Source: Sebaldella termitidis ATCC 33386
Lineage (GTDB): Bacteria; Fusobacteriota; Fusobacteriia; Fusobacteriales; Leptotrichiaceae
NCBI RefSeq assembly: GCF_000024405.1
Contig: NC_013517.1
Span: 1,240,001 to 1,304,000 of the forward strand
Direction: 5' to 3'
DNA length: 64,000 bases
Part shown: in pieces, positions 1 to 64,000 of the stretch
Numbering within the stretch: position 1 is the stretch's first letter
Layout: the number at the start of each line of letters is the position of its first letter
The notes under the pieces: generated by a model
Told to the model about the DNA's origin: nothing
Databases searched by the model: none
What the model saw: the letters and a program-made list of their open reading frames with translations, nothing else
Position numbers and translations under genes: made by a program

Positions 1-152
1 TTTGGATCTGTTCCAAAAGAAGAAACGGATATAGCTGTGGAAACCGCAGAGGATACGGGATAGATTTTGAGAAGCTGAAAAATAAATTTGGTTTGAATTT
101 AGATATTGAAATAAATAACAGAGAAAAAGTGGTTTATTTTATAAAAAAATAG
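1..152 (+). CDS. C-terminal end of an unidentified protein, partial, possibly frameshifted
   Basis: The frame ending at the TAG at 150-152 reads with good local codon use from position 63 (peptide DFEKLKNKFGLNLDIEINN and following) and is followed by a terminator. Upstream of 63 the same frame gives a Cys/Arg-rich peptide with poor codon use, while frame 1 (positions 1-60, FGSVPKEETDIAVETAEDTG) looks more like real coding and stops at 61-63. Either the gene runs in one frame with an odd stretch, or there is a one-base frameshift near position 60. Too little is present to name the family. Confidence 0.45.
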   Translation, partial: WICSKRRNGYSCGNRRGYGIDFEKLKNKFGLNLDIEINNREKVVYFIKK

Positions 153-163
153 CAATATAAAAG

Positions 164-190
164 ACAGGAAGCAGAAAACCTGTTTTTTTA
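164..190 (+). terminator. Rho-independent terminator of the left-edge gene
   Basis: A five-base stem ACAGG (164-168) pairs with CCTGT (179-183) and is followed by a run of seven T. It lies 12 bases after the stop codon at 152 and separates that gene from hisS. Confidence 0.6.
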
Positions 191-360
191 ATGCTATCTG
201 GTATTAATGCCAGAAAAAGATACAAAGTGTGTATAATTATGATATAATATAAGAAACAAAAGCATAATAAAAAATTTTGAAAAAAATCGTATATAATGTT
301 ATTATATTAAGAAAATTAAATGTAATATGAGAAATATACCGTTTGCAGAATGGAGAAAAA

Positions 361-1605
361 ATGATAAAAGTATTAAAGGGTATGAAGGACAGATATTTTG
401 AAGATATTAGAAAATATGATTATATTATAGATAGTGCAAAAAATGTTTTTTCAAAGTATGGTTTTGAAAAAATAATTACTCCTATTGTGGAAGAAACAGA
501 ATTATTTGAAAGAGGAGTAGGCGAAGAAACTGACGTAGTCTCTAAGGAAATGTACACTTTTCTTGACAAAGCAGGAAGAAGTATAACTATGCGTCCTGAA
601 GGCACAGCCGGTGTAGTAAGAGCTTATCTGCAGGCTGGTCTTTATAAATCCGATCCTCTGGTAAAGTGGTTTTATTACGGCCCTATGTATAGATATGAGG
701 CTCCGCAGAAAGGGAGATACAGAGAGTTTCATCAGGTAGGAGTAGAAGCTTTCGGTGTAAGAGATCCTTTTGCGGATGCTGAGATAATAAAAATGGGATG
801 TGAATTTCTTGAAACAGCAGGAATAAAAAATCTTACAGTGGAAATAAACAGTCTTGGAAACAGCAGCTCAAGACAAAGATATACTGCCGAGCTGAAAAAA
901 TTTATAGAAGAAAGACTTGATAAACTATGCGATAACTGTAAAACCAGATATAAAAAAAATCCTTTGAGAGTACTTGACTGTAAATCAGAGGCTTGTCAGG
1001 AGCAGTATAAGAATGCACCTGTTCTAAAAGATTATCTTGATGAGGAAAGCAGCACTTATTATGAGGAATTAAAGAAATATCTGGAATTGCTTGAAGTAAA
1101 TTATGTGGAAAATTACAGACTGGTACGCGGTCTTGATTATTATTCAGATACGGTTTTTGAAATTAAGTCTGAGAATCTCGGGGCACAGTCCACTGTTCTT
1201 GCAGGGGGAAGATATGATAAGCTTCTGGAAATACTGGGAGATATACAGATGCCCGGAATAGGGTTTGCCGCAGGGACAGAGAGAATAGCACTTCTAATGG
1301 ACGAATCATTGTTGAAAGAGGAAGAAAAGCCCGTATATGTGGTTTATTTTCCTGAAACAAAGGAATATGCGCTGAATATAATAAAAATTTTGAGAGAAAA
1401 CGGCATAAAAGTAGATTTTGACTATGGAATGAAGAGTTTTAAGTCGCAAATGAAAAAAGCAGGAAAATTAAACTCAAAATATGTTATAATATTAGGGGAA
1501 GATGAGAAAAACGAAAATAAAGCAGTACTGAAAAATTTTGATACAGGGGAACAGGAAAAACTTGAAATTGAAAAAGTCATAGAAAGGGTAAATGGAGATG
1601 TATAG
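361..1605 (+). CDS. hisS: Histidyl-tRNA synthetase
   Basis: Class II aminoacyl-tRNA synthetase that charges tRNA-His in the cytoplasm; 414 aa, normal length. Visible are motif 2 ([19 protein letters not shown]), the histidine-binding HisA motif ([14 protein letters not shown]), the HisB motif (LAGGRYDKL) and a C-terminal anticodon-binding domain from about residue 315. I place the start at ATG 361, which has GGAG six bases upstream; an in-frame TTG at 343 has no ribosome site. Upstream AT-rich DNA has several TATAAT-like boxes (232, 243, 292) but no convincing -35. The stop overlaps the start of aspS, so the two are co-transcribed. Confidence 0.95.
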
Positions 1606-3391
1606 AACGCATAATTTAGGCCAGTTAAGAATAGAAAATGCAGGAGAAGAAGTAGTTTTATCAGGATGGGTCGCGAATGTCCGAGATATGAATCATTTTT
1701 TATTTCTGGTTTTGAGAGACAGAGAAGGAATAACACAGGTAATAATAGATAAAGAAAACTCTCCCGAAGGGTTATTTGAAAAGGTAAAAGCATTAAATAA
1801 CGAAGATGTGGTAAGGGTAACCGGAACTGTCAGAGAGAGAAGCAGTAAAAATAAAGATATGCCTACAGGTGATATAGAAGTGGCAGCCGATACTGTGGAT
1901 ATTCTCAGCAGATCACTGCAGCTTCCGTTTGCGATAAATGATAATATAACTAATCTTAGTGAGGATATGAGACTGAAATACAGATATCTTGATCTGAGAA
2001 GAACTAAAATGCTTAATAATCTGAAAAAAAGAAATACCATGCTGAAAGCAATAAGAGACTATCTTACAGATAAAGGTTTTCTTGATATAGATACACCGGT
2101 GCTTGCTAAGGCAACTCCGGAAGGTGCAAGAGATTTTATAGTACCCAGCAGAATAAATAAAGGAGATTTTTATGCACTTCCGCAGTCGCCGCAGCTGTTT
2201 AAGCAGATACTGATGGTAGCCGGCGTGGATAAATATTATCAGCTGGCGAAATGTTTCAGAGATGAGGATCTGAGAGCTGACAGACAGCCGGAATTTACCC
2301 AGCTGGATATAGAAATGTCTTTTGTAACTCAGGAAGATATACTTTGTGAAATGGAAAAAATGGCTAAAAAAGTATTTGAAAAGGTGACAGGCAAGAAAGC
2401 CGATTATGATTTTCCAAGAATGGACTATTATGAAGCTATGGACAGATACGGGTCGGATAAACCTGACACAAGATTCGGACTTGAGCTTATAGATATTACA
2501 GAGGAAGTAAGAAATTCGGGATTCAAGGCATTTGCCGGCGCAGCAGAAAGCGGAGGAAGCATTAAGGCGATAGTAGTACCCGGTAATCTGGAAAAATTCA
2601 GCAGAAAGTATATCGGAGATCTTGAAAATTATGTAAAGACTTATTATAAGGCAAAAGGACTTGCACATATAAGAATAGATGAAAATAATGAGACAGTTTC
2701 ACCTATAGCGAAGTTTTTCAGTGAAGCTGAGCTTAGTGCAATAACAGGTAAGCTGGAATTAAAAGCAGGAAGTATAGCCTTGATAATAGCTGATACCAAG
2801 GATGTTACAAATAACGCACTCGGGGCATTAAGACTGAAAGTAGGAAATGAGCTTGATTTTATAAACGAGGAACAGGATAATTTCTTATGGGTGATAGATT
2901 TTCCAATGTTTGAATGGAGCGAGGAAGAAGAAAGATATAAGTCTACACATCACCCTTTTACTGCAATAAAAGAAGAAGATAAAGAATTTTTAAATAAAAA
3001 TCTTGAAAAAATAAGAACTTTGAGTTATGATATGGTGTTAAATGGATATGAAATCGGCGGAGGAAGTATAAGAATTCATGATTCAGAGCTGCAGGATGTT
3101 ATTTTTGAAAAGCTTGGTCTGAGCAAAGAAGAAGCGGAGGAGAAATTTGGATTTTTCCTGAATGCACTGAGATATGGCGTGCCTCCTCACGGAGGAATAG
3201 CATTCGGAGTGGACAGATGGCTTATGGCTATGCTCAAAGAAGATTCCATAAAGGAAGTAATTCCGTTTCCTAAAACTAACAAAGGGCAGGATCTTATGAT
3301 GGAAGCTCCGGCAGCTGTAGATAAAAAGCAGCTCGAGGAAGAACTGCTGTTAAAAAGTCTTTATGTAGAAGAAGCAAAAGAAGATAAGTAA
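1598..3391 (+). CDS. aspS: Aspartyl-tRNA synthetase, bacterial type
   Basis: Charges tRNA-Asp, and in organisms without AsnRS may also misacylate tRNA-Asn for GatCAB to amidate. About 597 aa: N-terminal OB-fold anticodon domain, class II core with [11 protein letters not shown], motif 2 ([18 protein letters not shown]), the bacterial GAD insertion around residues 290-420, and motif 3 ([14 protein letters not shown]). ATG 1598 gives [11 protein letters not shown], the usual AspRS start, with AAGGG nine bases upstream; ATG 1592 is in frame but too close to that site. It overlaps hisS by eight bases. gatCAB lies about 30 kb downstream in this window. Confidence 0.95.
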
Positions 3392-3442
3392 AAATTTTCT
3401 GGCCTGTGCGTGATCAATTATATAATTTTTGTTCTAACATTG

Positions 3443-3568
3443 TCATAACGGGGCTATCCCTATACTTGTCATCACAGACAAATCACGATCATACTCTTGA
3501 GATGATACGGATCCTGTATCGCAGGTATAAATAGCTACCACCTGATCTTCAGGCGACCAAAAATTCAT
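3443..3568 (-). pseudogene. Possible gene remnant, 41-codon minus-strand frame
   Basis: From an ATG at 3568 to a TGA at 3443 the minus strand encodes a balanced 41-aa peptide that begins MNFWSPEDQVVAIYTCDTG. There is no ribosome site upstream and an in-frame stop lies a little further back. The local GC content is above that of neighbouring intergenic DNA. It may be the decayed end of a lost gene or chance. The plus strand of the same stretch also has an open frame that stops at the TAG near 3533, which weakens the case. Not recognised as any family. Confidence 0.2.
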
Positions 3569-3621
3569 TTGAAACGGCAGGCTGGATATTAAATAAAAAA
3601 TTTAATAAGTAAGTTATAAAT

Positions 3622-3686
3622 ATTAACTATAGAAGTTTCAAAGGAATAGTGCGTATATCGCAGGGACTTTATAGTTAATTTTTATT
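3622..3686 (+). terminator. Long hairpin with T-rich tail, possible aspS terminator or leader element
   Basis: ATTAACTATA (3622-3631) pairs with TATAGTTAAT (3670-3679). The stem continues inward through AAGTTTC/GGGACTT after one bulged G. A ten-base one-sided loop (3640-3649) precedes an inner TGCG/CGCA hairpin (3650-3662). A TTTTTATTT tract follows. It fits a terminator for hisS-aspS, but the asymmetric internal loop is unusual for a simple terminator. Confidence 0.5.
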
Positions 3687-3722
3687 TGTATAAAAGAAAT
3701 ATAATATTGAGGAAGGTGAAAA

Positions 3723-5075
3723 ATGAAAAGCGAAAATTTTTACAGAGTATTTATAAAGTTAGCATTACCATTAATATGTCAGCAGTTTTTAAATGTAGCC
3801 CTGAATCTCGCAGATAATCTTATGATAGGCAGACTGGGGGAAACGGCTATAGCTTCTGTAGGATTTGCAAATAAATACTATATGGTATTTAATATAACAT
3901 TATTTGGGGCTTTTAGCGGATGTTCCATTTTTATGGCACAGTTTTACGGCAAGAAAGATTATGCCATATTAAGGAAAATATTTGCCGTTATGATTATGCT
4001 GGCAGTTTTCTTTTTTTCAATTTTCAGTTTTCTGGGATATTTTTTTCCTGAATTTGTAATAAGAATATTTTCGGATGACCCCGAAGTAATAAGAATAGGT
4101 TCGGAATATCTGAAAATAATTAGCTTGTCATATCCTATGACTGCAATTTCAATGGCTGTTATTATGTCTATAAGATCCATGGGAAAAACAATTCAGCCGT
4201 TGGCAATATCATTTGTAGCAGTAATGGTAAATGTTGTCTTGAATTATATGCTTATAAACGGGAAAATGGGATTTCCGGTTCTGGGAGTAAACGGTTCGGC
4301 ATATGCCACTCTTATTGCGAGAATACTTGAAATATGTATGTATATTATATTAATATATAAAAAAGGATATTATCTGAAAGGAAAACTGAAAACTTATTTC
4401 GGACTGTCAAAAGAGATAGTAATGTCAATGGTAAGAATATCAACTCCTGTTCTGCTTACTGAAATTATATGGGTATGCGGTACTGCAGCACTGACTATAG
4501 CATATGCAAAAGCCGGTACGGAGCAGGTAGCCAGCGTTCAGATAGGGGAGCTGCTGCTGAATTTTTCCACTATAGTTTTTATGGGAATAGCTAATGCTTC
4601 CAGTGTAATTATAGGGCAGGCTATAGGAGCCGGTAATCTTCCGAGGGCGATGGAAATGTCAAGGAAAATAATGAGAATTGCATTTGTATTTTCTATAATA
4701 TGTGCTTGTTTTCTGGAGGTAATAGCAAAACCGGGTCTTGTATTTTATACACTGAAGCCTGAAGTACTGCAAATGACTGTGCGTGTAATAAGGGTTCTCG
4801 GAGTAGCAGTATTTTTCAAAATGCTTAACTGGACAATATTAATAGGAATATTAAGAGCAGGGGGAGATACAAAAGTAGCCTTTATTCTGGATACGGTATT
4901 TTTATTATTTTATGCTGTCCCTGTGGCATTTTTAGGAACAGTGGTATTGAAGCTTCCTGTATATCAGGTGGTAGCTCTTGCCAATATCGAGGAAATTATA
5001 AAATTTGTATTTGCTTTCTGGAGATATAAATCAAGAAAATGGATACATGATCTGACAAATATAGTAAAGCATTAG
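3723..5075 (+). CDS. MATE family multidrug/cation efflux transporter
   Basis: A 450-aa integral membrane protein of the MATE (NorM/DinF-like) family, which exports cationic or drug-like compounds in exchange for Na+ or H+. About twelve hydrophobic segments are visible, in two halves. The N-terminal half carries the typical ALPLICQQFLNVALNLADNL segment and SVGFANKYYMV; the second half repeats the pattern (SVQIGELLLNFSTIVFMGIA). GAGGAAGG lies seven bases before the ATG. It heads a probable operon with the DUF4274 and HxlR genes (31- and 33-base gaps). An HxlR regulator next to an efflux pump is a common arrangement, so local regulation is plausible. The substrate cannot be told from sequence. 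Confidence 0.9.
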   Translation: MKSENFYRVFIKLALPLICQQFLNVALNLADNLMIGRLGETAIASVGFANKYYMVFNITLFGAFSGCSIFMAQFYGKKDYAILRKIFAVMIMLAVFFFSIFSFLGYFFPEFVIRIFSDDPEVIRIGSEYLKIISLSYPMTAISMAVIMSIRSMGKTIQPLAISFVAVMVNVVLNYMLINGKMGFPVLGVNGSAYATLIARILEICMYIILIYKKGYYLKGKLKTYFGLSKEIVMSMVRISTPVLLTEIIWVCGTAALTIAYAKAGTEQVASVQIGELLLNFSTIVFMGIANASSVIIGQAIGAGNLPRAMEMSRKIMRIAFVFSIICACFLEVIAKPGLVFYTLKPEVLQMTVRVIRVLGVAVFFKMLNWTILIGILRAGGDTKVAFILDTVFLLFYAVPVAFLGTVVLKLPVYQVVALANIEEIIKFVFAFWRYKSRKWIHDLTNIVKH

Positions 5076-5106
5076 AAGAAAAACAGAAATCGGAAAGAGG
5101 CAGAAA

Positions 5107-5616
5107 ATGTCAAATGAAGAATTAAAAGAGTTATTTAAGTTTATTCTGCATTCTGAAAGCTGTGAGGATATAACCGGAAAGATAAGCGGCATCAGGGATA
5201 CCTATGTTTTGCATACTCTTGCGTATAATATGAATTATCATAAAATATATTATTATAAATCCGGGAATTTTTGCATAGAGAATGCTGTTATTAATAATCC
5301 TGACTGTGATTTAGGAACTGCAATGCTTTTGTTTTACTTTTGGAACGGCTTTGATTATCTGCTTGAAAGTAATATCAGATATAATAAAATAGTTTCGTTA
5401 ATTAACAGGGTAACAGTTAGTAAAGAAACGCAATTTTTGAAAAAAGTTTATGAAAAGATTTTAAACAGGGGTTTTAAAACAGGTATTGCATATAAACCCA
5501 AGATAGGGAAAATTGAATTATCAATTTTTGAAAAGAGAAATTTTGTACCTCCGAAAGTATTTCTGGAAGAAACTCCGGGAATTGAGTATGAGGCTCTGAA
5601 AATATGGTATAAATAA
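5107..5616 (+). CDS. DUF4274-type protein
   Basis: A soluble 169-aa protein with no signal peptide. The central part (NNPDCDLGTAMLLFYFWNG, about residues 61-79, followed by a DYLLES segment) matches the DUF4274 pattern of small proteins of unknown function that are often found among toxin-immunity genes. It has a GAGG ribosome site nine bases before the ATG, lies 31 bases after the MATE gene and 33 bases before the HxlR gene, and is probably co-transcribed with them. No toxin gene is next to it. Function unknown; the immunity link is inference from the family's usual setting. Confidence 0.65.
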   Translation: MSNEELKELFKFILHSESCEDITGKISGIRDTYVLHTLAYNMNYHKIYYYKSGNFCIENAVINNPDCDLGTAMLLFYFWNGFDYLLESNIRYNKIVSLINRVTVSKETQFLKKVYEKILNRGFKTGIAYKPKIGKIELSIFEKRNFVPPKVFLEETPGIEYEALKIWYK

Positions 5617-5649
5617 AAAAACAGAAATAACCGGAAAGGATGGTGTCTT

Positions 5650-5958
5650 ATGGATATAATATACACATGTCCTCTGGAGCTTACACAAAAAGTAATATCA
5701 AAAAAATGGACTGCCATATTATTATGGCGTTTAAGAATGGGAAAACAAAGAGTAAAAGATTTTAAAAATGATATAAAAGGGTGTAATGAAAAAATGCTTA
5801 TACAGCATTTGAATTCTCTGCTGAAGGATGGATTTATCGGAAAGCTGGAATATGATGTATATCCCAAAAAAACAGAATATTATCTGACTGAAAAGGGAGA
5901 GGCTCTGCTGCCTGTTTTGAAGCTTATGCAGGAGTATGGAAGGGAGTATCTTATATAA
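5650..5958 (+). CDS. HxlR family winged-helix transcriptional regulator
   Basis: A 102-aa winged-helix DNA-binding protein. The family hallmarks are visible: Cys-Pro near the N-terminus (YTCPLELTQKVI), a KWTAILLWRL helix, the recognition region NEKMLIQHLNSLLKDGFI, and a wing ending in YYLTEKGEALLPVL. The N-terminal Cys at residue 7 sits where the redox-sensing Cys lies in HypR/YodB-type members, so a thiol-based sensor of oxidants or electrophiles is possible. It follows the MATE and DUF4274 genes and precedes a PEBP-like gene; either could be a target. Confidence 0.88.
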   Translation: MDIIYTCPLELTQKVISKKWTAILLWRLRMGKQRVKDFKNDIKGCNEKMLIQHLNSLLKDGFIGKLEYDVYPKKTEYYLTEKGEALLPVLKLMQEYGREYLI

Positions 5959-6051
5959 CTAACAAAAAAGTGTGTTATTCACTTTAGGATTTTGATGTGG
6001 TATATTTAATTACTGCGCAGGAATAAAAATCATTAAAGGAGAATGGTACAT

Positions 6052-6615
6052 ATGAAAAAAAGTGTGATTTTGATATGCCTGATATTTTCAGCTGTTATTT
6101 TTGGAAAAGGAAATTTTATTTTAAAAAGTGAAGGTATAGTAAATAATATTATAGAAGAAAAATATGGTGGAAAGGGTGCGGATACTATAAAAGGCGTGGG
6201 AAGCAGGTCACTTCCTCTGGAATGGTCAAATCCGCCTAAAGGAACAAAAAGCTTTGTTATAATAATGGAAGATCATGACGCTATACCGGTAACGGGATTT
6301 ACGTGGATACACTGGAGTGTGGCTGATATAGAGCCGGAAAAGAGAAAGCTAAATGAAAACGAAAGCAGAAGCAATCCCGCTCTTATACAGGGATTAAACA
6401 GCTGGAACAGTTCTATAGGAGGTTTTACTTCTGAAGAGGCATCGTTTTACGGCGGGCCTATGCCGCCGGACAAAGATCATAAATACAGATTTACTATCTA
6501 TGCACTGGATAAAAAGCTTGATTTGAAAAACGGTTATTATCTGAATGAGCTTTATGAAAAAATGGACGGGCATGTGTTGGACAAAAGTGTTTTGGAAGGA
6601 ATTTACAAAAAATAA
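6052..6615 (+). CDS. YbhB/YbcL-type PEBP (Raf kinase inhibitor-like) exported protein
   Basis: About 187 aa with an N-terminal signal sequence (MKKSVILICLIFSAVIFGKG). The phosphatidylethanolamine-binding-protein fold is shown by LPLEWSNPPKGTKSFVIIME, GFTWIHWSVADI and YGGPMPPDKDHKYRFTIYAL. The bacterial role of this family is unclear. ATG 6052 is preferred because AAAGGAG lies at a proper distance; ATG 6043 is only two bases from that site. A small inverted repeat (AAAGTG/CACTTT, near 5968) between this gene and the HxlR gene could be a binding site or weak terminator. Confidence 0.85.
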   Translation: MKKSVILICLIFSAVIFGKGNFILKSEGIVNNIIEEKYGGKGADTIKGVGSRSLPLEWSNPPKGTKSFVIIMEDHDAIPVTGFTWIHWSVADIEPEKRKLNENESRSNPALIQGLNSWNSSIGGFTSEEASFYGGPMPPDKDHKYRFTIYALDKKLDLKNGYYLNELYEKMDGHVLDKSVLEGIYKK

Positions 6616-6633
6616 AATATAATATAAAAAAAG

Positions 6634-6686
6634 CAGAACCGGAGAAATAAACACAAAAACTGTGTAATTTCTCATGGTTCTGTTTT
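6634..6686. terminator. Bidirectional terminator between convergent genes
   Basis: CAGAACC (6634-6640) pairs with GGTTCTG (6676-6682), with an inner AGAAAT/ATTTCT stem and an ACACA/TGTGT core. T runs follow on the + side and A runs precede, so it can end both the PEBP gene (+) and the AlkZ-like gene (-). Confidence 0.8.
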
Positions 6687-7803
6687 AATAACTGTTAAAA
6701 TTGACTTCATTTATTTTCTTTTTCTGAAATAATGCAAGATTTTCAGCTTTTTTTATCAGTTTTTTCTTTTCTGAAGCATTAACTTTTTCAAACATAAAAA
6801 AGTTAAAATTTATATTTTTTCCTTTCGTTTCATAACGCCATGTTCCTGAAAGCCTGTTTCCGAGAAGAAAAACTGCTTCTATTATAGCAGAGGTACGCCA
6901 TACTTCTTTTTCCTGTGCAGGTGATGCAATCCAGTCCTTGTGTTTATAACATACAAACAAAGGATCAAATTTTCCAAGAAGAAGAGCTTCCTTATTGTCA
7001 TTGAATCTGTTGTCATTTTTTAGGGCAAGCAAATCTTCATCATTTTTTGGAAGATAGTATTTTTTGTTATCAAATGAAAATTCTTCAAGGGAATTCTTTA
7101 TTTCATTAAATTTTCCCTCAACAAAAGATTTTTTTAATCCGCTCCAGTGGCAAAAATCTGCAAGAGTAGCTGGAGAATAATATGTGAAATAACGCAGCAT
7201 GATATTTTTCAGGGTTTCTGCATGTCTATCACTGGTGAAGTTCCATTTTTTCTTATTTAGATTGGTATAGTGGACAAAGCTTTTTGTATGGGGCATTTCG
7301 GGAAGACCAAATAAGATTCTTGATAAAGTTGACTGTAAAATGAGAGAATACATCAGTCCGTTAGTATCGAAAGAAAAACCGCCGCTGTTTTTTTCTGTAA
7401 TTTCTAAAATATCTTTTTTGGAAAGAATTTTTTTCTTTTGTCCCTCTTTGTCCAGAAGAGCAAGAAGACGGTCAAATTCTTCGGGGTTTTCGTTTCTGCA
7501 TTTATTTACTACGGGAATGCTGCCGAAAAAAACATCGGATATATTTTCCCAGTCTTCAATGCCGTACATATGTACAGTAGTCCTCTGACCCCATGTTTTT
7601 ACTATTTTATGTGAGGAATAGAGATCGATAAGGTCAGCAGGGTCAAGAGCCGGTTTCGTTCTGTTGAAAATGGAAATTTCACCGAACTGCTGATGCTGTG
7701 ACTGTATCCCGATAAGATTATGAATACAGGACTGAACAGAATCAAAAGGTCTTAAAAGTCCGTTTTTCAAAAGACGGAGATAAATTATTTTTTCTTTTGT
7801 CAC
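6685..7803 (-). CDS. AlkZ-like winged-helix DNA glycosylase family protein (HTH_42)
   Basis: A 372-aa member of the COG3214/HTH_42 family, built of three winged-helix units around a beta-barrel; characterised relatives (Streptomyces AlkZ, E. coli YcaQ) are DNA glycosylases that unhook interstrand crosslinks. The catalytic Q-x-Q motif is present as GIQSQ near residue 34, followed by the conserved WGQRTTVHM segment near residue 71. It is transcribed alone, between the bidirectional terminator and an AT-rich upstream region with a poor ribosome site (GGAGCG). The enzymatic role is inferred from the family. No antibiotic cluster is nearby, which suggests the YcaQ-like general-repair type. Confidence 0.75.
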   Translation of the reverse strand: MTKEKIIYLRLLKNGLLRPFDSVQSCIHNLIGIQSQHQQFGEISIFNRTKPALDPADLIDLYSSHKIVKTWGQRTTVHMYGIEDWENISDVFFGSIPVVNKCRNENPEEFDRLLALLDKEGQKKKILSKKDILEITEKNSGGFSFDTNGLMYSLILQSTLSRILFGLPEMPHTKSFVHYTNLNKKKWNFTSDRHAETLKNIMLRYFTYYSPATLADFCHWSGLKKSFVEGKFNEIKNSLEEFSFDNKKYYLPKNDEDLLALKNDNRFNDNKEALLLGKFDPLFVCYKHKDWIASPAQEKEVWRTSAIIEAVFLLGNRLSGTWRYETKGKNINFNFFMFEKVNASEKKKLIKKAENLALFQKKKINEVNFNSY

Positions 7804-7904
7804 AGATTTTTCGCTCCTTTCATTTTTGGTATCGGGGGCTTAACAATATCATAGATTTTCTAAGGCAATAATAACACACAAAAAATAAAAAGACAATTGC
7901 AAAA

Positions 7905-7955
7905 TAAAAATCCATACTAAGGAATAGGCGACTATTTCGAAATATGGATTTTTAT
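7905..7955 (-). terminator. Terminator of the DUF1439 gene
   Basis: AAAAATCCATA pairs with TATGGATTTTT, enclosing an inner AATAG/CTATT stem. Read on the minus strand it ends in a T run just after the stop codon at 7958. Confidence 0.7.
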
Positions 7956-7957
7956 AT

Positions 7958-8458
7958 TTATTTGTAAACTATAAATTTCCCGTCTGAAATTTTGATATCT
8001 TCCACAAAGGAAAAATCATTCAGATCAAGAATAGGCTCTTTTTCCAGCCCTTTGAACGAAGCACCTAATGCTGTTCTTATAATAGGGTGCTTCTGCATGT
8101 CAATATCTTTGCCGTCCTTGGTAACGCTTACCAGTTCAAACTTATCAAGATAGAGCTTAGAATCAACCGAATCATATTTTACATGTGTCTGGAATGTCAT
8201 GGTACCGCTGATGCTGTCTCCGACAGCCTGGTTTTTATATTTTGCTTCTATAATCAACGTGTCACCTATTAATGTAGTCTTTGGGTGACTTAACTTTATT
8301 TTGCCCACAGCATAACTTTTTTCAATAGGAAATTTCTTATTTACCGACATTTGAATAAGAAAGTTCGGAATTCCTACCTCTGGTTGTATATATAGATACA
8401 GTCCGTATCCAAATATAAGAAAAAGAGCTAAAAATAAAAAATTTAAAACTTTTTTCAT
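7958..8458 (-). CDS. DUF1439-like membrane-anchored protein
   Basis: 166 aa: one N-terminal hydrophobic segment (residues 4-25), then a soluble beta-rich domain. The pattern (short N-terminal helix with IEKSYAVGKIKLSHPKT, then VKYDSVDSKLYLDKFELV, and a C-terminal LNDFSFVEDIKISDGKFIV) resembles DUF1439/YceB, envelope proteins with a lipid-binding-type fold and no settled function. YceB itself is a lipoprotein; this one lacks a lipobox and is probably held by its TM segment. ATG 8458 has GAGGTGA upstream. It is monocistronic and divergent from rapZ. Confidence 0.65.
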   Translation of the reverse strand: MKKVLNFLFLALFLIFGYGLYLYIQPEVGIPNFLIQMSVNKKFPIEKSYAVGKIKLSHPKTTLIGDTLIIEAKYKNQAVGDSISGTMTFQTHVKYDSVDSKLYLDKFELVSVTKDGKDIDMQKHPIIRTALGASFKGLEKEPILDLNDFSFVEDIKISDGKFIVYK

Positions 8459-8548
8459 CAATTCACCTCAACTTACTAAATTTACAAGCTAATTATAGCA
8501 CCTGAATCTTTAAAATGTCTTAGAAAATGCAATGTTTTATAAAAAAAC

Positions 8549-8577
8549 TTGAGTGAGTATATAATATTTGTTAAAAT
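8549..8577 (+). promoter_or_regulatory. Probable promoter of rapZ-uvrC
   Basis: TTGAGT (8549-8554) and TAAAAT (8572-8577) are separated by 17 bases, and the gene starts 29 bases further on. Confidence 0.5.
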
Positions 8578-8605
8578 ATAAGAAAAACATAAAGAGAGGC
8601 ACTAA

Positions 8606-9469
8606 ATGAGAGAATTAATAATTATAACTGGAATGAGCGGTGCCGGTAAATCCGTAACGCTGAAATTTTTTGAAGACAGAGAATATTTCTGTATAGATAA
8701 TTTTCCTATACAGTTATTTCAATATATAGGACAAATATTTCTTGCAAAGGGAAAACGGGATAAAATAGCTGTGAGTATAGATATAAGAGATATGGAGATA
8801 ATAAGTAAATTCGAGGAGCAGCTGGATATTCTGGATGATGAAAAGATAAAATACAGCGTAATCTACCTTGATGCCAAAAACGATATTCTCTTAAACAGAT
8901 ATGAGCTGAGCAGAAGGAAGCATCCTTTGAAGGTTTATGATACTCTTTTGAGTAATATAAAAAAAGAGAGACATCTTATAGAAAAATTAAAGCCAAAAGC
9001 CAATATAGTAATAGATACAAGCACGATTTCCACAAAGGAGCTGTATGAGATACTGGAAAGGGAATATACAAGGGATATTTCAAAGCTGAACATAAATCTT
9101 ACGTCTTTTGGTTTTAAATACGGGATTCCTTTAGATCTGGATCTTATGTTTGATCTGAGGTTTCTGCCGAATCCTTATTACATAGAGGATCTGAAAAATA
9201 AAACAGGCAATCATATAGATGTTTATAATTATGTAGTAGAATCTGAGGAAAGCAAAAAATTTTATAAAATGCTTTTTGATATGCTGGTTTATCTGATACC
9301 TGAATACGAAGAAGAGGGAAAAGCCCACCTTCGTATAGGAATAGGGTGTTCCGGAGGACAGCACAGATCAGTTTCTTATGTGAATAAGCTTCATAAAGAA
9401 TTAAGCGAAGAATTTGATTATAAAATAACATATTATCACAGAGAAGTGGGAGAAAAGGAGATCGTATGA
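8606..9469 (+). CDS. rapZ: RapZ/YvcJ family nucleotide-binding protein (RNase adapter)
   Basis: A P-loop protein of 287 aa. In E. coli RapZ controls GlmZ small-RNA decay and so glucosamine-6-phosphate synthesis; in Firmicutes the orthologue YvcJ binds GTP and affects competence. Walker A is GMSGAGKS at residues 9-16; the C-terminal half has the conserved IGCSGGQHRSVSYV segment. AGAGAGG lies upstream of the ATG. The stop overlaps the uvrC start by four bases (ATGA), so translation is coupled. Which of the two known roles applies here cannot be told, and no yvcK or whiA partner follows. Confidence 0.93.
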   Translation: MRELIIITGMSGAGKSVTLKFFEDREYFCIDNFPIQLFQYIGQIFLAKGKRDKIAVSIDIRDMEIISKFEEQLDILDDEKIKYSVIYLDAKNDILLNRYELSRRKHPLKVYDTLLSNIKKERHLIEKLKPKANIVIDTSTISTKELYEILEREYTRDISKLNINLTSFGFKYGIPLDLDLMFDLRFLPNPYYIEDLKNKTGNHIDVYNYVVESEESKKFYKMLFDMLVYLIPEYEEEGKAHLRIGIGCSGGQHRSVSYVNKLHKELSEEFDYKITYYHREVGEKEIV

Positions 9470-11250
9470 ATAATATAGAGCCTCCTGTAAAGCTGAATGA
9501 GATACCTCTGAATCCCGGCACATATATTATGAAAAATGAAAAAGGTAGGGTAATATATGTAGGGAAAGCCAAAAATCTAAGAAACAGGGTTTCGTCATAT
9601 TTTAAAAATATCAGTTCACATACTGTAAAAACACTCGAACTTGTAAAAAATATAAGAAGCATAGAATTTTTTATATGCCAGAATGAAGTAGAGGCACTTA
9701 TTCTGGAAAATAATCTTATAAAGAAGCATAAGCCGAAATATAATATAATGCTGAAGGATGAGAAAACTTATCCTTATATAAAAATAAGCAAGGAAGCATT
9801 CCCAAAGATAGAAATAGTAAGAAGTACCAAAAAATTAGACAGTAAAGAAGCAGAGTACTTCGGTCCTTATCCAATGGGAATATATTTTGCTGTAAAGTCA
9901 CTTTTGAAGATATTTCCGATAAGGGACTGTAACAGGAATATGGAAAAGCAGTATGACAGACCGTGTCTGAAATATTATATGAATCTTTGTACAGGACCGT
10001 GTGTATATAAGGATTCTGTAACGGAATACAATGAAAATGTAAATAATTTCAGAAATTTTTTAAAGGGACATCAGAATAAAATTCTTGGCAGTCTAGAAGC
10101 CAGAATGAAAGAATTCAGTGAAAACATGGAATTTGAGAGGGCGATAAGAGAAAGAGAAAAGATAGTTTCACTGAAAAAGCTGCTTCAGAATCAGGTAATA
10201 GAATACAGCAAGGAGATAGACGAGGATGTATTTGTTATTGACCAGATAGGAGAAAAATCCTTTATATGTGTTCTGGATATCAGGGAAGGTAAGATTATCA
10301 ATAAAAATCATATTTATGTATCCTTGGAAAATGTTCAGGAGGATGACTTATTCCACAGAATTTTTACGGCATATTATGAAAAAAGAAATATCCCCAAGAA
10401 TATAATTCTGGATAAAAAATATGAAGAAGACGGAGACTTGATAAAAGGCTGGGTAAAGGCCGAAAAAAACAAAGATGTAAAACTGTATTTTCCGTCGATA
10501 GACAGCAGAAGAAAGCAGCTGCTGGAAATGGGATATCTGAACCTGAATGAAGAAGTGGAAAAATATTTTAAACAGAAAAAAATACTTGAAGAAGGGCTTG
10601 CTAAGCTGAAAATAGAGCTTAATCTAAGAAAGCTTCCAAGAAGGATTGACTGCTTTGATATATCCAATATTCAGGGGAAAGATGCCGTAGCGGCTATGAC
10701 AGTGGCAATAGACGGTAATCCAGATCCGTCAAAATACAGACATTTTAAGATACAGACAAAGGATACTCCGGATGACTTCCATATGATGAGAGAGGCTCTC
10801 ACAAGAAGATATTCAAAGATTCCGGATGAGGAATTTCCCGAACTTATATTGATAGATGGAGGAAAAGGGCAGCTTGGTGTGGCAACAGAGGTAATAGATT
10901 CTATAGATAAAAGCCATTTGGTAGATATAATAAGTATAGCCAAAAGAGAAGAAGAAATTTTCAAAAGCAGGGAAAGAGAACCCTATATATTCAGCAAAAG
11001 CGACGAGGCCTTGAAAATACTCCAGAGAATAAGAGATGAAGCGCACAGATTCGGTATTACTTATCACAGAAAATTACGAAGCAAAAGAAATGTAAAAAGT
11101 TTTCTTGATGACATATACGGTATAGGACCGAAACGTAAAAAAGAACTGATAAATAAATTCGGCACAATGAAAAATATAAAAGAAGCTAGTATTGAAGAAT
11201 TAAGGAAAATAGTCCCCGAGGACATCGCAATAAAAATAAAAGAGAGTTAA
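9466..11250 (+). CDS. uvrC: UvrABC system protein C (excinuclease)
   Basis: Makes both incisions in nucleotide excision repair, with UvrB on damaged DNA. 594 aa in the standard order: GIY-YIG nuclease (GTYIM and VIYVGKAKNLRNRV, residues 18-45), Cys-rich segment (RPCLKYYMNLCTGPC, near 165-180), UVR domain (about 200-240), RNase H-like 3' incision domain (RIDCFDISNIQGKDAVAAM, near 392), and C-terminal helix-hairpin-helix (IYGIGPKRKKELINKFG). Translationally coupled to rapZ and followed after 16 bases by a secreted protein gene. Confidence 0.96.
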   Translation: MNNIEPPVKLNEIPLNPGTYIMKNEKGRVIYVGKAKNLRNRVSSYFKNISSHTVKTLELVKNIRSIEFFICQNEVEALILENNLIKKHKPKYNIMLKDEKTYPYIKISKEAFPKIEIVRSTKKLDSKEAEYFGPYPMGIYFAVKSLLKIFPIRDCNRNMEKQYDRPCLKYYMNLCTGPCVYKDSVTEYNENVNNFRNFLKGHQNKILGSLEARMKEFSENMEFERAIREREKIVSLKKLLQNQVIEYSKEIDEDVFVIDQIGEKSFICVLDIREGKIINKNHIYVSLENVQEDDLFHRIFTAYYEKRNIPKNIILDKKYEEDGDLIKGWVKAEKNKDVKLYFPSIDSRRKQLLEMGYLNLNEEVEKYFKQKKILEEGLAKLKIELNLRKLPRRIDCFDISNIQGKDAVAAMTVAIDGNPDPSKYRHFKIQTKDTPDDFHMMREALTRRYSKIPDEEFPELILIDGGKGQLGVATEVIDSIDKSHLVDIISIAKREEEIFKSREREPYIFSKSDEALKILQRIRDEAHRFGITYHRKLRSKRNVKSFLDDIYGIGPKRKKELINKFGTMKNIKEASIEELRKIVPEDIAIKIKES

Positions 11251-11266
11251 AAAAAACGGAGGAAAA

Positions 11267-12295
11267 ATGAAAAAAGCAATCTACATGCTGGTTTTTGTCT
11301 TATTGTCAATAGGTGCTCATGCCGGTCTCTTTGACAGGATAAAATCTGAAATAAAATTAAAAGAAGAAGAAAAACCTATATTTGAAAATGTTACATTATA
11401 TATTGACGGTAAAGAAGTACAGGAAAAAGTCCTGCCGGGAGAATATACGCTGTATCTTTTTGAACTGGATTATCCTAATGATCTTTATAAAAAAATGGAT
11501 TTTCTGAGAGATTTTTCGGAATTTTTGGATTATACCAAGAAAAATAATAAAAAGTATTCAGTTCTTTTAACTAAAGAGATGTTTAGTGATTTTATAGAAA
11601 TAGAAAGCGGAAATACGCTGAAAAGTGAGGCAGTAATAAAAGAACCGGCTTCTTCACTGACTTATGAGCAGACAGAGCTTTTAAAAAATCTTTCCAGAGA
11701 GATAAAAGTAAAAGAATATATGGATACTGATCAGGAAAAGCTGAACAGACAAATTTATGTGCTTTATAGAATACTTGAGAAAAAAGGCTATATAGAGTCA
11801 AACGTTTATACAGAGCTGGATAAGGAAAATCTTATCGAGGAATTAAACGAAAGCAGAAAAAGACTGGTAGACAGATACAAAGTGACTCCTGTAGAGTATT
11901 TTTATAAAGAGGACTATAAGGATATCGATCTGAAAGATTTCTCGGATGAAGTAATGTATAAATTTGAGAAAGATATAGCATTATCCACAAAAATCGAAGA
12001 TCAGGCTTTATTCCCTGATATTTCGCTGACACTTTATATTACTAATTTTGATTCACGTGTAATAGAAGAACTTGCACAAAAGCAGATAAAGCTGAAAAGA
12101 AGAATACTTCTGCTTGATAACAGGCTGTATCACGGCTATACATATAATGAGGAAAATACTGTTATTTTTATGAACGGGAAGCAGCCGCTGTATTATTTTC
12201 CTGATTATCAAATAGATATTAAGCTTATAAAGACAGATGTAAAAAAATTGAGAAATTATGATATGAAATACAATATAAATGACTTTTTTTATTAA
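11267..12295 (+). CDS. Hypothetical secreted protein
   Basis: 342 aa, starting with a cleavable-looking signal peptide (MKKAIYMLVFVLLSIGAHAG). The rest is charged and rich in Lys/Glu/Asp/Tyr, with no membrane segment and no motif I recognise. It has a GGAGG site five bases before ATG 11267 and follows uvrC by 16 bases, so it is probably in the rapZ-uvrC transcript. A likely periplasmic or envelope protein of unknown role, perhaps lineage-specific. Confidence 0.75.
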   Translation: MKKAIYMLVFVLLSIGAHAGLFDRIKSEIKLKEEEKPIFENVTLYIDGKEVQEKVLPGEYTLYLFELDYPNDLYKKMDFLRDFSEFLDYTKKNNKKYSVLLTKEMFSDFIEIESGNTLKSEAVIKEPASSLTYEQTELLKNLSREIKVKEYMDTDQEKLNRQIYVLYRILEKKGYIESNVYTELDKENLIEELNESRKRLVDRYKVTPVEYFYKEDYKDIDLKDFSDEVMYKFEKDIALSTKIEDQALFPDISLTLYITNFDSRVIEELAQKQIKLKRRILLLDNRLYHGYTYNEENTVIFMNGKQPLYYFPDYQIDIKLIKTDVKKLRNYDMKYNINDFFY

Positions 12296-12321
12296 TGTCC
12301 TGCCCGATTCAGGGCATGACA
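12296..12321 (+). promoter_or_regulatory. Intercistronic hairpin ahead of the ABC importer operon
   Basis: TGTC-C-TGCCC (12296-12305) pairs with GGGCA-T-GACA (12312-12321): nine base pairs and one mismatch around a six-base loop. It starts right after the stop of the secreted-protein gene and ends 17 bases before the ATPase start. No T run follows, so it is not a standard terminator. It may be a processing site, or half of a regulator-binding site. Confidence 0.35.
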
Positions 12322-12338
12322 CTGGAAAGGATTCTGGG

Positions 12339-13904
12339 ATGACTATGAATATTGCAAATGAAACAAATGGTGAAACAGAAAAAGAGAAAGCAGGATATAT
12401 CCTGGAGATGGAAAATATACGTAAGGAATTTTTAGGCGGGAAGGTAATAGCGAATGAAGATATTACCTTAAAGGTAAAAAAGGGAGAAATCCATGCAATA
12501 GTCGGTGAAAACGGAGCAGGGAAATCCACACTGATGAAAATGCTGAATGGACTGTATGAGCCTACAAGCGGGAAGATACTCTATAAGGGAAAGGAAATAA
12601 ATATAGATTCACCGTCAGTAGCAGCCAAGACAGGAATAGGAATGGTTTATCAGCACTTTATGCTGGTAGATACTCTTACTGTGGCAGAAAATATGGTTCT
12701 TGGTTTTGAGCCGAGTATAATGGGGAAATTTGATAAGAAGAAGGCAAGACAGGATGTAATAGATGTAGCAGAGAAATACGGACTTAATATAAATCCTGAT
12801 TCAAAAGTAGAAGACCTTTCGGTAGGTATACAGCAGAGAATAGAGATACTGAAAATACTTTTCAAGGGAGCGGAGCTTCTGATATTTGACGAGCCGAGTG
12901 CAGTGCTGACACCGCAGGAGGTAAAGGAACTGTATCAGATAATGAGGAATCTGGTAAAAGAGGGGAAAACAATAATATTCATAACACATAAATTACAGGA
13001 AGTACTTGATGTTTCAGATAATATAACAGTAATAAGAAAAGGAAAGAACGCGGGAAGTATAAAGACAAGCGAGGCAACAAAAGAGATAATAGCCAATATG
13101 ATGGTAGGAAGAAAGGTATTGTTTGAAGTAAACAGACCAGATGTAGAGCTTGGAAAAGACTTAGTAGAAGTACTGAATATGAGAGTAAACGGAGATAACG
13201 GTCTTGAGGCGGTAAAGGGAGTAGACCTGATAATCCATGAAGGAGAAGTACTGGGAATAGCAGGAGTGGAAGGGAACGGTCAGACAGAGCTGATAGAAGC
13301 GTTGGCAGGACTGAGAAAGGTGGAGAAGGGAAGCTTTAGAATAGGAGAGCAGAATCTGACACATTCATCACCGAGAGACAGAAGAGAAAGCGGACTTTCC
13401 CATATACCGGAAGACAGACATAAGAGAGCAGCAATAGATGATTTTACAATAGAGGAAAATATGATACTCGGAGTGGAAAATAATTACTGCCGGGGATCAA
13501 TACTGGATTTTGGAAAAATAACAGAGAAAACAAATGAATATATAAAGAAATATGATATAAGAACCCCTGATTCAAAGGTAAAGTTCGGAGGACTGTCAGG
13601 AGGAAACCAGCAGAAGGTGGTAGTAGCAAGAGAGCTGGAGAAGGAAAATAGATTCATAATAGCGTCACAGCCGACAAGAGGAGTTGATATAGGAGCAATA
13701 GAGATGATCCATAATACAATCCTGAGTGAAAAAAAGAACAAGAAGGCAATACTGGTAGTATCGGCAGAGTTATCCGAGGTAATGAGCTTAAGTGACAAGA
13801 TAGCGGTAATGTATGAAGGAAAAATAGTGGGAGTACTGAAAAGAGAAGAGGCAACGACAGAGAAACTGGGAATATTAATGGCAGGAGGTAAAATTGATGA
13901 ATAA
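12339..13904 (+). CDS. Nucleoside/BMP-type ABC importer, duplicated ATPase
   Basis: A fused double ATP-binding protein, about 521 aa, of the sugar/nucleoside type (NupO/YufO-like). The N-terminal cassette has Walker A GENGAGKST, Q-loop VYQHFML, a degenerate signature LSVGIQQRIEI and Walker B LLIFDEPSAVLTPQE. The C-terminal cassette has a degenerate Walker A (GVEGNGQTELIEALAG), signature LSGGNQQKVVVAREL and SQPTRGVDIGAIE. Start ATG 12339 has AAAGG eight bases upstream; the longer in-frame start at 12279 would overlap the previous gene without a ribosome site. The last codons overlap the first permease gene. Confidence 0.9.
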   Translation: MTMNIANETNGETEKEKAGYILEMENIRKEFLGGKVIANEDITLKVKKGEIHAIVGENGAGKSTLMKMLNGLYEPTSGKILYKGKEINIDSPSVAAKTGIGMVYQHFMLVDTLTVAENMVLGFEPSIMGKFDKKKARQDVIDVAEKYGLNINPDSKVEDLSVGIQQRIEILKILFKGAELLIFDEPSAVLTPQEVKELYQIMRNLVKEGKTIIFITHKLQEVLDVSDNITVIRKGKNAGSIKTSEATKEIIANMMVGRKVLFEVNRPDVELGKDLVEVLNMRVNGDNGLEAVKGVDLIIHEGEVLGIAGVEGNGQTELIEALAGLRKVEKGSFRIGEQNLTHSSPRDRRESGLSHIPEDRHKRAAIDDFTIEENMILGVENNYCRGSILDFGKITEKTNEYIKKYDIRTPDSKVKFGGLSGGNQQKVVVARELEKENRFIIASQPTRGVDIGAIEMIHNTILSEKKNKKAILVVSAELSEVMSLSDKIAVMYEGKIVGVLKREEATTEKLGILMAGGKIDE

Positions 13905-14961
13905 AAAGTATGTGGAAATTTTAACTCCGTTACTGGCGGTATTGACAGCCTTAATAATAGGGGGAATAATAATCCAGCTGAATGGTGTAAATGCATTTGA
14001 GGCATATGGTCAGTTATTTAAGTCGGCATTTTATCAGGCAAATCCGAAGGCACCGTTTATGAGCGGACTGGCAAAGACACTGCTGACGGCAACACCGATG
14101 ATATTTGTGGGATTATCAGTAATGATAGCTTTTAAGGCGGGATTATTTAATATAGGAGCCCAGGGACAGATGATAATGGGCGGAGTAGCAGCAGCAGTAG
14201 TAGGGATATATGTGAAGAATGCTTTTCTGGGTAACTTTGTAACAGCAATAATAGCAGCAGGAATAGCAGGTTTTTTATGGGCTTCGATATCAGGTTATCT
14301 GAAAGCAAAGTTTGGAGTTCATGAGGTAATAAGTACAATAATGTTAAACTATATAGCAATCAATCTGCAGAATTATCTTCTGAACTATCCGTTGAAAGAT
14401 CCGGCATCCCAGAATGTCCAGACAATGAAGGTACTGGAACCGGCAAGATTGTTTTTGCTTGCACCGTCAACAAAACAGAAGCTGAATTTAGGATTTATAC
14501 TGGCAATAGCAGCGGTAATACTGGTATGGTATTTCTTCGGTAAGACAAAACAGGGCTATGAGATGAAGGCAGTAGGTCTGAATGCAGGTTCTGCAGAGAA
14601 TGCGGGAATAAAGATAAAGAAGAATATAATATTTGCAATGGGACTTGCGGGAATACTGGCAGGAATAGGAGGAGCGGAAAGAGTTCTCGGAGGTTCTGCA
14701 CAGTATGCTTATACGGAGCTGATAATGGGAGAGCTTGGCTTTACGGGAGTAGCAGTATCCTTATTGGGGAAAAGTAATCCAATAGGAGTATTTATAGCGG
14801 CGATCTTTTATGCCTCGCTGGAAATAGGCGGGCAGAGTCTTCAGAGTATGAGGATACCGAAAGAAGTGGTATATATAATCCAGGCATTAATAATAATATT
14901 TGTGGCAGGAGAAAATCTATTCAGATATATGTTATCAAAAAGAGGAGGTAAAAAACAATGA
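13897..14961 (+). CDS. Nucleoside/BMP-type ABC importer permease 1
   Basis: 354-aa membrane subunit of the BPD_transp_2 family (NupP/YufP-like). Eight to ten hydrophobic segments are visible, with the family region MIFVGLSVMIAFKAGLFNIG and the conserved GLNAGSAENAGI loop. ATG 13897 has GGAGG eight bases upstream and overlaps the ATPase stop by eight bases. The partner permease begins within its stop codon. With the ATPase and the second permease it forms a complete membrane complex; the substrate is probably a nucleoside, by family analogy. Confidence 0.9.
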   Translation: MNKKYVEILTPLLAVLTALIIGGIIIQLNGVNAFEAYGQLFKSAFYQANPKAPFMSGLAKTLLTATPMIFVGLSVMIAFKAGLFNIGAQGQMIMGGVAAAVVGIYVKNAFLGNFVTAIIAAGIAGFLWASISGYLKAKFGVHEVISTIMLNYIAINLQNYLLNYPLKDPASQNVQTMKVLEPARLFLLAPSTKQKLNLGFILAIAAVILVWYFFGKTKQGYEMKAVGLNAGSAENAGIKIKKNIIFAMGLAGILAGIGGAERVLGGSAQYAYTELIMGELGFTGVAVSLLGKSNPIGVFIAAIFYASLEIGGQSLQSMRIPKEVVYIIQALIIIFVAGENLFRYMLSKRGGKKQ

Positions 14962-15812
14962 TGGAAATATTAGGACAAATCTTGATGTTGGCCCCTCCGA
15001 TATTAATAACAGCAGTAGGAGCATGTTTTACGGAAATAACAGGAGTAACGAACCTTGGTTTAGAGGGAATGATGTTATGCGGAGCATTTGCAGGAGCGAC
15101 AGTATCATATTATACAGGTAATCCTTATATGGGATTAATAGCAGGAGTACTGGCAGGGGGAATAATATCTCTGGTCCATGCGTTTATAAGTATAAACTTA
15201 CGAGGAAACCAGATAGTAAGCGGAGTTGCGATAAACCTTCTTGCAGTTGCACTGACCTCCTATCTGATAAAGGTATTGTTTAAGGTAGCGGGTTCGACAC
15301 CTGCAGCACCGAGACAGGCAAGTCTGATGTTTGTACTGATACTGATATACGGTTTGGCAATAATATCGAATTATATAATGTACGGAACAGTATTGGGACT
15401 GAGAATGAGAGCAGTGGGAGAGCATCCGCTGGCAGCGGATACAGTGGGAATAAATGTATATTTGATAAGATATATAGGAGTAGTAATGTCAGGACTGTAT
15501 GCAGGACTGGGAGGAGCATATATGACGACGGTAATGCTGCCTTCATTCAGCAATAACATGTCGGCGGGAAGAGGATTTATGGCAATGGCAGCGATGATAT
15601 TCGGAAAGTGGAAGCCTTGGGGAGCAATGCTTGCGAGTTTCTTATTTGCCTTTGGAAGTGTACTGGAGGTCCAGTTAAAGATCCATTATCCGAACTTTCC
15701 GCAGCAGTTTTTGGCGATGATTCCGTATGTACTGACACTGCTTGCCTTGGTAGGCTTTGTAGGGAAGGCAAAGGCACCGGCTTCTTCGGGACAGCCTTAT
15801 GAAAAACAGTAA
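14958..15812 (+). CDS. Nucleoside/BMP-type ABC importer permease 2
   Basis: 284-aa BPD_transp_2 permease (NupQ/YufQ-like). The N-terminal ITGVTNLGLEGMMLCGAF and the later RAVGEHPLAADTVGINV are typical. ATG 14958 overlaps the preceding stop (ATGA) after AGGAGG; ATG 14961 is an equally possible start. It ends the operon. No BmpA-like substrate-binding lipoprotein gene is on either side, although related operons usually have one first. Confidence 0.9.
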   Translation: MMEILGQILMLAPPILITAVGACFTEITGVTNLGLEGMMLCGAFAGATVSYYTGNPYMGLIAGVLAGGIISLVHAFISINLRGNQIVSGVAINLLAVALTSYLIKVLFKVAGSTPAAPRQASLMFVLILIYGLAIISNYIMYGTVLGLRMRAVGEHPLAADTVGINVYLIRYIGVVMSGLYAGLGGAYMTTVMLPSFSNNMSAGRGFMAMAAMIFGKWKPWGAMLASFLFAFGSVLEVQLKIHYPNFPQQFLAMIPYVLTLLALVGFVGKAKAPASSGQPYEKQ

Positions 15813-15859
15813 TATATAAAGGGATATATAAAATTCTTTTGAAAGAGCGGGTGTTTGGA

Positions 15860-16549
15860 ATGTTAAATACAGGAGAAATACTGGAAAAGTATCTAAAGGG
15901 CAGAATGAGTATGACGGATCTGGCAGGATTACTGGGGATTACGCCGCAGTATATCAGCAGTGTACTGAATAATACCAAAAGACCTTCCAAAAATTTTCTG
16001 GAAAAGTTTTATATGATTTTTGATGTAATGGAGGAAGATAAAGAAAATATAGAGAATTATGAAGAATTTAGACGTCTTCCCGAAAATTTTCAAAAAGAAT
16101 ATTTGAAATTAAAAGAAAAAAATTCAAAAAACACTCCAAAAGGCTCAGGAATATTAAAATTTCCATTGAAGGCTATTGTGGAATCAGGACTGGGACTTTT
16201 GAATGAACTGGAAAAAGAGGAATATATAAGTATTCCGGAAACAGATTCTGTTTCTGAAAACAGCTTTTTTATAAAGATATACGGAAATGAACTGGAACCC
16301 GAGTTTATAAATAAGGATATGCTTCTTATGGATCCTGAAAGCTGCGGTGAATTATATCTTATGAATAACAAAATCTGTGTTTTGAAGCATAATAATGAAT
16401 TATTTCTGAGAAGAGTAGAGTACTTTAAAGAGGTAGTTATTCTCAGATGTATTAATAATAAGCTTAATCCCATAGTTATTACAGGTGAAAATATTGAAAA
16501 AATCCAGTGTACGGGGCGTGTAAGACAGATTATAAGATATCTGGAATAA
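15860..16549 (+). CDS. XRE-family regulator with degenerate S24 (LexA/CI-like) domain
   Basis: About 229 aa. An N-terminal helix-turn-helix (MSMTDLAGLLGITPQYISSV) is followed by a linker and a C-terminal S24-like fold (FFIKIYGNELEPEFINKDML). In active LexA/CI proteins the G-D/N-S-M motif carries the catalytic Ser and a downstream Lys completes the dyad. Here the Ser position is Glu (GNELEP) and the Lys region reads LRRVE, so self-cleavage is unlikely. ATG 15860 is chosen over TTG 15839; neither has a strong ribosome site. The gene follows the ABC importer by under 50 bases with no clear terminator, so it might be co-transcribed. Confidence 0.75.
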   Translation: MLNTGEILEKYLKGRMSMTDLAGLLGITPQYISSVLNNTKRPSKNFLEKFYMIFDVMEEDKENIENYEEFRRLPENFQKEYLKLKEKNSKNTPKGSGILKFPLKAIVESGLGLLNELEKEEYISIPETDSVSENSFFIKIYGNELEPEFINKDMLLMDPESCGELYLMNNKICVLKHNNELFLRRVEYFKEVVILRCINNKLNPIVITGENIEKIQCTGRVRQIIRYLE

Positions 16550-16718
16550 TCTAAAAACTTAATATACTGATAAAATAATAGATTTGTAATTAATCGAATG
16601 CAGAGTAATAGATAGTTATCGAATAAATATATTAATTAACTTAATAGAAACATTATGTTTTTTTGTATTTTTTTTAAAAATATGCTATGATATACAAAAA
16701 ATATTACAGGGGGATGAA
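16550..16718 (+). promoter_or_regulatory. AT-rich intergenic region upstream of the second XRE gene
   Basis: Very AT-rich. The pentamer CGAAT, each time after a T, occurs at about 16594 and 16620 within similar AT contexts, and a TATGAT box (near 16686) sits suitably before the gene. GGGGGATGAA provides a ribosome site. The paired CGAAT sites could be operators, but only two short copies are seen. Confidence 0.3.
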
Positions 16719-17339
16719 ATGTTTTTAGATTTGTTAAAGAGACATATTGAGGAAAGGGGACAGAGATTTTCACAGATAGCAAAATATCTGGATAAATCTG
16801 TTTCTTATGTTAATGAGATTCATAAAGGGAGAAGAGAAATAAAGCTTAATGATATCGTTAAGTTTACAGAAGCTTTGGAGCTGGATTTTCATGATAAAGT
16901 AGAGTTTATAGAGTTATATTTGTCTGAAAAATATCCTGAGTTATTTAAAGTACTGAAAATGAATGTCAGTGCAATTGAGAGTATTCCTGTTCTTGAAACG
17001 GAAAATGTCCTGAATTACAGGGAAAAAACAGAAAGCTATATGCATATACCTGTTATTTACTCCAATATAAAAGGAGTGCTGGCAATAAAGCTTGAAAAAG
17101 ATTTTTTGGAAAATAAATTTTTGAAAGACGATTATTTGATTTTGAAATTAAGAGAAAATTCTGGTTTTACAGAGGAATGTCTGGGAAAATATATTCTTTA
17201 TCCAGAAGAAAACGGGATATATCTTGATAAGCTGACTGAAAACAGCGGGAAATATTATTTTCTTGTCAAAAATGCCGAAATACCGGATACTAGTAAAATA
17301 ATTGGTTACGTAATAGGTAAGTATACTGATATTTATTAG
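16719..17339 (+). CDS. XRE-family regulator with S24-like C-terminal domain, catalytic residues not seen
   Basis: 206 aa: N-terminal helix-turn-helix (FSQIAKYLDKSVSYVNEIHK, about residues 17-36) and a C-terminal region (YMHIPVIYSNIKGVLAIKLE, then DDYLILKL) with the layout of a CI/LexA-type dimerisation domain but no Ser/Lys dyad. It has the same overall plan as the gene upstream but low identity. It stands between two other small regulators with no phage structural or integrase genes nearby. DNA target and signal unknown. Confidence 0.65.
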   Translation: MFLDLLKRHIEERGQRFSQIAKYLDKSVSYVNEIHKGRREIKLNDIVKFTEALELDFHDKVEFIELYLSEKYPELFKVLKMNVSAIESIPVLETENVLNYREKTESYMHIPVIYSNIKGVLAIKLEKDFLENKFLKDDYLILKLRENSGFTEECLGKYILYPEENGIYLDKLTENSGKYYFLVKNAEIPDTSKIIGYVIGKYTDIY

Positions 17340-17352
17340 TTTTAATTTATAA

Positions 17353-17380
17353 TTGACTTTTTACACTAAAAGTGTATAAT
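17353..17380 (+). promoter_or_regulatory. Promoter with palindromic operator, third XRE gene
   Basis: TTGACT (17353-17358) and TATAAT (17375-17380) are 16 bases apart. The spacer and the first bases of the -10 box hold a perfect palindrome TACACT-AAA-AGTGTA (17362-17376). A protein bound there would block the polymerase, so autoregulation by one of the adjacent XRE proteins is likely but not shown. Confidence 0.6.
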
Positions 17381-17387
17381 ATTAATA

Positions 17388-17660
17388 ATGAAACTAAAAG
17401 TCAATTCGGAAAGGGTGGTTTTGGTGGAAAGGAATACAAATTTCAGACTTATAGCAAATGTCGAAAGAATTCTTCAGGAAAGAAACAGAGAAAGAGAAAA
17501 GGAGAATCTTCCGAAAATCAGAAAAAAAGATCTGGATTCACGGGCAAATGATACCTTGTACAGACTCAGACATAATCTGAATTATCCTAATCTTTCTACA
17601 ATTATGAAATGGGCGAATGTTCTTGATGTGGATATAAGTGAGTTTTTTCAGCCTATTTAG
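17388..17660 (+). CDS. Small XRE/Cro-type helix-turn-helix regulator
   Basis: A single helix-turn-helix domain, 79-90 aa: FRLIANVERILQER, then RANDTLYRLRHNLNYPNLS as turn and recognition helix, and a VLDVDISEFFQPI end typical of short Cro/CI-type repressors. The ATG at 17388 lies about eight bases after the -10 box, which would make it nearly leaderless. A start at TTG 17421 or GTG 17424, preceded by GGAAAGGGTGG, is at least as likely. A good terminator follows. Confidence 0.7.
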   Translation: MKLKVNSERVVLVERNTNFRLIANVERILQERNREREKENLPKIRKKDLDSRANDTLYRLRHNLNYPNLSTIMKWANVLDVDISEFFQPI

Positions 17661-17673
17661 AAAAATATTATAT

Positions 17674-17713
17674 AAAGAATACACAGAAATTAGTCTGTGT
17701 ATTCTTTCTTTTT
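17674..17713 (+). terminator. Terminator of the third XRE gene
   Basis: AAAGAATACACAG pairs with CTGTGTATTCTTT around an eight-base loop, followed by a T-rich tail. It separates the regulators from the thi operon leader. Confidence 0.85.
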
Positions 17714-17890
17714 CCGGGAAATTTTGGTGAAGCTCAAACAATACATATTAAACTTTATGAGAAATTTTGAAAAAATAATATTATAAAAAAGTTTTTGTTG
17801 AACAAATTCTACAGATCATAAAGGAAATCATAAGGAAAATCTAAATAAAATTATAAATGCAGAAAATGTAGAAGTTAACTGAAATTAAAG

Positions 17891-17919
17891 TTGACGAATA
17901 AGTATTCTAGTGCTAAACT
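17891..17919 (+). promoter_or_regulatory. Promoter of the thiamine operon
   Basis: TTGACG (17891-17896) and TAAACT (17914-17919) are 17 bases apart, about a dozen bases before the first TPP riboswitch. No other promoter is obvious between the two riboswitches, so one transcript would carry both. Confidence 0.6.
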
Positions 17920-17930
17920 ATCAACATATA

Positions 17931-18015
17931 TGCGGGGGAACTGCTTGCAGTTGAGAAGGCTAAAACCTGACCCATTGAACCTGTCAGTTAACACTGGTGA
18001 AGGGAAGCAGTTATT
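17931..18015 (+). ncRNA. TPP riboswitch, copy 1
   Basis: A thiamine pyrophosphate (THI-box) aptamer, recognised by its conserved order of elements: GGGGG, a short ACTGC/GCAGT P3 hairpin, TTGAGA (for the usual CTGAGA), then ACCCATTGAACCTG, a CAGTTAACACTGG arm and GAAGGGAA. AACTGCTT in P3 can also pair with AAGCAGTT at the 3' end, which may be part of the switch. A terminator follows at 18034-18070. It controls thiD-thiM-thiE-tenA. Confidence 0.93.
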
Positions 18016-18033
18016 AGAATATCATTTTTTTGA

Positions 18034-18070
18034 TTAAGTGCTTTCTTTATTTTTGAGGCACCTTTTTTTA
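18034..18070 (+). terminator. Terminator of TPP riboswitch copy 1
   Basis: AAGTGC and GCA-C-CTT segments form an imperfect stem followed by seven T. It is placed as the expression platform of the first aptamer. Confidence 0.65.
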
Positions 18071-18090
18071 TTTAATAAAATTGAATATTT

Positions 18091-18172
18091 TTGCGGGGGG
18101 ACTGCTTGCAGTTGAGAAGGTTAAACCTGACCCATTGAACCTGTCAGTTAACACTGGTGAAGGGAAGCAGTC
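18091..18172 (+). ncRNA. TPP riboswitch, copy 2
   Basis: A second THI-box aptamer, nearly identical to copy 1 over about 80 bases (differences: one G/A change after the G run and a slightly shorter loop after TTGAGAAGG). All core elements (GGGGGG, TTGAGA, ACCCATTGAACCTG, GAAGGGAA) are intact, so both copies should bind TPP. It has its own terminator at 18211-18240 directly before thiD. Confidence 0.93.
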
Positions 18173-18210
18173 TTTTATTTTGAGGTAGAAATTATCATAT
18201 ATATAAATAA

Positions 18211-18240
18211 AAAACTTTCCTTTAGGGGGAAGTTTTTTTT
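18211..18240 (+). terminator. Terminator of TPP riboswitch copy 2
   Basis: AAAACTTTCC pairs with GGGGAAGTTTT (with a G-U pair), followed by a run of eight T that ends 28 bases before thiD. It is the second attenuation point on the thi transcript. Confidence 0.8.
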
Positions 18241-18268
18241 GTATAAATTTTTTACCTAGGAGGAACAA

Positions 18269-19087
18269 ATGAAAAAAATTCTAAGTATCGCAGGCTCTGA
18301 CTGCAGTGGAGGAGCAGGAATACAGGCAGATTTGAAAACTTTTTCGGCGCACGGACTTTTTGGAATGAGTGTAATTGTCTCTGTAGTAGCAGAGAATACC
18401 AGCAGGGTTATTGACATTCAAAATATAAGCCCTGATATGATCCGGAAACAGATTGATGCAGTTTTTGAAGATATTGGAACAGATGCTGTGAAAATAGGCA
18501 TGCTTTCCGGAGAGGAGAGTATGAGAGCTGTGGCAGAAAAGCTTTCGGAATATAAGGCACAAAATGTAGTGGCAGATCCTGTAATGTATGCAAAAAACGG
18601 ATGTCCGCTAATGGATCCTGATTCTGTAGGAGCTTTGATAGACATAATAATTCCGGCGGCCGATCTGCTTACGCCTAATATTCCCGAGGCGGAAAGAATA
18701 GCAGGGATTACAATTGAAAATACCGAAGATATGAAGAAGGCAGCAGCCAAAATACATAAAATGGGAAGCAGAAATGTACTGGTAAAAGGCGGGCATCTTG
18801 AGAAGGAAGCACTTGATATTTTGTATGACGGAAAAGATTATTATTATTTTAACTCGGAAAGGATAAATACAAAAAATACACATGGAACGGGCTGTACTTA
18901 TTCATCAGCAATTGCTTCAAATCTTGCGTTGGGAATGGGGCTGGAAAATGCTGTGAGAAAAGCAAAAATTTATGTGACAACAGCTATAAGACATTCGCTT
19001 AATATAGGAAAAGGACATGGTCCTACCAATCATTTTTATTCTTTATATAAGAACGGACTTGAAAACGGAGGTGGGAATCATGACTAA
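18269..19087 (+). CDS. thiD: Hydroxymethylpyrimidine/phosphomethylpyrimidine kinase
   Basis: Phosphorylates HMP to HMP-P and then HMP-PP, the pyrimidine half of thiamine. 272 aa of the ribokinase-like fold: GSDCSGGAGIQADLKTF near the N-terminus, the KIGMLS loop, LLTPNIPEAERIAG and the anion-hole HGTGCTYSSAIA near residue 210. AGGAGG lies seven bases before the ATG. First gene of the operon; its stop overlaps the thiM start. No thiC is in the window, so HMP is probably salvaged. Confidence 0.95.
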   Translation: MKKILSIAGSDCSGGAGIQADLKTFSAHGLFGMSVIVSVVAENTSRVIDIQNISPDMIRKQIDAVFEDIGTDAVKIGMLSGEESMRAVAEKLSEYKAQNVVADPVMYAKNGCPLMDPDSVGALIDIIIPAADLLTPNIPEAERIAGITIENTEDMKKAAAKIHKMGSRNVLVKGGHLEKEALDILYDGKDYYYFNSERINTKNTHGTGCTYSSAIASNLALGMGLENAVRKAKIYVTTAIRHSLNIGKGHGPTNHFYSLYKNGLENGGGNHD

Positions 19088-19910
19088 AAAACTAACAGAT
19101 ATAATAAAGGAATATCCTGATGCGGTAAGAACAGAAAAACCTCTTATTCATCATATTACCAATTATGTAACAGTTAATGACTGTGCTAATATTACACTTG
19201 CCGCCGGGGCATCTCCCGTGATGGCTGATGATCCTGAAGAAGCTGAGGATATTGTTTCTCTGGCTTCGGCACTGGTAATAAATATGGGAACGCTGAATAA
19301 AAGAACTATAGAATCAATGATAACTGCCGGTAAAGCAGCAAAGAAAAAGAATATTCCGGTAATTTTTGATCCTGTGGGTGCAGGAGCAGGAACTCTCAGA
19401 AATGAAACTGCAGCAAGAATTCTGAAAGAAGTGAGACCGTCTGTTCTGAAAGGCAATGTATCTGAAATATTATTTATTTCAGGAGTAAGCTCCGGAGCAA
19501 AGGGAGTGGATGTTTCTGAAAATGATAAAAATATAAGAGAGGAAATTATCTGCGAGAAGATAAAGAAACTGGCTCTGAAAACCGGCTGTGTAGTAGCTGC
19601 TACAGGTGAAAAAGATATTATCTCAGACGGGAAAAGGGTCATATATGTGGAAAACGGACATAGAATGATGTCGGATATTACGGGAACAGGATGTATGACC
19701 ACATCACTGACAGCAGTATTTTGCAGTGTCAGTAATGATCTGCTGCTGGGGACAGCAGCAGGAATCCTGTATATGGGACTTGCGGGAGAAAAAGCTTTTA
19801 ATGAAGCAGGAAACCGGGGAAGCGGGAGTTTCAGGACAGCACTTATTGATCAGATTTATAATACCAGCAGAAAGAATATAGAAGAAAATGCCAAAATTTT
19901 TGAAAGATGA
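19080..19910 (+). CDS. thiM: Hydroxyethylthiazole kinase
   Basis: Phosphorylates salvaged hydroxyethylthiazole. 276 aa with family signatures NYVTVNDCANITLAAGASPV (about residues 25-44), MADDPEEAEDI, FDPVGAGAGTLR and DITGTGCMTT for the active-site loop. ATG 19080 follows GGAGGTGGG and overlaps thiD by eight bases; a longer in-frame start at 19017 lies inside thiD without a ribosome site. The stop is 12 bases before the thiE ATG. Confidence 0.95.
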   Translation: MTKKLTDIIKEYPDAVRTEKPLIHHITNYVTVNDCANITLAAGASPVMADDPEEAEDIVSLASALVINMGTLNKRTIESMITAGKAAKKKNIPVIFDPVGAGAGTLRNETAARILKEVRPSVLKGNVSEILFISGVSSGAKGVDVSENDKNIREEIICEKIKKLALKTGCVVAATGEKDIISDGKRVIYVENGHRMMSDITGTGCMTTSLTAVFCSVSNDLLLGTAAGILYMGLAGEKAFNEAGNRGSGSFRTALIDQIYNTSRKNIEENAKIFER

Positions 19911-19922
19911 GGGAGAATACAG

Positions 19923-20571
19923 ATGAAAGGAAAAGATGTATTATACGGAACTGAAATAAAAAAAAATTGATTATTCTTTGTATCTTGTGGCAGACACCAG
20001 TTTTATGACATTAGAAACCGCAGAAAAGAAAGTGACAGAGGCAATAGAGGGAGGGGTAACAATAGTACAGCTGCGGGCAAAGGATATTTCAGCAGCGGAA
20101 TTTTATAATATGGCTTTAAAAATAAAAATGGTAACGGGTTATTATAATGTGCCATTGATAATAAATGACAGGGTAGATATAGCAATAGCCGCAGATGCAG
20201 ATGGCGTACATACAGGTCAGGAGGATTTGCCTGCCGGAGAAGTAAGAAAATTAATAGGTATGAATAAGATAATGGGAATATCCGTTTCAAATACCTCCGA
20301 AGCAGAAAAGGCAGAGAGAGAAAGTGCGGATTATCTGGGAGCAGGAGCAATGTTTCCCACAGATACTAAGCTGGATGCAAAATATGTAAATCTTGAAGAG
20401 CTTGGGGAAATAAAGAAAAAAGTACAGATACCCGTAGTAGCAATAGGGGGAATAAATGCAGAGAATGCAGGACAACTGTTTTGTGCAGGTGCAGACGGTA
20501 TAGCTGTGGTTTCAGCAATATTAGGAGAAAAAAATATAAAAGAAGCAGCTTTGAAGCTGGCTTTAAAATAG
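19923..20571 (+). CDS. thiE: Thiamine-phosphate synthase, out of frame at an A9 tract
   Basis: Joins HMP-PP and HET-P to give thiamine phosphate. The body (from about 19960) is a clear ThiE: NDRVDIAIAADADGVHTGQE, GAMFPTDTK and VVAIGGINAENAG. The conserved start KKIDYSLYLV lies just upstream of any ATG in its frame. A good ribosome site (GGGAG) and ATG at 19923 open a frame that hits TGA at 19968 after an A9 run (19958-19966). With one A fewer, it reads MKGKDVLYGTEIKK then IDYSLYLV without a break, giving about 215 aa, the normal length. A TTG at 19978 is the only in-frame alternative and has no ribosome site. Either slippage, phase variation, a recent mutation or a sequencing error. Confidence 0.85.
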
Positions 20572-20581
20572 GAGGAATAAC

Positions 20582-21250
20582 ATGTCATTTTCAAATACAC
20601 TAAAAGAAAAAGCCGGAAAAGTCTGGGAGGATTGTTACGAGCATCCTTTTTTACAGGAGCTGGGTAAGGGAACACTTGAGAAAGAAAAATTTAAGTTTTA
20701 TCTTCTTCAGGATTACAGGTATTTGATAGAGTATGCAAAAGTATTCGCAGCAGGATCAATAAAATGTGATGAAGAAAAATATATGACAAAATTTTCAGGA
20801 GTTCAGCATAATATACTATATGATGAAATGGATATTCACAGAAAGTATATGGCAGATTTCGGGATAACTGAAAAAGAGGCGGAGGATACTGTCCAGTCTT
20901 TGTTCAGCAAGGCATATACTTCAAATATGCTTGCTACTGCTTATTCGGGTACGACGGCAGATATTATTGCCGTGGTATTTCCATGTGCATGGTCCTATCA
21001 TGACTATGCCAAAAGACTAAAACAGAGCTATGGAGATATACCGGAAGATAATTTTTATAAAAAATGGATAGATACTTATGCAAGTGAGGAATTCGGAGAA
21101 TCTTTCAGCTGGTTTTATGAATATTTGGACTTACTGTGTGAAAATAAAACAGAAAAAGAACTGAAAAAAATAGAAGACATATTCAGAACAAGTATAGAAT
21201 TTGAATTTTTATTCTGGGATATGGCTTACAGAATGAAAATGTCTTATTAA
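20582..21250 (+). CDS. tenA: TenA aminopyrimidine aminohydrolase (thiaminase II)
   Basis: Hydrolyses aminopyrimidine breakdown products of thiamine to HMP for reuse. 222 aa, all helical, with the family pattern HPFLQELGKGTLEKEKFKFY near the N-terminus, the catalytic Cys in FPCAWSYHDYAK and a C-terminal Glu-rich segment (IEFEFLFWDMAY). GGAGG lies seven bases before the ATG and the gene follows thiE by ten bases. It supports the view that the operon is for salvage of degraded thiamine. Confidence 0.94.
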   Translation: MSFSNTLKEKAGKVWEDCYEHPFLQELGKGTLEKEKFKFYLLQDYRYLIEYAKVFAAGSIKCDEEKYMTKFSGVQHNILYDEMDIHRKYMADFGITEKEAEDTVQSLFSKAYTSNMLATAYSGTTADIIAVVFPCAWSYHDYAKRLKQSYGDIPEDNFYKKWIDTYASEEFGESFSWFYEYLDLLCENKTEKELKKIEDIFRTSIEFEFLFWDMAYRMKMSY

Positions 21251-21259
21251 CAGTTACGC

Positions 21260-21303
21260 AAAAAAACAGGCTTTGGCGAAATACCGTCAAAAGCCTGTTT
21301 TTT
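21260..21303. terminator. Bidirectional terminator after tenA
   Basis: AAAAACAGGCTTT pairs with AAAGCCTGTTTTT, with T runs in both directions. It ends the thi operon (+) and the lipoprotein gene (-). Confidence 0.88.
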
Positions 21304-21316
21304 ATATATTCATTTG

Positions 21317-21844
21317 TTATTGTTGTGCAAAAGTGCTTAATCCGCCTGTAAGGTATACAAATAAATCAGTACTTTTCTCTGTGTCGATTTCCCAGTCTCC
21401 GTCAGTTTTTACCATATATACCGGAACAGTACCCGTCATATAGTTCAGATCTTTGCTTTCCAGTATATTGTTCATACTGTCGTTAAAAAATTTATCCATA
21501 TCCTCTTCAGTAGCCCCGCTAAAGGCCAGGCTGAGTCCTTCTTTAAAAATGTCAATAAAAGGTTCCAGCACATTTGGAGCTTTTATTTCTACCTGAAGAA
21601 CACTTTCATTTCCTTTTTCTTCGGCACTTAATACCTTGTACTCAATTTTTTTGAAAAAATTCATATAAAAATTCTCAAATTTTTGGACAGCAGGACTGTC
21701 AGAGCTGTTAATAAGCTCTTTAGCTTTGATCTGGTCAGCCGATTTAATATCTGACATACGGTTTTCAAAAGCTTTCTGCGATGAAGGCTTGCCGCAGCTC
21801 ATAACTAAAAAGAACATCGTAAGAAAAATTAACAGTTTTTTCAT
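21317..21844 (-). CDS. Hypothetical lipoprotein (DUF4878/DUF5105-like)
   Basis: 175 aa with a lipoprotein signal: MKKLLIFLTMFFLVMSCGK, the Cys being the lipidation site. The rest reads like the small NTF2/lumazine-binding-type lipoproteins: a helical N-terminal part and a beta-rich end with TGTVPVYMVKTDGDWEIDTE. ATG 21844 follows AGGAGG by seven bases. Monocistronic. Likely an envelope protein of unknown function; the family assignment is tentative. Confidence 0.6.
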   Translation of the reverse strand: MKKLLIFLTMFFLVMSCGKPSSQKAFENRMSDIKSADQIKAKELINSSDSPAVQKFENFYMNFFKKIEYKVLSAEEKGNESVLQVEIKAPNVLEPFIDIFKEGLSLAFSGATEEDMDKFFNDSMNNILESKDLNYMTGTVPVYMVKTDGDWEIDTEKSTDLFVYLTGGLSTFAQQ

Positions 21845-21922
21845 CAATAACCTCCTAATATAAATTTAGAATAATTCTAACATAATAATATAAAAGAGAC
21901 AATAAAATATATTTTTATTTTT

Positions 21923-22885
21923 TTATGTCAAAGCGATAATTTCACCCATTTCACTTATATCATAACCGCCGATATCTTTGAATTCAGACTTAAATTCATC
22001 AGAACGCAGAATTTTTAAAATACTCTGTACAACAGGAGTGTCAAAAATTTCTTTTTTGATTACCAGCTCGTATCGTTCTTTCTGAAGCGGAATAAAGTCG
22101 ATGCCCTCCACCTGAGAAGCTATCTTTTCTATTCCCACCCCGATATCAGCTGCGCCTCTGCTGATGGTGCTTGCTACAGTAAGATGGGATTGTGTTTCAT
22201 TATCATAACCGTTTAACGAGCTTCCGTAAATACCCATAAGACGGAGATGTTCATCAAGAAGAACACGTGAGCCGGCTCCCTTCTCTCTGTTAATGACTGT
22301 AATATCTCTGCGTTTAAGATCTTCCCATGAGTTTATATCTTTGGGGTTGCCTTTGGCTACATAGAATCCCTGTGTCCGGCAGGTAAGATGAATTATAACG
22401 GCGGGTATTCCAGGAAGAAGCCTTCTGACAAAGGGAACATTATATTGTCCTGTATCACCGTCCCATAAATGAGTGGTAGCTGCCTGTATATATCCGTTAT
22501 ACAAAGCCACAAGACTGCTGTAGCTGCCTATGTAAGCACGTAGTGCAGATATATTCTTACAGTATTTTCCCATATAGCTTGTCAGAATATCCAGCATAAG
22601 ATCCTGCCCGCAGACTATAAATTCGTTGCTTGCGGGAACCTTTGCAAGACCGCCGAAAGTATCGGTATATAAATCCGAAAGAGCAGTATTTTCTTTTCTT
22701 CCGGGATTTTGTATTTTTTTTGAATTTTCAATATAGGATTCCACATCTTTCAGGGTAAAGCGAACTTTTCTTCCGACCTTGTAAGAATTAAGCTCGCCTC
22801 GTTTTACCAGTTCATAAACTGTATTTTTGGCAATTTTCAGTATATCTGCCACATCCTGCACAGTAAGAGCCTTAGTATTATCCAT
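21923..22885 (-). CDS. Helix-turn-helix regulator with PBP-like ligand domain (COG1910, molybdate-type)
   Basis: 320 aa: an excisionase-type helix-turn-helix at the N-terminus (LTVQDVADILKIAKNTVYEL, KVGRKVRFTLKDVESYI), a linker, then a periplasmic-binding-protein-like domain (FIVCGQDLMLDILTSYMG, TCRTQGFYVAKGNPKDINSW, NREKGAGSRVLLDEHLRLMG). Proteins of this build usually regulate molybdate or tungstate uptake with oxyanion bound to the C-terminal domain. It is divergent from modB-modA, which supports that job. The start is ATG 22885 after GGAAAGG; an upstream in-frame start at 22951 would fall within its own -35 box. Confidence 0.85.
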   Translation of the reverse strand: MDNTKALTVQDVADILKIAKNTVYELVKRGELNSYKVGRKVRFTLKDVESYIENSKKIQNPGRKENTALSDLYTDTFGGLAKVPASNEFIVCGQDLMLDILTSYMGKYCKNISALRAYIGSYSSLVALYNGYIQAATTHLWDGDTGQYNVPFVRRLLPGIPAVIIHLTCRTQGFYVAKGNPKDINSWEDLKRRDITVINREKGAGSRVLLDEHLRLMGIYGSSLNGYDNETQSHLTVASTISRGAADIGVGIEKIASQVEGIDFIPLQKERYELVIKKEIFDTPVVQSILKILRSDEFKSEFKDIGGYDISEMGEIIALT

Positions 22886-22922
22886 ATAATCCAACCTTTC
22901 CCCGTGAATAAGTTTTTTATTT

Positions 22923-22951
22923 ATTATAGCTTTTTTGGGGGTTAATTGCAA
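22923..22951 (-). promoter_or_regulatory. Promoter of the molybdate-type regulator
   Basis: On the minus strand, TTGCAA (22946-22951) and TATAAT (22923-22928) are 17 bases apart. It faces away from the modBA promoter, with 19 bases between the two -35 boxes. Confidence 0.6.
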
Positions 22952-22970
22952 TTATTTGAGTATTGCGCTC

Positions 22971-22999
22971 TTGACAAATTATTCTTTCCTAACTATAAT
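22971..22999 (+). promoter_or_regulatory. Promoter of modB-modA
   Basis: A consensus promoter: TTGACA (22971-22976), 17 bases, TATAAT (22994-22999). Predicted start of transcription is about 23006. Confidence 0.82.
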
Positions 23000-23000
23000 G

Positions 23001-23040
23001 TATTAAACGTAACGAAACATGACGAAAAGTGATGTAAGAT
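23001..23040 (+). promoter_or_regulatory. Ten-base direct repeats downstream of the modBA promoter
   Basis: AACGAAACAT (23011-23020) and GACGAAAAGT (23021-23030) are close copies at a ten-base step, followed by a weaker third copy GATGTAAGAT. The one-helical-turn spacing at the start of transcription suggests an operator for the divergent regulator, though no motif match can be confirmed here. Confidence 0.45.
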
Positions 23041-23080
23041 TATGAGAAGATAGATTTAATAAAAGGCGGAGGCTTATTTA

Positions 23081-23755
23081 ATGTATGAGGCAATATTATT
23101 ATCATTGAAGATTACGGGGATTTCAACGTTAATAACCAGTTTTCTGGGTATTATTACAGCGTATATTTTTAATAAACATGATTTTAGAGGAAAAAGCATA
23201 CTGGAAACATTATTTCTTATGCCGATAGCACTTCCGCCCACAGTGGTGGGTTATTTGATAATGCTCGGAATCGGCAGAAAAAGTGTATTTGGACAGTTTT
23301 TATATAAAAATTTTGGTATAAATATATTATTTACCTGGCAGGCAGCATGTATAGCAGCAATAGTAGTGAGCTTTCCCCTGATATATCAAAATGCAAAAAA
23401 TGCTTTCAAATATGTGGACGAGGATGTAAAAGATGCGGCAAGAGTGGATGGTGCCTGTGAGCTGAAGCTTTTTTGGTTTATAATAATACCGATAGCATTA
23501 AACGGGATAATCGGCGGGATTATACTTGCATTTGTGAGGGCATTGGGTGAATTCGGTGCTACACTGATTGTGGCAGGGAATATTCCGGGTCAGACACAGA
23601 CAATACCGCTCCTAATATATTTCTCTATCGGAAGCGGAGATAACAAGACAGCTAATATGCTTGTAATACTTATTATGATAATAAGTATGTCACTTGTTTT
23701 GATAACTAACAGACTTCTGAAAAGAGATGAAACACCGAAGAAAAGTTCGGAATAA
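23081..23755 (+). CDS. modB: Molybdate ABC transporter permease
   Basis: 224-aa inner-membrane subunit of the molybdate/tungstate importer, with five or six hydrophobic segments. The EAA-loop for contact with the ATPase is present as EDVKDAARVDGACELKLFW, and ALPPTVVGYLIMLGIGRKS and RALGEFGATLIVAG are typical of ModB. GGCGGAGG precedes the ATG. The gene precedes modA by 40 bases, the reverse of the common modABC order. No modC ATPase gene is in this window. Confidence 0.92.
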   Translation: MYEAILLSLKITGISTLITSFLGIITAYIFNKHDFRGKSILETLFLMPIALPPTVVGYLIMLGIGRKSVFGQFLYKNFGINILFTWQAACIAAIVVSFPLIYQNAKNAFKYVDEDVKDAARVDGACELKLFWFIIIPIALNGIIGGIILAFVRALGEFGATLIVAGNIPGQTQTIPLLIYFSIGSGDNKTANMLVILIMIISMSLVLITNRLLKRDETPKKSSE

Positions 23756-23795
23756 ATCTGGTAATAAATTAATAATATAAAGGAGAGTAGGTATA

Positions 23796-24590
23796 ATGAA
23801 AAAATTATTGGGGATATTGCTGATGCTGGGTATTGTAATTCTGACAGCCGGGTGCGGAGGCGGAAAAGATGCGGCAGAAACAGCAGAAAAGCCGGCAGCG
23901 GAAGAAAAAGAACTAACTGTAAGTATTGCTGCGAGTACTAAAAATGCAATTGATGAAATAGTGAAAAATTATGAGAGTGAGAATCCCGGTGTAAAAATAA
24001 AGATTAATTCAGGTGGTTCCGGTACATTGGAACAGCAGATTACCGGCGGGGCTCCAGTAGATATATTTTTATCGGCAAGTAAGAAAAATATGGATAATCT
24101 GGAAGAAAAAGGTTTTCTTCTGGAAGGGACAAGGCAGGATCTTCTGAAAAACAGTCTTGTATTAATAGGAAGCAGTGATGTAAAAGATAAGATAAAAGGT
24201 ATAGAGGATCTGAAAGCCGGGGGAGTGAAAATAGCTTTAGGAGAATTAAATACAGTACCTGCCGGGAAATATGCAAAACAGGCTTTTGAAAAATTAGATA
24301 TGTGGAATGAGATAGAGAAAGAAGCCATTTATCAAAAAGATGTAACAGCAGTACTGACTATAGTAGATTCAGGAGAAATTGAAACAGGAGTGGTATATTC
24401 TTCAGATGCCCTTACTTTGAAAAATGGATTTATAATAGAAGAGTTTGCTGCAGATACACATGATGCTGTTGTATATCCGGCAGCTATTATAAAGGAAACA
24501 AAAAATAAAGAGGAAGCGGAAAAATTCTTGAAATATCTTCAGAATGATGCCTCAAAAGAAATATTTGAAAAATATGGTTTTAAGCTATAA
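23796..24590 (+). CDS. modA: Molybdate-binding lipoprotein
   Basis: 264-aa substrate-binding protein. The lipoprotein signal ends LTAGC, then an Ala/Glu/Lys-rich linker leads to the binding domain. ModA signatures: TVSIAASTKNAIDEIVKNYE, INSGGSGTLEQQITGGAPVD, FLSASKKNMD and GVVYSSDAL. Ser in AAS and in GGSG fall where the oxyanion ligands lie in ModA. Lipid anchoring is unlike the free periplasmic E. coli protein. A long terminator follows. Confidence 0.92.
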   Translation: MKKLLGILLMLGIVILTAGCGGGKDAAETAEKPAAEEKELTVSIAASTKNAIDEIVKNYESENPGVKIKINSGGSGTLEQQITGGAPVDIFLSASKKNMDNLEEKGFLLEGTRQDLLKNSLVLIGSSDVKDKIKGIEDLKAGGVKIALGELNTVPAGKYAKQAFEKLDMWNEIEKEAIYQKDVTAVLTIVDSGEIETGVVYSSDALTLKNGFIIEEFAADTHDAVVYPAAIIKETKNKEEAEKFLKYLQNDASKEIFEKYGFKL

Positions 24591-24644
24591 ATAAAAGTGA
24601 AAAGTTAATTCTGCCTCTTAGCAGGTATTAATTATATACAGTGT

Positions 24645-24706
24645 AGGTGCTGTATTCCGGATTCAAAATTATTTTTTTCTTCTGGAATATCTGCACCTTA
24701 TTTTTT
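24645..24706 (+). terminator. Terminator of modB-modA
   Basis: AGGTGC (24645-24650) plus TATTCC pair with GGAATA and GCACCT (24692-24697), followed by TTATTTTTT. An 18-base imperfect stem. Confidence 0.8.
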
Positions 24707-24778
24707 GAAAAACAGAATAAATAAACATAGGATTACAGCAGAAAATAAAAGGACTTTAATAAAGAATATTAATAGTTC

Positions 24779-24807
24779 TTGACAAAGTCGAAATATTAGT
24801 GTATTAT
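24779..24807 (+). promoter_or_regulatory. Promoter of infC-rpmI-rplT
   Basis: TTGACA (24779-24784), 17 bases, TATTAT (24802-24807). Transcription should start near 24814, giving a leader of about 200 bases before infC. Confidence 0.8.
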
Positions 24808-24813
24808 ATTCAG

Positions 24814-25004
24814 GTCAATTGAATAACAGGTTACGGTAGAAGTAGAAACTTTGTTTCTCACCTTGATGTCCGTGTATAGTTAATTATACATGCTGGAATA
24901 TGTATTATTCTGAGATATCGGGGTAAATGATTATGTTTATCTTATTTTTATATGAGAGATAACAGGGTTTTCTATTACCCTGTTTTTATTATTTTTTAGG
25001 AGGT
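24814..25004 (+). promoter_or_regulatory. L20-type autoregulatory leader of the infC operon
   Basis: The roughly 190-base leader carries a GAAAC/GTTTC hairpin near 24845 with neighbouring GGTTACGG and CACCTTGATGTCCGTG elements, and ends in the attenuator at 24962-24997. Firmicute infC operons have a leader in which ribosomal protein L20 binds an rRNA-like fold and promotes termination; position, length and end structure fit that class. The match is by context and layout, not by an alignment. Confidence 0.65.
24962..24997 (+). terminator. Attenuator directly before infC
   Basis: ACAGGGT (24962-24968) pairs with ACCCTGT (24977-24983), then a T-rich run extends to the AGGAGG of infC. It can only act as a conditional terminator, since it lies between the promoter and the first gene. 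Confidence 0.85.
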
Positions 25005-25011
25005 GTTCTAT

Positions 25012-25536
25012 ATATTTAAAGGAACTAATAAAGATACTACAAGAATGAACGAGGGAATAAGAGCAAGAGAAGTAAGGGTGGTATCTGATGATGGTGAACA
25101 ATACGGAGTTTTGACGCTTAAAGAGGCTTTGGAAAAAGCACAGGAGGCAGGAATGGATCTAGTAGAGATATCTCCGAATGCCAATCCGCCAGTATGTAAA
25201 ATAATGGATTATGGGAAATTTAAATATGAGAAAACAAAAAAAGATAAGGAAAACAAAAAGAAGCAAAAACAGGTTGTTACAAAAGAAATGAGAGTAAAAC
25301 CTCATATTGATACTCATGATAGAGATACAAAAATTGCACAAATCGAAAAATTCCTTGAAAAAGAGTATAAAATAAAAATCAGTCTGAGATTAGCAGGAAG
25401 ACAAAAGCTATATGCAGATCAGGGAATAAAAGTACTGGACGAACTGGCTGATCATTTTAAAGATAAAGCGATCATAGAAAAAAAATACGGGAAAGATCAA
25501 ATACAGAAATTTGTTTTGCTTTCACCCAAAAAATAA
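25012..25536 (+). CDS. infC: Translation initiation factor IF-3, probable AUA start
   Basis: IF-3 binds the 30S subunit and rejects wrong start codons. 174 aa: N-domain MNEGIRAREVRVVSDDGEQY, linker rich in Lys, C-domain with EMRVKPHIDTHDRDTKIAQI. The only good ribosome site, AGGAGGT at 24998-25004, leaves eight bases before ATA at 25012. The in-frame GTG at 25003 overlaps that site, and ATG 25045 has no site. A non-AUG start is well known in infC (AUU in E. coli) and serves feedback by IF-3 itself. First gene of the infC-rpmI-rplT operon. Confidence 0.93.
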   Translation: MFKGTNKDTTRMNEGIRAREVRVVSDDGEQYGVLTLKEALEKAQEAGMDLVEISPNANPPVCKIMDYGKFKYEKTKKDKENKKKQKQVVTKEMRVKPHIDTHDRDTKIAQIEKFLEKEYKIKISLRLAGRQKLYADQGIKVLDELADHFKDKAIIEKKYGKDQIQKFVLLSPKK

Positions 25537-25557
25537 CAAATAAGGAGGAATGAAGCA

Positions 25558-25764
25558 ATGCCTAAAATGAAAACTCATAAAGGTACAAAAAAGAGAGTAA
25601 AAGTTACGGGAACAGGAAAATTTATGTTAAGACATTCTGGAAAAAGTCATATACTGACTAAGAAAAGCAAAAAAAGAAAAAACAGACTGGGTAAAGATAT
25701 AGAAGCACCTGTTGGAGGAAGCAGAAAAATAGCTAAGTTATTAGCAGGACAAGAAGGAAGATAA
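25558..25764 (+). CDS. rpmI: 50S ribosomal protein L35
   Basis: 68-aa basic ribosomal protein with the typical start [20 protein letters not shown] and the [14 protein letters not shown] segment. AAGGAGG lies upstream of the ATG. It sits between infC and rplT in the conserved order. Confidence 0.97.
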
Positions 25765-25784
25765 ATCGATAAGGAGGGAATAAA

Positions 25785-26129
25785 ATGCCAAGAGTAAAAA
25801 CAGGAATAGTCAGAAAAAAAAGACATAAAAAGGTTTTAGCGGAAGCTAAAGGTTTTAGAGGGTCTAGCAGAACTAATTATAAAAAAGCAAATGAAGCTGT
25901 AAAGAAAGCAATGGCTTACGCTACAGAGCATAGAAAACTAAAGAAAAGAAAAATGAGAGAATTATGGATAATCAGAATAAATGCAGCTGCAAGATTAAAC
26001 GGATTATCTTATTCTAAATTTATGAATGGTCTAAAAAAATCAGGAATCGAATTAGACAGAAAAGTTCTGGCTGATCTGGCTGTAAATAATGCAGGAGAAT
26101 TTGCAAAATTAGTAGACCTGGTAAAATAA
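25785..26129 (+). CDS. rplT: 50S ribosomal protein L20
   Basis: 114-aa 23S rRNA-binding protein with [20 protein letters not shown] and the conserved [16 protein letters not shown] and [18 protein letters not shown] segments. In the L20 leader model this protein represses its own operon. AAGGAGGG precedes the ATG; a terminator follows 31 bases after the stop. Confidence 0.97.
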
Positions 26130-26160
26130 TATAATATTTTAGGGATAATATATAAATAGG

Positions 26161-26215
26161 TACCTTGGCAATATTAGATATTTAAAGTCTAAGTTCGCCA
26201 AGGTATTTATATTTT
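26161..26215 (+). terminator. Terminator of the infC operon
   Basis: TACCTTGGC (26161-26169) pairs with GCCAAGGTA (26197-26205), with an inner TTAGA/TCTAA stem, and is followed by a T/A-rich tail. Confidence 0.82.
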
Positions 26216-26881
26216 ACAGTCTTTCTTATGGCCTGTGTTTGGACTCCTGCCAAAAGAGCAGCATTTTAATAATAACTGAAAAAATAAAGAAAAATATGTT
26301 ATAATTTGTTTTTATAAAAAAATATTATATGAATCTTTAAGGAAATGAATTAAAAATATATTTTTTATATATTGAAATTTAAATATTTATATATTGATTT
26401 TTTTTAATTTTTTTTATTAGAGTAAGAAGAGTACCTTGAATTTTTTATGTAAATACAGTCTGGATTTTTGTATCATGTGAAATATATTATTTATATGGTA
26501 AAAGCTATTAAAATAGTTAAAAATAATGTTCAAACATGATATAATGATTGTATTGTGCCGATATTGCATTTTGTATATGATTAACTGAATACTGCGGTTT
26601 AGCTGATATTTATAGGATTTGGCAGAAGCGGGCAGGCAAATTTACATAAAATAAAGCAGGGTGAAATACTTTTTTAATTAAGTTATATCTTTTTGATATA
26701 TGCTTTATTTGAAAATAATCAAAAATTATGCATTTACACTGTACAAAAGAAAATATAAAAAAATACAGGTGTTTTATTTTTGAAAATTGGTAATTTTTAT
26801 TGACGGGGAACGTAATTCAATAATTGTAAAAATACTATTTTTATGATAAAATAATTTGAAAATTTATTTAGGAGAAAAATA
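26216..26881 (+). other. 666-base gene-free region before ftsK
   Basis: Mostly very AT-rich DNA with no usable open frame. An extended -10 promoter (TGATATAAT, 26537-26545) faces ftsK; the stretch after it (26552-26650) has a higher GC content. A ten-base inverted repeat, AAATAAAGCA (near 26649) with TGCTTTATTT (near 26700), encloses an ATATC/GATAT hairpin. It could be a long ftsK leader or a small RNA. A TTGACG at 26800 lacks a good -10. Confidence 0.4.
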
Positions 26882-29605
26882 ATGAATAATAGTAGAAGAA
26901 AGATGCTTCGGGGAACTATTTTTACTACTATCGGACTGATAGTCCTACTATTGCTTTTATATAAAAAAATATTAATATATAAAAATGACAAAATTGAAGA
27001 GAATGCACTTCTGTCAATTTTAAATTTATTTGAGATAACTTTTGGTAAAATGCTGCTGTTTGCAGTGTTTTCATTGATTTTTTTCGGATTGGTTAATATA
27101 TACACAAGTAAATCAAAAGTAAAAGTAGATAAAGGAAAATTATATTCTTATATAATTTTATTCTTAAGCATGTCGCTGTATTTTACGCAAAAATATATTG
27201 CTGCAAAGCTTCCGGATAACTTTTTTGAATCGGGGAGAAAATTGCTTGAAATAGGTTTTAACGTTAACAGATATCCGAACAGCGGCGGTCTGATCGGGAG
27301 TTTTCTGGCTTTTCCGTTTTATAAAATAATTCATTTCGGAAGTATTTCTGTTATTCTGCTTATAATGATTGTTTTGTCGGTATTATTTCTTTTGAAAGAT
27401 TTTATTGCTTTTGGAGTTATGCTGATCATAGCATTAATAAAATATTACAGAAGTGATGAATACAGGAAAAAGTCAAAGATATTAAAGGCAAAAAAAATTA
27501 TAGAAAAAAAAGAACAGCAGAATATGCGTCTGGATAAAAGAGAAGAATTAAAAAATAAAATTATAAATGCAAGAAAAGAAAAGCTGAGTTTTGAGCTGTC
27601 AAGAAAACCTAAAGCAGAAACAGAAGACGGAGAAGAGCACTACAGCAACTCCGAGCTGGAAAGAAAGCAGAAGGAATGGCTTGATTATCTCGAAGAAATA
27701 AGAAGAGACAAAGAACGCAAGAAAAAAGCAGAAGCTTTCGGACTGACAAGGAAAACAGCACAGCCTCATGAAGAAAGCAGCAAAGCAAATATTGAAGAAG
27801 AAAAAGAGAATGTTTCTCCGATAAAAACAGTACATAGCTTTCATGAAGAATTTGAAATACAGAAGGAGCAGGATAAAATTCAGGAAATGCCGGGTTCTTC
27901 GGAAGAAATTATCCAAAATAATGACTTTTATAATGAGAGTCAGAGTATACAGGATCAGTTTATGGAAAATGAACTTATTGAAGAAGAGCTGAATGAAAGC
28001 ATACTCATGAATGAATTGGATATTACGGAAATATCGGACAATGATATACATAATACACCTGCACCGGATCATACGGTGCAAGCACAGGAAACCAGACAAG
28101 ACAGTGCAAATAAATATGAAAAAATGCGTATTCATTCTCTGGAAAAAGAGATGCCTCCTGTACAGAAGACTTTTTCTCCTGAGACACTTATTCAGAAAGA
28201 GACAAAGAATAATGAACAGACGGGCGGACAATACGAACAGGAAGAATTTCATAAAGTCTCCATTGATGATATATTTGTGCAAAGAGAGCCTGATGAAAAT
28301 AAAAGAAGAGAAATGGAAAAAATTATTCAGGAAAATGTGGCTCATCTGGAATCAGTATTAAAAGAGTTCGGAATAGACGCACAGGTGGTGGACTATCAGA
28401 GAGGACCGACAATAACAAGGTATGAACTGGTAATACCGAAAGGTATAAGAGTAAATAAAGTTACAGCACTGGCAGACGATATAGCAATGAATATGTCTGC
28501 GGAAAGTATAAGAATAGAGGCACCGATACCGGGGAAAAATACAATAGGAATAGAAACACCCAATAAGGTAAAGGAGCCGGTTTATTTCTCAAATCTGATA
28601 AGAAACAAGGAGCTTAAGGATCCAAAAACCCTAAAAGTAATTTTGGGAAAAGATATAGTAGGCAGAGACAGAATAATAGATATAGCAAAAATGCCGCATC
28701 TGCTTATAGCCGGTCAGACCGGTTCGGGGAAAAGTGTGGCGGTAAACACAATGGTAGCTTCCCTGATTGCCAATAAATCGGCAAAAGATGTAAAATTCAT
28801 AATGGTAGATCCTAAAATGGTAGAATTAATGCCTTTTAACGGAATACCTCATCTGCTTCTTCCGGTAATAATAGATCCTAAACAGGCTTCTATTGCGCTG
28901 AAGTGGGCAGTAAGCGAAATGGAGAACAGATACAGAACATTAATGGAAGTGGGAGTAAGGAATATACAGAGTTATAATGAGCTGGGCGGCATGGAAAAAA
29001 TGCCATTCATAATTATAATAATAGATGAGCTTGCAGATCTGATGATGGTGGCTGCCGGAAGTGTGGAAGAGTCAATTGCAAGAATTGCACAGAAGGCAAG
29101 AGCAGTAGGAATACATCTAGTGGTAGCAACACAGAGACCGTCTACAGATGTAATAACAGGGATGATAAAGGCAAATCTGCCGAGCAGAATATCATTTGCG
29201 CTAAGGTCGCAGATAGATTCAAGGACAATTTTAGACAGTCCAGGAGCGGAAAAACTTCTCGGAAAAGGTGACATGCTTCTTTTGGAAAATGGTTCGTCAA
29301 AGCTGGAAAGGATACAGGGAGCATTTATTTCAGACGAGGAAGTGCATAAACTTACTACAGAGTTAAAAGCAAATTATAGAACTGACTATAATGAGGGAAT
29401 ATTGTTTGAAATGGAGAATGATATAGAAAAAGACGAATTATTTAATGAGGCAGTAGATGTAATAAGACAGGAGGGGAAAGCATCAATTTCTCTGATACAG
29501 AGAAAACTGAAAATAGGGTTTAACAGGGCATCCAGAATTTATGAACAGCTGATGGACTGTGGGGTAATTAATGAAGATAAACAGGTAATGATGGATGAAG
29601 AATAG
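26882..29605 (+). CDS. ftsK: DNA translocase FtsK/SpoIIIE
   Basis: 907-aa motor that pumps chromosome ends through the closing septum and activates dimer resolution. Four N-terminal membrane segments lie within residues 12-190; a long acidic, Gln/Glu-rich linker runs from about 195 to 460; then the motor with Walker A GQTGSGKSVAVNTM (about residue 612), Walker B IIIIIDELADLMM and RPSTDVITGMIKANLPSRIS; and a C-terminal winged-helix gamma domain (LIQRKLKIGFNRASRIYEQL) that reads oriented DNA signals. AGGAG precedes the ATG. mreB follows 30 bases later. Confidence 0.96.
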   Translation: MNNSRRKMLRGTIFTTIGLIVLLLLLYKKILIYKNDKIEENALLSILNLFEITFGKMLLFAVFSLIFFGLVNIYTSKSKVKVDKGKLYSYIILFLSMSLYFTQKYIAAKLPDNFFESGRKLLEIGFNVNRYPNSGGLIGSFLAFPFYKIIHFGSISVILLIMIVLSVLFLLKDFIAFGVMLIIALIKYYRSDEYRKKSKILKAKKIIEKKEQQNMRLDKREELKNKIINARKEKLSFELSRKPKAETEDGEEHYSNSELERKQKEWLDYLEEIRRDKERKKKAEAFGLTRKTAQPHEESSKANIEEEKENVSPIKTVHSFHEEFEIQKEQDKIQEMPGSSEEIIQNNDFYNESQSIQDQFMENELIEEELNESILMNELDITEISDNDIHNTPAPDHTVQAQETRQDSANKYEKMRIHSLEKEMPPVQKTFSPETLIQKETKNNEQTGGQYEQEEFHKVSIDDIFVQREPDENKRREMEKIIQENVAHLESVLKEFGIDAQVVDYQRGPTITRYELVIPKGIRVNKVTALADDIAMNMSAESIRIEAPIPGKNTIGIETPNKVKEPVYFSNLIRNKELKDPKTLKVILGKDIVGRDRIIDIAKMPHLLIAGQTGSGKSVAVNTMVASLIANKSAKDVKFIMVDPKMVELMPFNGIPHLLLPVIIDPKQASIALKWAVSEMENRYRTLMEVGVRNIQSYNELGGMEKMPFIIIIIDELADLMMVAAGSVEESIARIAQKARAVGIHLVVATQRPSTDVITGMIKANLPSRISFALRSQIDSRTILDSPGAEKLLGKGDMLLLENGSSKLERIQGAFISDEEVHKLTTELKANYRTDYNEGILFEMENDIEKDELFNEAVDVIRQEGKASISLIQRKLKIGFNRASRIYEQLMDCGVINEDKQVMMDEE

Positions 29606-29635
29606 AATATTACATTAAAATTCATGGAGGGAAAA

Positions 29636-30682
29636 ATGTTTAAAATTAAAAAAGTAATGAGAAGTTTTGTAAAATCCGCATCTAAAGATGTAGGGATCGA
29701 CCTTGGAACGGCAAATACAGTAGTATACGTAAGAAATGAAGGAATATTAATAGATGAACCAACATACATAGCAATAAATTTGAAAACAGAAAGTATAGAG
29801 AACATAGGGATAAAGGCAAAGGAAGTAATAGGGAGAACAGCTTCCCACACAAAAATCATAAGACCTCTGAAAAACGGAGTAATATCAAATTATGAAATTA
29901 CAGAAAAAATGCTTGAAAGATTTTTGAATAAAATAAAAAAAGATAAATTCCAGAGTGCAAGGGTAATTATCTGCGTTCCAAGCGGAGTTACACAGGTGGA
30001 AAGAAGAGCTGTAATGGACGTGGTAAAGGATTCCGGAGCTAAAGAGGTGTATCTGGTGGAAGAGCCGGTGGCAGCAGCAATAGGAGCAGGTATAGATATT
30101 TTTGAGCCGAAGGGTCATATGATAATCGACATAGGCGGCGGAACTACAGAGCTTGCATTTATAGTATCGGGAGGAGTAGCTTACTCTACTTCCATAAAGG
30201 TGGCAGGAGACAGATTTAATGAAGATATCATAGATTTTATAAGACAGAAATATAACCTTCTTATAGGAGAAACAACAGCTGAAAAACTAAAGATAGATGC
30301 GAGCAATTCTTCAAGCGAAAAGGAGCTTTTTGAAATAAGAGGAAGAGAGCTGGTAACAGGGCTTCCAAAGAGTATGAAAGTACATGGTCATGATATAGAT
30401 GAAGCTATTACCAGAGATATAGATACTATTATAGAAACTGTAAAGCTTGCCCTTGAAGGAATAGAGCCGGAAGTATCGGCAGATATCTATGAAACAGGAA
30501 TATTTCTTTCAGGCGGCGGTGCAGCTATAAAGGAGCTCACAAGAAAGCTGGAGAAAGAATTCAATCTGACTGTAACAATAGCAGATGAGCCTATTTACGC
30601 AGTAATAAAAGGAATTGCAATAATACTTGAAAACTTTGCTATGTATAAGAATGTTATTATTTCATCACATTCAGAATATTAA
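29636..30682 (+). CDS. mreB: Rod-shape actin homologue MreB
   Basis: Bacterial actin that guides lateral wall synthesis. About 348 aa: phosphate-1 motif DVGIDLGTANTVVYV, EPVAAAIGAGIDI, phosphate-2 MIIDIGGGTTELAFI and the adenosine motif IFLSGGGAAIKEL. ATG 29636 has GGAGGG six bases upstream; ATG 29624 overlaps that site. No mreC/mreD follows, and the N-terminus is slightly longer than in E. coli MreB, so an Mbl/MreBH-type paralogue is possible. Confidence 0.92.
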   Translation: MFKIKKVMRSFVKSASKDVGIDLGTANTVVYVRNEGILIDEPTYIAINLKTESIENIGIKAKEVIGRTASHTKIIRPLKNGVISNYEITEKMLERFLNKIKKDKFQSARVIICVPSGVTQVERRAVMDVVKDSGAKEVYLVEEPVAAAIGAGIDIFEPKGHMIIDIGGGTTELAFIVSGGVAYSTSIKVAGDRFNEDIIDFIRQKYNLLIGETTAEKLKIDASNSSSEKELFEIRGRELVTGLPKSMKVHGHDIDEAITRDIDTIIETVKLALEGIEPEVSADIYETGIFLSGGGAAIKELTRKLEKEFNLTVTIADEPIYAVIKGIAIILENFAMYKNVIISSHSEY

Positions 30683-31009
30683 TAGCCTGCATTCAGCATA
30701 AAAAAAAATTTTTAATGCCGAATTACTTGAATATTGCAGATTCGGATTTTATGTTTTCAAATTCTGTTTTAAACATTCTTATTATTAAAATATTAATGCT
30801 TTTAAAACGGCAGACAGCTGATAATGTCAAAGCATTTGTGCCCTGCAGGCTTATTTGGCCGGGATATGAATAAGATAAGGCACTAATACTTTGCCGGAAC
30901 TGAAAGTACATTTTAAACAGCTGAAATTGTCAGGAAATTTATTTTCTGCGGCATATTTTGAACATAGGATCCGGTATTAGAGCATAAAATTTTTCAGGAG
31001 GAAAGAGAT
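30683..31009 (+). other. 327-base gene-free region between mreB and scpB
   Basis: Two inverted repeats are visible: CCGAAT/ATTCGG (30718-30745), followed by ATTTT, a weak candidate for the mreB terminator; and AATGCTTT (30795-30802) with AAAGCATT (30829-30836), which has an inner GACA/TGTC pair. No promoter with both boxes and no credible open frame was found. Confidence 0.4.
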
Positions 31010-31639
31010 ATGCTTGATTTAAAAAATAAAATAGAAGCACTGATTTTTCTTTCAAAAGAACCTTTGTCAATAGATGAACTAACCAAATATTTTAAACTTG
31101 AGAAACAGCAAATAGAGGAAGCGGTTGATGAGCTTAAGGAAGATAAAAAAAATACAGGGATAAACCTGAAAACAGATAAGGAAATACTGAGTTTTGTTAC
31201 TAATCCTTCCTGCGGTGAAGAGATAAAGAATTTTTTTCATCCTGAGATGAAAATAAAAAAATTATCAAAATCAACTATGGAAACATTGGCAATAATAGCA
31301 TATAAGGGACCTATTACCAAAGGAGAGATAGAGGTCATCAGGGGAGTGAGCGCCGAGAAAGCTATCAGTAATCTTTTGGAAAAAAATCTTATATATATTT
31401 CGGGAAAGAAAAAGTCTATAGGAACCCCAAATATATATAATGTAACTGAGGATTTTTACAGTTATCTGAATATAGATAAGGAAGAAAATCTTCCCGGTTA
31501 CGAAGAGTTCAGGAAAATAAACCTGTTAACTCAAAAAAGTGCGGTAAGCGAAGACGAGCCTGAGGTTCCTGAGGTAATAACAAACAGTAATCAGAATAAT
31601 ATATTAAAAGAAAACGAGGAAAATAATGAGATTAAATAA
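31010..31639 (+). CDS. scpB: Chromosome segregation and condensation protein ScpB
   Basis: Regulatory subunit of the Smc-ScpAB condensin. 209 aa with two winged-helix domains: N-terminal IEALIFLSKEPLSIDELTKY and C-terminal TMETLAIIAYKGPITKGEIE with IRGVSAEKAISNLLEKNLI, the best-conserved part of ScpB. The acidic tail is poorly conserved. AGGAGG lies upstream. The stop overlaps the next gene by 14 bases, the usual scpB-rluB order; scpA is not adjacent. Confidence 0.93.
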   Translation: MLDLKNKIEALIFLSKEPLSIDELTKYFKLEKQQIEEAVDELKEDKKNTGINLKTDKEILSFVTNPSCGEEIKNFFHPEMKIKKLSKSTMETLAIIAYKGPITKGEIEVIRGVSAEKAISNLLEKNLIYISGKKKSIGTPNIYNVTEDFYSYLNIDKEENLPGYEEFRKINLLTQKSAVSEDEPEVPEVITNSNQNNILKENEENNEIK

Positions 31640-32312
31640 ATATATAGCCGAAAGCGGTTTTTGTTCAAGAAGAAAGGCAGATGAGCTGATATCTCAAAAC
31701 AGGGTAACAATAAATAAAGATACAGCTAAGCTGGGAATGGAAGTACGTGACGGCGATATAGTAAGGATAGACGGAGAGAAAATAAAGGTGGATACAGACT
31801 ACGAATATTATCTTCTGTATAAGCCTAAAAAAGTAATATGCACTAATTCTGACAATTTTGCCAGAAGACTTGCAGTAGATTTTATCAGATCCAAAAAAAG
31901 ACTTTTTACATATGGAAGACTGGATTATATGACAGAGGGAATTATCCTGGTAAGCAATGACGGAGATACTTATAACAAGGTTATGCATCCCAGAAAAAAG
32001 CTTTTCAAGACTTATATAGCGAAACTGGACAAGCCTATTGAAGATAAAGACCTTGCCAGACTTGAAAAGGGAATACTTATAGACGGTCAGAAAACAGCTC
32101 CTGCAAAGATAAAGAAAACAGATGATGCAGAAGTAAAGGTTTCTATATTTGAAGGAAGAAACAGACAAATAAGAAAGATGTTCGAAAATCTTCACTATAA
32201 TGTAAAAGAACTGAAAAGAGTAACAATAGGGGAATTTAAAATCGGGAATCTTAAACCCGGGGAATATAGAAAGCTCACTGAGGATGAGATAGAATACATA
32301 AAAAATTTATAA
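31626..32312 (+). CDS. rRNA pseudouridine synthase, RluB/RsuA family
   Basis: Forms pseudouridine in rRNA (RluB acts on 23S position 2605 in E. coli). 228 aa: S4 RNA-binding domain (MRLNKYIAESGFCSRRKADE), then the catalytic domain with GRLDYMTEGIILVSNDGD, where Asp of GRLD is the catalytic residue, and FEGRNRQIRKMFENL. The start lies within scpB. Which rRNA site is modified cannot be told from sequence alone; RluB is favoured by the scpB neighbour. Confidence 0.9.
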   Translation: MRLNKYIAESGFCSRRKADELISQNRVTINKDTAKLGMEVRDGDIVRIDGEKIKVDTDYEYYLLYKPKKVICTNSDNFARRLAVDFIRSKKRLFTYGRLDYMTEGIILVSNDGDTYNKVMHPRKKLFKTYIAKLDKPIEDKDLARLEKGILIDGQKTAPAKIKKTDDAEVKVSIFEGRNRQIRKMFENLHYNVKELKRVTIGEFKIGNLKPGEYRKLTEDEIEYIKNL

Positions 32313-32330
32313 TATCAGGTGATAAAGAAA

Positions 32331-32978
32331 ATGACAAGTATTTTTTTAGTGGACTTCGATAAAACGATATCCTTTAATGACAGTACAGATGTAATAATGC
32401 GAAAGCATAATCCCGAGTTTTTGAAAAAAGTAAGGGAAAGATACAGAAATAAACAGGTGGGAATAATGGGATTCATGAAATCCTGTCTGGAATCTCTGGA
32501 ATTATCCGAGGAAGAATATGTAAAATCCCTTGAGGATGTGAGAATAGACAGAACATTCAAAAAATTTCTGGAAAGCGGTCTTGATTTTAGAATAGTAAGT
32601 GCAGGGACAAGAACCAATGTAACCGGGTCACTTCTAAAGGAAGATATATTCGTGGATGAAGATCTGATTATATCAAATGAGTTAAAATTCAAGGACGGAA
32701 AAATAAAAATGGAATTTCCTTATGTAGATGAAGAGAGATATTTTGGACTGGACAAAAGATCTCTTGTTTTGGATTATAAAAACAACGGGAAAAAGGTAAT
32801 TTTCGTAGGCGACGGACCGTCGGATTACGAAGCGGTAAAAGTAGCAGACTGTGTTTTTGCCAGAACTTCATCAAGACTGGTAGAGCACTGTAATGAAAAT
32901 AATATAGAATTTAGAGAATTTACGGATTTCGAAGATTTAATAAGGCAGTATAAGGAGGAACATTGTGGAATTAAGTAA
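32331..32978 (+). CDS. HAD-IB family phosphatase (MtnX/SerB-like)
   Basis: 215-aa haloacid-dehalogenase-type phosphatase. Motif I is FLVDFDKTIS with the nucleophile Asp, motif II RIVSAGTRTN, and motif IV IFVGDGPSDYEAVKVADCVF. The build matches the HAD-IB group of phosphoserine phosphatases and 2-hydroxy-3-keto-5-methylthiopentenyl-1-phosphate phosphatase. The substrate is not known. ATG 32331 has AGGTGA upstream; the longer frame at 32319 starts inside that site. It overlaps gatC by 14 bases. Confidence 0.85.
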   Translation: MTSIFLVDFDKTISFNDSTDVIMRKHNPEFLKKVRERYRNKQVGIMGFMKSCLESLELSEEEYVKSLEDVRIDRTFKKFLESGLDFRIVSAGTRTNVTGSLLKEDIFVDEDLIISNELKFKDGKIKMEFPYVDEERYFGLDKRSLVLDYKNNGKKVIFVGDGPSDYEAVKVADCVFARTSSRLVEHCNENNIEFREFTDFEDLIRQYKEEHCGIK

Positions 32979-33252
32979 AGAAGATGTAATAAAAATAGCA
33001 ATATTATCAAAGCTTGAGTTTAATGATGACGAGATAGAAAACTTCAGAAGCGATTTAAGCGAGATATTAAATTATATGAACGAACTGAATGAACTGGACA
33101 CTGAAGGAATAAGTCCTTTGTTTAACGTCTTGGATTTGGATGATGTGACAAGAAAAGACGAGGTAAGAGATAGCTTAAAACAGGAAGAAGTATTGAAAAA
33201 TGCTCCTGATAAAGATGAAAATTTTATAATAGTACCAAAAATTATAGGTTAG
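32965..33252 (+). CDS. gatC: Asp-tRNA(Asn)/Glu-tRNA(Gln) amidotransferase subunit C
   Basis: 95-aa small subunit that wraps and stabilises GatA-GatB. Typical VIKIAILSKLEFNDDEIENF and SPLFNVLDLDDVTRKDEV segments. It uses a GTG start at 32965, set by AGGAGG six bases upstream. First of gatCAB. Confidence 0.93.
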   Translation: MELSKEDVIKIAILSKLEFNDDEIENFRSDLSEILNYMNELNELDTEGISPLFNVLDLDDVTRKDEVRDSLKQEEVLKNAPDKDENFIIVPKIIG

Positions 33253-33262
33253 GTGAGATTAT

Positions 33263-34702
33263 ATGAAACTACATGAATTATCAGCAGTAGAGCTGTCGGA
33301 AAAAATAAAAAATTCTGATATTACTTCTGAGGAAGTGACTAAGATATTCTTAGACAGAATTAATTCAATAGATGAAAAAACAGGGGCTTTTGTCAGCGTA
33401 AACAGCGAAAAAGCACTTAAAGAAGCAAGAGAATACGGGGAAAAAGAAAACAGCAGTCCTTTGCATGGTGTTCCTATAGCAATAAAGGATAATATTTTAT
33501 CTATAGGTGATTTGACAACATCAGCATCAAAAATTTTAGATAACTACATTGGAATTTATGATTCTACTGTTGTTAAAAAAATAAAGGAAAGCTGCATGCC
33601 GATATTGGGAAAGACTAATATGGATGAGTTCGCAATGGGGTCGTCAAATGAAAATTCCGGAATAAAACCGGTTTCCAATGTATGGGATACTGACAGAGTT
33701 CCCGGAGGAAGCAGCGGAGGGTCTGCAACAGCAGTGGCAGCAGGAGAAGCACCTGTGGCGCTGGGAACAGATACAGGAGGAAGCGTAAGACAGCCTGCGG
33801 CATTATCAGGAGTAGTAGGAATAAAGCCTACTTACGGAAGAGTATCAAGATATGGATTAATGGCTTTCGGCTCTTCTCTTGATCAGATCGGGGTTTTTTC
33901 CAAAACTGTAAGAGATGCAGCTGAAACATTGAAAATAATAGCAGGTTATGATGAAATGGACTCTACTTCTGCAGATGTACCGGTAGATAATTATACTGAA
34001 TATCTTAACGGAGATATAAAAGGTCTGAAAATAGGAATACCAAAGGAGTATTTTGCAGAAAGTCTTGACAGTGAAATAAAAAAAGTTATAGATAATTCGA
34101 TAAACATGCTTAAGGAGCAGGGTGCAGAGATCAGGGAAATATCACTGCCTCATACAAAATATGCTGTTCCGACATATTATATAATAGCCTGTGCAGAAGC
34201 GGCCTCGAATCTTGCAAGATATGACGGGGTAAGATACGGCTACAGAGGAGATAACAGCAGCATAGAAGATATGTATGTGAAATCAAGAACACAGGGCCTT
34301 GGTAAAGAGGTAAAAAGAAGAATAATGCTTGGAAATTATGTATTAAGCAGCGGGTTTTACGATGCTTATTATAAGAAAGCTTCACAGGTAAGAAGACTTA
34401 TAAAAAATGATTTTGATAAGGCACTGGAAGAAGTAGATGTAATACTTACACCTACATCGCCTGTACTTCCGTTTAAAAAAGGCGAAAAAATGGAGGATCC
34501 TGTACAGATGTATCTTGCAGATATATATACAGTATCTATAAATCTTGCCGGACTTCCGGGAATATCGGTTCCTGCAGGTTTTGTAGACGGACTTCCCGTG
34601 GGACTGCAAATAATAGGAAAGTTTTTTGATGAAGCTACACTATTCAGAGTATCTGATAAATTTGAAAAAATAAGAGGAAAAATAACATATCCTGAGCTAT
34701 AG
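33263..34702 (+). CDS. gatA: Asp-tRNA(Asn)/Glu-tRNA(Gln) amidotransferase subunit A
   Basis: 479-aa amidase-signature enzyme that releases ammonia from Gln for amidation of misacylated tRNA. The Ser-cisSer-Lys triad region is clear: VPIAIKDNIL with the Lys, then the glycine/serine loop RVPGGSSGGSATAVAAGEAP and DTGGSVRQPAALSGVVGIKP. AGGTGAG precedes the ATG ten bases after gatC. Confidence 0.96.
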   Translation: MKLHELSAVELSEKIKNSDITSEEVTKIFLDRINSIDEKTGAFVSVNSEKALKEAREYGEKENSSPLHGVPIAIKDNILSIGDLTTSASKILDNYIGIYDSTVVKKIKESCMPILGKTNMDEFAMGSSNENSGIKPVSNVWDTDRVPGGSSGGSATAVAAGEAPVALGTDTGGSVRQPAALSGVVGIKPTYGRVSRYGLMAFGSSLDQIGVFSKTVRDAAETLKIIAGYDEMDSTSADVPVDNYTEYLNGDIKGLKIGIPKEYFAESLDSEIKKVIDNSINMLKEQGAEIREISLPHTKYAVPTYYIIACAEAASNLARYDGVRYGYRGDNSSIEDMYVKSRTQGLGKEVKRRIMLGNYVLSSGFYDAYYKKASQVRRLIKNDFDKALEEVDVILTPTSPVLPFKKGEKMEDPVQMYLADIYTVSINLAGLPGISVPAGFVDGLPVGLQIIGKFFDEATLFRVSDKFEKIRGKITYPEL

Positions 34703-34710
34703 GAGGAAAA

Positions 34711-36147
34711 ATGAGCAAAGAATACGAAACGGTAATAGGTCTGGAAGTACACTGCCAGCTGAAAACGAAAACAAAAGTATGGTGCGGGTGCGATGCAGAC
34801 TATGATCATAAAGATCCGAATACATCAACTTGTCCGGTGTGTACAGGACAGCCCGGAGCACTTCCGAAACTAAATGATAAGGTACTGGATTATGCAATAA
34901 AAGCTGCACTGGCACTAAACTGCGAAATAAATCCAAACAGTCAGTTTGACAGAAAGAATTATTTTTATCCCGATTCTCCGAAAAATTATCAAATTACACA
35001 ATATTTTAAACCATATGCGGAAAACGGGTATCTGAACATAAAAACAAACAGCGGTAAAGAAGCAAGGGTAGGAATCGAAAGAATACAAATAGAAGAAGAT
35101 ACAGCAAAAAATATACATACAGACAGCGAATCCCTTTTGAATTTTAACAGAGCATCTATTCCACTGATTGAAATTATTTCAAAGCCTGAAATAAAAAATC
35201 AGGAAGAGGCATATGCATATCTGACTACACTGAGAGAAAGACTGAAATATACAAAAATCAGTGATGTAAGTATGGAGCTGGGGTCACTAAGATGTGATGC
35301 CAATGTATCTGTAAGGGTAAAAGGAGACACTGAGCTGGGAACAAGAACAGAAACTAAAAACCTGAACTCTTTCAAAGCAGTGGTAAGAGCAATAGAGTAT
35401 GAAACAGCGAGACAGATAGAAATAATCGAAAACGGAGGAAGAATCGTACAGGAAACAAGGCTGTGGGATGAAGAAAACGGAATAACAAGACCAATGAGAA
35501 GCAAGGAAGAATCTATGGATTACAGATATTTTCCGGAACCTGATCTTCCAAGAGTTCATATTTCAGAAAACAGACTTGCGGCAGTGGAAAAAGAGATGCC
35601 TGAGTTTTCTGAGGATAAAGTGGTAAGATTCATAGCTGAATACAAAATTCCCGAATATGATGCAGGAATTCTTTCGGGAGAAATCGAGCTGGCCGATTAT
35701 TATGAAAAGGTAACAAAGACCTCGGGAGATGCCAAGCTTTCTTCAAATTGGGTTTTGACAGAAGTATTGAGAATACTTAAAGAAAAAAATATATCAATAG
35801 AAGAATTCTCGGTTTCACCGGAAAATCTGGGAAAATTAATAGTTTTGATAAAAAATAACACAATCAGTTCTAAAATAGCAAAGGAAATATTCGAAGTTCT
35901 TCTCACAGAAGACAGAGATCCGGGAGAAATAGTAAAAGAAAAAGGTCTTGTTCAGATAACAGACAATAATGAGATAGAAAAAATAGTAGATACAGTTTTA
36001 GGTGAAAATGCACAGTCCATAGAAGATTATAAAGCCGGAAAGGATAAAGCAATGGGATTTCTGGTAGGACAGGCAATGAAATTATCAAAAGGGAAGGCTA
36101 ATCCAAAAATAGTAACAGATATTATTTTGTCAAAAATCTCTGATTAA
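34711..36147 (+). CDS. gatB: Asp-tRNA(Asn)/Glu-tRNA(Gln) amidotransferase subunit B
   Basis: 478 aa; activates the misacylated tRNA by phosphorylation and amidates it with ammonia from GatA. N-terminal signature YETVIGLEVHCQLKTKTKVW, Zn-type cysteines (WCGC and TCPVCTGQPGALP), the cradle domain, and a C-terminal YqeY-like tail domain from about residue 330. AGGAGG precedes the ATG, eight bases after gatA. With AspRS it suggests tRNA-dependent Asn and/or Gln synthesis. Confidence 0.96.
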   Translation: MSKEYETVIGLEVHCQLKTKTKVWCGCDADYDHKDPNTSTCPVCTGQPGALPKLNDKVLDYAIKAALALNCEINPNSQFDRKNYFYPDSPKNYQITQYFKPYAENGYLNIKTNSGKEARVGIERIQIEEDTAKNIHTDSESLLNFNRASIPLIEIISKPEIKNQEEAYAYLTTLRERLKYTKISDVSMELGSLRCDANVSVRVKGDTELGTRTETKNLNSFKAVVRAIEYETARQIEIIENGGRIVQETRLWDEENGITRPMRSKEESMDYRYFPEPDLPRVHISENRLAAVEKEMPEFSEDKVVRFIAEYKIPEYDAGILSGEIELADYYEKVTKTSGDAKLSSNWVLTEVLRILKEKNISIEEFSVSPENLGKLIVLIKNNTISSKIAKEIFEVLLTEDRDPGEIVKEKGLVQITDNNEIEKIVDTVLGENAQSIEDYKAGKDKAMGFLVGQAMKLSKGKANPKIVTDIILSKISD

Positions 36148-36156
36148 GGTGAATAT

Positions 36157-38127
36157 ATGAAAAGAAAATATAGCTTTAAAGGCAGATTCATAATAGTATG
36201 CATGTTCTTTTTCTTTAGTTTTTTGTTTCTGCTGCTGATATTATTTAAAATTCAGGTAATGGAAGGGCGCCGATGGTCTGAGGTAGGATACAGACAATAC
36301 TACAGTGAGGTAATTACAAAAGCCAAAAGGGGAAGCATTATAACAACAGACGGTCAGGATATAGCATATGATGTGGAAGCATATCAGATTATTCTAGATC
36401 CTACTTTAATAAAGGCAGAAAACATAGATAAAGTATCAAGTATAATTTCATCAGAAGTAAAAGCAATAAAGTTTGAAACTTTGAAAAAAGAAATTAATGA
36501 CAAAAAAAGACTGAGCAGAAAGTATCTGAAAGTAGGAGAGCCTATTGATTATAATATGAAAAACAGGATGAACAGCGAGCTTGCCAAAGAATCAGGGCTG
36601 AAATTCGGAGTTTTCTTTGAAACAATATATAAAAGAAAAGATCCCGGAAAAGAACTGTATGGTCCTGTAATTGGTTTTTTGAATTCTGAAGGAAAGGGTG
36701 TATATGGTCTTGAAAAGTACTATGAGGATACTCTTGAAGGGACAAACGGAGTAATAGCTACTTACAGAGCAACATACAGAGATTTTGAGCTTCCTACTGC
36801 CAAGAGAAGGGCAGAAAAGAAATACGCCGAAGACGGAAAGAACCTTGTGCTTACAATTGATTCTGTATTACAGTATACATTAGATGAGGAATTAAAAAAG
36901 GCCTATCTGGAATTTGATGCCAAGACTGCAACAGGTATAATAATGGAAAGCGATACCGGTAAGATTATAGCAATGTCTTCTTATCCGAAAGCAAAGGATA
37001 ATTCCGAAATAAAGAATAACAATATATCGGATTTGTTCGAGCCGGGTTCTATTTTTAAGCCGCTTATAGTGGCTGAAGGTCTTCAGGAGGGTGTAATAAA
37101 TAAAAATTCCATAATAAATTCATCAGGACAGATTCAGGTAAAGGACAGAATAATAAAAGATCATGATGCCTCTACAATAGGGGACCTGACTCTTGAAAAG
37201 ATAATCTCGCTTTCAGGAAATGTGGCGATGGTAAAAATTGCCGAAAGAATAAAGGATGAAACATTTTACGAATATCTGAAAAAATTCGGACTGGACAGCA
37301 AAACAGGAATAGACCTTTACTCGGAAACAGCTATAAGAGTTCAGCCGCCGAGCAAATGGGACGGCGTAAAAAAGGCAAATATGTCTTTCGGACAGGGAAT
37401 ATCAATGACACAGATTCAGATAATAACTGCACTTAATACTATAGTAAATGACGGGAAAAGAGTAAGACCATATGTAGTGGATAAAATTATAGATGAAAAC
37501 GGAAAAGTACTTGAGCTGACAAAGCCTGTAGTGGAAGAAGTAGTTTTTTCCCCTGATGTGGCAAGAGAAGTAAGAAGAATCATGGAAAGTGTTGTAGATA
37601 AAGGAACAGGGAGAGGAACAAGAATAGAAGGATATAAAATAGGAGGAAAAACAGGAACAGCACAAAAAGCCGGAAGCAGAGGCTATGCCGGCGGAGGTTA
37701 TGTATCTTCGTTTTTCGCTTTTTTTCCTGTGGATAATCCCAAATATACTATTCTTGTAACAATAGATGAACCTAAAGGACAGTATTACGGTGCACAGGTT
37801 GCGCTTCCTACAGTTAAGGCAATGATAGAGAAAATTATAAAATATAAAGGTATTAAGCCAAACGGCGAAGAAAATATAATAGTAAATCTTAATGTAGGTA
37901 ATGACAATAAAACAAAACCGCAAAATCATCAGGATTTGGAAAATTCTCTATTAAGCGGAGTTATGCCTGATTTTACAGGTTTGAGTCTGAGAGAAGTACT
38001 TATGATACTTCCTGCCGATATGTATCCTAATTATAAGGTCAGCGGCAGCGGAAGGGTAAAGTCGCAGTCACCTGCAAAGGGAAGCAAAATAGACGGTAAA
38101 ACAAAAATAGTTATTAATTTGGAATGA
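36157..38127 (+). CDS. Class B penicillin-binding protein with PASTA domain (FtsI/PBP2-like)
   Basis: 656-aa peptidoglycan transpeptidase anchored by one N-terminal membrane helix (residues 10-32). A dimerisation domain follows (AKRGSIITTDGQDIAYDVEA), then the transpeptidase with Ser active site SIFKP (about residue 300), SGN (LSGNVAMVKI) and KTGTAQKAG. A PASTA domain ends the protein (MPDFTGLSLREVLMILPADM). PASTA on a class B enzyme points to an FtsI/SpoVD-type septal enzyme. It starts ten bases after gatB, and priA follows 13 bases after its stop. Confidence 0.92.
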   Translation: MKRKYSFKGRFIIVCMFFFFSFLFLLLILFKIQVMEGRRWSEVGYRQYYSEVITKAKRGSIITTDGQDIAYDVEAYQIILDPTLIKAENIDKVSSIISSEVKAIKFETLKKEINDKKRLSRKYLKVGEPIDYNMKNRMNSELAKESGLKFGVFFETIYKRKDPGKELYGPVIGFLNSEGKGVYGLEKYYEDTLEGTNGVIATYRATYRDFELPTAKRRAEKKYAEDGKNLVLTIDSVLQYTLDEELKKAYLEFDAKTATGIIMESDTGKIIAMSSYPKAKDNSEIKNNNISDLFEPGSIFKPLIVAEGLQEGVINKNSIINSSGQIQVKDRIIKDHDASTIGDLTLEKIISLSGNVAMVKIAERIKDETFYEYLKKFGLDSKTGIDLYSETAIRVQPPSKWDGVKKANMSFGQGISMTQIQIITALNTIVNDGKRVRPYVVDKIIDENGKVLELTKPVVEEVVFSPDVAREVRRIMESVVDKGTGRGTRIEGYKIGGKTGTAQKAGSRGYAGGGYVSSFFAFFPVDNPKYTILVTIDEPKGQYYGAQVALPTVKAMIEKIIKYKGIKPNGEENIIVNLNVGNDNKTKPQNHQDLENSLLSGVMPDFTGLSLREVLMILPADMYPNYKVSGSGRVKSQSPAKGSKIDGKTKIVINLE

Positions 38128-38139
38128 CCGGGAGAATAA

Positions 38140-40287
38140 ATGAAATATTATGTGCTTTATGTGGAAAATACAAAAAGTTTTTTTACATATAAATCAGAAG
38201 AGGAATACAAGCCTGGGGAATGGTGTATAGTAGACTTTTCGGGCCGCAAGAGATCGGCTGTTATATTAAGAGAAACAGAAGAAGATAAAATAGATTTTGA
38301 TATAAAAAAAATAAAGGAAATAGACAGCAGGGCAGATATTCTCTCAATTCCTGAAGATATTATAAAGCTTATGGACTGGATGGCTGTTTATTATATAAGT
38401 GACTATTATAACGTAATAAAAACAGTCTTTCCGGGAATATTAAAGCTTAATTATTCACAGAAAGCAGTTTTTTATAAAGAGCTTGAAAATGCAGAAAAGT
38501 ATAATTCAGAAACAATAAAAGATTTTAATGATTATATGAAAAAGAAAAAGGTTGTTACATCTGCCACACTTATAAAAAAGTTTGGCAAAGACCTTGTTTC
38601 TTATGCACAGTCAAAGGACGCGGTAAAAATAGAGAAACATTTGGTCACAAAAGAAAATAAGATCAAAGAAATAGAAACTGACGGAATAATAAATGAAACT
38701 GATATAGAACTTAACGAAGAACAAAAAAATACAGTAGAAGCAATAGAAAATGGAAATAATGACTATTATCTCATAAAAGGGATAACAGGTTCAGGAAAAA
38801 CAGAGGTATATATAAGACTGATAAAAAATGCGCTGAAATCCGGCGGAGGTTCTATCTTTCTGGTTCCTGAAATATCACTCACACCTCAGATGATGGACAG
38901 GCTGAAAAGAGAGTTTTCCAATAATGTAGCTCTTCTTCACAGCAGACTTACTACAAAGGAAAGAAAAGAAGAGTGGAATGCCATAAAAAGCGGAAACAAA
39001 AAAGTAGTAATAGGAGCAAGATCAGCTGTTTTTGCACCTGTTCAGAATCTGAAATATATAATTCTGGATGAAGAGCATGAAACTACTTACAAGCAGGAGA
39101 GCAATCCCAGATATCATACTAAAAATGTGGCAATAAAGAGAGCTAATCTGTTAGAAAATGTAAAAGTGATACTTGGTTCGGCGACTCCTTCATTTGATAC
39201 ATATTATCAGGCTAAGGAGGGCGTAATAGAGCTTCTGGAACTGAAAAACAGATATAATGACGCCAAAAAGCCTGTATACGACCTTGTTAATCTGCAGAAT
39301 GTGAACGGAAATTTTTCACACGAGCTTCTGGAAAAAATATCAGAAAAGCTGTTAAAAAATGAACAGATAATATTGATACTAAACAGAAAAGCGTTTTCTA
39401 CATTTATAAAGTGCAGAGACTGCGGAACAGTGGAAACGTGCCCTAACTGCAGTATAAGCCTTAATTATTACAGAAAAGAAAATAAGCTGAAATGTCATTA
39501 CTGCGGCTATGAAAAGTATTTTAAGCCTGTATGCGGTAACTGCGGCAGTAAAAATCTTATCCATCTCGGAACGGGAACAGAAAAAATAGAGCTGGAGCTT
39601 GGTGAGATATTTAAAGATGCAAGGATTTTGAGAATTGATTCCGAGAATACAAAAACTCAGGAGCAGTTTGAAAAAATGTACAATGACTTTAAAAATCATA
39701 AATATGATATACTACTGGGAACGCAGATTATTGCCAAAGGATTTCATTTTCCCAATGTAACCTTGGTAAGTATAATAAATGCAGATATAATACTTAATTT
39801 TCCTGATTTCAGGGCCGGGGAAAAAACTTATCAGCTGCTTACGCAGGCTTCCGGAAGATCCGGGCGTGAAAAGAAAGAAGGAGAGGTTCTGATTCAGACT
39901 TATGATCCGGACAATGATGCAATAAAGAAAACGATAAGTGATAACTATGAGGGCTACTATGAAAATGAAATGGAAATAAGAAAAATACTGAAATATCCTC
40001 CGTACGGGAGAATCATTAATATAGTAATATCCTCGGAAACAGAAACAGGTTTGAAGGAAAAGGCGGAAAAGTTTTATAATATGATAAAGGAGAAGAATAG
40101 TTTTATTCCAAAACCGTTTAAAGCACCCATATATCGTATTAATAACAGATACAGGTATCAAATTTTTATAAAATCTGATAGAATATCTATAAACAATATT
40201 AAGCACAGAATTAGAAGCTCACTGGTAAATTACCGGGAAAAGGATGTCAGAATAAGTGTAGACGTGGATCCCGTGAATTTATTATAA
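38140..40287 (+). CDS. priA: Primosomal protein N' (replication restart helicase)
   Basis: 715-aa 3'-5' helicase that reloads the replisome at stalled forks. Walker A GITGSGKTEVYIRLI, DEEH box (ILDEEHETTYKQESNPRYH), GSATPS motif III and the zinc-binding cluster of eight Cys (CRDCGTVETCPNCS, CHYCGY, CGNCGS) are all present, followed by the GTQIIAKGFHFPNVTLV and QASGRSGREKKEG helicase motifs. The order priA-def-fmt is widely conserved. Confidence 0.96.
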   Translation: MKYYVLYVENTKSFFTYKSEEEYKPGEWCIVDFSGRKRSAVILRETEEDKIDFDIKKIKEIDSRADILSIPEDIIKLMDWMAVYYISDYYNVIKTVFPGILKLNYSQKAVFYKELENAEKYNSETIKDFNDYMKKKKVVTSATLIKKFGKDLVSYAQSKDAVKIEKHLVTKENKIKEIETDGIINETDIELNEEQKNTVEAIENGNNDYYLIKGITGSGKTEVYIRLIKNALKSGGGSIFLVPEISLTPQMMDRLKREFSNNVALLHSRLTTKERKEEWNAIKSGNKKVVIGARSAVFAPVQNLKYIILDEEHETTYKQESNPRYHTKNVAIKRANLLENVKVILGSATPSFDTYYQAKEGVIELLELKNRYNDAKKPVYDLVNLQNVNGNFSHELLEKISEKLLKNEQIILILNRKAFSTFIKCRDCGTVETCPNCSISLNYYRKENKLKCHYCGYEKYFKPVCGNCGSKNLIHLGTGTEKIELELGEIFKDARILRIDSENTKTQEQFEKMYNDFKNHKYDILLGTQIIAKGFHFPNVTLVSIINADIILNFPDFRAGEKTYQLLTQASGRSGREKKEGEVLIQTYDPDNDAIKKTISDNYEGYYENEMEIRKILKYPPYGRIINIVISSETETGLKEKAEKFYNMIKEKNSFIPKPFKAPIYRINNRYRYQIFIKSDRISINNIKHRIRSSLVNYREKDVRISVDVDPVNLL

Positions 40288-40304
40288 AGATAAAGGAGAA
40301 AATA

Positions 40305-40793
40305 ATGAAAATAATATATTATGGTAATCCGGTGCTGCGTGAAGTATCTAAGGAAGTTACCGAAATAACAGATGAGATAAGACAAATACTTGATGAAATG
40401 GTCGAAACAATGAGAGAAGAAAGCGGAGTAGGCCTCGCAGCTAATCAGGTCGGACTAACACAAAGATTTTTTGTAGGTGAAGTAGACGGAAATGTGAAGA
40501 AAATTATTAATCCCGAAATTATTGAGTTCGGTAAGGAAGAAATAGAGCTGGAAGAAGGTTGTCTGAGTATTCCAGGTATCTATAAAAGAGTAAAAAGACC
40601 TGAGAAAATAAAGGTAAGATACCAAAATGAAAAAGGCGAAACTGTGGAAGAAGAGCTTAATGAAGTATGGGCAAGAGTATTCCAGCATGAGCTGGATCAC
40701 TTGGACGGTATTTTATTCATAGATAAAATCTCACCTTTAAATAAAAGACTAATATCGAAAAGACTGGCACAAATAAAAAAAGAAGGTAACTAA
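40305..40793 (+). CDS. def: Peptide deformylase
   Basis: Removes the formyl group from nascent proteins. 162 aa with all three metal-site motifs: GVGLAANQVG, EGCLSIPG with the Cys ligand, and QHELDHLDG with both His ligands and the catalytic Glu. AAAGGAG precedes the ATG. It works in one pathway with fmt downstream. Confidence 0.96.
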   Translation: MKIIYYGNPVLREVSKEVTEITDEIRQILDEMVETMREESGVGLAANQVGLTQRFFVGEVDGNVKKIINPEIIEFGKEEIELEEGCLSIPGIYKRVKRPEKIKVRYQNEKGETVEEELNEVWARVFQHELDHLDGILFIDKISPLNKRLISKRLAQIKKEGN

Positions 40794-40796
40794 AAT

Positions 40797-41501
40797 ATGA
40801 AAAAAATAATCTGTTTATTTTTTCTTCTGCTTTTATTTTCATGCGGAAAAGAGAATAAGGAAATAAATATAAGATCAGGTCTTGACAGCATAGACAGTAT
40901 CGGGTCGGTGCAGGAGATAAAGCAGGAGGATATAAAAGATTTTTGGGATTTATATTCAAAAACTGAAAAGCAGATAATGGACAGTTTTAACGAGGGAGAT
41001 AAATATCAGAATAAATACATAGCAGATCTAGATGATAAAATAAGAGAAATAGATCCGAGTCTTTCGGTAGAAATAAAGCCGAATACTGATAAAGACAGAG
41101 TTCTTACAATTACAGCCAATGGTATACCTGAATTATTTCCCGTGGTAATAAAAATTGCCAAAGCAGCTCCGAAAGACAGATTATGGAAAATAGAGGCGCT
41201 CAAACAAAGAGTGGAATTACCGATAATAATAGACTATAAAGGCACTATTCTGGATTCGAAAACTGTGGAATTTACCTATAAAAAAAGTGATGACGGCAGA
41301 CTGGAACTGACTGTTTATTATCCTTTGGTTACAGATGATAATTTGTATATTACATATATTTTTCTTGACGGAATTATAGGAGAATATGATACTGCAAGAT
41401 ATATAAAAAATATAGAATTTGCCGCTAAGAAAAACCGGGCTTACCGACCTTTGGAAAATCTGAGAAATGTTTTAGATAATGAAATAAAGAGTAAAAAATA
41501 A
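40797..41501 (+). CDS. Hypothetical lipoprotein
   Basis: 234 aa with a lipoprotein signal (MKKIICLFFLLLLFSCGKEN). The mature part is charged; the last 100 residues are beta-rich (ELPIIIDYKGTILDSKTVEF-like strands). No family recognised. It is inserted between def and fmt with a 3-base gap to def and 20 bases to fmt, so it is part of the operon although not functionally linked in any known way. Confidence 0.75.
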   Translation: MKKIICLFFLLLLFSCGKENKEINIRSGLDSIDSIGSVQEIKQEDIKDFWDLYSKTEKQIMDSFNEGDKYQNKYIADLDDKIREIDPSLSVEIKPNTDKDRVLTITANGIPELFPVVIKIAKAAPKDRLWKIEALKQRVELPIIIDYKGTILDSKTVEFTYKKSDDGRLELTVYYPLVTDDNLYITYIFLDGIIGEYDTARYIKNIEFAAKKNRAYRPLENLRNVLDNEIKSKK

Positions 41502-41521
41502 ACATAGGAAAAGGAGTAAAC

Positions 41522-42451
41522 ATGAAAACAATATTTATGGGAACCCCTGAATTTGCAGTACCGAGTCTGGAAAAAGTCTTTGAGACCACTGAGCTTACTG
41601 CTATATTTACTAAAGAGGATAAACCGAATGCAAGAGGGAATAAAATTATAATAAATCCTGTAAAGCAGTTTGGAATAGAGCATAATATAGAAATTATACA
41701 GCCTCGTAAGATGAAAGACAGTGAACTGATAAAGAAAATAAAGGATTTGGATCCTGATTTGATTGTAGTGGTGGCATATGGTAAAATATTGCCCAGAGAA
41801 ATAATAGAGATTCCAAAATACGGGATAATAAATGTTCATTCATCACTTCTGCCAAAATACAGAGGTGCTTCACCGATACATTCAGCGATATTAAATGGTG
41901 AAAAAGAAACAGGTGTAAGTATTATGTATATTGAAGAAGGATTGGATTCAGGAGATGTAATTCTTATGGAATCGTGTGAAATAACAGAAACCGACACACT
42001 GGGGACACTGCATGACAAACTAAAAGTAATAGGAGCGGAGCTTCTCGGAAAAGCAATCACTCTTATTGAAAAAGAAGAAGTTACTTCGTCACCTCAGGAT
42101 CATACAAAGGCAACATTTGTAAAGCCTATCACAAAAGAGGAAGAGAAGATAGACTGGAGCAGACCGGCAGAGGAGGTATACAACAAAGTCAGAGGTTTGA
42201 ATCCTTTTCCCGGTGCTTATACTACTTTTAAGGATACAGTAGTAAAAATATATGAAACTGAGAAAGATTATGAAGAATATGAGGGAGACTTCGGTGAGAT
42301 AGTAGCCTTAAAGAAAAAACACGGGCCTGTGGTAAAATTAAGAGACGGGAATCTGATATTAAAAAATGTTAAATTACAGGGAAAAAAGAACCAAAGTGGG
42401 ATAGATTTGCTTAATGGAAGGGTATTTCAAACAGGGGATAAATTTATTTAA
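41522..42451 (+). CDS. fmt: Methionyl-tRNA formyltransferase
   Basis: Formylates initiator Met-tRNA with 10-formyl-THF. 309 aa: KTIFMGTPEFAVPSLEKV, catalytic region INVHSSLLPKYRGASPIHSA (Asn and His of the active site) and GVSIMYIEEGLDSGDVI, then a C-terminal OB-like domain beginning near residue 205. AAGGAG precedes the ATG. folD, which makes its folate precursor, lies two genes downstream. Confidence 0.96.
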   Translation: MKTIFMGTPEFAVPSLEKVFETTELTAIFTKEDKPNARGNKIIINPVKQFGIEHNIEIIQPRKMKDSELIKKIKDLDPDLIVVVAYGKILPREIIEIPKYGIINVHSSLLPKYRGASPIHSAILNGEKETGVSIMYIEEGLDSGDVILMESCEITETDTLGTLHDKLKVIGAELLGKAITLIEKEEVTSSPQDHTKATFVKPITKEEEKIDWSRPAEEVYNKVRGLNPFPGAYTTFKDTVVKIYETEKDYEEYEGDFGEIVALKKKHGPVVKLRDGNLILKNVKLQGKKNQSGIDLLNGRVFQTGDKFI

Positions 42452-42467
42452 ATTTTAGGAGGGAAAA

Positions 42468-43118
42468 ATGAAATTAAAGAGAGACGATATTTCGGACAGA
42501 GTTATACAAAGGTTAACCAAGTATTTATCAATTTTGCATGACATGAAGAAATATGAGGAGTATATAAATTCATCTGAACTTTCAAAGATAATGAATACTA
42601 CTTCAGCTCAGATAAGAAGGGATTTATCCACTTTTGGGGAATTTGGCATAAGAGGAAAAGGATATGATATTGAAAATCTCATATCTATAATAGAAAGAAT
42701 ACTTGGAATAGACAGAATAAATAAAGTGATTCTTGTAGGACACGGGAAGGTCGGCGAAATGCTGACTTCCAATACGGAGGTTTTGGGGAAAAGCTTTAAT
42801 ATAGTAGAAGTATTCGATAAAAGTCCGAGTAAGGTCGGAAAAGAAATAAAGGATCTGAATATAAAAATTAAGGATATTAAGGATATAGACAGTGATCTTG
42901 GCAAAATAAACGTAGATACTGCTATTTTATCTGTAATAAAAGAACAGGCACAGATAGTTACTGATATACTGGTGAAAAATCATATTAAAGGAATACTGAA
43001 TTTTACCACGTATAAACTGGAAACGCCTGATGATGTGGCAGTAGTGGATGTTAATATAAGTGCTAATCTGCAGGAACTAAACTTTTGGAAAGATATGCTT
43101 AAGAATAAGGGGGAATAG
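42468..43118 (+). CDS. rex: Redox-sensing transcriptional repressor Rex
   Basis: 216-aa NADH/NAD+ sensor that represses fermentation and respiration genes. N-terminal winged helix (RLTKYLSILHDMKKYEE; TTSAQIRRDLSTFGEFGIRG) and a Rossmann domain with VILVGHGKVGEM, where the usual Gly-x-Gly-x-x-Gly is GHGKVG. A C-terminal helix for domain swapping follows. No clear Rex operator was found in this window, so its targets are elsewhere or unseen. Confidence 0.95.
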   Translation: MKLKRDDISDRVIQRLTKYLSILHDMKKYEEYINSSELSKIMNTTSAQIRRDLSTFGEFGIRGKGYDIENLISIIERILGIDRINKVILVGHGKVGEMLTSNTEVLGKSFNIVEVFDKSPSKVGKEIKDLNIKIKDIKDIDSDLGKINVDTAILSVIKEQAQIVTDILVKNHIKGILNFTTYKLETPDDVAVVDVNISANLQELNFWKDMLKNKGE

Positions 43119-43120
43119 CT

Positions 43121-43978
43121 TTGATATTAATAGACGGAAAAGCAGTTTCCGAAAAAATAAGAGAACAGATAAGAAGAGAGCATGAAATACTTTCGAAAGA
43201 AATAGGGAGAAAAGCAGGACTGGCAGTTATTCTTGCCGGAGAGGACCCTGCTTCAAAAATATATGTAAATAATAAGGCAAAAGCCTGTGAAAAAGCAGGA
43301 TTTAACTCAGCAATACATTATCTGAGCGGGGATGTAAGCGAAGAGGAACTTTTGAAGCTTATAACCGATCTGAATAATGATGAAAATACAGACGGTATTT
43401 TAGTGCAGCTGCCTCTGCCGAAGCATATAGATGAGCTGAAAGTAATTACCAGTGTATCGCCGGAAAAAGATGTAGATGCATTTCATCCCGTAAATATAGG
43501 GAAATATGTAATAGGAGATGAAAGTGGTTTTTTACCTTGTACGCCATATGGTATAATACAGTTGCTGGATGAGTATAAGATAGAAACCCAGGGTAAAGAT
43601 ACCGTAATAATAGGAAGAAGCAATATAGTGGGAAAACCGATGGCTATGCTGATGCTTCAGAAAAGTGCCACGGTTCAGATATGTCACACGAAAACAAAAA
43701 ATTTATTTGAAAAAATGAGAAATGCAGATATAATAATATCAGCAGTAGGAGTGCCTAATCTGGTAACGGAAGATAAGGTAAAAGAAGGAGCAGTAGTTAT
43801 AGATGTAGGAATTTCCAGAGTAGAGGGAAAGGTATGCGGTGATGTGGAGTTTACAGGAGTATCCAAAAAAGCATCGTATATAACACCTGTACCGGGAGGG
43901 GTAGGTCCGATGACTATCACAAGCCTTCTCGGGAATACACTAAAATCATTTAAAAATAAAAGAAGAGAGGTTAAGTAA
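43121..43978 (+). CDS. folD: Methylene-THF dehydrogenase/cyclohydrolase
   Basis: 285-aa bifunctional folate enzyme. YVNNKAKACEKAGF carries the catalytic Lys; QLPLPKHID and GRSNIVGKPMAMLML are the two FolD signatures; PVPGGVGPMTI closes the NADP site. The start is TTG 43121, placed by AAGGGGGAA seven bases upstream; no in-frame ATG is close. It overlaps the accB start at the stop codon. Confidence 0.95.
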   Translation: MILIDGKAVSEKIREQIRREHEILSKEIGRKAGLAVILAGEDPASKIYVNNKAKACEKAGFNSAIHYLSGDVSEEELLKLITDLNNDENTDGILVQLPLPKHIDELKVITSVSPEKDVDAFHPVNIGKYVIGDESGFLPCTPYGIIQLLDEYKIETQGKDTVIIGRSNIVGKPMAMLMLQKSATVQICHTKTKNLFEKMRNADIIISAVGVPNLVTEDKVKEGAVVIDVGISRVEGKVCGDVEFTGVSKKASYITPVPGGVGPMTITSLLGNTLKSFKNKRREVK

Positions 43979-44442
43979 TGAAAGACAAGGTAAAACTAAT
44001 AAAAGAGCTTGCTAAAAGTATAAATACTTATGAAGTAGACAGTGTAGAATATGAAAATGAAGATTTTAAAGTAAAAATCAAAAAAAATCTTGAGGAAAAA
44101 GTGGTTTATGCAGCAGTAAATGAATCTCAGGCTATTCAGAATGCCCAGCCTGTTACTGTCTCAAATATAGAAAGTATCGAAGCAAAGCCGGCAGAGGAAG
44201 AGATTTCAGGGACTAAAATAGAATCGCCTATGGTAGGGACTTTCTATGAGGCACCTTCACCATCTTCGCCTCCTTATGTAAAAGAAGGGGATAAAGTATC
44301 GGAAGGAGATACGCTCTGTATAGTGGAGGCAATGAAATTAATGAATGAAATAAAGGCTTCTGCAAGCGGAACAATAAAAAAAATATATGCAAAAGATGGA
44401 ATGACAATAAAAAAAGGCGATGTTTTAATGATAATAGAGTAA
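43978..44442 (+). CDS. accB: Biotin carboxyl carrier protein of acetyl-CoA carboxylase
   Basis: 154 aa: N-terminal helix region, a linker, and a biotinyl domain with VEAMKLMNEI, where the Lys is biotinylated, and the thumb loop ESPMVGTFYEAPSPSSPPYV typical of AccB. The ATG overlaps the folD stop (TAATG). It is unusual here in that accC does not follow; a strong terminator comes next. A role as carrier in another biotin enzyme cannot be excluded. Confidence 0.9.
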   Translation: MKDKVKLIKELAKSINTYEVDSVEYENEDFKVKIKKNLEEKVVYAAVNESQAIQNAQPVTVSNIESIEAKPAEEEISGTKIESPMVGTFYEAPSPSSPPYVKEGDKVSEGDTLCIVEAMKLMNEIKASASGTIKKIYAKDGMTIKKGDVLMIIE

Positions 44443-44478
44443 ATTTTTGTATATAATGCGAGAGTAGGCATAAAAAAT

Positions 44479-44547
44479 CAGCTTGATTATAACTCTTGAG
44501 AGCTTTTCAGAAGCTTTTTCACAGATATAATCAAGCTGTTTATTTTT
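44479..44547 (+). terminator. Terminator after accB
   Basis: A perfect 13-base stem, CAGCTTGATTATA (44479-44491) with TATAATCAAGCTG (44526-44538), encloses an AGCTT/AAGCT hairpin and is followed by TTTATTTTTT. It is placed at the end of the long rex-folD-accB run. Confidence 0.85.
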
Positions 44548-44565
44548 TAGAAACGGGGAGAGGCT

Positions 44566-45291
44566 ATGGCGAAGAAAAAAAGCTATTATATAACAGCGGC
44601 AATATTTGTTCTGATATCGGGATTTTTTTCGCAGTATATAAAATATGAGGTGGAAAGTTTCAGATTTTTAAAAATTTTTATGAATAAATATGCTGATACT
44701 GTGATTTATCTGGAACAAAAGAATTCTACAGACAGCTTTTTCACCAAAAAAAGTAAAGCTGTAAAAATGAGAAAAGAACTCGGAGAGAAAATAAGCAGAA
44801 TAAATAAATATGCAGGATCGGAAGCCGGAAATGAACCGGAATTTCTTTCAGAAATGTATAACAAAACAGTAGGGATGACTGTACAGCAGGCTTTGTCCGA
44901 AGAGGCAGTAAGAAATAAAATGCTTAATGACAAGCTTATCAGTGATGTTTATAATAATAAAGCCGTACTGAAAAGAAACGCAGGTTTTATTTCAGGAATA
45001 AAAAACGGATTTTTAACAGGTGTCAGTTATCCTGTTTCCGTAAAAGATAAATTCATAAGCCTGACTGACAGAGGAGAGTCTCTTCCGGTTTCAATCATTA
45101 AAGCATATTTTGTTAGTATGGCTGATTATCTGAAAATTGGAATGAATTGTTTTTTATTCTATGGTCTGCCCTACAAAGCAGGGTATGCAGTCACTTGGCT
45201 TATCAGTGCTTTTTTAACTGTTATTCTGGTATTTCTTCCGTTTTTTCTGTTAAAACCGAAAAAAAGACCAAAAACAACATATGAATTTTAA
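44566..45291 (+). CDS. Hypothetical membrane protein
   Basis: 241 aa: one N-terminal membrane helix (about residues 7-25), a soluble part of about 170 residues that is Lys-rich, and a C-terminal helix (about 207-229) with a short basic tail. The topology suggests the middle part faces the periplasm. No family recognised. GGGGAGAGG precedes the ATG. It is between the accB terminator and ndk. Confidence 0.7.
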   Translation: MAKKKSYYITAAIFVLISGFFSQYIKYEVESFRFLKIFMNKYADTVIYLEQKNSTDSFFTKKSKAVKMRKELGEKISRINKYAGSEAGNEPEFLSEMYNKTVGMTVQQALSEEAVRNKMLNDKLISDVYNNKAVLKRNAGFISGIKNGFLTGVSYPVSVKDKFISLTDRGESLPVSIIKAYFVSMADYLKIGMNCFLFYGLPYKAGYAVTWLISAFLTVILVFLPFFLLKPKKRPKTTYEF

Positions 45292-45361
45292 AAAATACTC
45301 AAAGATCATTATTATATACTAAGTTAAATGTGATATAATATAAATATTCAGGAGGTAGCAT

Positions 45362-45814
45362 ATGGAAAAGACTTTCTCAATGATTAAACCTGACGGTATT
45401 CAAAGAGGACTTGTGGGAGAGATTCTGCAAAGATTTGAAAAAAAGGGAATAAAAATAGCTGCAATGAAATTTATGATGATCAGCAGGGAGCTTGCTGAAA
45501 AGCATTATACGGCACATAAAGGAAAGGTTTTTTATGATGATCTGATAAGATTTATTACTTCATCGCCTGTTCTGGCAATGGTTTTTGAAGGGGAGGATGT
45601 AATAAATATAGTGAGAAAGCTGGCAGGAGCCACATCGCCTGAAGCAGCACTTCCGGGAACTGTAAGAGGTGATTATTCGCTGGATGTAGAGTATAATCTG
45701 ATACATGCCTCAGATTCAAAAGAGAGCGCTGAAAGGGAAATTTCTCTGTTTTTCAGAGAGGAAGAAATAATAAATTATGAGCTCATTACTGCAAAATGGG
45801 TTTATCCAAAATAA
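45362..45814 (+). CDS. ndk: Nucleoside-diphosphate kinase
   Basis: Balances NTP/dNTP pools by phosphate exchange through a His. 150 aa: EKTFSMIKPDGIQRGLVGEI and the active-site region GDYSLDVEYNLIHASDSKES, where the His of NLIHASDS is the phosphorylated residue. AGGAGG lies upstream; a TATAAT with an extended TGA (45331-45339) is a likely promoter. Confidence 0.96.
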   Translation: MEKTFSMIKPDGIQRGLVGEILQRFEKKGIKIAAMKFMMISRELAEKHYTAHKGKVFYDDLIRFITSSPVLAMVFEGEDVINIVRKLAGATSPEAALPGTVRGDYSLDVEYNLIHASDSKESAEREISLFFREEEIINYELITAKWVYPK

Positions 45815-46161
45815 CAGAATAAAATCACTATAAAACTGAAATGCCGATATCAGTGTATTTAAGCAAAAGCGAATGTGCCGCTGTACCGGCCGCTAAAAAA
45901 TAGTTTTTTTATAAGTCTTGTTAATCAAATAAAAATATGATAAAATTAGCAGGTAATTAATATGAAATGTGTTCTTCTGGAGTTTTGTACAATGTATATT
46001 CAAAGTAACTGATATCTGGTAATATTAAAACACTTGTACCCTTGAGTATAAGTACTCAGGCTGTGAAATATAAAAAAATTCAGCCGGAGTTCCGATGCCT
46101 CATTATCTTATTTAAATAACAAAATATGAATAAGACTAGGTGCCAAACTAAGGAGGGAATT
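45815..46161 (+). other. 347-base gene-free region between ndk and the CBS gene
   Basis: Holds a GC-richer patch (45841-45900) with a GCCG/CGGC hairpin before AAAAAATAGTTTTTTT, which may end ndk. Further on a GAGTA/TACTC hairpin lies near 46045. TTGTTA and TAAAAT boxes are roughly in register near 45919-45950. No gene is apparent beyond a 20-codon frame with no ribosome site. Confidence 0.35.
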
Positions 46162-46605
46162 ATGAAAAAAATAGCGGATATTATGAATAAAAATCTGGCA
46201 ACGGTAGATGCCGATGACAGTTTTGAAGAAGCTTTAAAATTAATGAAGGAAAAAGGTATCGGAAGAGTTCCGGTATTGGAAAATGGTAAATTAATAGGTG
46301 TAATAACAAGAAATGATATTCTGGTAAAGACTGAAAAGGCTCCTCTGCCGCCTGTACTGGCGATCTGGGATCTTCTCATTACATTACCGAATAACAAAGA
46401 GTTCAGAGAAAAATATGATAAAATAACAGGCGTAACTGCAAAAGAAATTATGACAAAAGAGTTCAATACAATAGATGTAAATGCTGATCTTCAGGAAGCA
46501 GTTACAAGTATAGTAGACAACGAAAAAGATTTCTTTTTCGTATTTGATAAGGGAAGTTTAGTAGGGGTACTTACTAAAACGGATCTTATAAATGGTATAT
46601 TTTAA
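46162..46605 (+). CDS. CBS domain pair protein
   Basis: 147 aa made of two CBS motifs: IADIMNKNLATVDADDSFEE with GRVPVLENGKLIGVITRNDI, and AKEIMTKEFNTIDVNADLQE with GSLVGVLTKTDLI. Such Bateman modules bind adenine nucleotides and regulate partner proteins. ATG 46162 follows AAGGAGGG; the longer frame at 46126 has no site. It ends 16 bases before the CorC-like gene, which also carries CBS domains, so the two may work together. Confidence 0.87.
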   Translation: MKKIADIMNKNLATVDADDSFEEALKLMKEKGIGRVPVLENGKLIGVITRNDILVKTEKAPLPPVLAIWDLLITLPNNKEFREKYDKITGVTAKEIMTKEFNTIDVNADLQEAVTSIVDNEKDFFFVFDKGSLVGVLTKTDLINGIF

Positions 46606-46621
46606 AGGAAGGTGCTTAAAT

Positions 46622-47917
46622 TTGGAAGAATTCAGGTTTTGGATGGAGATAGCTTTATTGATTGTCTTAATAGGGCTTTCAGCATTTTTTTCCGCATCGG
46701 AAACAGCCTTAACTTCATTTAGAAGAGTGTATATAGGAGAAATAAAAGATAAGAAAAAGGTAAAGCTGCTGAAAGAATGGCTGGCTAAGCCGAACGAATA
46801 TCTTACTACAATACTGCTGGGTAATAATATAGTGAATGTAGGAGCTACAACCATAGCTACGATTATTACATTCGGTGTTGTTCAAAAATTAGGATTAAAC
46901 AGAGGGATAGCAGGTCTGCTGGTAACTGTAGTTATGACTGCGCTGCTTTTAATATTCGGAGAAATTACTCCGAAGGTAATTGCCAAAAATTATTCGATAC
47001 AGATTTCCAAAGCTGTTATTGTCCCGATAAATACATTAAAAAAATTATCAAAATTTATAGTAGTAGTTTTTATAAGTATTTCGAAATTTTTCAGCAGGCT
47101 TTTTAATGTTCCTATAAATGATGATATGTTTCTGATTACGGAAGATTCCATAAAAACATATGTAGTTCAGGGAAAAGAAGACGGGGCAATAGAGGAAGAA
47201 GAACAGGAAATGATACACAGCATTATAGACTTTACTGATACAAGTGCAAAGGAGATACTGACACCAAGAACATCTATTTTCGCACTGGAAGGAAACAAAT
47301 GTCTTGATGAGGTATGGGACAGCATAATAGATCAGGGATTTTCGAGAATTCCTATTTATGAAGAGCAGATAGATAATGTGGTAGGAATCCTTTATTCCAA
47401 GGATCTGTTAAAATTCGACAGAACAAGGGATAAAGATGTAAAGGTAAGCGAACTGAAAAGAGATGCTTATTTTATTCCGGGGACAAAGACTCTTATAGAG
47501 CTTCTGGAGGAATTCAGGGAAAAACAAAATCACATGGCAATTGTAATAGATGAATACGGAGGAACTCTGGGTCTTGTTACCATAGAAGACCTTCTTGAGG
47601 AGATTGTCGGCGAAATAAGAGATGAGTATGATTTTGAAGAGGAAAATATCAATCAGATAAAAGATGAAGTATTTGATATAAAGGGAGATACAGAAATAGA
47701 AACAGTCAATAAAGAACTGGATATAAATATTCCTATTTCTGACGAATACGATACTATAGCTGGATATGTCCACTATGAACTGGGAAAGGTTGCAGAAGTC
47801 AACGATAAGGTAAACGGCGAGGATTATGTCATAAGGGTTCTGCATCTGGACAGTCACAGAATAGATAAAGTAAGAATAATAAAACTGGTTACAGAAATAA
47901 ATGAGGAAGATAACTGA
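46622..47917 (+). CDS. CorC/HlyC family transporter-associated protein (CNNM domain)
   Basis: 431 aa. N-terminal CNNM/DUF21 membrane domain with four helices (IGLSAFFSASETALTSFRR is its signature), then two CBS domains (TSAKEILTPRTSIFALEGN; FREKQNHMAIVIDEYGGTLG) and a C-terminal CorC_HlyC domain. Relatives handle Mg2+ or Co2+ export or tolerance. The start is TTG 46622, preceded by AAGGAAGG; the ATG-like start at 46592 is inside the previous gene. Confidence 0.9.
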   Translation: MEEFRFWMEIALLIVLIGLSAFFSASETALTSFRRVYIGEIKDKKKVKLLKEWLAKPNEYLTTILLGNNIVNVGATTIATIITFGVVQKLGLNRGIAGLLVTVVMTALLLIFGEITPKVIAKNYSIQISKAVIVPINTLKKLSKFIVVVFISISKFFSRLFNVPINDDMFLITEDSIKTYVVQGKEDGAIEEEEQEMIHSIIDFTDTSAKEILTPRTSIFALEGNKCLDEVWDSIIDQGFSRIPIYEEQIDNVVGILYSKDLLKFDRTRDKDVKVSELKRDAYFIPGTKTLIELLEEFREKQNHMAIVIDEYGGTLGLVTIEDLLEEIVGEIRDEYDFEEENINQIKDEVFDIKGDTEIETVNKELDINIPISDEYDTIAGYVHYELGKVAEVNDKVNGEDYVIRVLHLDSHRIDKVRIIKLVTEINEEDN

Positions 47918-47924
47918 GGTGACA

Positions 47925-48368
47925 ATGGATAATAATAGGCCAAGGGTCAGAGTAGCAGGGGTACTGGAAGAAGACGGAAAATTACTGCTGATAGAACATA
48001 CAAAAAATGAAAGAAGCTATTGGCTGCTGCCGGGCGGCGGAGTCGACTGGGGAGAATCATTGGAAGAAGCAGTAAAAAGAGAATTTCTGGAAGAAACTAA
48101 TCTTACGGTAAAAATTGAAGAGTTTTTATTTATATCTGAAACACTTGCTCCGGATAAGACTAAGCATGTAATCAATTTATACTTTAAGGTAAAAAGAGAA
48201 TCAGGGGAGCTTGCACTGGGTGACGACAGTGTGCTGAGCGATCTGAAATTTTTTACGCTTGAAGAGATGGATAAAATAAAAATATATCCTAATGTAAACG
48301 GGATTTTAAAAAAAATTATGAAAAAAGAGTCATATGAAAATTTTTTGGGTATGATTTGGGATAAATAG
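47925..48368 (+). CDS. NUDIX hydrolase
   Basis: 147 aa with a complete Nudix box beginning GGGVDWGESLEEAVKREFLE and ending ETNL. It removes a nucleoside diphosphate from some substrate, which cannot be predicted. ATG 47925 has GAGGTGA upstream and the gene nearly touches the CorC-like gene. It precedes apt by eight bases, and a nucleotide clean-up role would fit that neighbour. Confidence 0.88.
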   Translation: MDNNRPRVRVAGVLEEDGKLLLIEHTKNERSYWLLPGGGVDWGESLEEAVKREFLEETNLTVKIEEFLFISETLAPDKTKHVINLYFKVKRESGELALGDDSVLSDLKFFTLEEMDKIKIYPNVNGILKKIMKKESYENFLGMIWDK

Positions 48369-48376
48369 GAGGACAA

Positions 48377-48907
48377 ATGGAAAAATTAGAAATGGAAAGA
48401 TTAAAAGAATTAATTAGATCTATACCGGACTTTCCCGAAAAAGGAGTAATGTTTCGAGATATAACTACGGCTCTTAAGGATAAACAAGGCCTTCATGCAA
48501 TAATTGATGATTTCACAAACAGATACACAGATAAGGGAATAGACTATGTACTTGGTGCAGACGCAAGAGGATTTATCTTCGGGGCAGCCATTGCATATAA
48601 TATAGGAGCAGGATTTGTTCCTGCAAGAAAAATAGGAAAATTGCCCGGAGAGACTGCACGGGTGGAGTATGATCTTGAATACGGAACAAATACAATAGAA
48701 GTTCATAATGATGCCTTTGAAAAAGGTGCTAATGTACTTATAGTAGATGATCTGCTGGCTACGGGAGGTACTGCGGCAGCTATGGTAAAGCTGGTGGAAA
48801 TGCTAGGGGCGGATGTATATGAGCTGGCTTTCTTAATAGAATTAGAAGATTTAAATGGTAGAGATTTATTAGATGGTCATAGTGTTTATTCTATCTTAAA
48901 ATACTAA
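48377..48907 (+). CDS. apt: Adenine phosphoribosyltransferase
   Basis: Salvages adenine to AMP with PRPP. 176 aa: IPDFPEKGVMFRDITTALKD, GADARGFIFGAAIAY, and the PRPP-binding motif VLIVDDLLATGGTAAAMV. AGGAGG precedes the ATG. Followed by a terminator and rel, the same order (apt-rel) seen in many bacteria. Confidence 0.96.
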   Translation: MEKLEMERLKELIRSIPDFPEKGVMFRDITTALKDKQGLHAIIDDFTNRYTDKGIDYVLGADARGFIFGAAIAYNIGAGFVPARKIGKLPGETARVEYDLEYGTNTIEVHNDAFEKGANVLIVDDLLATGGTAAAMVKLVEMLGADVYELAFLIELEDLNGRDLLDGHSVYSILKY

Positions 48908-48909
48908 TA

Positions 48910-48934
48910 ACGACATGTAATATGTCGTTTTTTT
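48910..48934 (+). terminator. Terminator between apt and rel
   Basis: ACGACAT (48910-48916) and ATGTCGT (48922-48928) form a perfect seven-base stem, followed by six T. Confidence 0.8.
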
Positions 48935-48952
48935 AAAATCTGGGGAGATAAA

Positions 48953-51118
48953 ATGAGAATAATAAAAGAGAGATTTGCTGAACTGGAAAAAAAGATTAAA
49001 GAAAATAATCTGGATGTTGATGTAGACAAAATTGAGAATGCCTTTGTGCTGGCATATGAATCACATGTGGGACAGAAGAGAAAAAGCGGGGAAGATTATA
49101 TCCTGCATCCTATTGAAGTAGCGGAAATTCTGGTAGACTTGAGGCTTGATACTGACACTATAGTGGCAGGTATTTTGCATGATGTAGTGGAAGATACGCT
49201 TATTACAATTCCGGATATAGAATATAATTTTGGAAAAGAAGTGGCAAGGCTGGTAGACGGAGTAACAAAATTACGTAATCTTCCCAGAACAGACAGCAGC
49301 AAAAGAATAGAAAATATACGAAAAATGGTCGTGGCTATGTCTGAAGATATAAGAGTAGTATTAATAAAGCTCGCTGACAGGCTCCATAATATGAGAACAC
49401 TTAAATATATGAAACCGGAAAAGCAGATAGAAAAGGCCAAGGAATCATTGGAAATATATGCACCCATAGCACATAGAATAGGAATGGCGAAAATAAAATG
49501 GGAATTGGAGGATATAAGCTTTAGGTATCTTTATCCGGAAAAATATAAGGAAATAAGCACTCTTGTAAAAACAAAGAGAAAAGAACGTGAAAAGTATACC
49601 AATGAGGTAATAGAGAAGATATCCGGCGAACTGAAGAAATTTAATATTCAGGGGGAAGTAACCGGAAGACCGAAGCATCTTTACAGTATATATAAAAAGA
49701 TGGTGGAGAAGCAGAAAAATTTTAATGATCTTCATGACCTTATTGCTATCAGGATTCTTGTTAATAAAGAAGTGGAATGTTACAATGTTCTTGGAATAAT
49801 ACACAGTCTGTATATACCTGTGGCTGGAAGATTTAAGGACTACATAGCTGTTCCTAAGTCTAACGGCTATCAGTCAATACATACTACTATAGAAGGACCT
49901 GATAAACAGAATATAGAGGTGCAGATAAGAACTTATGCCATGCACATGATAGCAGAAGAAGGGGTTGCCGCACACTGGAAATATAAAGAGAAAAAGAGCA
50001 AGAGCAAAGATGAGAATTATTATGCCGCAGTAAAGAAAATGATTGCCGGTAATGAGAATGTTGATAGTTTTGTGAAAGAAGTTACTGATAATGTATTAAA
50101 TGAAACTATATTTGTTTTCACGCCGAAAGGTGATGTCATAGAGCTTCAGAATGCAGCTACGCCTTTGGATTTTGCATTTCATATACATACACAGATTGGA
50201 TATAAAACCGTAGGGGCTAAAGTCAACGATAAAATAGTTCCTTTGGATTACGAGCTGAAAAACGGTGATAAAATAGAAATACTTACTTCAAAAAACAGTA
50301 AGGGGCCTGGTAAAGACTGGATAAATATGGTAAAGGCAAACAGCTCAAAAGTAAAAATCAGAAAATGGTTTAAGGATAAGGAATTTGAAGAAAGAACAAA
50401 AGACGGAGAGCTGCTCCTTGAACGCGAGCTGGAAAAAATAAATCTGAAATTTAAGGATATAGAAGAAGATGAGAAGCTTTTTCTATATATGAAAAAATAT
50501 AATATAAATGATACAAAATCTTTATTTTATAAATTTGCTACAGGTGAATTGTCACTGGAAGGCTTTACAAACAGATTTGAGGTAAAGAAAGAGCTGGATG
50601 AGAAGCAGGTTCTGGAAGAAGAAACTCTGAAAGGAAATAAAAGGAAGGAAAAAAGTACAGGCGGTATCAGAATAAGCGGAACTGACAATACTATGTATAA
50701 ATTTGCCAAATGCTGTACCCCGCTTCCGGGAGATGATATACAGGGCTTTGTGACAAAGGTAAGAGGAATAGTAATTCACAGAAAAGACTGTAAAAATCTC
50801 CATAATCTTTTGAAAAATGATCCTGACAGAGCGATTGACGTGGAGTGGGATGTAGAGGAAATCGGGAAGTCTACTTCAAAATATGAATTTGTATTTACTG
50901 CGAAAGCACTTAACAGACCTAATATTCTAATGGATATAATAAAGGTACTTAATGACTTTAAGATGGATCTGATAAATGTAAATACCACTGTAACAAAGGA
51001 AAACGGAATAGAATATTCACTTATGAAATTTGATATTATGATAAAAAAACGTGATGACTTTGACAGACTGGCAAATAATCTGAAGTCAATGAAAGACATC
51101 GTTGATATAATAAGATAA
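48953..51118 (+). CDS. rel: Bifunctional (p)ppGpp synthetase/hydrolase
   Basis: 721-aa Rel/SpoT that makes and breaks the stringent-response alarmone. The HD hydrolase domain is intact (LHPIEVAEIL; ILHDVVEDT), the synthetase domain has YQSIHTTIEGP, and TGS (VFTPKGDVIEL), a zinc-finger-like region (FAKCCTPLPGDDI) and ACT domain (EFVFTAKALNRPNILMDIIK) follow. Hydrolase intactness argues for a bifunctional enzyme. GGGGAG lies before the ATG. It shares a run with tgt, 12 bases downstream. Confidence 0.96.
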   Translation: MRIIKERFAELEKKIKENNLDVDVDKIENAFVLAYESHVGQKRKSGEDYILHPIEVAEILVDLRLDTDTIVAGILHDVVEDTLITIPDIEYNFGKEVARLVDGVTKLRNLPRTDSSKRIENIRKMVVAMSEDIRVVLIKLADRLHNMRTLKYMKPEKQIEKAKESLEIYAPIAHRIGMAKIKWELEDISFRYLYPEKYKEISTLVKTKRKEREKYTNEVIEKISGELKKFNIQGEVTGRPKHLYSIYKKMVEKQKNFNDLHDLIAIRILVNKEVECYNVLGIIHSLYIPVAGRFKDYIAVPKSNGYQSIHTTIEGPDKQNIEVQIRTYAMHMIAEEGVAAHWKYKEKKSKSKDENYYAAVKKMIAGNENVDSFVKEVTDNVLNETIFVFTPKGDVIELQNAATPLDFAFHIHTQIGYKTVGAKVNDKIVPLDYELKNGDKIEILTSKNSKGPGKDWINMVKANSSKVKIRKWFKDKEFEERTKDGELLLERELEKINLKFKDIEEDEKLFLYMKKYNINDTKSLFYKFATGELSLEGFTNRFEVKKELDEKQVLEEETLKGNKRKEKSTGGIRISGTDNTMYKFAKCCTPLPGDDIQGFVTKVRGIVIHRKDCKNLHNLLKNDPDRAIDVEWDVEEIGKSTSKYEFVFTAKALNRPNILMDIIKVLNDFKMDLINVNTTVTKENGIEYSLMKFDIMIKKRDDFDRLANNLKSMKDIVDIIR

Positions 51119-52285
<1,167 letters not shown>

Positions 52286-52287
52286 GA

Positions 52288-52371
52288 CTGGAAATAATTA
52301 TTTATGAGAGATTTGCTATTATTCAGCAGATAACTCTGGTATAGCAGCCCGAATATATAAATAATTTCCGG
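52288..52371 (+). promoter_or_regulatory. Nested hairpin before the YcxB-type genes
   Basis: CTGGAAAT-AA-TTATTTAT (52288-52305) pairs with ATAAATAATTTCCGG (52357-52371), and TGCTAT (52314-52319) pairs with ATAGCA (52341-52346) inside it. The structure ends two bases before the AAAGGAG of the next gene. There is no T run, so it looks more like a leader structure than a terminator. Confidence 0.45.
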
Positions 52372-52385
52372 GAAAGGAGTTATGA

Positions 52386-53228
52386 ATGGAAGATATTATA
52401 AAAATAAAGTACAGACTGGATTTTAACCGGCTGAAAGACACATATATGTCAGCTTACGGTGCGGCCAGCGATGAATATCTGAGGGAATTTGACGGATCAA
52501 TAGCAGACAGTACGAGAAATATCGAAGCAGAATTTGACAATGAAAAAGTAGTTATTAAAATCATTGATAAAAATGAGAAAAATACTTATTTTTATAACGA
52601 AATTTTTAAAATAAAAAAAGAGAAAGACAGCTATTTATTTTTTATAAGTAAAATTCAGTTTTTTTATTTCAAATTCAGTGACTTCTCTTCAGAAGATCTT
52701 GCTAAAATTGATATAATTCTGAAAGAATTTTATGAAAAGACACAGGGAGAAATTCTTGCAGCAGTGGAAAATTATGAGCTTAACGAAGAAAGAGTTATTG
52801 CTGCAAGTAAAATTATATATAAAAATCTGAATATTGTATTTTTGTTATTGGGCATTATTCTGACAATACTTCATCAGATAATGTACCGCAGTATGTTGGT
52901 AAACGTTCTCACAATTGTGTTATATACAGTTTTTATATTGTTTTTTCTGAAATTTTATTATAAAAGCATGGGAAAAAGAATAATAAAATCTACCAATAAG
53001 AATTTTTTATATGCAAGAATATTATTTTATAAGGATAAAATAGAGGTAATATCTAAAAGAAAAATGGGGCTGTCTGAGATTTATTACAATGAATTCTACA
53101 AAATAAAAAAGACAAAAAAAGGATATCTGTTTTTAACTCAAAAATATAGTTTTTATTTCTTTTTTTATGATGAATTCAAAAAAGATGAGCTTGAAAGACT
53201 TAGCAGCACTTTGTCCCAATATATATAA
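52386..53228 (+). CDS. Membrane protein with two YcxB-like domains, copy 1
   Basis: 280 aa with an internal duplication. A YcxB-like domain at residues 50-118 (YFYNEIFKIKKEKDSYLFF) is repeated at 214-279 (IYYNEFYKIKKTKKGYLFL), with two membrane helices between (about 148-163 and 171-190). Ordinary YcxB proteins have only the helices and the C-terminal copy. The soluble domains should both face the cytoplasm. AAAGGAG lies six bases before the ATG. A paralogue follows 30 bases later. Function unknown. Confidence 0.8.
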   Translation: MEDIIKIKYRLDFNRLKDTYMSAYGAASDEYLREFDGSIADSTRNIEAEFDNEKVVIKIIDKNEKNTYFYNEIFKIKKEKDSYLFFISKIQFFYFKFSDFSSEDLAKIDIILKEFYEKTQGEILAAVENYELNEERVIAASKIIYKNLNIVFLLLGIILTILHQIMYRSMLVNVLTIVLYTVFILFFLKFYYKSMGKRIIKSTNKNFLYARILFYKDKIEVISKRKMGLSEIYYNEFYKIKKTKKGYLFLTQKYSFYFFFYDEFKKDELERLSSTLSQYI

Positions 53229-53258
53229 GGTGTTTGGATATAAGAGAGGAGATACTTT

Positions 53259-54107
53259 GTGAAAGAAATAGCAGAAATACAATACACAGTAGATGCAGAC
53301 AGACTGAAGCGCCTGTATTATGCCAGATACAAGGTAAATTATGAAAAATTTTCACAGGAAATTTATGAATCAAGATCTGAGAGTGAAAGAGAGTACAAGG
53401 ATATATTTTTTGATGACAGGGTAATTTCAGAAAATATTCTGAAAAATGAAAAAACAACTTTTTTATATGATGAATTATTTGCTGTAGAGAAAACAGAGGA
53501 CGGATATCTGTTTCATATTACAAATAACAGCCTGCTCTTTTATGGATTTAATGAATTTGATCCGAAGAGTCTGGAAGCTCTTGATGAAATTTTGCGTCCT
53601 TATTATGAAATAAAGCTTGAAAAACCTGCAGCAGTGATAGAGAATTTTGAATATACAGAAAATAAAATAAGAAAGATAATGTTCAAAAAGGTTTTCAATT
53701 ACAGGCTGTTGCTTGTAATAACAGCATATATACTTTTAATATGGAGTGAACTTTTATACACCAGCAGTTTTTCTAAAGTATTATGTATGGTAATAGCCTT
53801 AGGAATTTCTATTCAATATTTATATTCTTATTTTATAATCCCTAAAAAAACTCTAAAATCAATGAAGAATGGATTGTTAAGGGGAAGAGTACTTTTTTAT
53901 CAGGACAGGCTTGAATTAATAAATAAAACAAAAGCAGAAATTTCTGTAATAAAATACGAAGAATTTTTTAAAATAAAAGAAATAAAATATGGTTTTTTGT
54001 TCTATATTCAAAGGTATAAGTGCTTTTTATTCGAATATTCCGAAATTCAGGGTGACATGGAAAATTTAAAAAAAATTTTATTTAATAATAAAGAAAGCAA
54101 AAAATAA
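53259..54107 (+). CDS. Membrane protein with two YcxB-like domains, copy 2
   Basis: 282 aa, a paralogue of the preceding gene with the same plan: domain A at about residues 50-118 (FLYDELFAVEKTEDGYLFH), two helices (about 149-165 and 173-193), domain B at about 210-278 (IKYEEFFKIKEIKYGFLFY). GTG start after GAGAGGAG. The two copies differ at most positions, so the gene duplication is old, and the internal duplication is older still since both share it. They are probably co-transcribed. Confidence 0.8.
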   Translation: MKEIAEIQYTVDADRLKRLYYARYKVNYEKFSQEIYESRSESEREYKDIFFDDRVISENILKNEKTTFLYDELFAVEKTEDGYLFHITNNSLLFYGFNEFDPKSLEALDEILRPYYEIKLEKPAAVIENFEYTENKIRKIMFKKVFNYRLLLVITAYILLIWSELLYTSSFSKVLCMVIALGISIQYLYSYFIIPKKTLKSMKNGLLRGRVLFYQDRLELINKTKAEISVIKYEEFFKIKEIKYGFLFYIQRYKCFLFEYSEIQGDMENLKKILFNNKESKK

Positions 54108-54155
54108 AATAGTAGGAAAATCAGAAAAAAAATATTATAATACAGGGAGATGGGC

Positions 54156-54785
54156 ATGATAGTCGATTTTGACAAGGCTGCTGAATATACCAGAAAACTG
54201 CTGAAAATAAATAATGAAAAAATACTTGAAATAAAAAAGTATGGGGAAGAAAATAAAATTCCTATAATAACCGAGGAAGTTTTAAATTTTATGATTTTTT
54301 CGGCTAAGACAGCTAAAGCTGCAAATATTCTGGAAATAGGAACTGCAATTGGTTACTCGGGAGTATTCTTAGCAGAAATATCTGAGGGAAACGGGGGAAA
54401 GTTTTACACAATAGAAATAGATGAGGAAAGATACAGCAGGGCAAAGGAGAATTTTGAAAAATTTAGTTTTGAAAATGTGACTTTGATTTTAGGTGATGCA
54501 CTGGAAAAAATAAGTGAAATAGATGAAAAATTTGATTTTATTTTTATAGATGCGGCAAAAGGACAGTACAAAAAGTTTTTTGATCTCGCATACCCTAAAC
54601 TATCGGATAACTGTATAATATTTATCGATAATATAATGTTCAAAGGACTGGTAGCTGAAGCAGAAATACCGAAAAGATATAAGACGATAGTAAGAAAATT
54701 AAATGAATTCATCAGTTATCTGAATGATAATCACAATTTTGTACTGCTTCCGTTTGGTGACGGAGTAGGACTGGTGACAAAGTAA
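54156..54785 (+). CDS. O-methyltransferase, TrmR/YrrM-like
   Basis: 209-aa SAM-dependent methyltransferase of the class similar to B. subtilis TrmR, which methylates 5-hydroxyuridine at tRNA position 34. SAM motif NILEIGTAIGYSGVFLAEIS, acidic FYTIEIDEERYSRA, and the metal-binding DFIFIDAAKGQYKKFFD with IIFIDNIMFKG. ATG 54156 has GGGAG six bases upstream; ATG 54150 directly abuts that site. In many relatives trmR is near rel or other tRNA genes, which fits tgt upstream. Confidence 0.85.
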   Translation: MIVDFDKAAEYTRKLLKINNEKILEIKKYGEENKIPIITEEVLNFMIFSAKTAKAANILEIGTAIGYSGVFLAEISEGNGGKFYTIEIDEERYSRAKENFEKFSFENVTLILGDALEKISEIDEKFDFIFIDAAKGQYKKFFDLAYPKLSDNCIIFIDNIMFKGLVAEAEIPKRYKTIVRKLNEFISYLNDNHNFVLLPFGDGVGLVTK

Positions 54786-54815
54786 AAGCTTTTTGAAAGA
54801 TGAAGGGAGAAAAAT

Positions 54816-56528
54816 ATGCTGGATGGAAATGAAGGGGCAATAAGCCCGCAGACTCTGATGATGTTATTAGGAGGATTGGGTATTTTTTTATTTGGTATTA
54901 AGTTTATGGGGGAAGCATTAAAGAACTATGCCGGGGATAAAATGAGAGATCTTATAAATAAGTACACTGATACGCCTGTAAAAGGAGTTTTGGTAGGAAC
55001 GTTTTCAACAATGCTGATACAAAGCAGCTCAGGAACTACTGCGCTTACGATATCGCTGGTAAGAGCCGGTCTGATGGATCTGCGGCAGGCAATCGGAGTA
55101 ATAATGGGAGCCAATATAGGAACAACAATAACAGCATTTTTAATAGGACTGAAAATTAAGGATTATGCACTGCCCATAATGTTTGTTGGTGCGATAATAT
55201 ATATGTTTGCGCAGGGAAACAAAATAAATTCCCTGGGACAGATTTTTTTCGGATTTGGTGCTTTGTTTTTTGGACTTGATATAATGAGTAAAGCTCTGGA
55301 GCCTCTGGCGCACTTACCGGTATTCGCAGAATACATGGTAAAATTATCACACAATCCAATATTAGGGATATTAACAGGAACAGCACTTACAATGGTAGTG
55401 CAGTCTTCATCTGCAACAATAGGAATATTACAGACTCTCTATGCACAGCATACGATTTCATTTGTCGGTGCCATACCGGTGCTTCTCGGAGATAATATAG
55501 GAACTACGATAACAGCGGTTTTATCTGCACTGGGCGGAGCTACAGCAGCAAAAAGAGCAGCAACTGCACATGTAATATTTAATATTTTTGGTGCCATAGT
55601 ATTTGGTGTTGTATTATTTCTTTTTCAGGCTATCATACCGTATGAATATCTCGTGACAACCCTGCTTCATCTGAATCCTGAGATGCAGCTGGCCTTTACA
55701 CACGGGTTGTTTAACTTCTCTGTGACATTAATGCTACTGCCGTTTGTATCTTTACTGGAAAAAACGGTTAAGAAAATAATACCGTCTAAAAAAGGCGACA
55801 GAGAAACTAAATTTAACGAAAAACTGCTGAATGAGGAATTAATAGTGCAGTCACCTGTACTGGCAACAGAGCAGGCTTCAAAAACACTGCTTGCCCTTGC
55901 CAATCTTGTGGTAGAAATGCTGGAAGAAACAAATACTTATATAAAAACTAAAAATCAGGAAAGTGCCAAAGCAGTATTTAGCTTGGAAACAGCAGTAAAT
56001 TCAATAGATAAAAAGCTGCATAACTTCTGTATAAAATTATCAGGTGCGGTTTTATCAAGTGAAGATACAAAAAAACTAAATGTAATCATGTATTCGCTCA
56101 GGGATTATGAGAGAATAGCAGATCTTGCACAAAATACAGTTATAAAAATGCAGAATATATATGCTACAAAAGAAAAAATAACAAATGAGGCTGTAGGAGA
56201 AATGGCAAAAATGCTGGAAGTATGCTATCTTGCAGTAAAGGATACCATAAATATGTTTTTACAGAGAGATTTGAAATTTGGTGCTTCAGTTAATGAAAAG
56301 GAAGAATATATAGATAAATTAGAAAGAAAAGCTATAAAGAATCATATGAACAGAACAAGAGAAGGCAAATGCGTGGGAAGCGCGGCTGTAATATATGTAG
56401 ATATCATTTCGGACATAGAAAGAATAGGAGATCATGCAGTAAATATAGTAGAGCACTATACTTACAAAGATCTTGTTCTTACTCCCGAAGAAGAAGATCT
56501 TGATTTATCAAAATTTATTATAGAATAA
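54816..56528 (+). CDS. Na+/phosphate cotransporter with PhoU-like tail
   Basis: 570 aa. The NptA/YjbB-type transporter core holds two inverted repeats, each with the QSSS motif (MLIQSSSGTTALTISLV; MVVQSSSATIGILQTLY) and GANIGTT/GDNIGTT pairs. From about residue 345 a cytoplasmic PhoU-like helical region follows, with the end RIGDHAVNIVEHYTY typical of PhoU. It moves phosphate with sodium, in or out; the direction is unclear. GAAGGGAG precedes the ATG. Confidence 0.92.
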   Translation: MLDGNEGAISPQTLMMLLGGLGIFLFGIKFMGEALKNYAGDKMRDLINKYTDTPVKGVLVGTFSTMLIQSSSGTTALTISLVRAGLMDLRQAIGVIMGANIGTTITAFLIGLKIKDYALPIMFVGAIIYMFAQGNKINSLGQIFFGFGALFFGLDIMSKALEPLAHLPVFAEYMVKLSHNPILGILTGTALTMVVQSSSATIGILQTLYAQHTISFVGAIPVLLGDNIGTTITAVLSALGGATAAKRAATAHVIFNIFGAIVFGVVLFLFQAIIPYEYLVTTLLHLNPEMQLAFTHGLFNFSVTLMLLPFVSLLEKTVKKIIPSKKGDRETKFNEKLLNEELIVQSPVLATEQASKTLLALANLVVEMLEETNTYIKTKNQESAKAVFSLETAVNSIDKKLHNFCIKLSGAVLSSEDTKKLNVIMYSLRDYERIADLAQNTVIKMQNIYATKEKITNEAVGEMAKMLEVCYLAVKDTINMFLQRDLKFGASVNEKEEYIDKLERKAIKNHMNRTREGKCVGSAAVIYVDIISDIERIGDHAVNIVEHYTYKDLVLTPEEEDLDLSKFIIE

Positions 56529-56558
56529 AAAAATATTTTTATAACCACAGGAGAAAAA

Positions 56559-56885
56559 ATGAAAAAATTTGATGAAAATTATATTTATCTAAAAGATATG
56601 TATAATGACAGTTATTTTCCAAAATTTTTAGTAGACAAGGTAAAGCAGGAGATAGTAAAAGTAGTGGAGTATCTTGAGGAAGAGGGGCATACAACAGAGG
56701 ATATACAGAAGAAATTCGATATTATGACCATTGCAATTAACGATCTGCAGGAGGAATTTTATGAGAACGACAGTGAGATAGAAACTGCCGCAAGAGACTC
56801 CATAGGGGTAACTGTAGATTATATATTGAAATATTTTAATATAGATATTGATACAGAAACAGCAATAGGAGAAAGAGACTGGTAA
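56559..56885 (+). CDS. DUF5713-type protein
   Basis: 108 aa, acidic and all soluble. The YLKDMYNDSYFPKFLVDKVK start and the EEEGHTTEDIQKKFDIMTIA segment fit DUF5713, small proteins of unknown function often found among immunity genes of polymorphic toxin systems. CAGGAG precedes the ATG. It follows the Na/Pi gene by 30 bases and no toxin is nearby. The role is unknown. Confidence 0.65.
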   Translation: MKKFDENYIYLKDMYNDSYFPKFLVDKVKQEIVKVVEYLEEEGHTTEDIQKKFDIMTIAINDLQEEFYENDSEIETAARDSIGVTVDYILKYFNIDIDTETAIGERDW

Positions 56886-57175
56886 ACAGACAGAAAAGTA
56901 ATGCCGGGAAAATTCCGGTGAGATATAATTTTTAATGAGGTGGTATAATTTATAAAAAGCAGTGAAAGATATTCGGAAAAATATCAAAAAACTCTGGAAA
57001 ATATAATTATATCTGCCTCATTTTTTTATTTATAAAAGCATAAGAAAATTTAGGTATTTACTGGAAACAGAAATACTTAGAAATCTCTAAAACCGGATAA
57101 TTTTGAATTTGATTCTTGTAAATTTTTTTTAAAAGGAGTAATATAATAATATAAACGCAGAATGGTGATGAGAAT

Positions 57176-57910
57176 ATGAAGTTTATTTTATATAATATCC
57201 GATATGGAACAGGAAAATACTTACACCAGCCTTTGAAGCATATAAGGGGGTATTTGGGAAAATCAGTGGAGCAAACTGATAAAATAGGGGATTTTTTGAA
57301 AAAATATAAACCTGATGTGGTAGGGCTTGTAGAAGTAGATCTTGGCTCATACAGAACAAGAAGGAAAAATCAGGCTACTTTTTTGGGAAAGCAGCTTGGG
57401 CATTATGGAATTTATGAGCATAAGTATTCACAGAATTCCAGTCTTATGAAAGTTCCTGTTTTAAGAAGACAGGGAAATGCTTTTTTATCAGGTCTTCAGG
57501 TAGAGGGGCAGAAATTCCATTATTTTAATAACGGAATGAAAAAACTGGTGATAGAGCTTGAAACGAAGGATTTTTCGATATTTCTGATACACCTTGCACT
57601 GGGTGCAAAAACACGGCTGAAACAAATTGTAGAGCTGTATGAGGTAATAGATTCATGTACAAAGCCGTTTATTATAGCCGGTGATTTTAATTTATTCTGG
57701 GGCGAGGAGGAAATAGAATTATTTCTGAGAGCATTGAACCTGAAAAATGCTAATATAAAAAATATTCCCACATATCCAAGCTGGAAACCAAAAAAAGTAT
57801 TGGATTTTATTATATATTCCGAAGGAATAAAAATTAATGATTTTAAAGTTCTGACAGATGTGAGGCTTTCGGATCATCTGCCGTTATATGTGGATTTTGA
57901 AACAATTTAA
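57176..57910 (+). CDS. Endonuclease/exonuclease/phosphatase family protein
   Basis: 244 aa of the EEP fold. Visible active-site motifs: N-terminal Asn (FILYNIRYG), VVGLVEVDLGSYRTR with the metal-binding Glu, IIAGDFNLFWGEEE, and SDHLPLYVDF with the catalytic Asp-His. These are shared by DNases, phosphodiesterases and sphingomyelinases, so the substrate is open. No signal peptide, so it is cytoplasmic. The ribosome site is weak (GGTGATGAG). It begins a new transcription unit after 290 AT-rich bases. Confidence 0.8.
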   Translation: MKFILYNIRYGTGKYLHQPLKHIRGYLGKSVEQTDKIGDFLKKYKPDVVGLVEVDLGSYRTRRKNQATFLGKQLGHYGIYEHKYSQNSSLMKVPVLRRQGNAFLSGLQVEGQKFHYFNNGMKKLVIELETKDFSIFLIHLALGAKTRLKQIVELYEVIDSCTKPFIIAGDFNLFWGEEEIELFLRALNLKNANIKNIPTYPSWKPKKVLDFIIYSEGIKINDFKVLTDVRLSDHLPLYVDFETI

Positions 57911-57954
57911 TATTTTACAGCAACATTGATAAGCATAATATCAGGAGGGATAAA

Positions 57955-58893
57955 ATGAAAACATATAAACCTGGATTTTTATTTAAATTGGGTGATGTAA
58001 ATACAGTATACCCGACTTTTTTCAGAAACGTAAAAGTAAACTATGAGAGAGAAAGATTAGAGCTGAAAGACGGAGATTTTCTGGATATAGACAGAATAAA
58101 GAACGGTAATAGGAAAGCAGCTGTTTTATGTCATGGACTTGAAGGTTCTTCTAACAGTAATTATATAAGGGCTGCTGCAAGCTTTTTAAGCAAGAACGGT
58201 TTTGATATCACGGCTGTAAATTACAGATCATGCAGCGGGGAATTAAACAGGCTTCCCAGATTTTACCATGCAGGGGCAACAGATGATCTGAAAGAAATAA
58301 TAAACCATATAGAGCCTGAGTATGATGAGATATATCTCGTAGGCTACAGTCTGGGTGCTAATCTGGTACTAAAATATATGGGAGTAGATGCCGGGAAAGA
58401 TAAAAAGCTAAAGGCCGGTGTAGCTATTTCCTGTCCTATGGATCTGTATGATTCTTCTTTTACTTTGAATAAAAGAAGAAATTATGTATACAGAATGAAA
58501 TTTATTTTGAGCTTTAGAAAAAAAATAAAAGAAAAACATAAGATGATGCCGGATAAAATCAATATTGACGGTATAGATAAAATGACTGACTTCAACGAAA
58601 TGGATAACAGATACACCGCTAAATTAGGCGGCTTTAAGGATGCTGAGGATTATTACAAAAAAGAAAGTGCAATAAATTTTTTACCGGATATAAAGGTGCC
58701 GGCATTAATAATAAATGCCAAAGATGATCCTATATTATCAAGTAAATGTTATCCGAAACATTTGAAAAAAATAAATGAAAATTTGAATGTGCTTTATCCA
58801 AAATATGGGGGACATGTTGGTTTTGCAAAATTTAATAAGGACTATTACTGGACTGATTATAAGGTTCTAGACTTTTTTAGACGTGTAGGCTAA
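57955..58893 (+). CDS. YheT family alpha/beta hydrolase
   Basis: 312 aa. The nucleophile elbow is GYSLGANLVLKYMG, the acid residue is in ALIINAKDDPILSSK and the catalytic His in YGGHVGF. The N-terminal HGLEGSSNSNYIR oxyanion segment is the family mark of YheT, predicted esterase-like enzymes with poorly known substrates. AGGAGGG precedes the ATG. Followed by a good terminator. Confidence 0.87.
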   Translation: MKTYKPGFLFKLGDVNTVYPTFFRNVKVNYERERLELKDGDFLDIDRIKNGNRKAAVLCHGLEGSSNSNYIRAAASFLSKNGFDITAVNYRSCSGELNRLPRFYHAGATDDLKEIINHIEPEYDEIYLVGYSLGANLVLKYMGVDAGKDKKLKAGVAISCPMDLYDSSFTLNKRRNYVYRMKFILSFRKKIKEKHKMMPDKINIDGIDKMTDFNEMDNRYTAKLGGFKDAEDYYKKESAINFLPDIKVPALIINAKDDPILSSKCYPKHLKKINENLNVLYPKYGGHVGFAKFNKDYYWTDYKVLDFFRRVG

Positions 58894-58922
58894 GCTGTTT
58901 CTAAGACTGATAAGGTAAAATT

Positions 58923-58962
58923 AAAAAGTTATAATACAGAAAGATCTGTTTTATAACTTTTT
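58923..58962 (+). terminator. Terminator of the YheT gene
   Basis: AAAAAGTTATAA (58923-58934) pairs with TTATAACTTTTT (58951-58962), with ACAGA/TCTGT inside. Confidence 0.8.
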
Positions 58963-58995
58963 ACATTTTTAATAATATAACAAAATGGAGGAATA

Positions 58996-60216
58996 ATGAA
59001 ATCAAAAATAATACTGTTAATCAGTTTGTTTATATTTTGCACAGGTTTTTCAGCTTCTGTAAAACCCGCAGGGAATACTAAAAAAGCAGGAACTGCTGCA
59101 AAACAAAGAAAAGAATTCAGGGCAGTGTGGGTAGCAAGTGTGGCAAATATAGACTGGCCCTCAAAAAAAGGACTTAGCGAAGAACAGCAGAAAAGAGAAT
59201 ATCTGAATATATTAGATAATGTGAAAAGATGGAACATGAATGCAGTTGTAGTCCAGGTAAAACCTACAGGAGATGCTTTTTATCCGTCAAAATACGGTCC
59301 GTGGTCAGAATATCTTACAGGAAAACAGGGAGTAAATCCCGGATATGACCCGCTGAAATTTATGGTAGAGGAAGCACATAAACGTGGAATAGAATTCCAT
59401 GCATGGTTTAATCCTTACAGATTATCAATGAACACTGACAGAAGCAGACTGTCAAGGGATAATATTGTTTTCAAAAAACCGGAATGGATAGTAGAATACG
59501 GTGGAAAGCTATATCTGGATCCTGGGATTCCGGCGGTAGATGATTATGTAGTGGACAGTATTATGGAGGTAGTAAAAAATTATGACATAGATGCTGTGCA
59601 TATGGATGATTATTTTTATCCTTACAAGGTTAAAAATCAGGAGTATCCGGATGAATATACTTACAGACAATACGGCAGTGAATATAACAGTAAAAGTGCA
59701 TGGAGAAGAGATAACGTAAACAGACTTGTAGAGAAGCTGTCGGCTGAAATAAAAAAGACGAAGCCTAATGTACAATTTGGAATAAGCCCTTTTGGTGTTT
59801 GGAGAAATAAAAGTACTGATCCTGTAAGAGGCTCTGATACGAAAGCCGGAGTTCAGAATTATGATGACTTATATGCAGATATTTTGTTATGGATAGACAA
59901 AGGCTGGATAGATTACGTAGCACCTCAGATATACTGGAATCAGGGCTTTAATCTGGCAGAATACAATACTCTGGTAAGATGGTGGAGTGATGCCGTGGCA
60001 GGATCAAAAACTGATTTATATATAGGTCAGGCTGCTTATAAAGTAAAAGAGTGGAAAAATTCAAATGAGCTCATAAATCAGGTTTATTTTAACAGAGATT
60101 TTTCAAATGTAAAGGGAAGTATATTTTTTAGTTATAAATCTCTTTTAGATAATCCCAAAGAAGTAACTTTTAATCTGATGGAAGGACCATATAAGTCAGA
60201 TTATATATTAAAATAA
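58996..60216 (+). CDS. Glycosyl hydrolase-like 10 protein (DigH/YngK-like), secreted
   Basis: 406 aa with a signal peptide (MKSKIILLISLFIFCTGFSA). The GHL10/DUF187 TIM barrel is clear: EFRAVWVASVANIDWPSKKG, VVVQVKPTGDAFYPSKYGPW, RGIEFHAWFNPYR, DAVHMDDYFYPY and FGISPFGVWRNKS. The E. coli relative DigH cleaves peptidoglycan strands stripped of peptides at the septum, so a cell-wall role is likely. GGAGG precedes the ATG. Monocistronic. Confidence 0.88.
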   Translation: MKSKIILLISLFIFCTGFSASVKPAGNTKKAGTAAKQRKEFRAVWVASVANIDWPSKKGLSEEQQKREYLNILDNVKRWNMNAVVVQVKPTGDAFYPSKYGPWSEYLTGKQGVNPGYDPLKFMVEEAHKRGIEFHAWFNPYRLSMNTDRSRLSRDNIVFKKPEWIVEYGGKLYLDPGIPAVDDYVVDSIMEVVKNYDIDAVHMDDYFYPYKVKNQEYPDEYTYRQYGSEYNSKSAWRRDNVNRLVEKLSAEIKKTKPNVQFGISPFGVWRNKSTDPVRGSDTKAGVQNYDDLYADILLWIDKGWIDYVAPQIYWNQGFNLAEYNTLVRWWSDAVAGSKTDLYIGQAAYKVKEWKNSNELINQVYFNRDFSNVKGSIFFSYKSLLDNPKEVTFNLMEGPYKSDYILK

Positions 60217-60222
60217 AAATGG

Positions 60223-60256
60223 AATTCCTTATTGCAAAACGTGATAAGGAATTTTC
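60223..60256 (+). terminator. Terminator of the GHL10 gene
   Basis: AATTCCTTAT pairs with ATAAGGAATT around an 11-base loop, followed by TT. Confidence 0.7.
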
Positions 60257-60275
60257 TGTAATGGAGTGAGTAAAT

Positions 60276-60650
60276 ATGGAGAAAGGGCTTATATACAGTC
60301 CCTTGACAGTACATTCAGATGATGAGATAAAAAGGATTCTCAAAATGGGAAGCTATGAGGAGATATTGAAACTGCCCCTTGAAATAGGAATGAACCACTA
60401 TGACTGGAAGTTTGCACAGGATGTATGTCTACAGTTGGCTGAGCATGAAGATGAGAGAATAAGAGCAAATGCTATTTTAGGATTAGCGTATATAGCAAGA
60501 ACAAAAGGGAAATTATCAAAACATCTCGTAAAGCCTGTAATTTTAAAAGAGTTGAGGAGAATGGAAAATTTTAAGTGGAGAATAGAGGATGCAATATGTG
60601 ATATAAATCTTTTCTTAGGCTGGAATCTTGCATTCAGACATAAAATATAA
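60276..60650 (+). CDS. HEAT-repeat-like small protein
   Basis: 124 aa, helical. The pattern DWKFAQDVCLQLAEHEDERI then RANAILGLAYIARTKGKLSK and a C-terminal RIEDAICDINLFLG resembles a group of small HEAT-type proteins found next to polymorphic toxins, where they are thought to be immunity proteins. No toxin is next to it here. GGAG lies ten bases before the ATG. It precedes another small gene by 20 bases. Confidence 0.65.
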   Translation: MEKGLIYSPLTVHSDDEIKRILKMGSYEEILKLPLEIGMNHYDWKFAQDVCLQLAEHEDERIRANAILGLAYIARTKGKLSKHLVKPVILKELRRMENFKWRIEDAICDINLFLGWNLAFRHKI

Positions 60651-60670
60651 CTATAACGGGAGGTAACATT

Positions 60671-61183
60671 ATGAAAGAGCTTGATGAAAGTATTATTGAC
60701 AGATGTCTGATAATAGCAGATATTAGTTTTATAGGAGAAAAGCCTGTATTTGGCGATCTTCTGGCTATGACAGGCATAGAGGATTCTAAATTTCCCATAA
60801 AAAATGAAAATTTTTTGAAGCTGTGTGATCTGGGAATAGAACAGTCTGATGATTTCTTTACGATACCGAATGAAAATATTGATTTTGGCGATGATAATAT
60901 TCTCTGGATTATACCGCTTATAAAAAAAACAGAGGTATGGCATAATCCGGGACCATATGACGGCTTGAGGTTTACTTACGATATTCTAAGAAATCGTGAG
61001 GAAAATAAAGAGATATATCTGAACTGTCTTGAAAAATTTATAAATCTGTTTTCTGTAAGTGTTTCATACAGGGGAGAAAAGCAGAAAAATCTGGAAAAAA
61101 TAAAAAAAGATATTGAAAAGACAATAAAAGAGCTGCTGGAAAATGATGTGAAGCCAGGATCGGAAGAGGCTTTAATGCAGTAA
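60671..61183 (+). CDS. Hypothetical soluble protein
   Basis: 170 aa, acidic, no signal or membrane segment. N-terminal half has FGDLLAMTGIEDSKFP and FFTIPNENIDFGDDNILWII; the C-terminal 40 residues are a charged helix (KNLEKIKKDIEKTIKELLEN). No family recognised. GGGAGG precedes the ATG and it pairs with the HEAT-like gene upstream, so the two may act together. Confidence 0.65.
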   Translation: MKELDESIIDRCLIIADISFIGEKPVFGDLLAMTGIEDSKFPIKNENFLKLCDLGIEQSDDFFTIPNENIDFGDDNILWIIPLIKKTEVWHNPGPYDGLRFTYDILRNREENKEIYLNCLEKFINLFSVSVSYRGEKQKNLEKIKKDIEKTIKELLENDVKPGSEEALMQ

Positions 61184-61233
61184 TGTCAGTACAGCATTTC
61201 TTTCATAATCAATTACATATGAATACTGATGAC

Positions 61234-61267
61234 AAAAATGCCGCAATGGAAAAATGCGGCATTTTTT
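61234..61267. terminator. Bidirectional terminator between convergent units
   Basis: AAAAATGCCGCA pairs with TGCGGCATTTTTT. It ends the small-protein pair (+) and the sugar operon (-). Confidence 0.88.
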
Positions 61268-61296
61268 GGTAAATATGAATTATTCAAAAATAATTT

Positions 61297-62064
61297 TTAA
61301 AGCTGTTCAGAAAGTTTTATAAGATTTTCCAGACTTACAGCCATACTTTCAAGCATCCCGCCTGACAAGGCTGAAACATCCTGCTCAACTATGTAAGATT
61401 CGATTCCGTTTTTTTCTCCCCATTTTAGAAACGGCAGAAAATCTATACATCCTGTACCTATTTCTGCAAGAGATTCCGGATAAGAAAGTGATAAATCGCT
61501 TTTCATATCCTTAAAGTGGATCATGGGAATTCTTCCGGAAAACTTTTTCATATATTCAAAAGGATCGGCACCACCGACTTTAGCCCAGTAAGTATCTATT
61601 TCAGGATATAAAAACAGATTTCCTTCAGGTTTTACAATATAATCCATGATCATTTCACCGTTTATGGAACCTCTGAATTCGTAATCATGATTATGATGCC
61701 CTATTCTAAAACCAAGCGGGTTCAGCTTTTTGGCAGTATTCAGCAAAGTATTGCGTGCATAGATAACTTCTTCCTCATTAGTAAGCTCGGAACTGCAGAA
61801 TATATCTTTAGTGCCGAATAACAGGCATTCATATATAAGATTATCAAGGTCATTATTTAGACGGTCAAGGTTAGCATGCATGCTGACAGCTTTTAGTCCT
61901 GTTTCTTTTAAAGCAGCGGCAACCTCCTCGGCAGTATAGCCACGGAGCCCGTCTATCTGAACAGTTTCCCAGCCCTGTTTTTTCAGCTCTTTTAATACTC
62001 CGGGAAAATCCTTGGTAAGTTCTTTTCTGAGACTGTATAATTGTACAGCGAATTTATGTTTCAT
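61297..62064 (-). CDS. Sugar phosphate isomerase/epimerase (AP endonuclease 2-type TIM barrel)
   Basis: 255 aa of the xylose isomerase-like TIM barrel. FAVQLYSLRKELTKDFPGVL, VSMHANLDRLNND, GFRIGHHNHDYEF, LYPEIDTYWAKVGGADPFEY and IPMIHFKDMK show the metal-binding Glu/His set of this family. Relatives isomerise or epimerise keto-sugars such as inosose or tagaturonate. GGAG precedes the ATG at 62064. Last gene of the minus-strand sugar operon. Confidence 0.87.
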   Translation of the reverse strand: MKHKFAVQLYSLRKELTKDFPGVLKELKKQGWETVQIDGLRGYTAEEVAAALKETGLKAVSMHANLDRLNNDLDNLIYECLLFGTKDIFCSSELTNEEEVIYARNTLLNTAKKLNPLGFRIGHHNHDYEFRGSINGEMIMDYIVKPEGNLFLYPEIDTYWAKVGGADPFEYMKKFSGRIPMIHFKDMKSDLSLSYPESLAEIGTGCIDFLPFLKWGEKNGIESYIVEQDVSALSGGMLESMAVSLENLIKLSEQL

Positions 62065-62082
62065 GTAAATACACTCCTTTTA

Positions 62083-63033
62083 TTATTTTAGATCAAGCCA
62101 GTCAACTTCTTTTGCCGTAAGTGAAAGTTTTGATCCGTTATATGATGAAATAAGCTCAGTTATGTTTTCCGGTCCGATAACAGCAGTTGTAGGAAACTTT
62201 TGGTTTAAAACATAGGCAAGAGCTGTCTGAATAGGTGTAAGTCCTTTATTTTCCGCCATTTTCACTGCTCTGTCATATCTTTCCCAGTTATCATCATTAT
62301 AGAAAACATCGACCATTTCCTGATCATCCTTGTTTTCACGTGTAAATCTTCCCGAGAAAAAGCCTCCTGCCTGTGCAGACCATGAAAATAAAGGAAGCTT
62401 TGTTTTTTCATGCCATGAAATCATGGCGGAATCTGCTGACACACATCCTTCCCAACGCGGCTTTCTGCATTTTGCAAGGCTTAAATTAGGACTGTTAAAT
62501 GTAAAGCCGATCAATCCATGTTCTTCTGCATACTTATTTGCCTCTATAATTCTCGGCAGCTCCCAGTTTGAAGCTCCGATGGCATAAATTTTTCCTGAGT
62601 GTATATGCTCGTTTAAAATTTCCATAATCGGACCTACAGGAACGCTTTCATCATCTCTGTGCAGAGCATAGAGTTCAACATGATCGGTTTTTAATGTTTC
62701 AAGACTGACAAGCAAATCTTCTGTTATTGCCTGCGGAGTTACCCTTGCTTTTTTAGGCTCTTCTCTTGTGGGATGACAGCCTTTGGTAAGGATGACAATA
62801 TCATCTCTGATATTTCTCATTTCTATCCATTCTGCGAGAGCCTTTTCGCTATGGCGGTATTGTCTTGCAGTATCAAAGGTATTACCGCCCAGTTCTATAA
62901 ATTTATCCAGTACGGGTGCTGCAAAATCCATATTGTCAATTCTCAGAAAATCGGATGCACCAAGTACAAGCTGCGAGCATTTTATCTGTATTTCTTTTCC
63001 GTCTTTATATCCTTTTACATTTATATAGTTCAT
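62083..63033 (-). CDS. Aldo/keto reductase
   Basis: 316-aa NAD(P)H oxidoreductase of the AKR superfamily. Catalytic Asp-Tyr-Lys-His positions appear as GGNTFDTARQYRHSE (Asp, Tyr), VILTKGCHP (Lys) and YALHRDDESV (His); AIGASNWELPRI and FSWSAQAGGFFSGR follow. A sugar aldehyde or keto-sugar is a likely substrate given the isomerase and deaminase neighbours. GGAGG precedes the ATG at 63033. Confidence 0.9.
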   Translation of the reverse strand: MNYINVKGYKDGKEIQIKCSQLVLGASDFLRIDNMDFAAPVLDKFIELGGNTFDTARQYRHSEKALAEWIEMRNIRDDIVILTKGCHPTREEPKKARVTPQAITEDLLVSLETLKTDHVELYALHRDDESVPVGPIMEILNEHIHSGKIYAIGASNWELPRIIEANKYAEEHGLIGFTFNSPNLSLAKCRKPRWEGCVSADSAMISWHEKTKLPLFSWSAQAGGFFSGRFTRENKDDQEMVDVFYNDDNWERYDRAVKMAENKGLTPIQTALAYVLNQKFPTTAVIGPENITELISSYNGSKLSLTAKEVDWLDLK

Positions 63034-63051
63034 TATAAATTACCTCCGGTT

Positions 63052-63780
63052 CTATTTTGTAAGTTTTGATGCGGCTGCTTCGTCAAGAAAGAACCACAGT
63101 TTTGGAAAATCCTGAAAAAGACTGGAAGGAACTTCAGATGTTTTTTCCCCTTCAATTGTTTTTACGACAATATCTGCTTTTCTAAAATCATCTGCGATCA
63201 GAAGTATTGTATCTGCTCTGGTGATAGTTTTCATTCCGAGTGAAATTCCCTGTTTTACATCAAGAGCCGTATCAAAATATTTTACGGAAACTTCCTTGGT
63301 AACAGGATCAAGACCGACAATGTGGCATTCTGTGTCAAGAGGAACATTAGGCTCATTAAATCCGATGTGCCCGTTCATACCGATTCCTAAAACAATCAAA
63401 TCAAGATTTCCGTGATCCGAGATAAATTTATCCACTTTTCTGCATTCATTTTCCATATTATCTGCAAGACCGTCAAAAAAACATATTTGTTCTTCTTTTA
63501 CAGGAATAAGATCAAAAAAGTTATTATAAAGAGTTTCCTTGCAGCTTCCTCTTGTTTCTCTGCCAAGCCCTACCCATTCATCAAGGCTCACAAATTTGCA
63601 GCTGCTAAAATCAATTTTTCCCTCATTGGCATATTTTACAAGATATCTGAAAATTCCCATGGGAGTTTCTCCGCCGGCAATACAAAGGAGTGTATCCGGC
63701 TTTTTTGCAATATATTCGGCAATAAAATCTGCCGCTTTTTCTGACATAGCTTCATAGTCTTTATTAATAATAATATTCAT
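63052..63780 (-). CDS. nagB: Glucosamine-6-phosphate deaminase-like protein
   Basis: 242 aa of the NagB/RpiA/CoA-transferase-like fold. CIAGGETPMGIFRYL (phosphate loop), FVSLDEWVGLGRETRGSCKE (catalytic Asp region) and the active-site LGIGMNGHIGFNEP with its His and Glu are all present. NagB proper converts GlcN-6-P to Fru-6-P and ammonia; related AgaI and YieK proteins act on galactosamine-6-P or unknown substrates, so the symbol is a best guess. GGAGGA precedes the ATG. It follows the PTS gene by 19 bases. Confidence 0.82.
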   Translation of the reverse strand: MNIIINKDYEAMSEKAADFIAEYIAKKPDTLLCIAGGETPMGIFRYLVKYANEGKIDFSSCKFVSLDEWVGLGRETRGSCKETLYNNFFDLIPVKEEQICFFDGLADNMENECRKVDKFISDHGNLDLIVLGIGMNGHIGFNEPNVPLDTECHIVGLDPVTKEVSVKYFDTALDVKQGISLGMKTITRADTILLIADDFRKADIVVKTIEGEKTSEVPSSLFQDFPKLWFFLDEAAASKLTK

Positions 63781-63799
63781 TTTTCCTCCTGATATTTTT

Positions 63800-64000
63800 T
63801 TAAAAATCTAAATCCAAAGCATCAAATGCTGCCTGTCTGTCACTGACTACACTTTCTTCCTGAAGAATTTTTCTTTCATACATTTTGAAAAAAGGATAAT
63901 ACATGCAGACTGCCAGTCCCAAAATTACAAATCCCAGCACAACCGCTTTCCAGTCCATAGTAGCCAGATACTGTGCCAGCGGTATAGGCGTTCCTCCTAC
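63800..64000 (-). CDS. PTS EIIC component, C-terminal part (cellobiose/lactose type), partial
   Basis: The last 66 residues, running off the window's right edge. GGTPIPLAQYLATMDWKAVV, a hydrophobic helix, and CMYYPFFKMYERKILQEE are typical of the end of lactose/cellobiose-family EIIC permeases, which bring in and phosphorylate disaccharides. It is the most upstream seen gene of the minus-strand operon and sets its theme: uptake of a sugar that is phosphorylated, then deaminated or reduced. The rest of the gene lies beyond 64000. Confidence 0.85.
   Translation of the reverse strand, partial: VGGTPIPLAQYLATMDWKAVVLGFVILGLAVCMYYPFFKMYERKILQEESVVSDRQAAFDALDLDF

Follow-up and report, generated by a model that had tools for sequence, protein, structure and literature searches.

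The thiE gene of Sebaldella termitidis raises the question of how a conserved thiamine enzyme comes to lie out of frame with its Shine-Dalgarno (SD)-preceded start codon at a tract of nine A, and whether the break serves expression or is an accident. The DNA analyzed (the window) is a stretch of 64,000 nucleotides, chromosome 1,240,001 to 1,304,000, from the finished type-strain genome of this termite-gut bacterium, which comprises 4,486,650 bases in three replicons; the published description of strain NCTC 11300/ATCC 33386 gives a 4,418,842-bp chromosome and two plasmids (PMC3035275). Positions below 64,000 are those of the window, and all window features are on the forward strand. The operon has the order thiD-thiM-thiE-tenA and lies behind two tandem TPP riboswitches, with aptamers at 17924–18023 (chromosome 1257924–1258023; 53.1 bits, 1.2 below the family cut-off) and 18085–18183 (55.2 bits, above the cut-off). 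Upstream of thiE are thiD (18269–19087; TIGR00097), coding for an HMP/HMP-P kinase, and the hydroxyethylthiazole kinase gene thiM (19080–19910, stop TGA at 19908–19910; TIGR00694), and downstream is tenA (20582–21250; TIGR04306), of the thiaminase II family. ThiC was not detected in the genome, which makes the operon a salvage pathway where linking the HMP half to the thiazole half would fall to ThiE. At chromosome position 2,190,175, a third TPP riboswitch precedes an ABC-importer-like operon (named by eye), so thiamine or a precursor may be imported too. A literature search returned no relevant paper on thiamine in Sebaldella.

Direct reading confirmed the geometry that had been noticed from the sequence alone. 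GGGAG, an SD-like motif at 19911–19915 with a similar motif in the same place in a congener, precedes ATG 19923–19925, the presumed natural thiE start, which opens a 15-codon frame (19923–19970) that reads MKGKDVLYGTEIKKN and terminates at TGA 19968–19970. The thiE body, identified as a thiamine-phosphate synthase by profile matches, lies in the +1 frame at 19960–20571 and is preceded by TAA at 19957–19959, so the two frames are open together only inside the run of nine A at 19958–19966. With A9, the SD-preceded ATG is out of frame with the body, and no single continuous open frame runs from one through the other. The sequence-only reading had further proposed that removing one A joins the two, and simulation of tract lengths bears this out while adding a second solution: A8 and A11 alone join the start to KKIDYSLYLVADTSF, and A6, A7, A9, A10, and A12 all fail. 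The sole conventional in-frame start ahead of the conserved core is TTG 19978–19980, which has no SD.

The nearest relative, a congener with 75% protein identity whose operon genes follow each other in the same sequence, supports ATG 19923 as the natural start. The thiM stop, SD, and ATG line up between the two genomes, and translation from the congener's ATG runs in frame through MNKENRYKADVDYSLYLV into ThiE; there is no A-tract at the congener's thiE start, where the longest A run is at most four. In all 22 scorable relatives of the same order, the nearest ATG lies 7 to 15 residues before the first beta strand, a spacing that TTG 19978 does not provide, and ThiE begun at this TTG would have a shorter N-terminus than any of the 22. 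Three same-order orthologues begin with ATG AAT AAA AAA AAT, an A8 run in frame with the gene, so lysine-rich A8 starts are normal for thiE.

The body of the gene shows no sign of decay. It matches TIGR00693 at 220.6 bits (cut-off 145.1) over profile positions 1–196 of 197, as expected of an equivalog, and covers positions 1–180 of the 180 in PF02581. There is no second thiE copy in the genome, and we therefore rejected the idea that the gene is dispensable through duplication. dN/dS against the congener is 0.20, somewhat higher than the 0.05 to 0.12 of three neighboring genes and well below 1. Gene decay was likewise rejected on this value and on a relative-rate count that gives no sign of it: five lineage-specific changes here compare with 11 in the congener, and none of the 48 thiE columns invariant among the outgroups carries a change found only in the window. 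An undecayed body implies that the break is very recent, is absent from the organism, or is tolerated since the protein is still made. The break is thus confined to a homopolymer in an otherwise sound gene whose nearest relative is intact, the pattern of a singleton homopolymer indel.

To see how often A or T runs break genes elsewhere, we scanned 2.864 Mb, roughly 65% of the chromosome, with a hexamer coding model whose frame calls on 120-nt pieces were 99.9% accurate for its own training genes. Among the 31 A9 runs with clearly coding flanks, 29 are in frame, one marks a junction between genes that is served by an SD-start of its own, and the last is thiE, the sole one to break a gene that lacks its own start. 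Apart from thiE, no gene start in the 2.86 Mb is broken at a run of at least 8. We had considered a genome-wide class of slippage-dependent genes and reject it: the scan gave no case at A8, thiE alone at A9, and a handful of doubtful cases at A7 or shorter runs, so that the thiE break is a singleton in the 2.86 Mb. Compared with third-order Markov expectations over the same 2.86 Mb, A/T nine-mers are depleted about 6-fold (117 observed, ~694 expected) and ten-mers about 50-fold (6 observed, ~291 expected), so the thiE tract is near the longest length that the genome tolerates. Under-representation of A/T runs is sharp from length 8 upward.

Two shorter runs also drew attention in the chromosome. 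One copy of tuf (EF-Tu), at 694,490, is out of frame at an A6 within GHVDHGK, and the other (4,228,199–4,229,305) has A5 and is intact; either the first copy is truly broken or the assembly is wrong there, and the difference hints at residual assembly errors. At 2,003,007, the reading frame of a protein resembling metal-transporting P-type ATPases (by eye) apparently shifts by one base at an A6, which splits it into about 246 codons before the run and 487 after.

The thiE break itself is very probably a non-programmed one-off, either a consensus error or a very recent insertion, and not a control device. We infer that thiE is a normal, recently functional gene in which the poly-A tract after the start stands one base above its in-frame length, so that ribosomes starting at ATG 19923 would stop after 15 codons. 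Within this explanation, a length error in the consensus is a leading possibility that stops short of being probable, and a real, very recent insertion in the strain is a serious though somewhat weaker one. The consensus was built from Sanger and 454 reads and then polished with Illumina data; its stated error rate, below 1 in 100,000, would still allow some tens of errors across the genome, and 454 reads are known for errors in A/T runs. Revision of two 454-era Acinetobacter baumannii genomes, ACICU and AB307-0294, uncovered many indels of 1 to 3 bases, mostly in A/T runs, with 241 in one of them (PMC6861863), and sequencing error is expected to account for most singleton frame breaks that homologues support (PMC3711429). 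The thiE case is alike in that a conserved gene of a largely 454-derived genome loses its frame where an A/T run differs in length by one base; in contrast to the A. baumannii sequences, this one was also Illumina-polished and contains few such breaks, so an error at the thiE tract is not obvious and is here a candidate. The one-base A-run difference between the tuf copies counts in favor of a consensus error, although its weight is reduced by the second copy being intact, since real breakage could then have occurred.

For a real insertion, the polymerase slipping at tracts of 8 to 9 A would make the event easy. The strain had been isolated about 50 years before sequencing and was grown in chopped-meat medium, in which thiamine synthesis is probably not needed; this history makes a real insertion nearly as plausible as an error. 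Were A9 real, ThiE output would be low, with some protein coming perhaps from TTG 19978 or from a minority of messages with an altered A count.

Among the alternatives, the best surviving, and still an unlikely one, holds that A9 is real and normal and that ThiE is made from TTG 19978 (or from ATT 19966, which overlaps the stop), perhaps through ribosomes that reinitiate once the 15-codon frame has ended. The TTG is only 7 nt downstream of the stop at 19968–19970, and starting there costs only the first TIGR00693 position, as the profile match begins at residue 6 and the TTG is residue 7 of the 203-residue frame; moreover, TTG starts lacking an SD are not rare in this genome (82 of 1205 by a crude count). 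However, the codon at the TTG position is CTG in the congener, and the TTG lacks both an SD and the ATG-like spacing seen in the 22 of 22 relatives. It would also leave the SD and ATG 19923 useless, yet both are conserved in place with the congener.

In Blochmannia and Buchnera, some genes are broken at poly-A runs where transcription may slip. At thiE, RNA polymerase slipping on a real A9 would have to produce A8 or A11 messages, both of which restore the frame, in useful amounts, and the genome's avoidance of runs of at least 9 is as expected if such runs slip. The thiE case resembles the frame-disrupted genes with slippage-prone runs described by Baranov et al. 2005 (PMC1088944), in that a conserved gene of an AT-rich bacterium is out of frame at nine A; here, however, the bacterium is cultured and has a 4.4-Mb genome, runs of at least 9 are depleted, and a single gene start is affected with no genome-wide pattern, leaving slippage as only a candidate. 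Slippage at the A9 of Thermus thermophilus dnaX is very efficient, at about 50% (PMC1088944), and in that programmed case, as in thiE, two frames meet inside nine A; but the templated A9 of dnaX encodes the full-length product at a functional site, whereas the templated A9 of thiE gives a 15-residue peptide at a site that is not conserved. Transcript indels in the A/T runs of E. coli and Buchnera are mostly +1, and no frame-restoring event was found (PMC5574713); rescue of thiE requires −1 or +2, and +1 yields an early-stopping A10, so this published bias counts against slippage. Programmed recoding would be expected to conserve the slip site and the frame arrangement, yet the congener keeps neither, and no other gene start in the scan relies on such a tract; we regard slippage rescue as quite improbable. 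Slightly more doubtful still is a scheme in which every cell of the species carries A9 and produces ThiE solely by slippage or a +1 shift, which would throttle thiamine salvage at a low level below the riboswitch control.

Reversible DNA slippage could in principle make the tract a phase-variation switch for thiE. By the standards of this genome the tract is long, and it sits at the 5′ end of the gene; a general occurrence of homopolymer switches within the coding genes of prokaryotes has been proposed (PMC2831843). Phase-variable genes are mostly surface-exposed, with some metabolic ones known, and with one genome per species we see a single allele, A9; as the tract is not kept even in the close congener, a switch has very little to recommend it. 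Thus, of the four options that the sequence-only reading had listed without ranking, fresh mutation and sequencing error are favored, and slippage rescue and phase variation are disfavored by the singleton status, the congener, and the direction of the shift required.

Least credible, to the point of being nearly negligible, is a prfB-like +1 ribosomal frameshift at AAA AAU UGA that would join the frames. The shift needed is indeed +1, the slip site is followed by a UGA, and tRNA-Lys could re-pair fully within the A run, but no SD-like stimulator stands at the distance found in prfB, and the congener does not share the site.

The break in the thiE frame is therefore confirmed, and its cause is most likely the ordinary one of a sequencing slip or a fresh mutation. 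If A9 is an error, the thiamine-salvage annotation of the type species needs correction; a real A9 could leave the type strain unable to join HMP and thiazole and dependent on thiamine uptake. Neither outcome alters the understanding of gene expression.

The scan motivated by thiE also turned up a candidate programmed −1 ribosomal frameshift in a mannitol PTS gene outside the window, at chromosome 1,476,056–1,476,815. A literature search found no paper combining frameshifting and mannitol PTS. The IICB frame ends at a TAG right after A_AAA_AAG, and the IIA domain lies in the −1 frame without its own SD-start. All four Sebaldella genomes examined have an IICB frame of 468 to 477 amino acids, and one further genus in the family has one of 492; where a close homologue occurs elsewhere in the order, it is mostly a fused IICBA frame of about 630 amino acids. 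The junction resembles a conserved recoding site, with features that are absent at thiE, and is a much stronger candidate for recoding than thiE and likely the more interesting of the two, although we put it forward as a predicted site. The heptamer and TAG are kept exactly in the two Sebaldella sequences read, and a predicted stem starts 6 nt past the heptamer, with z-scores of −3.1 here and −2.6 in the congener.
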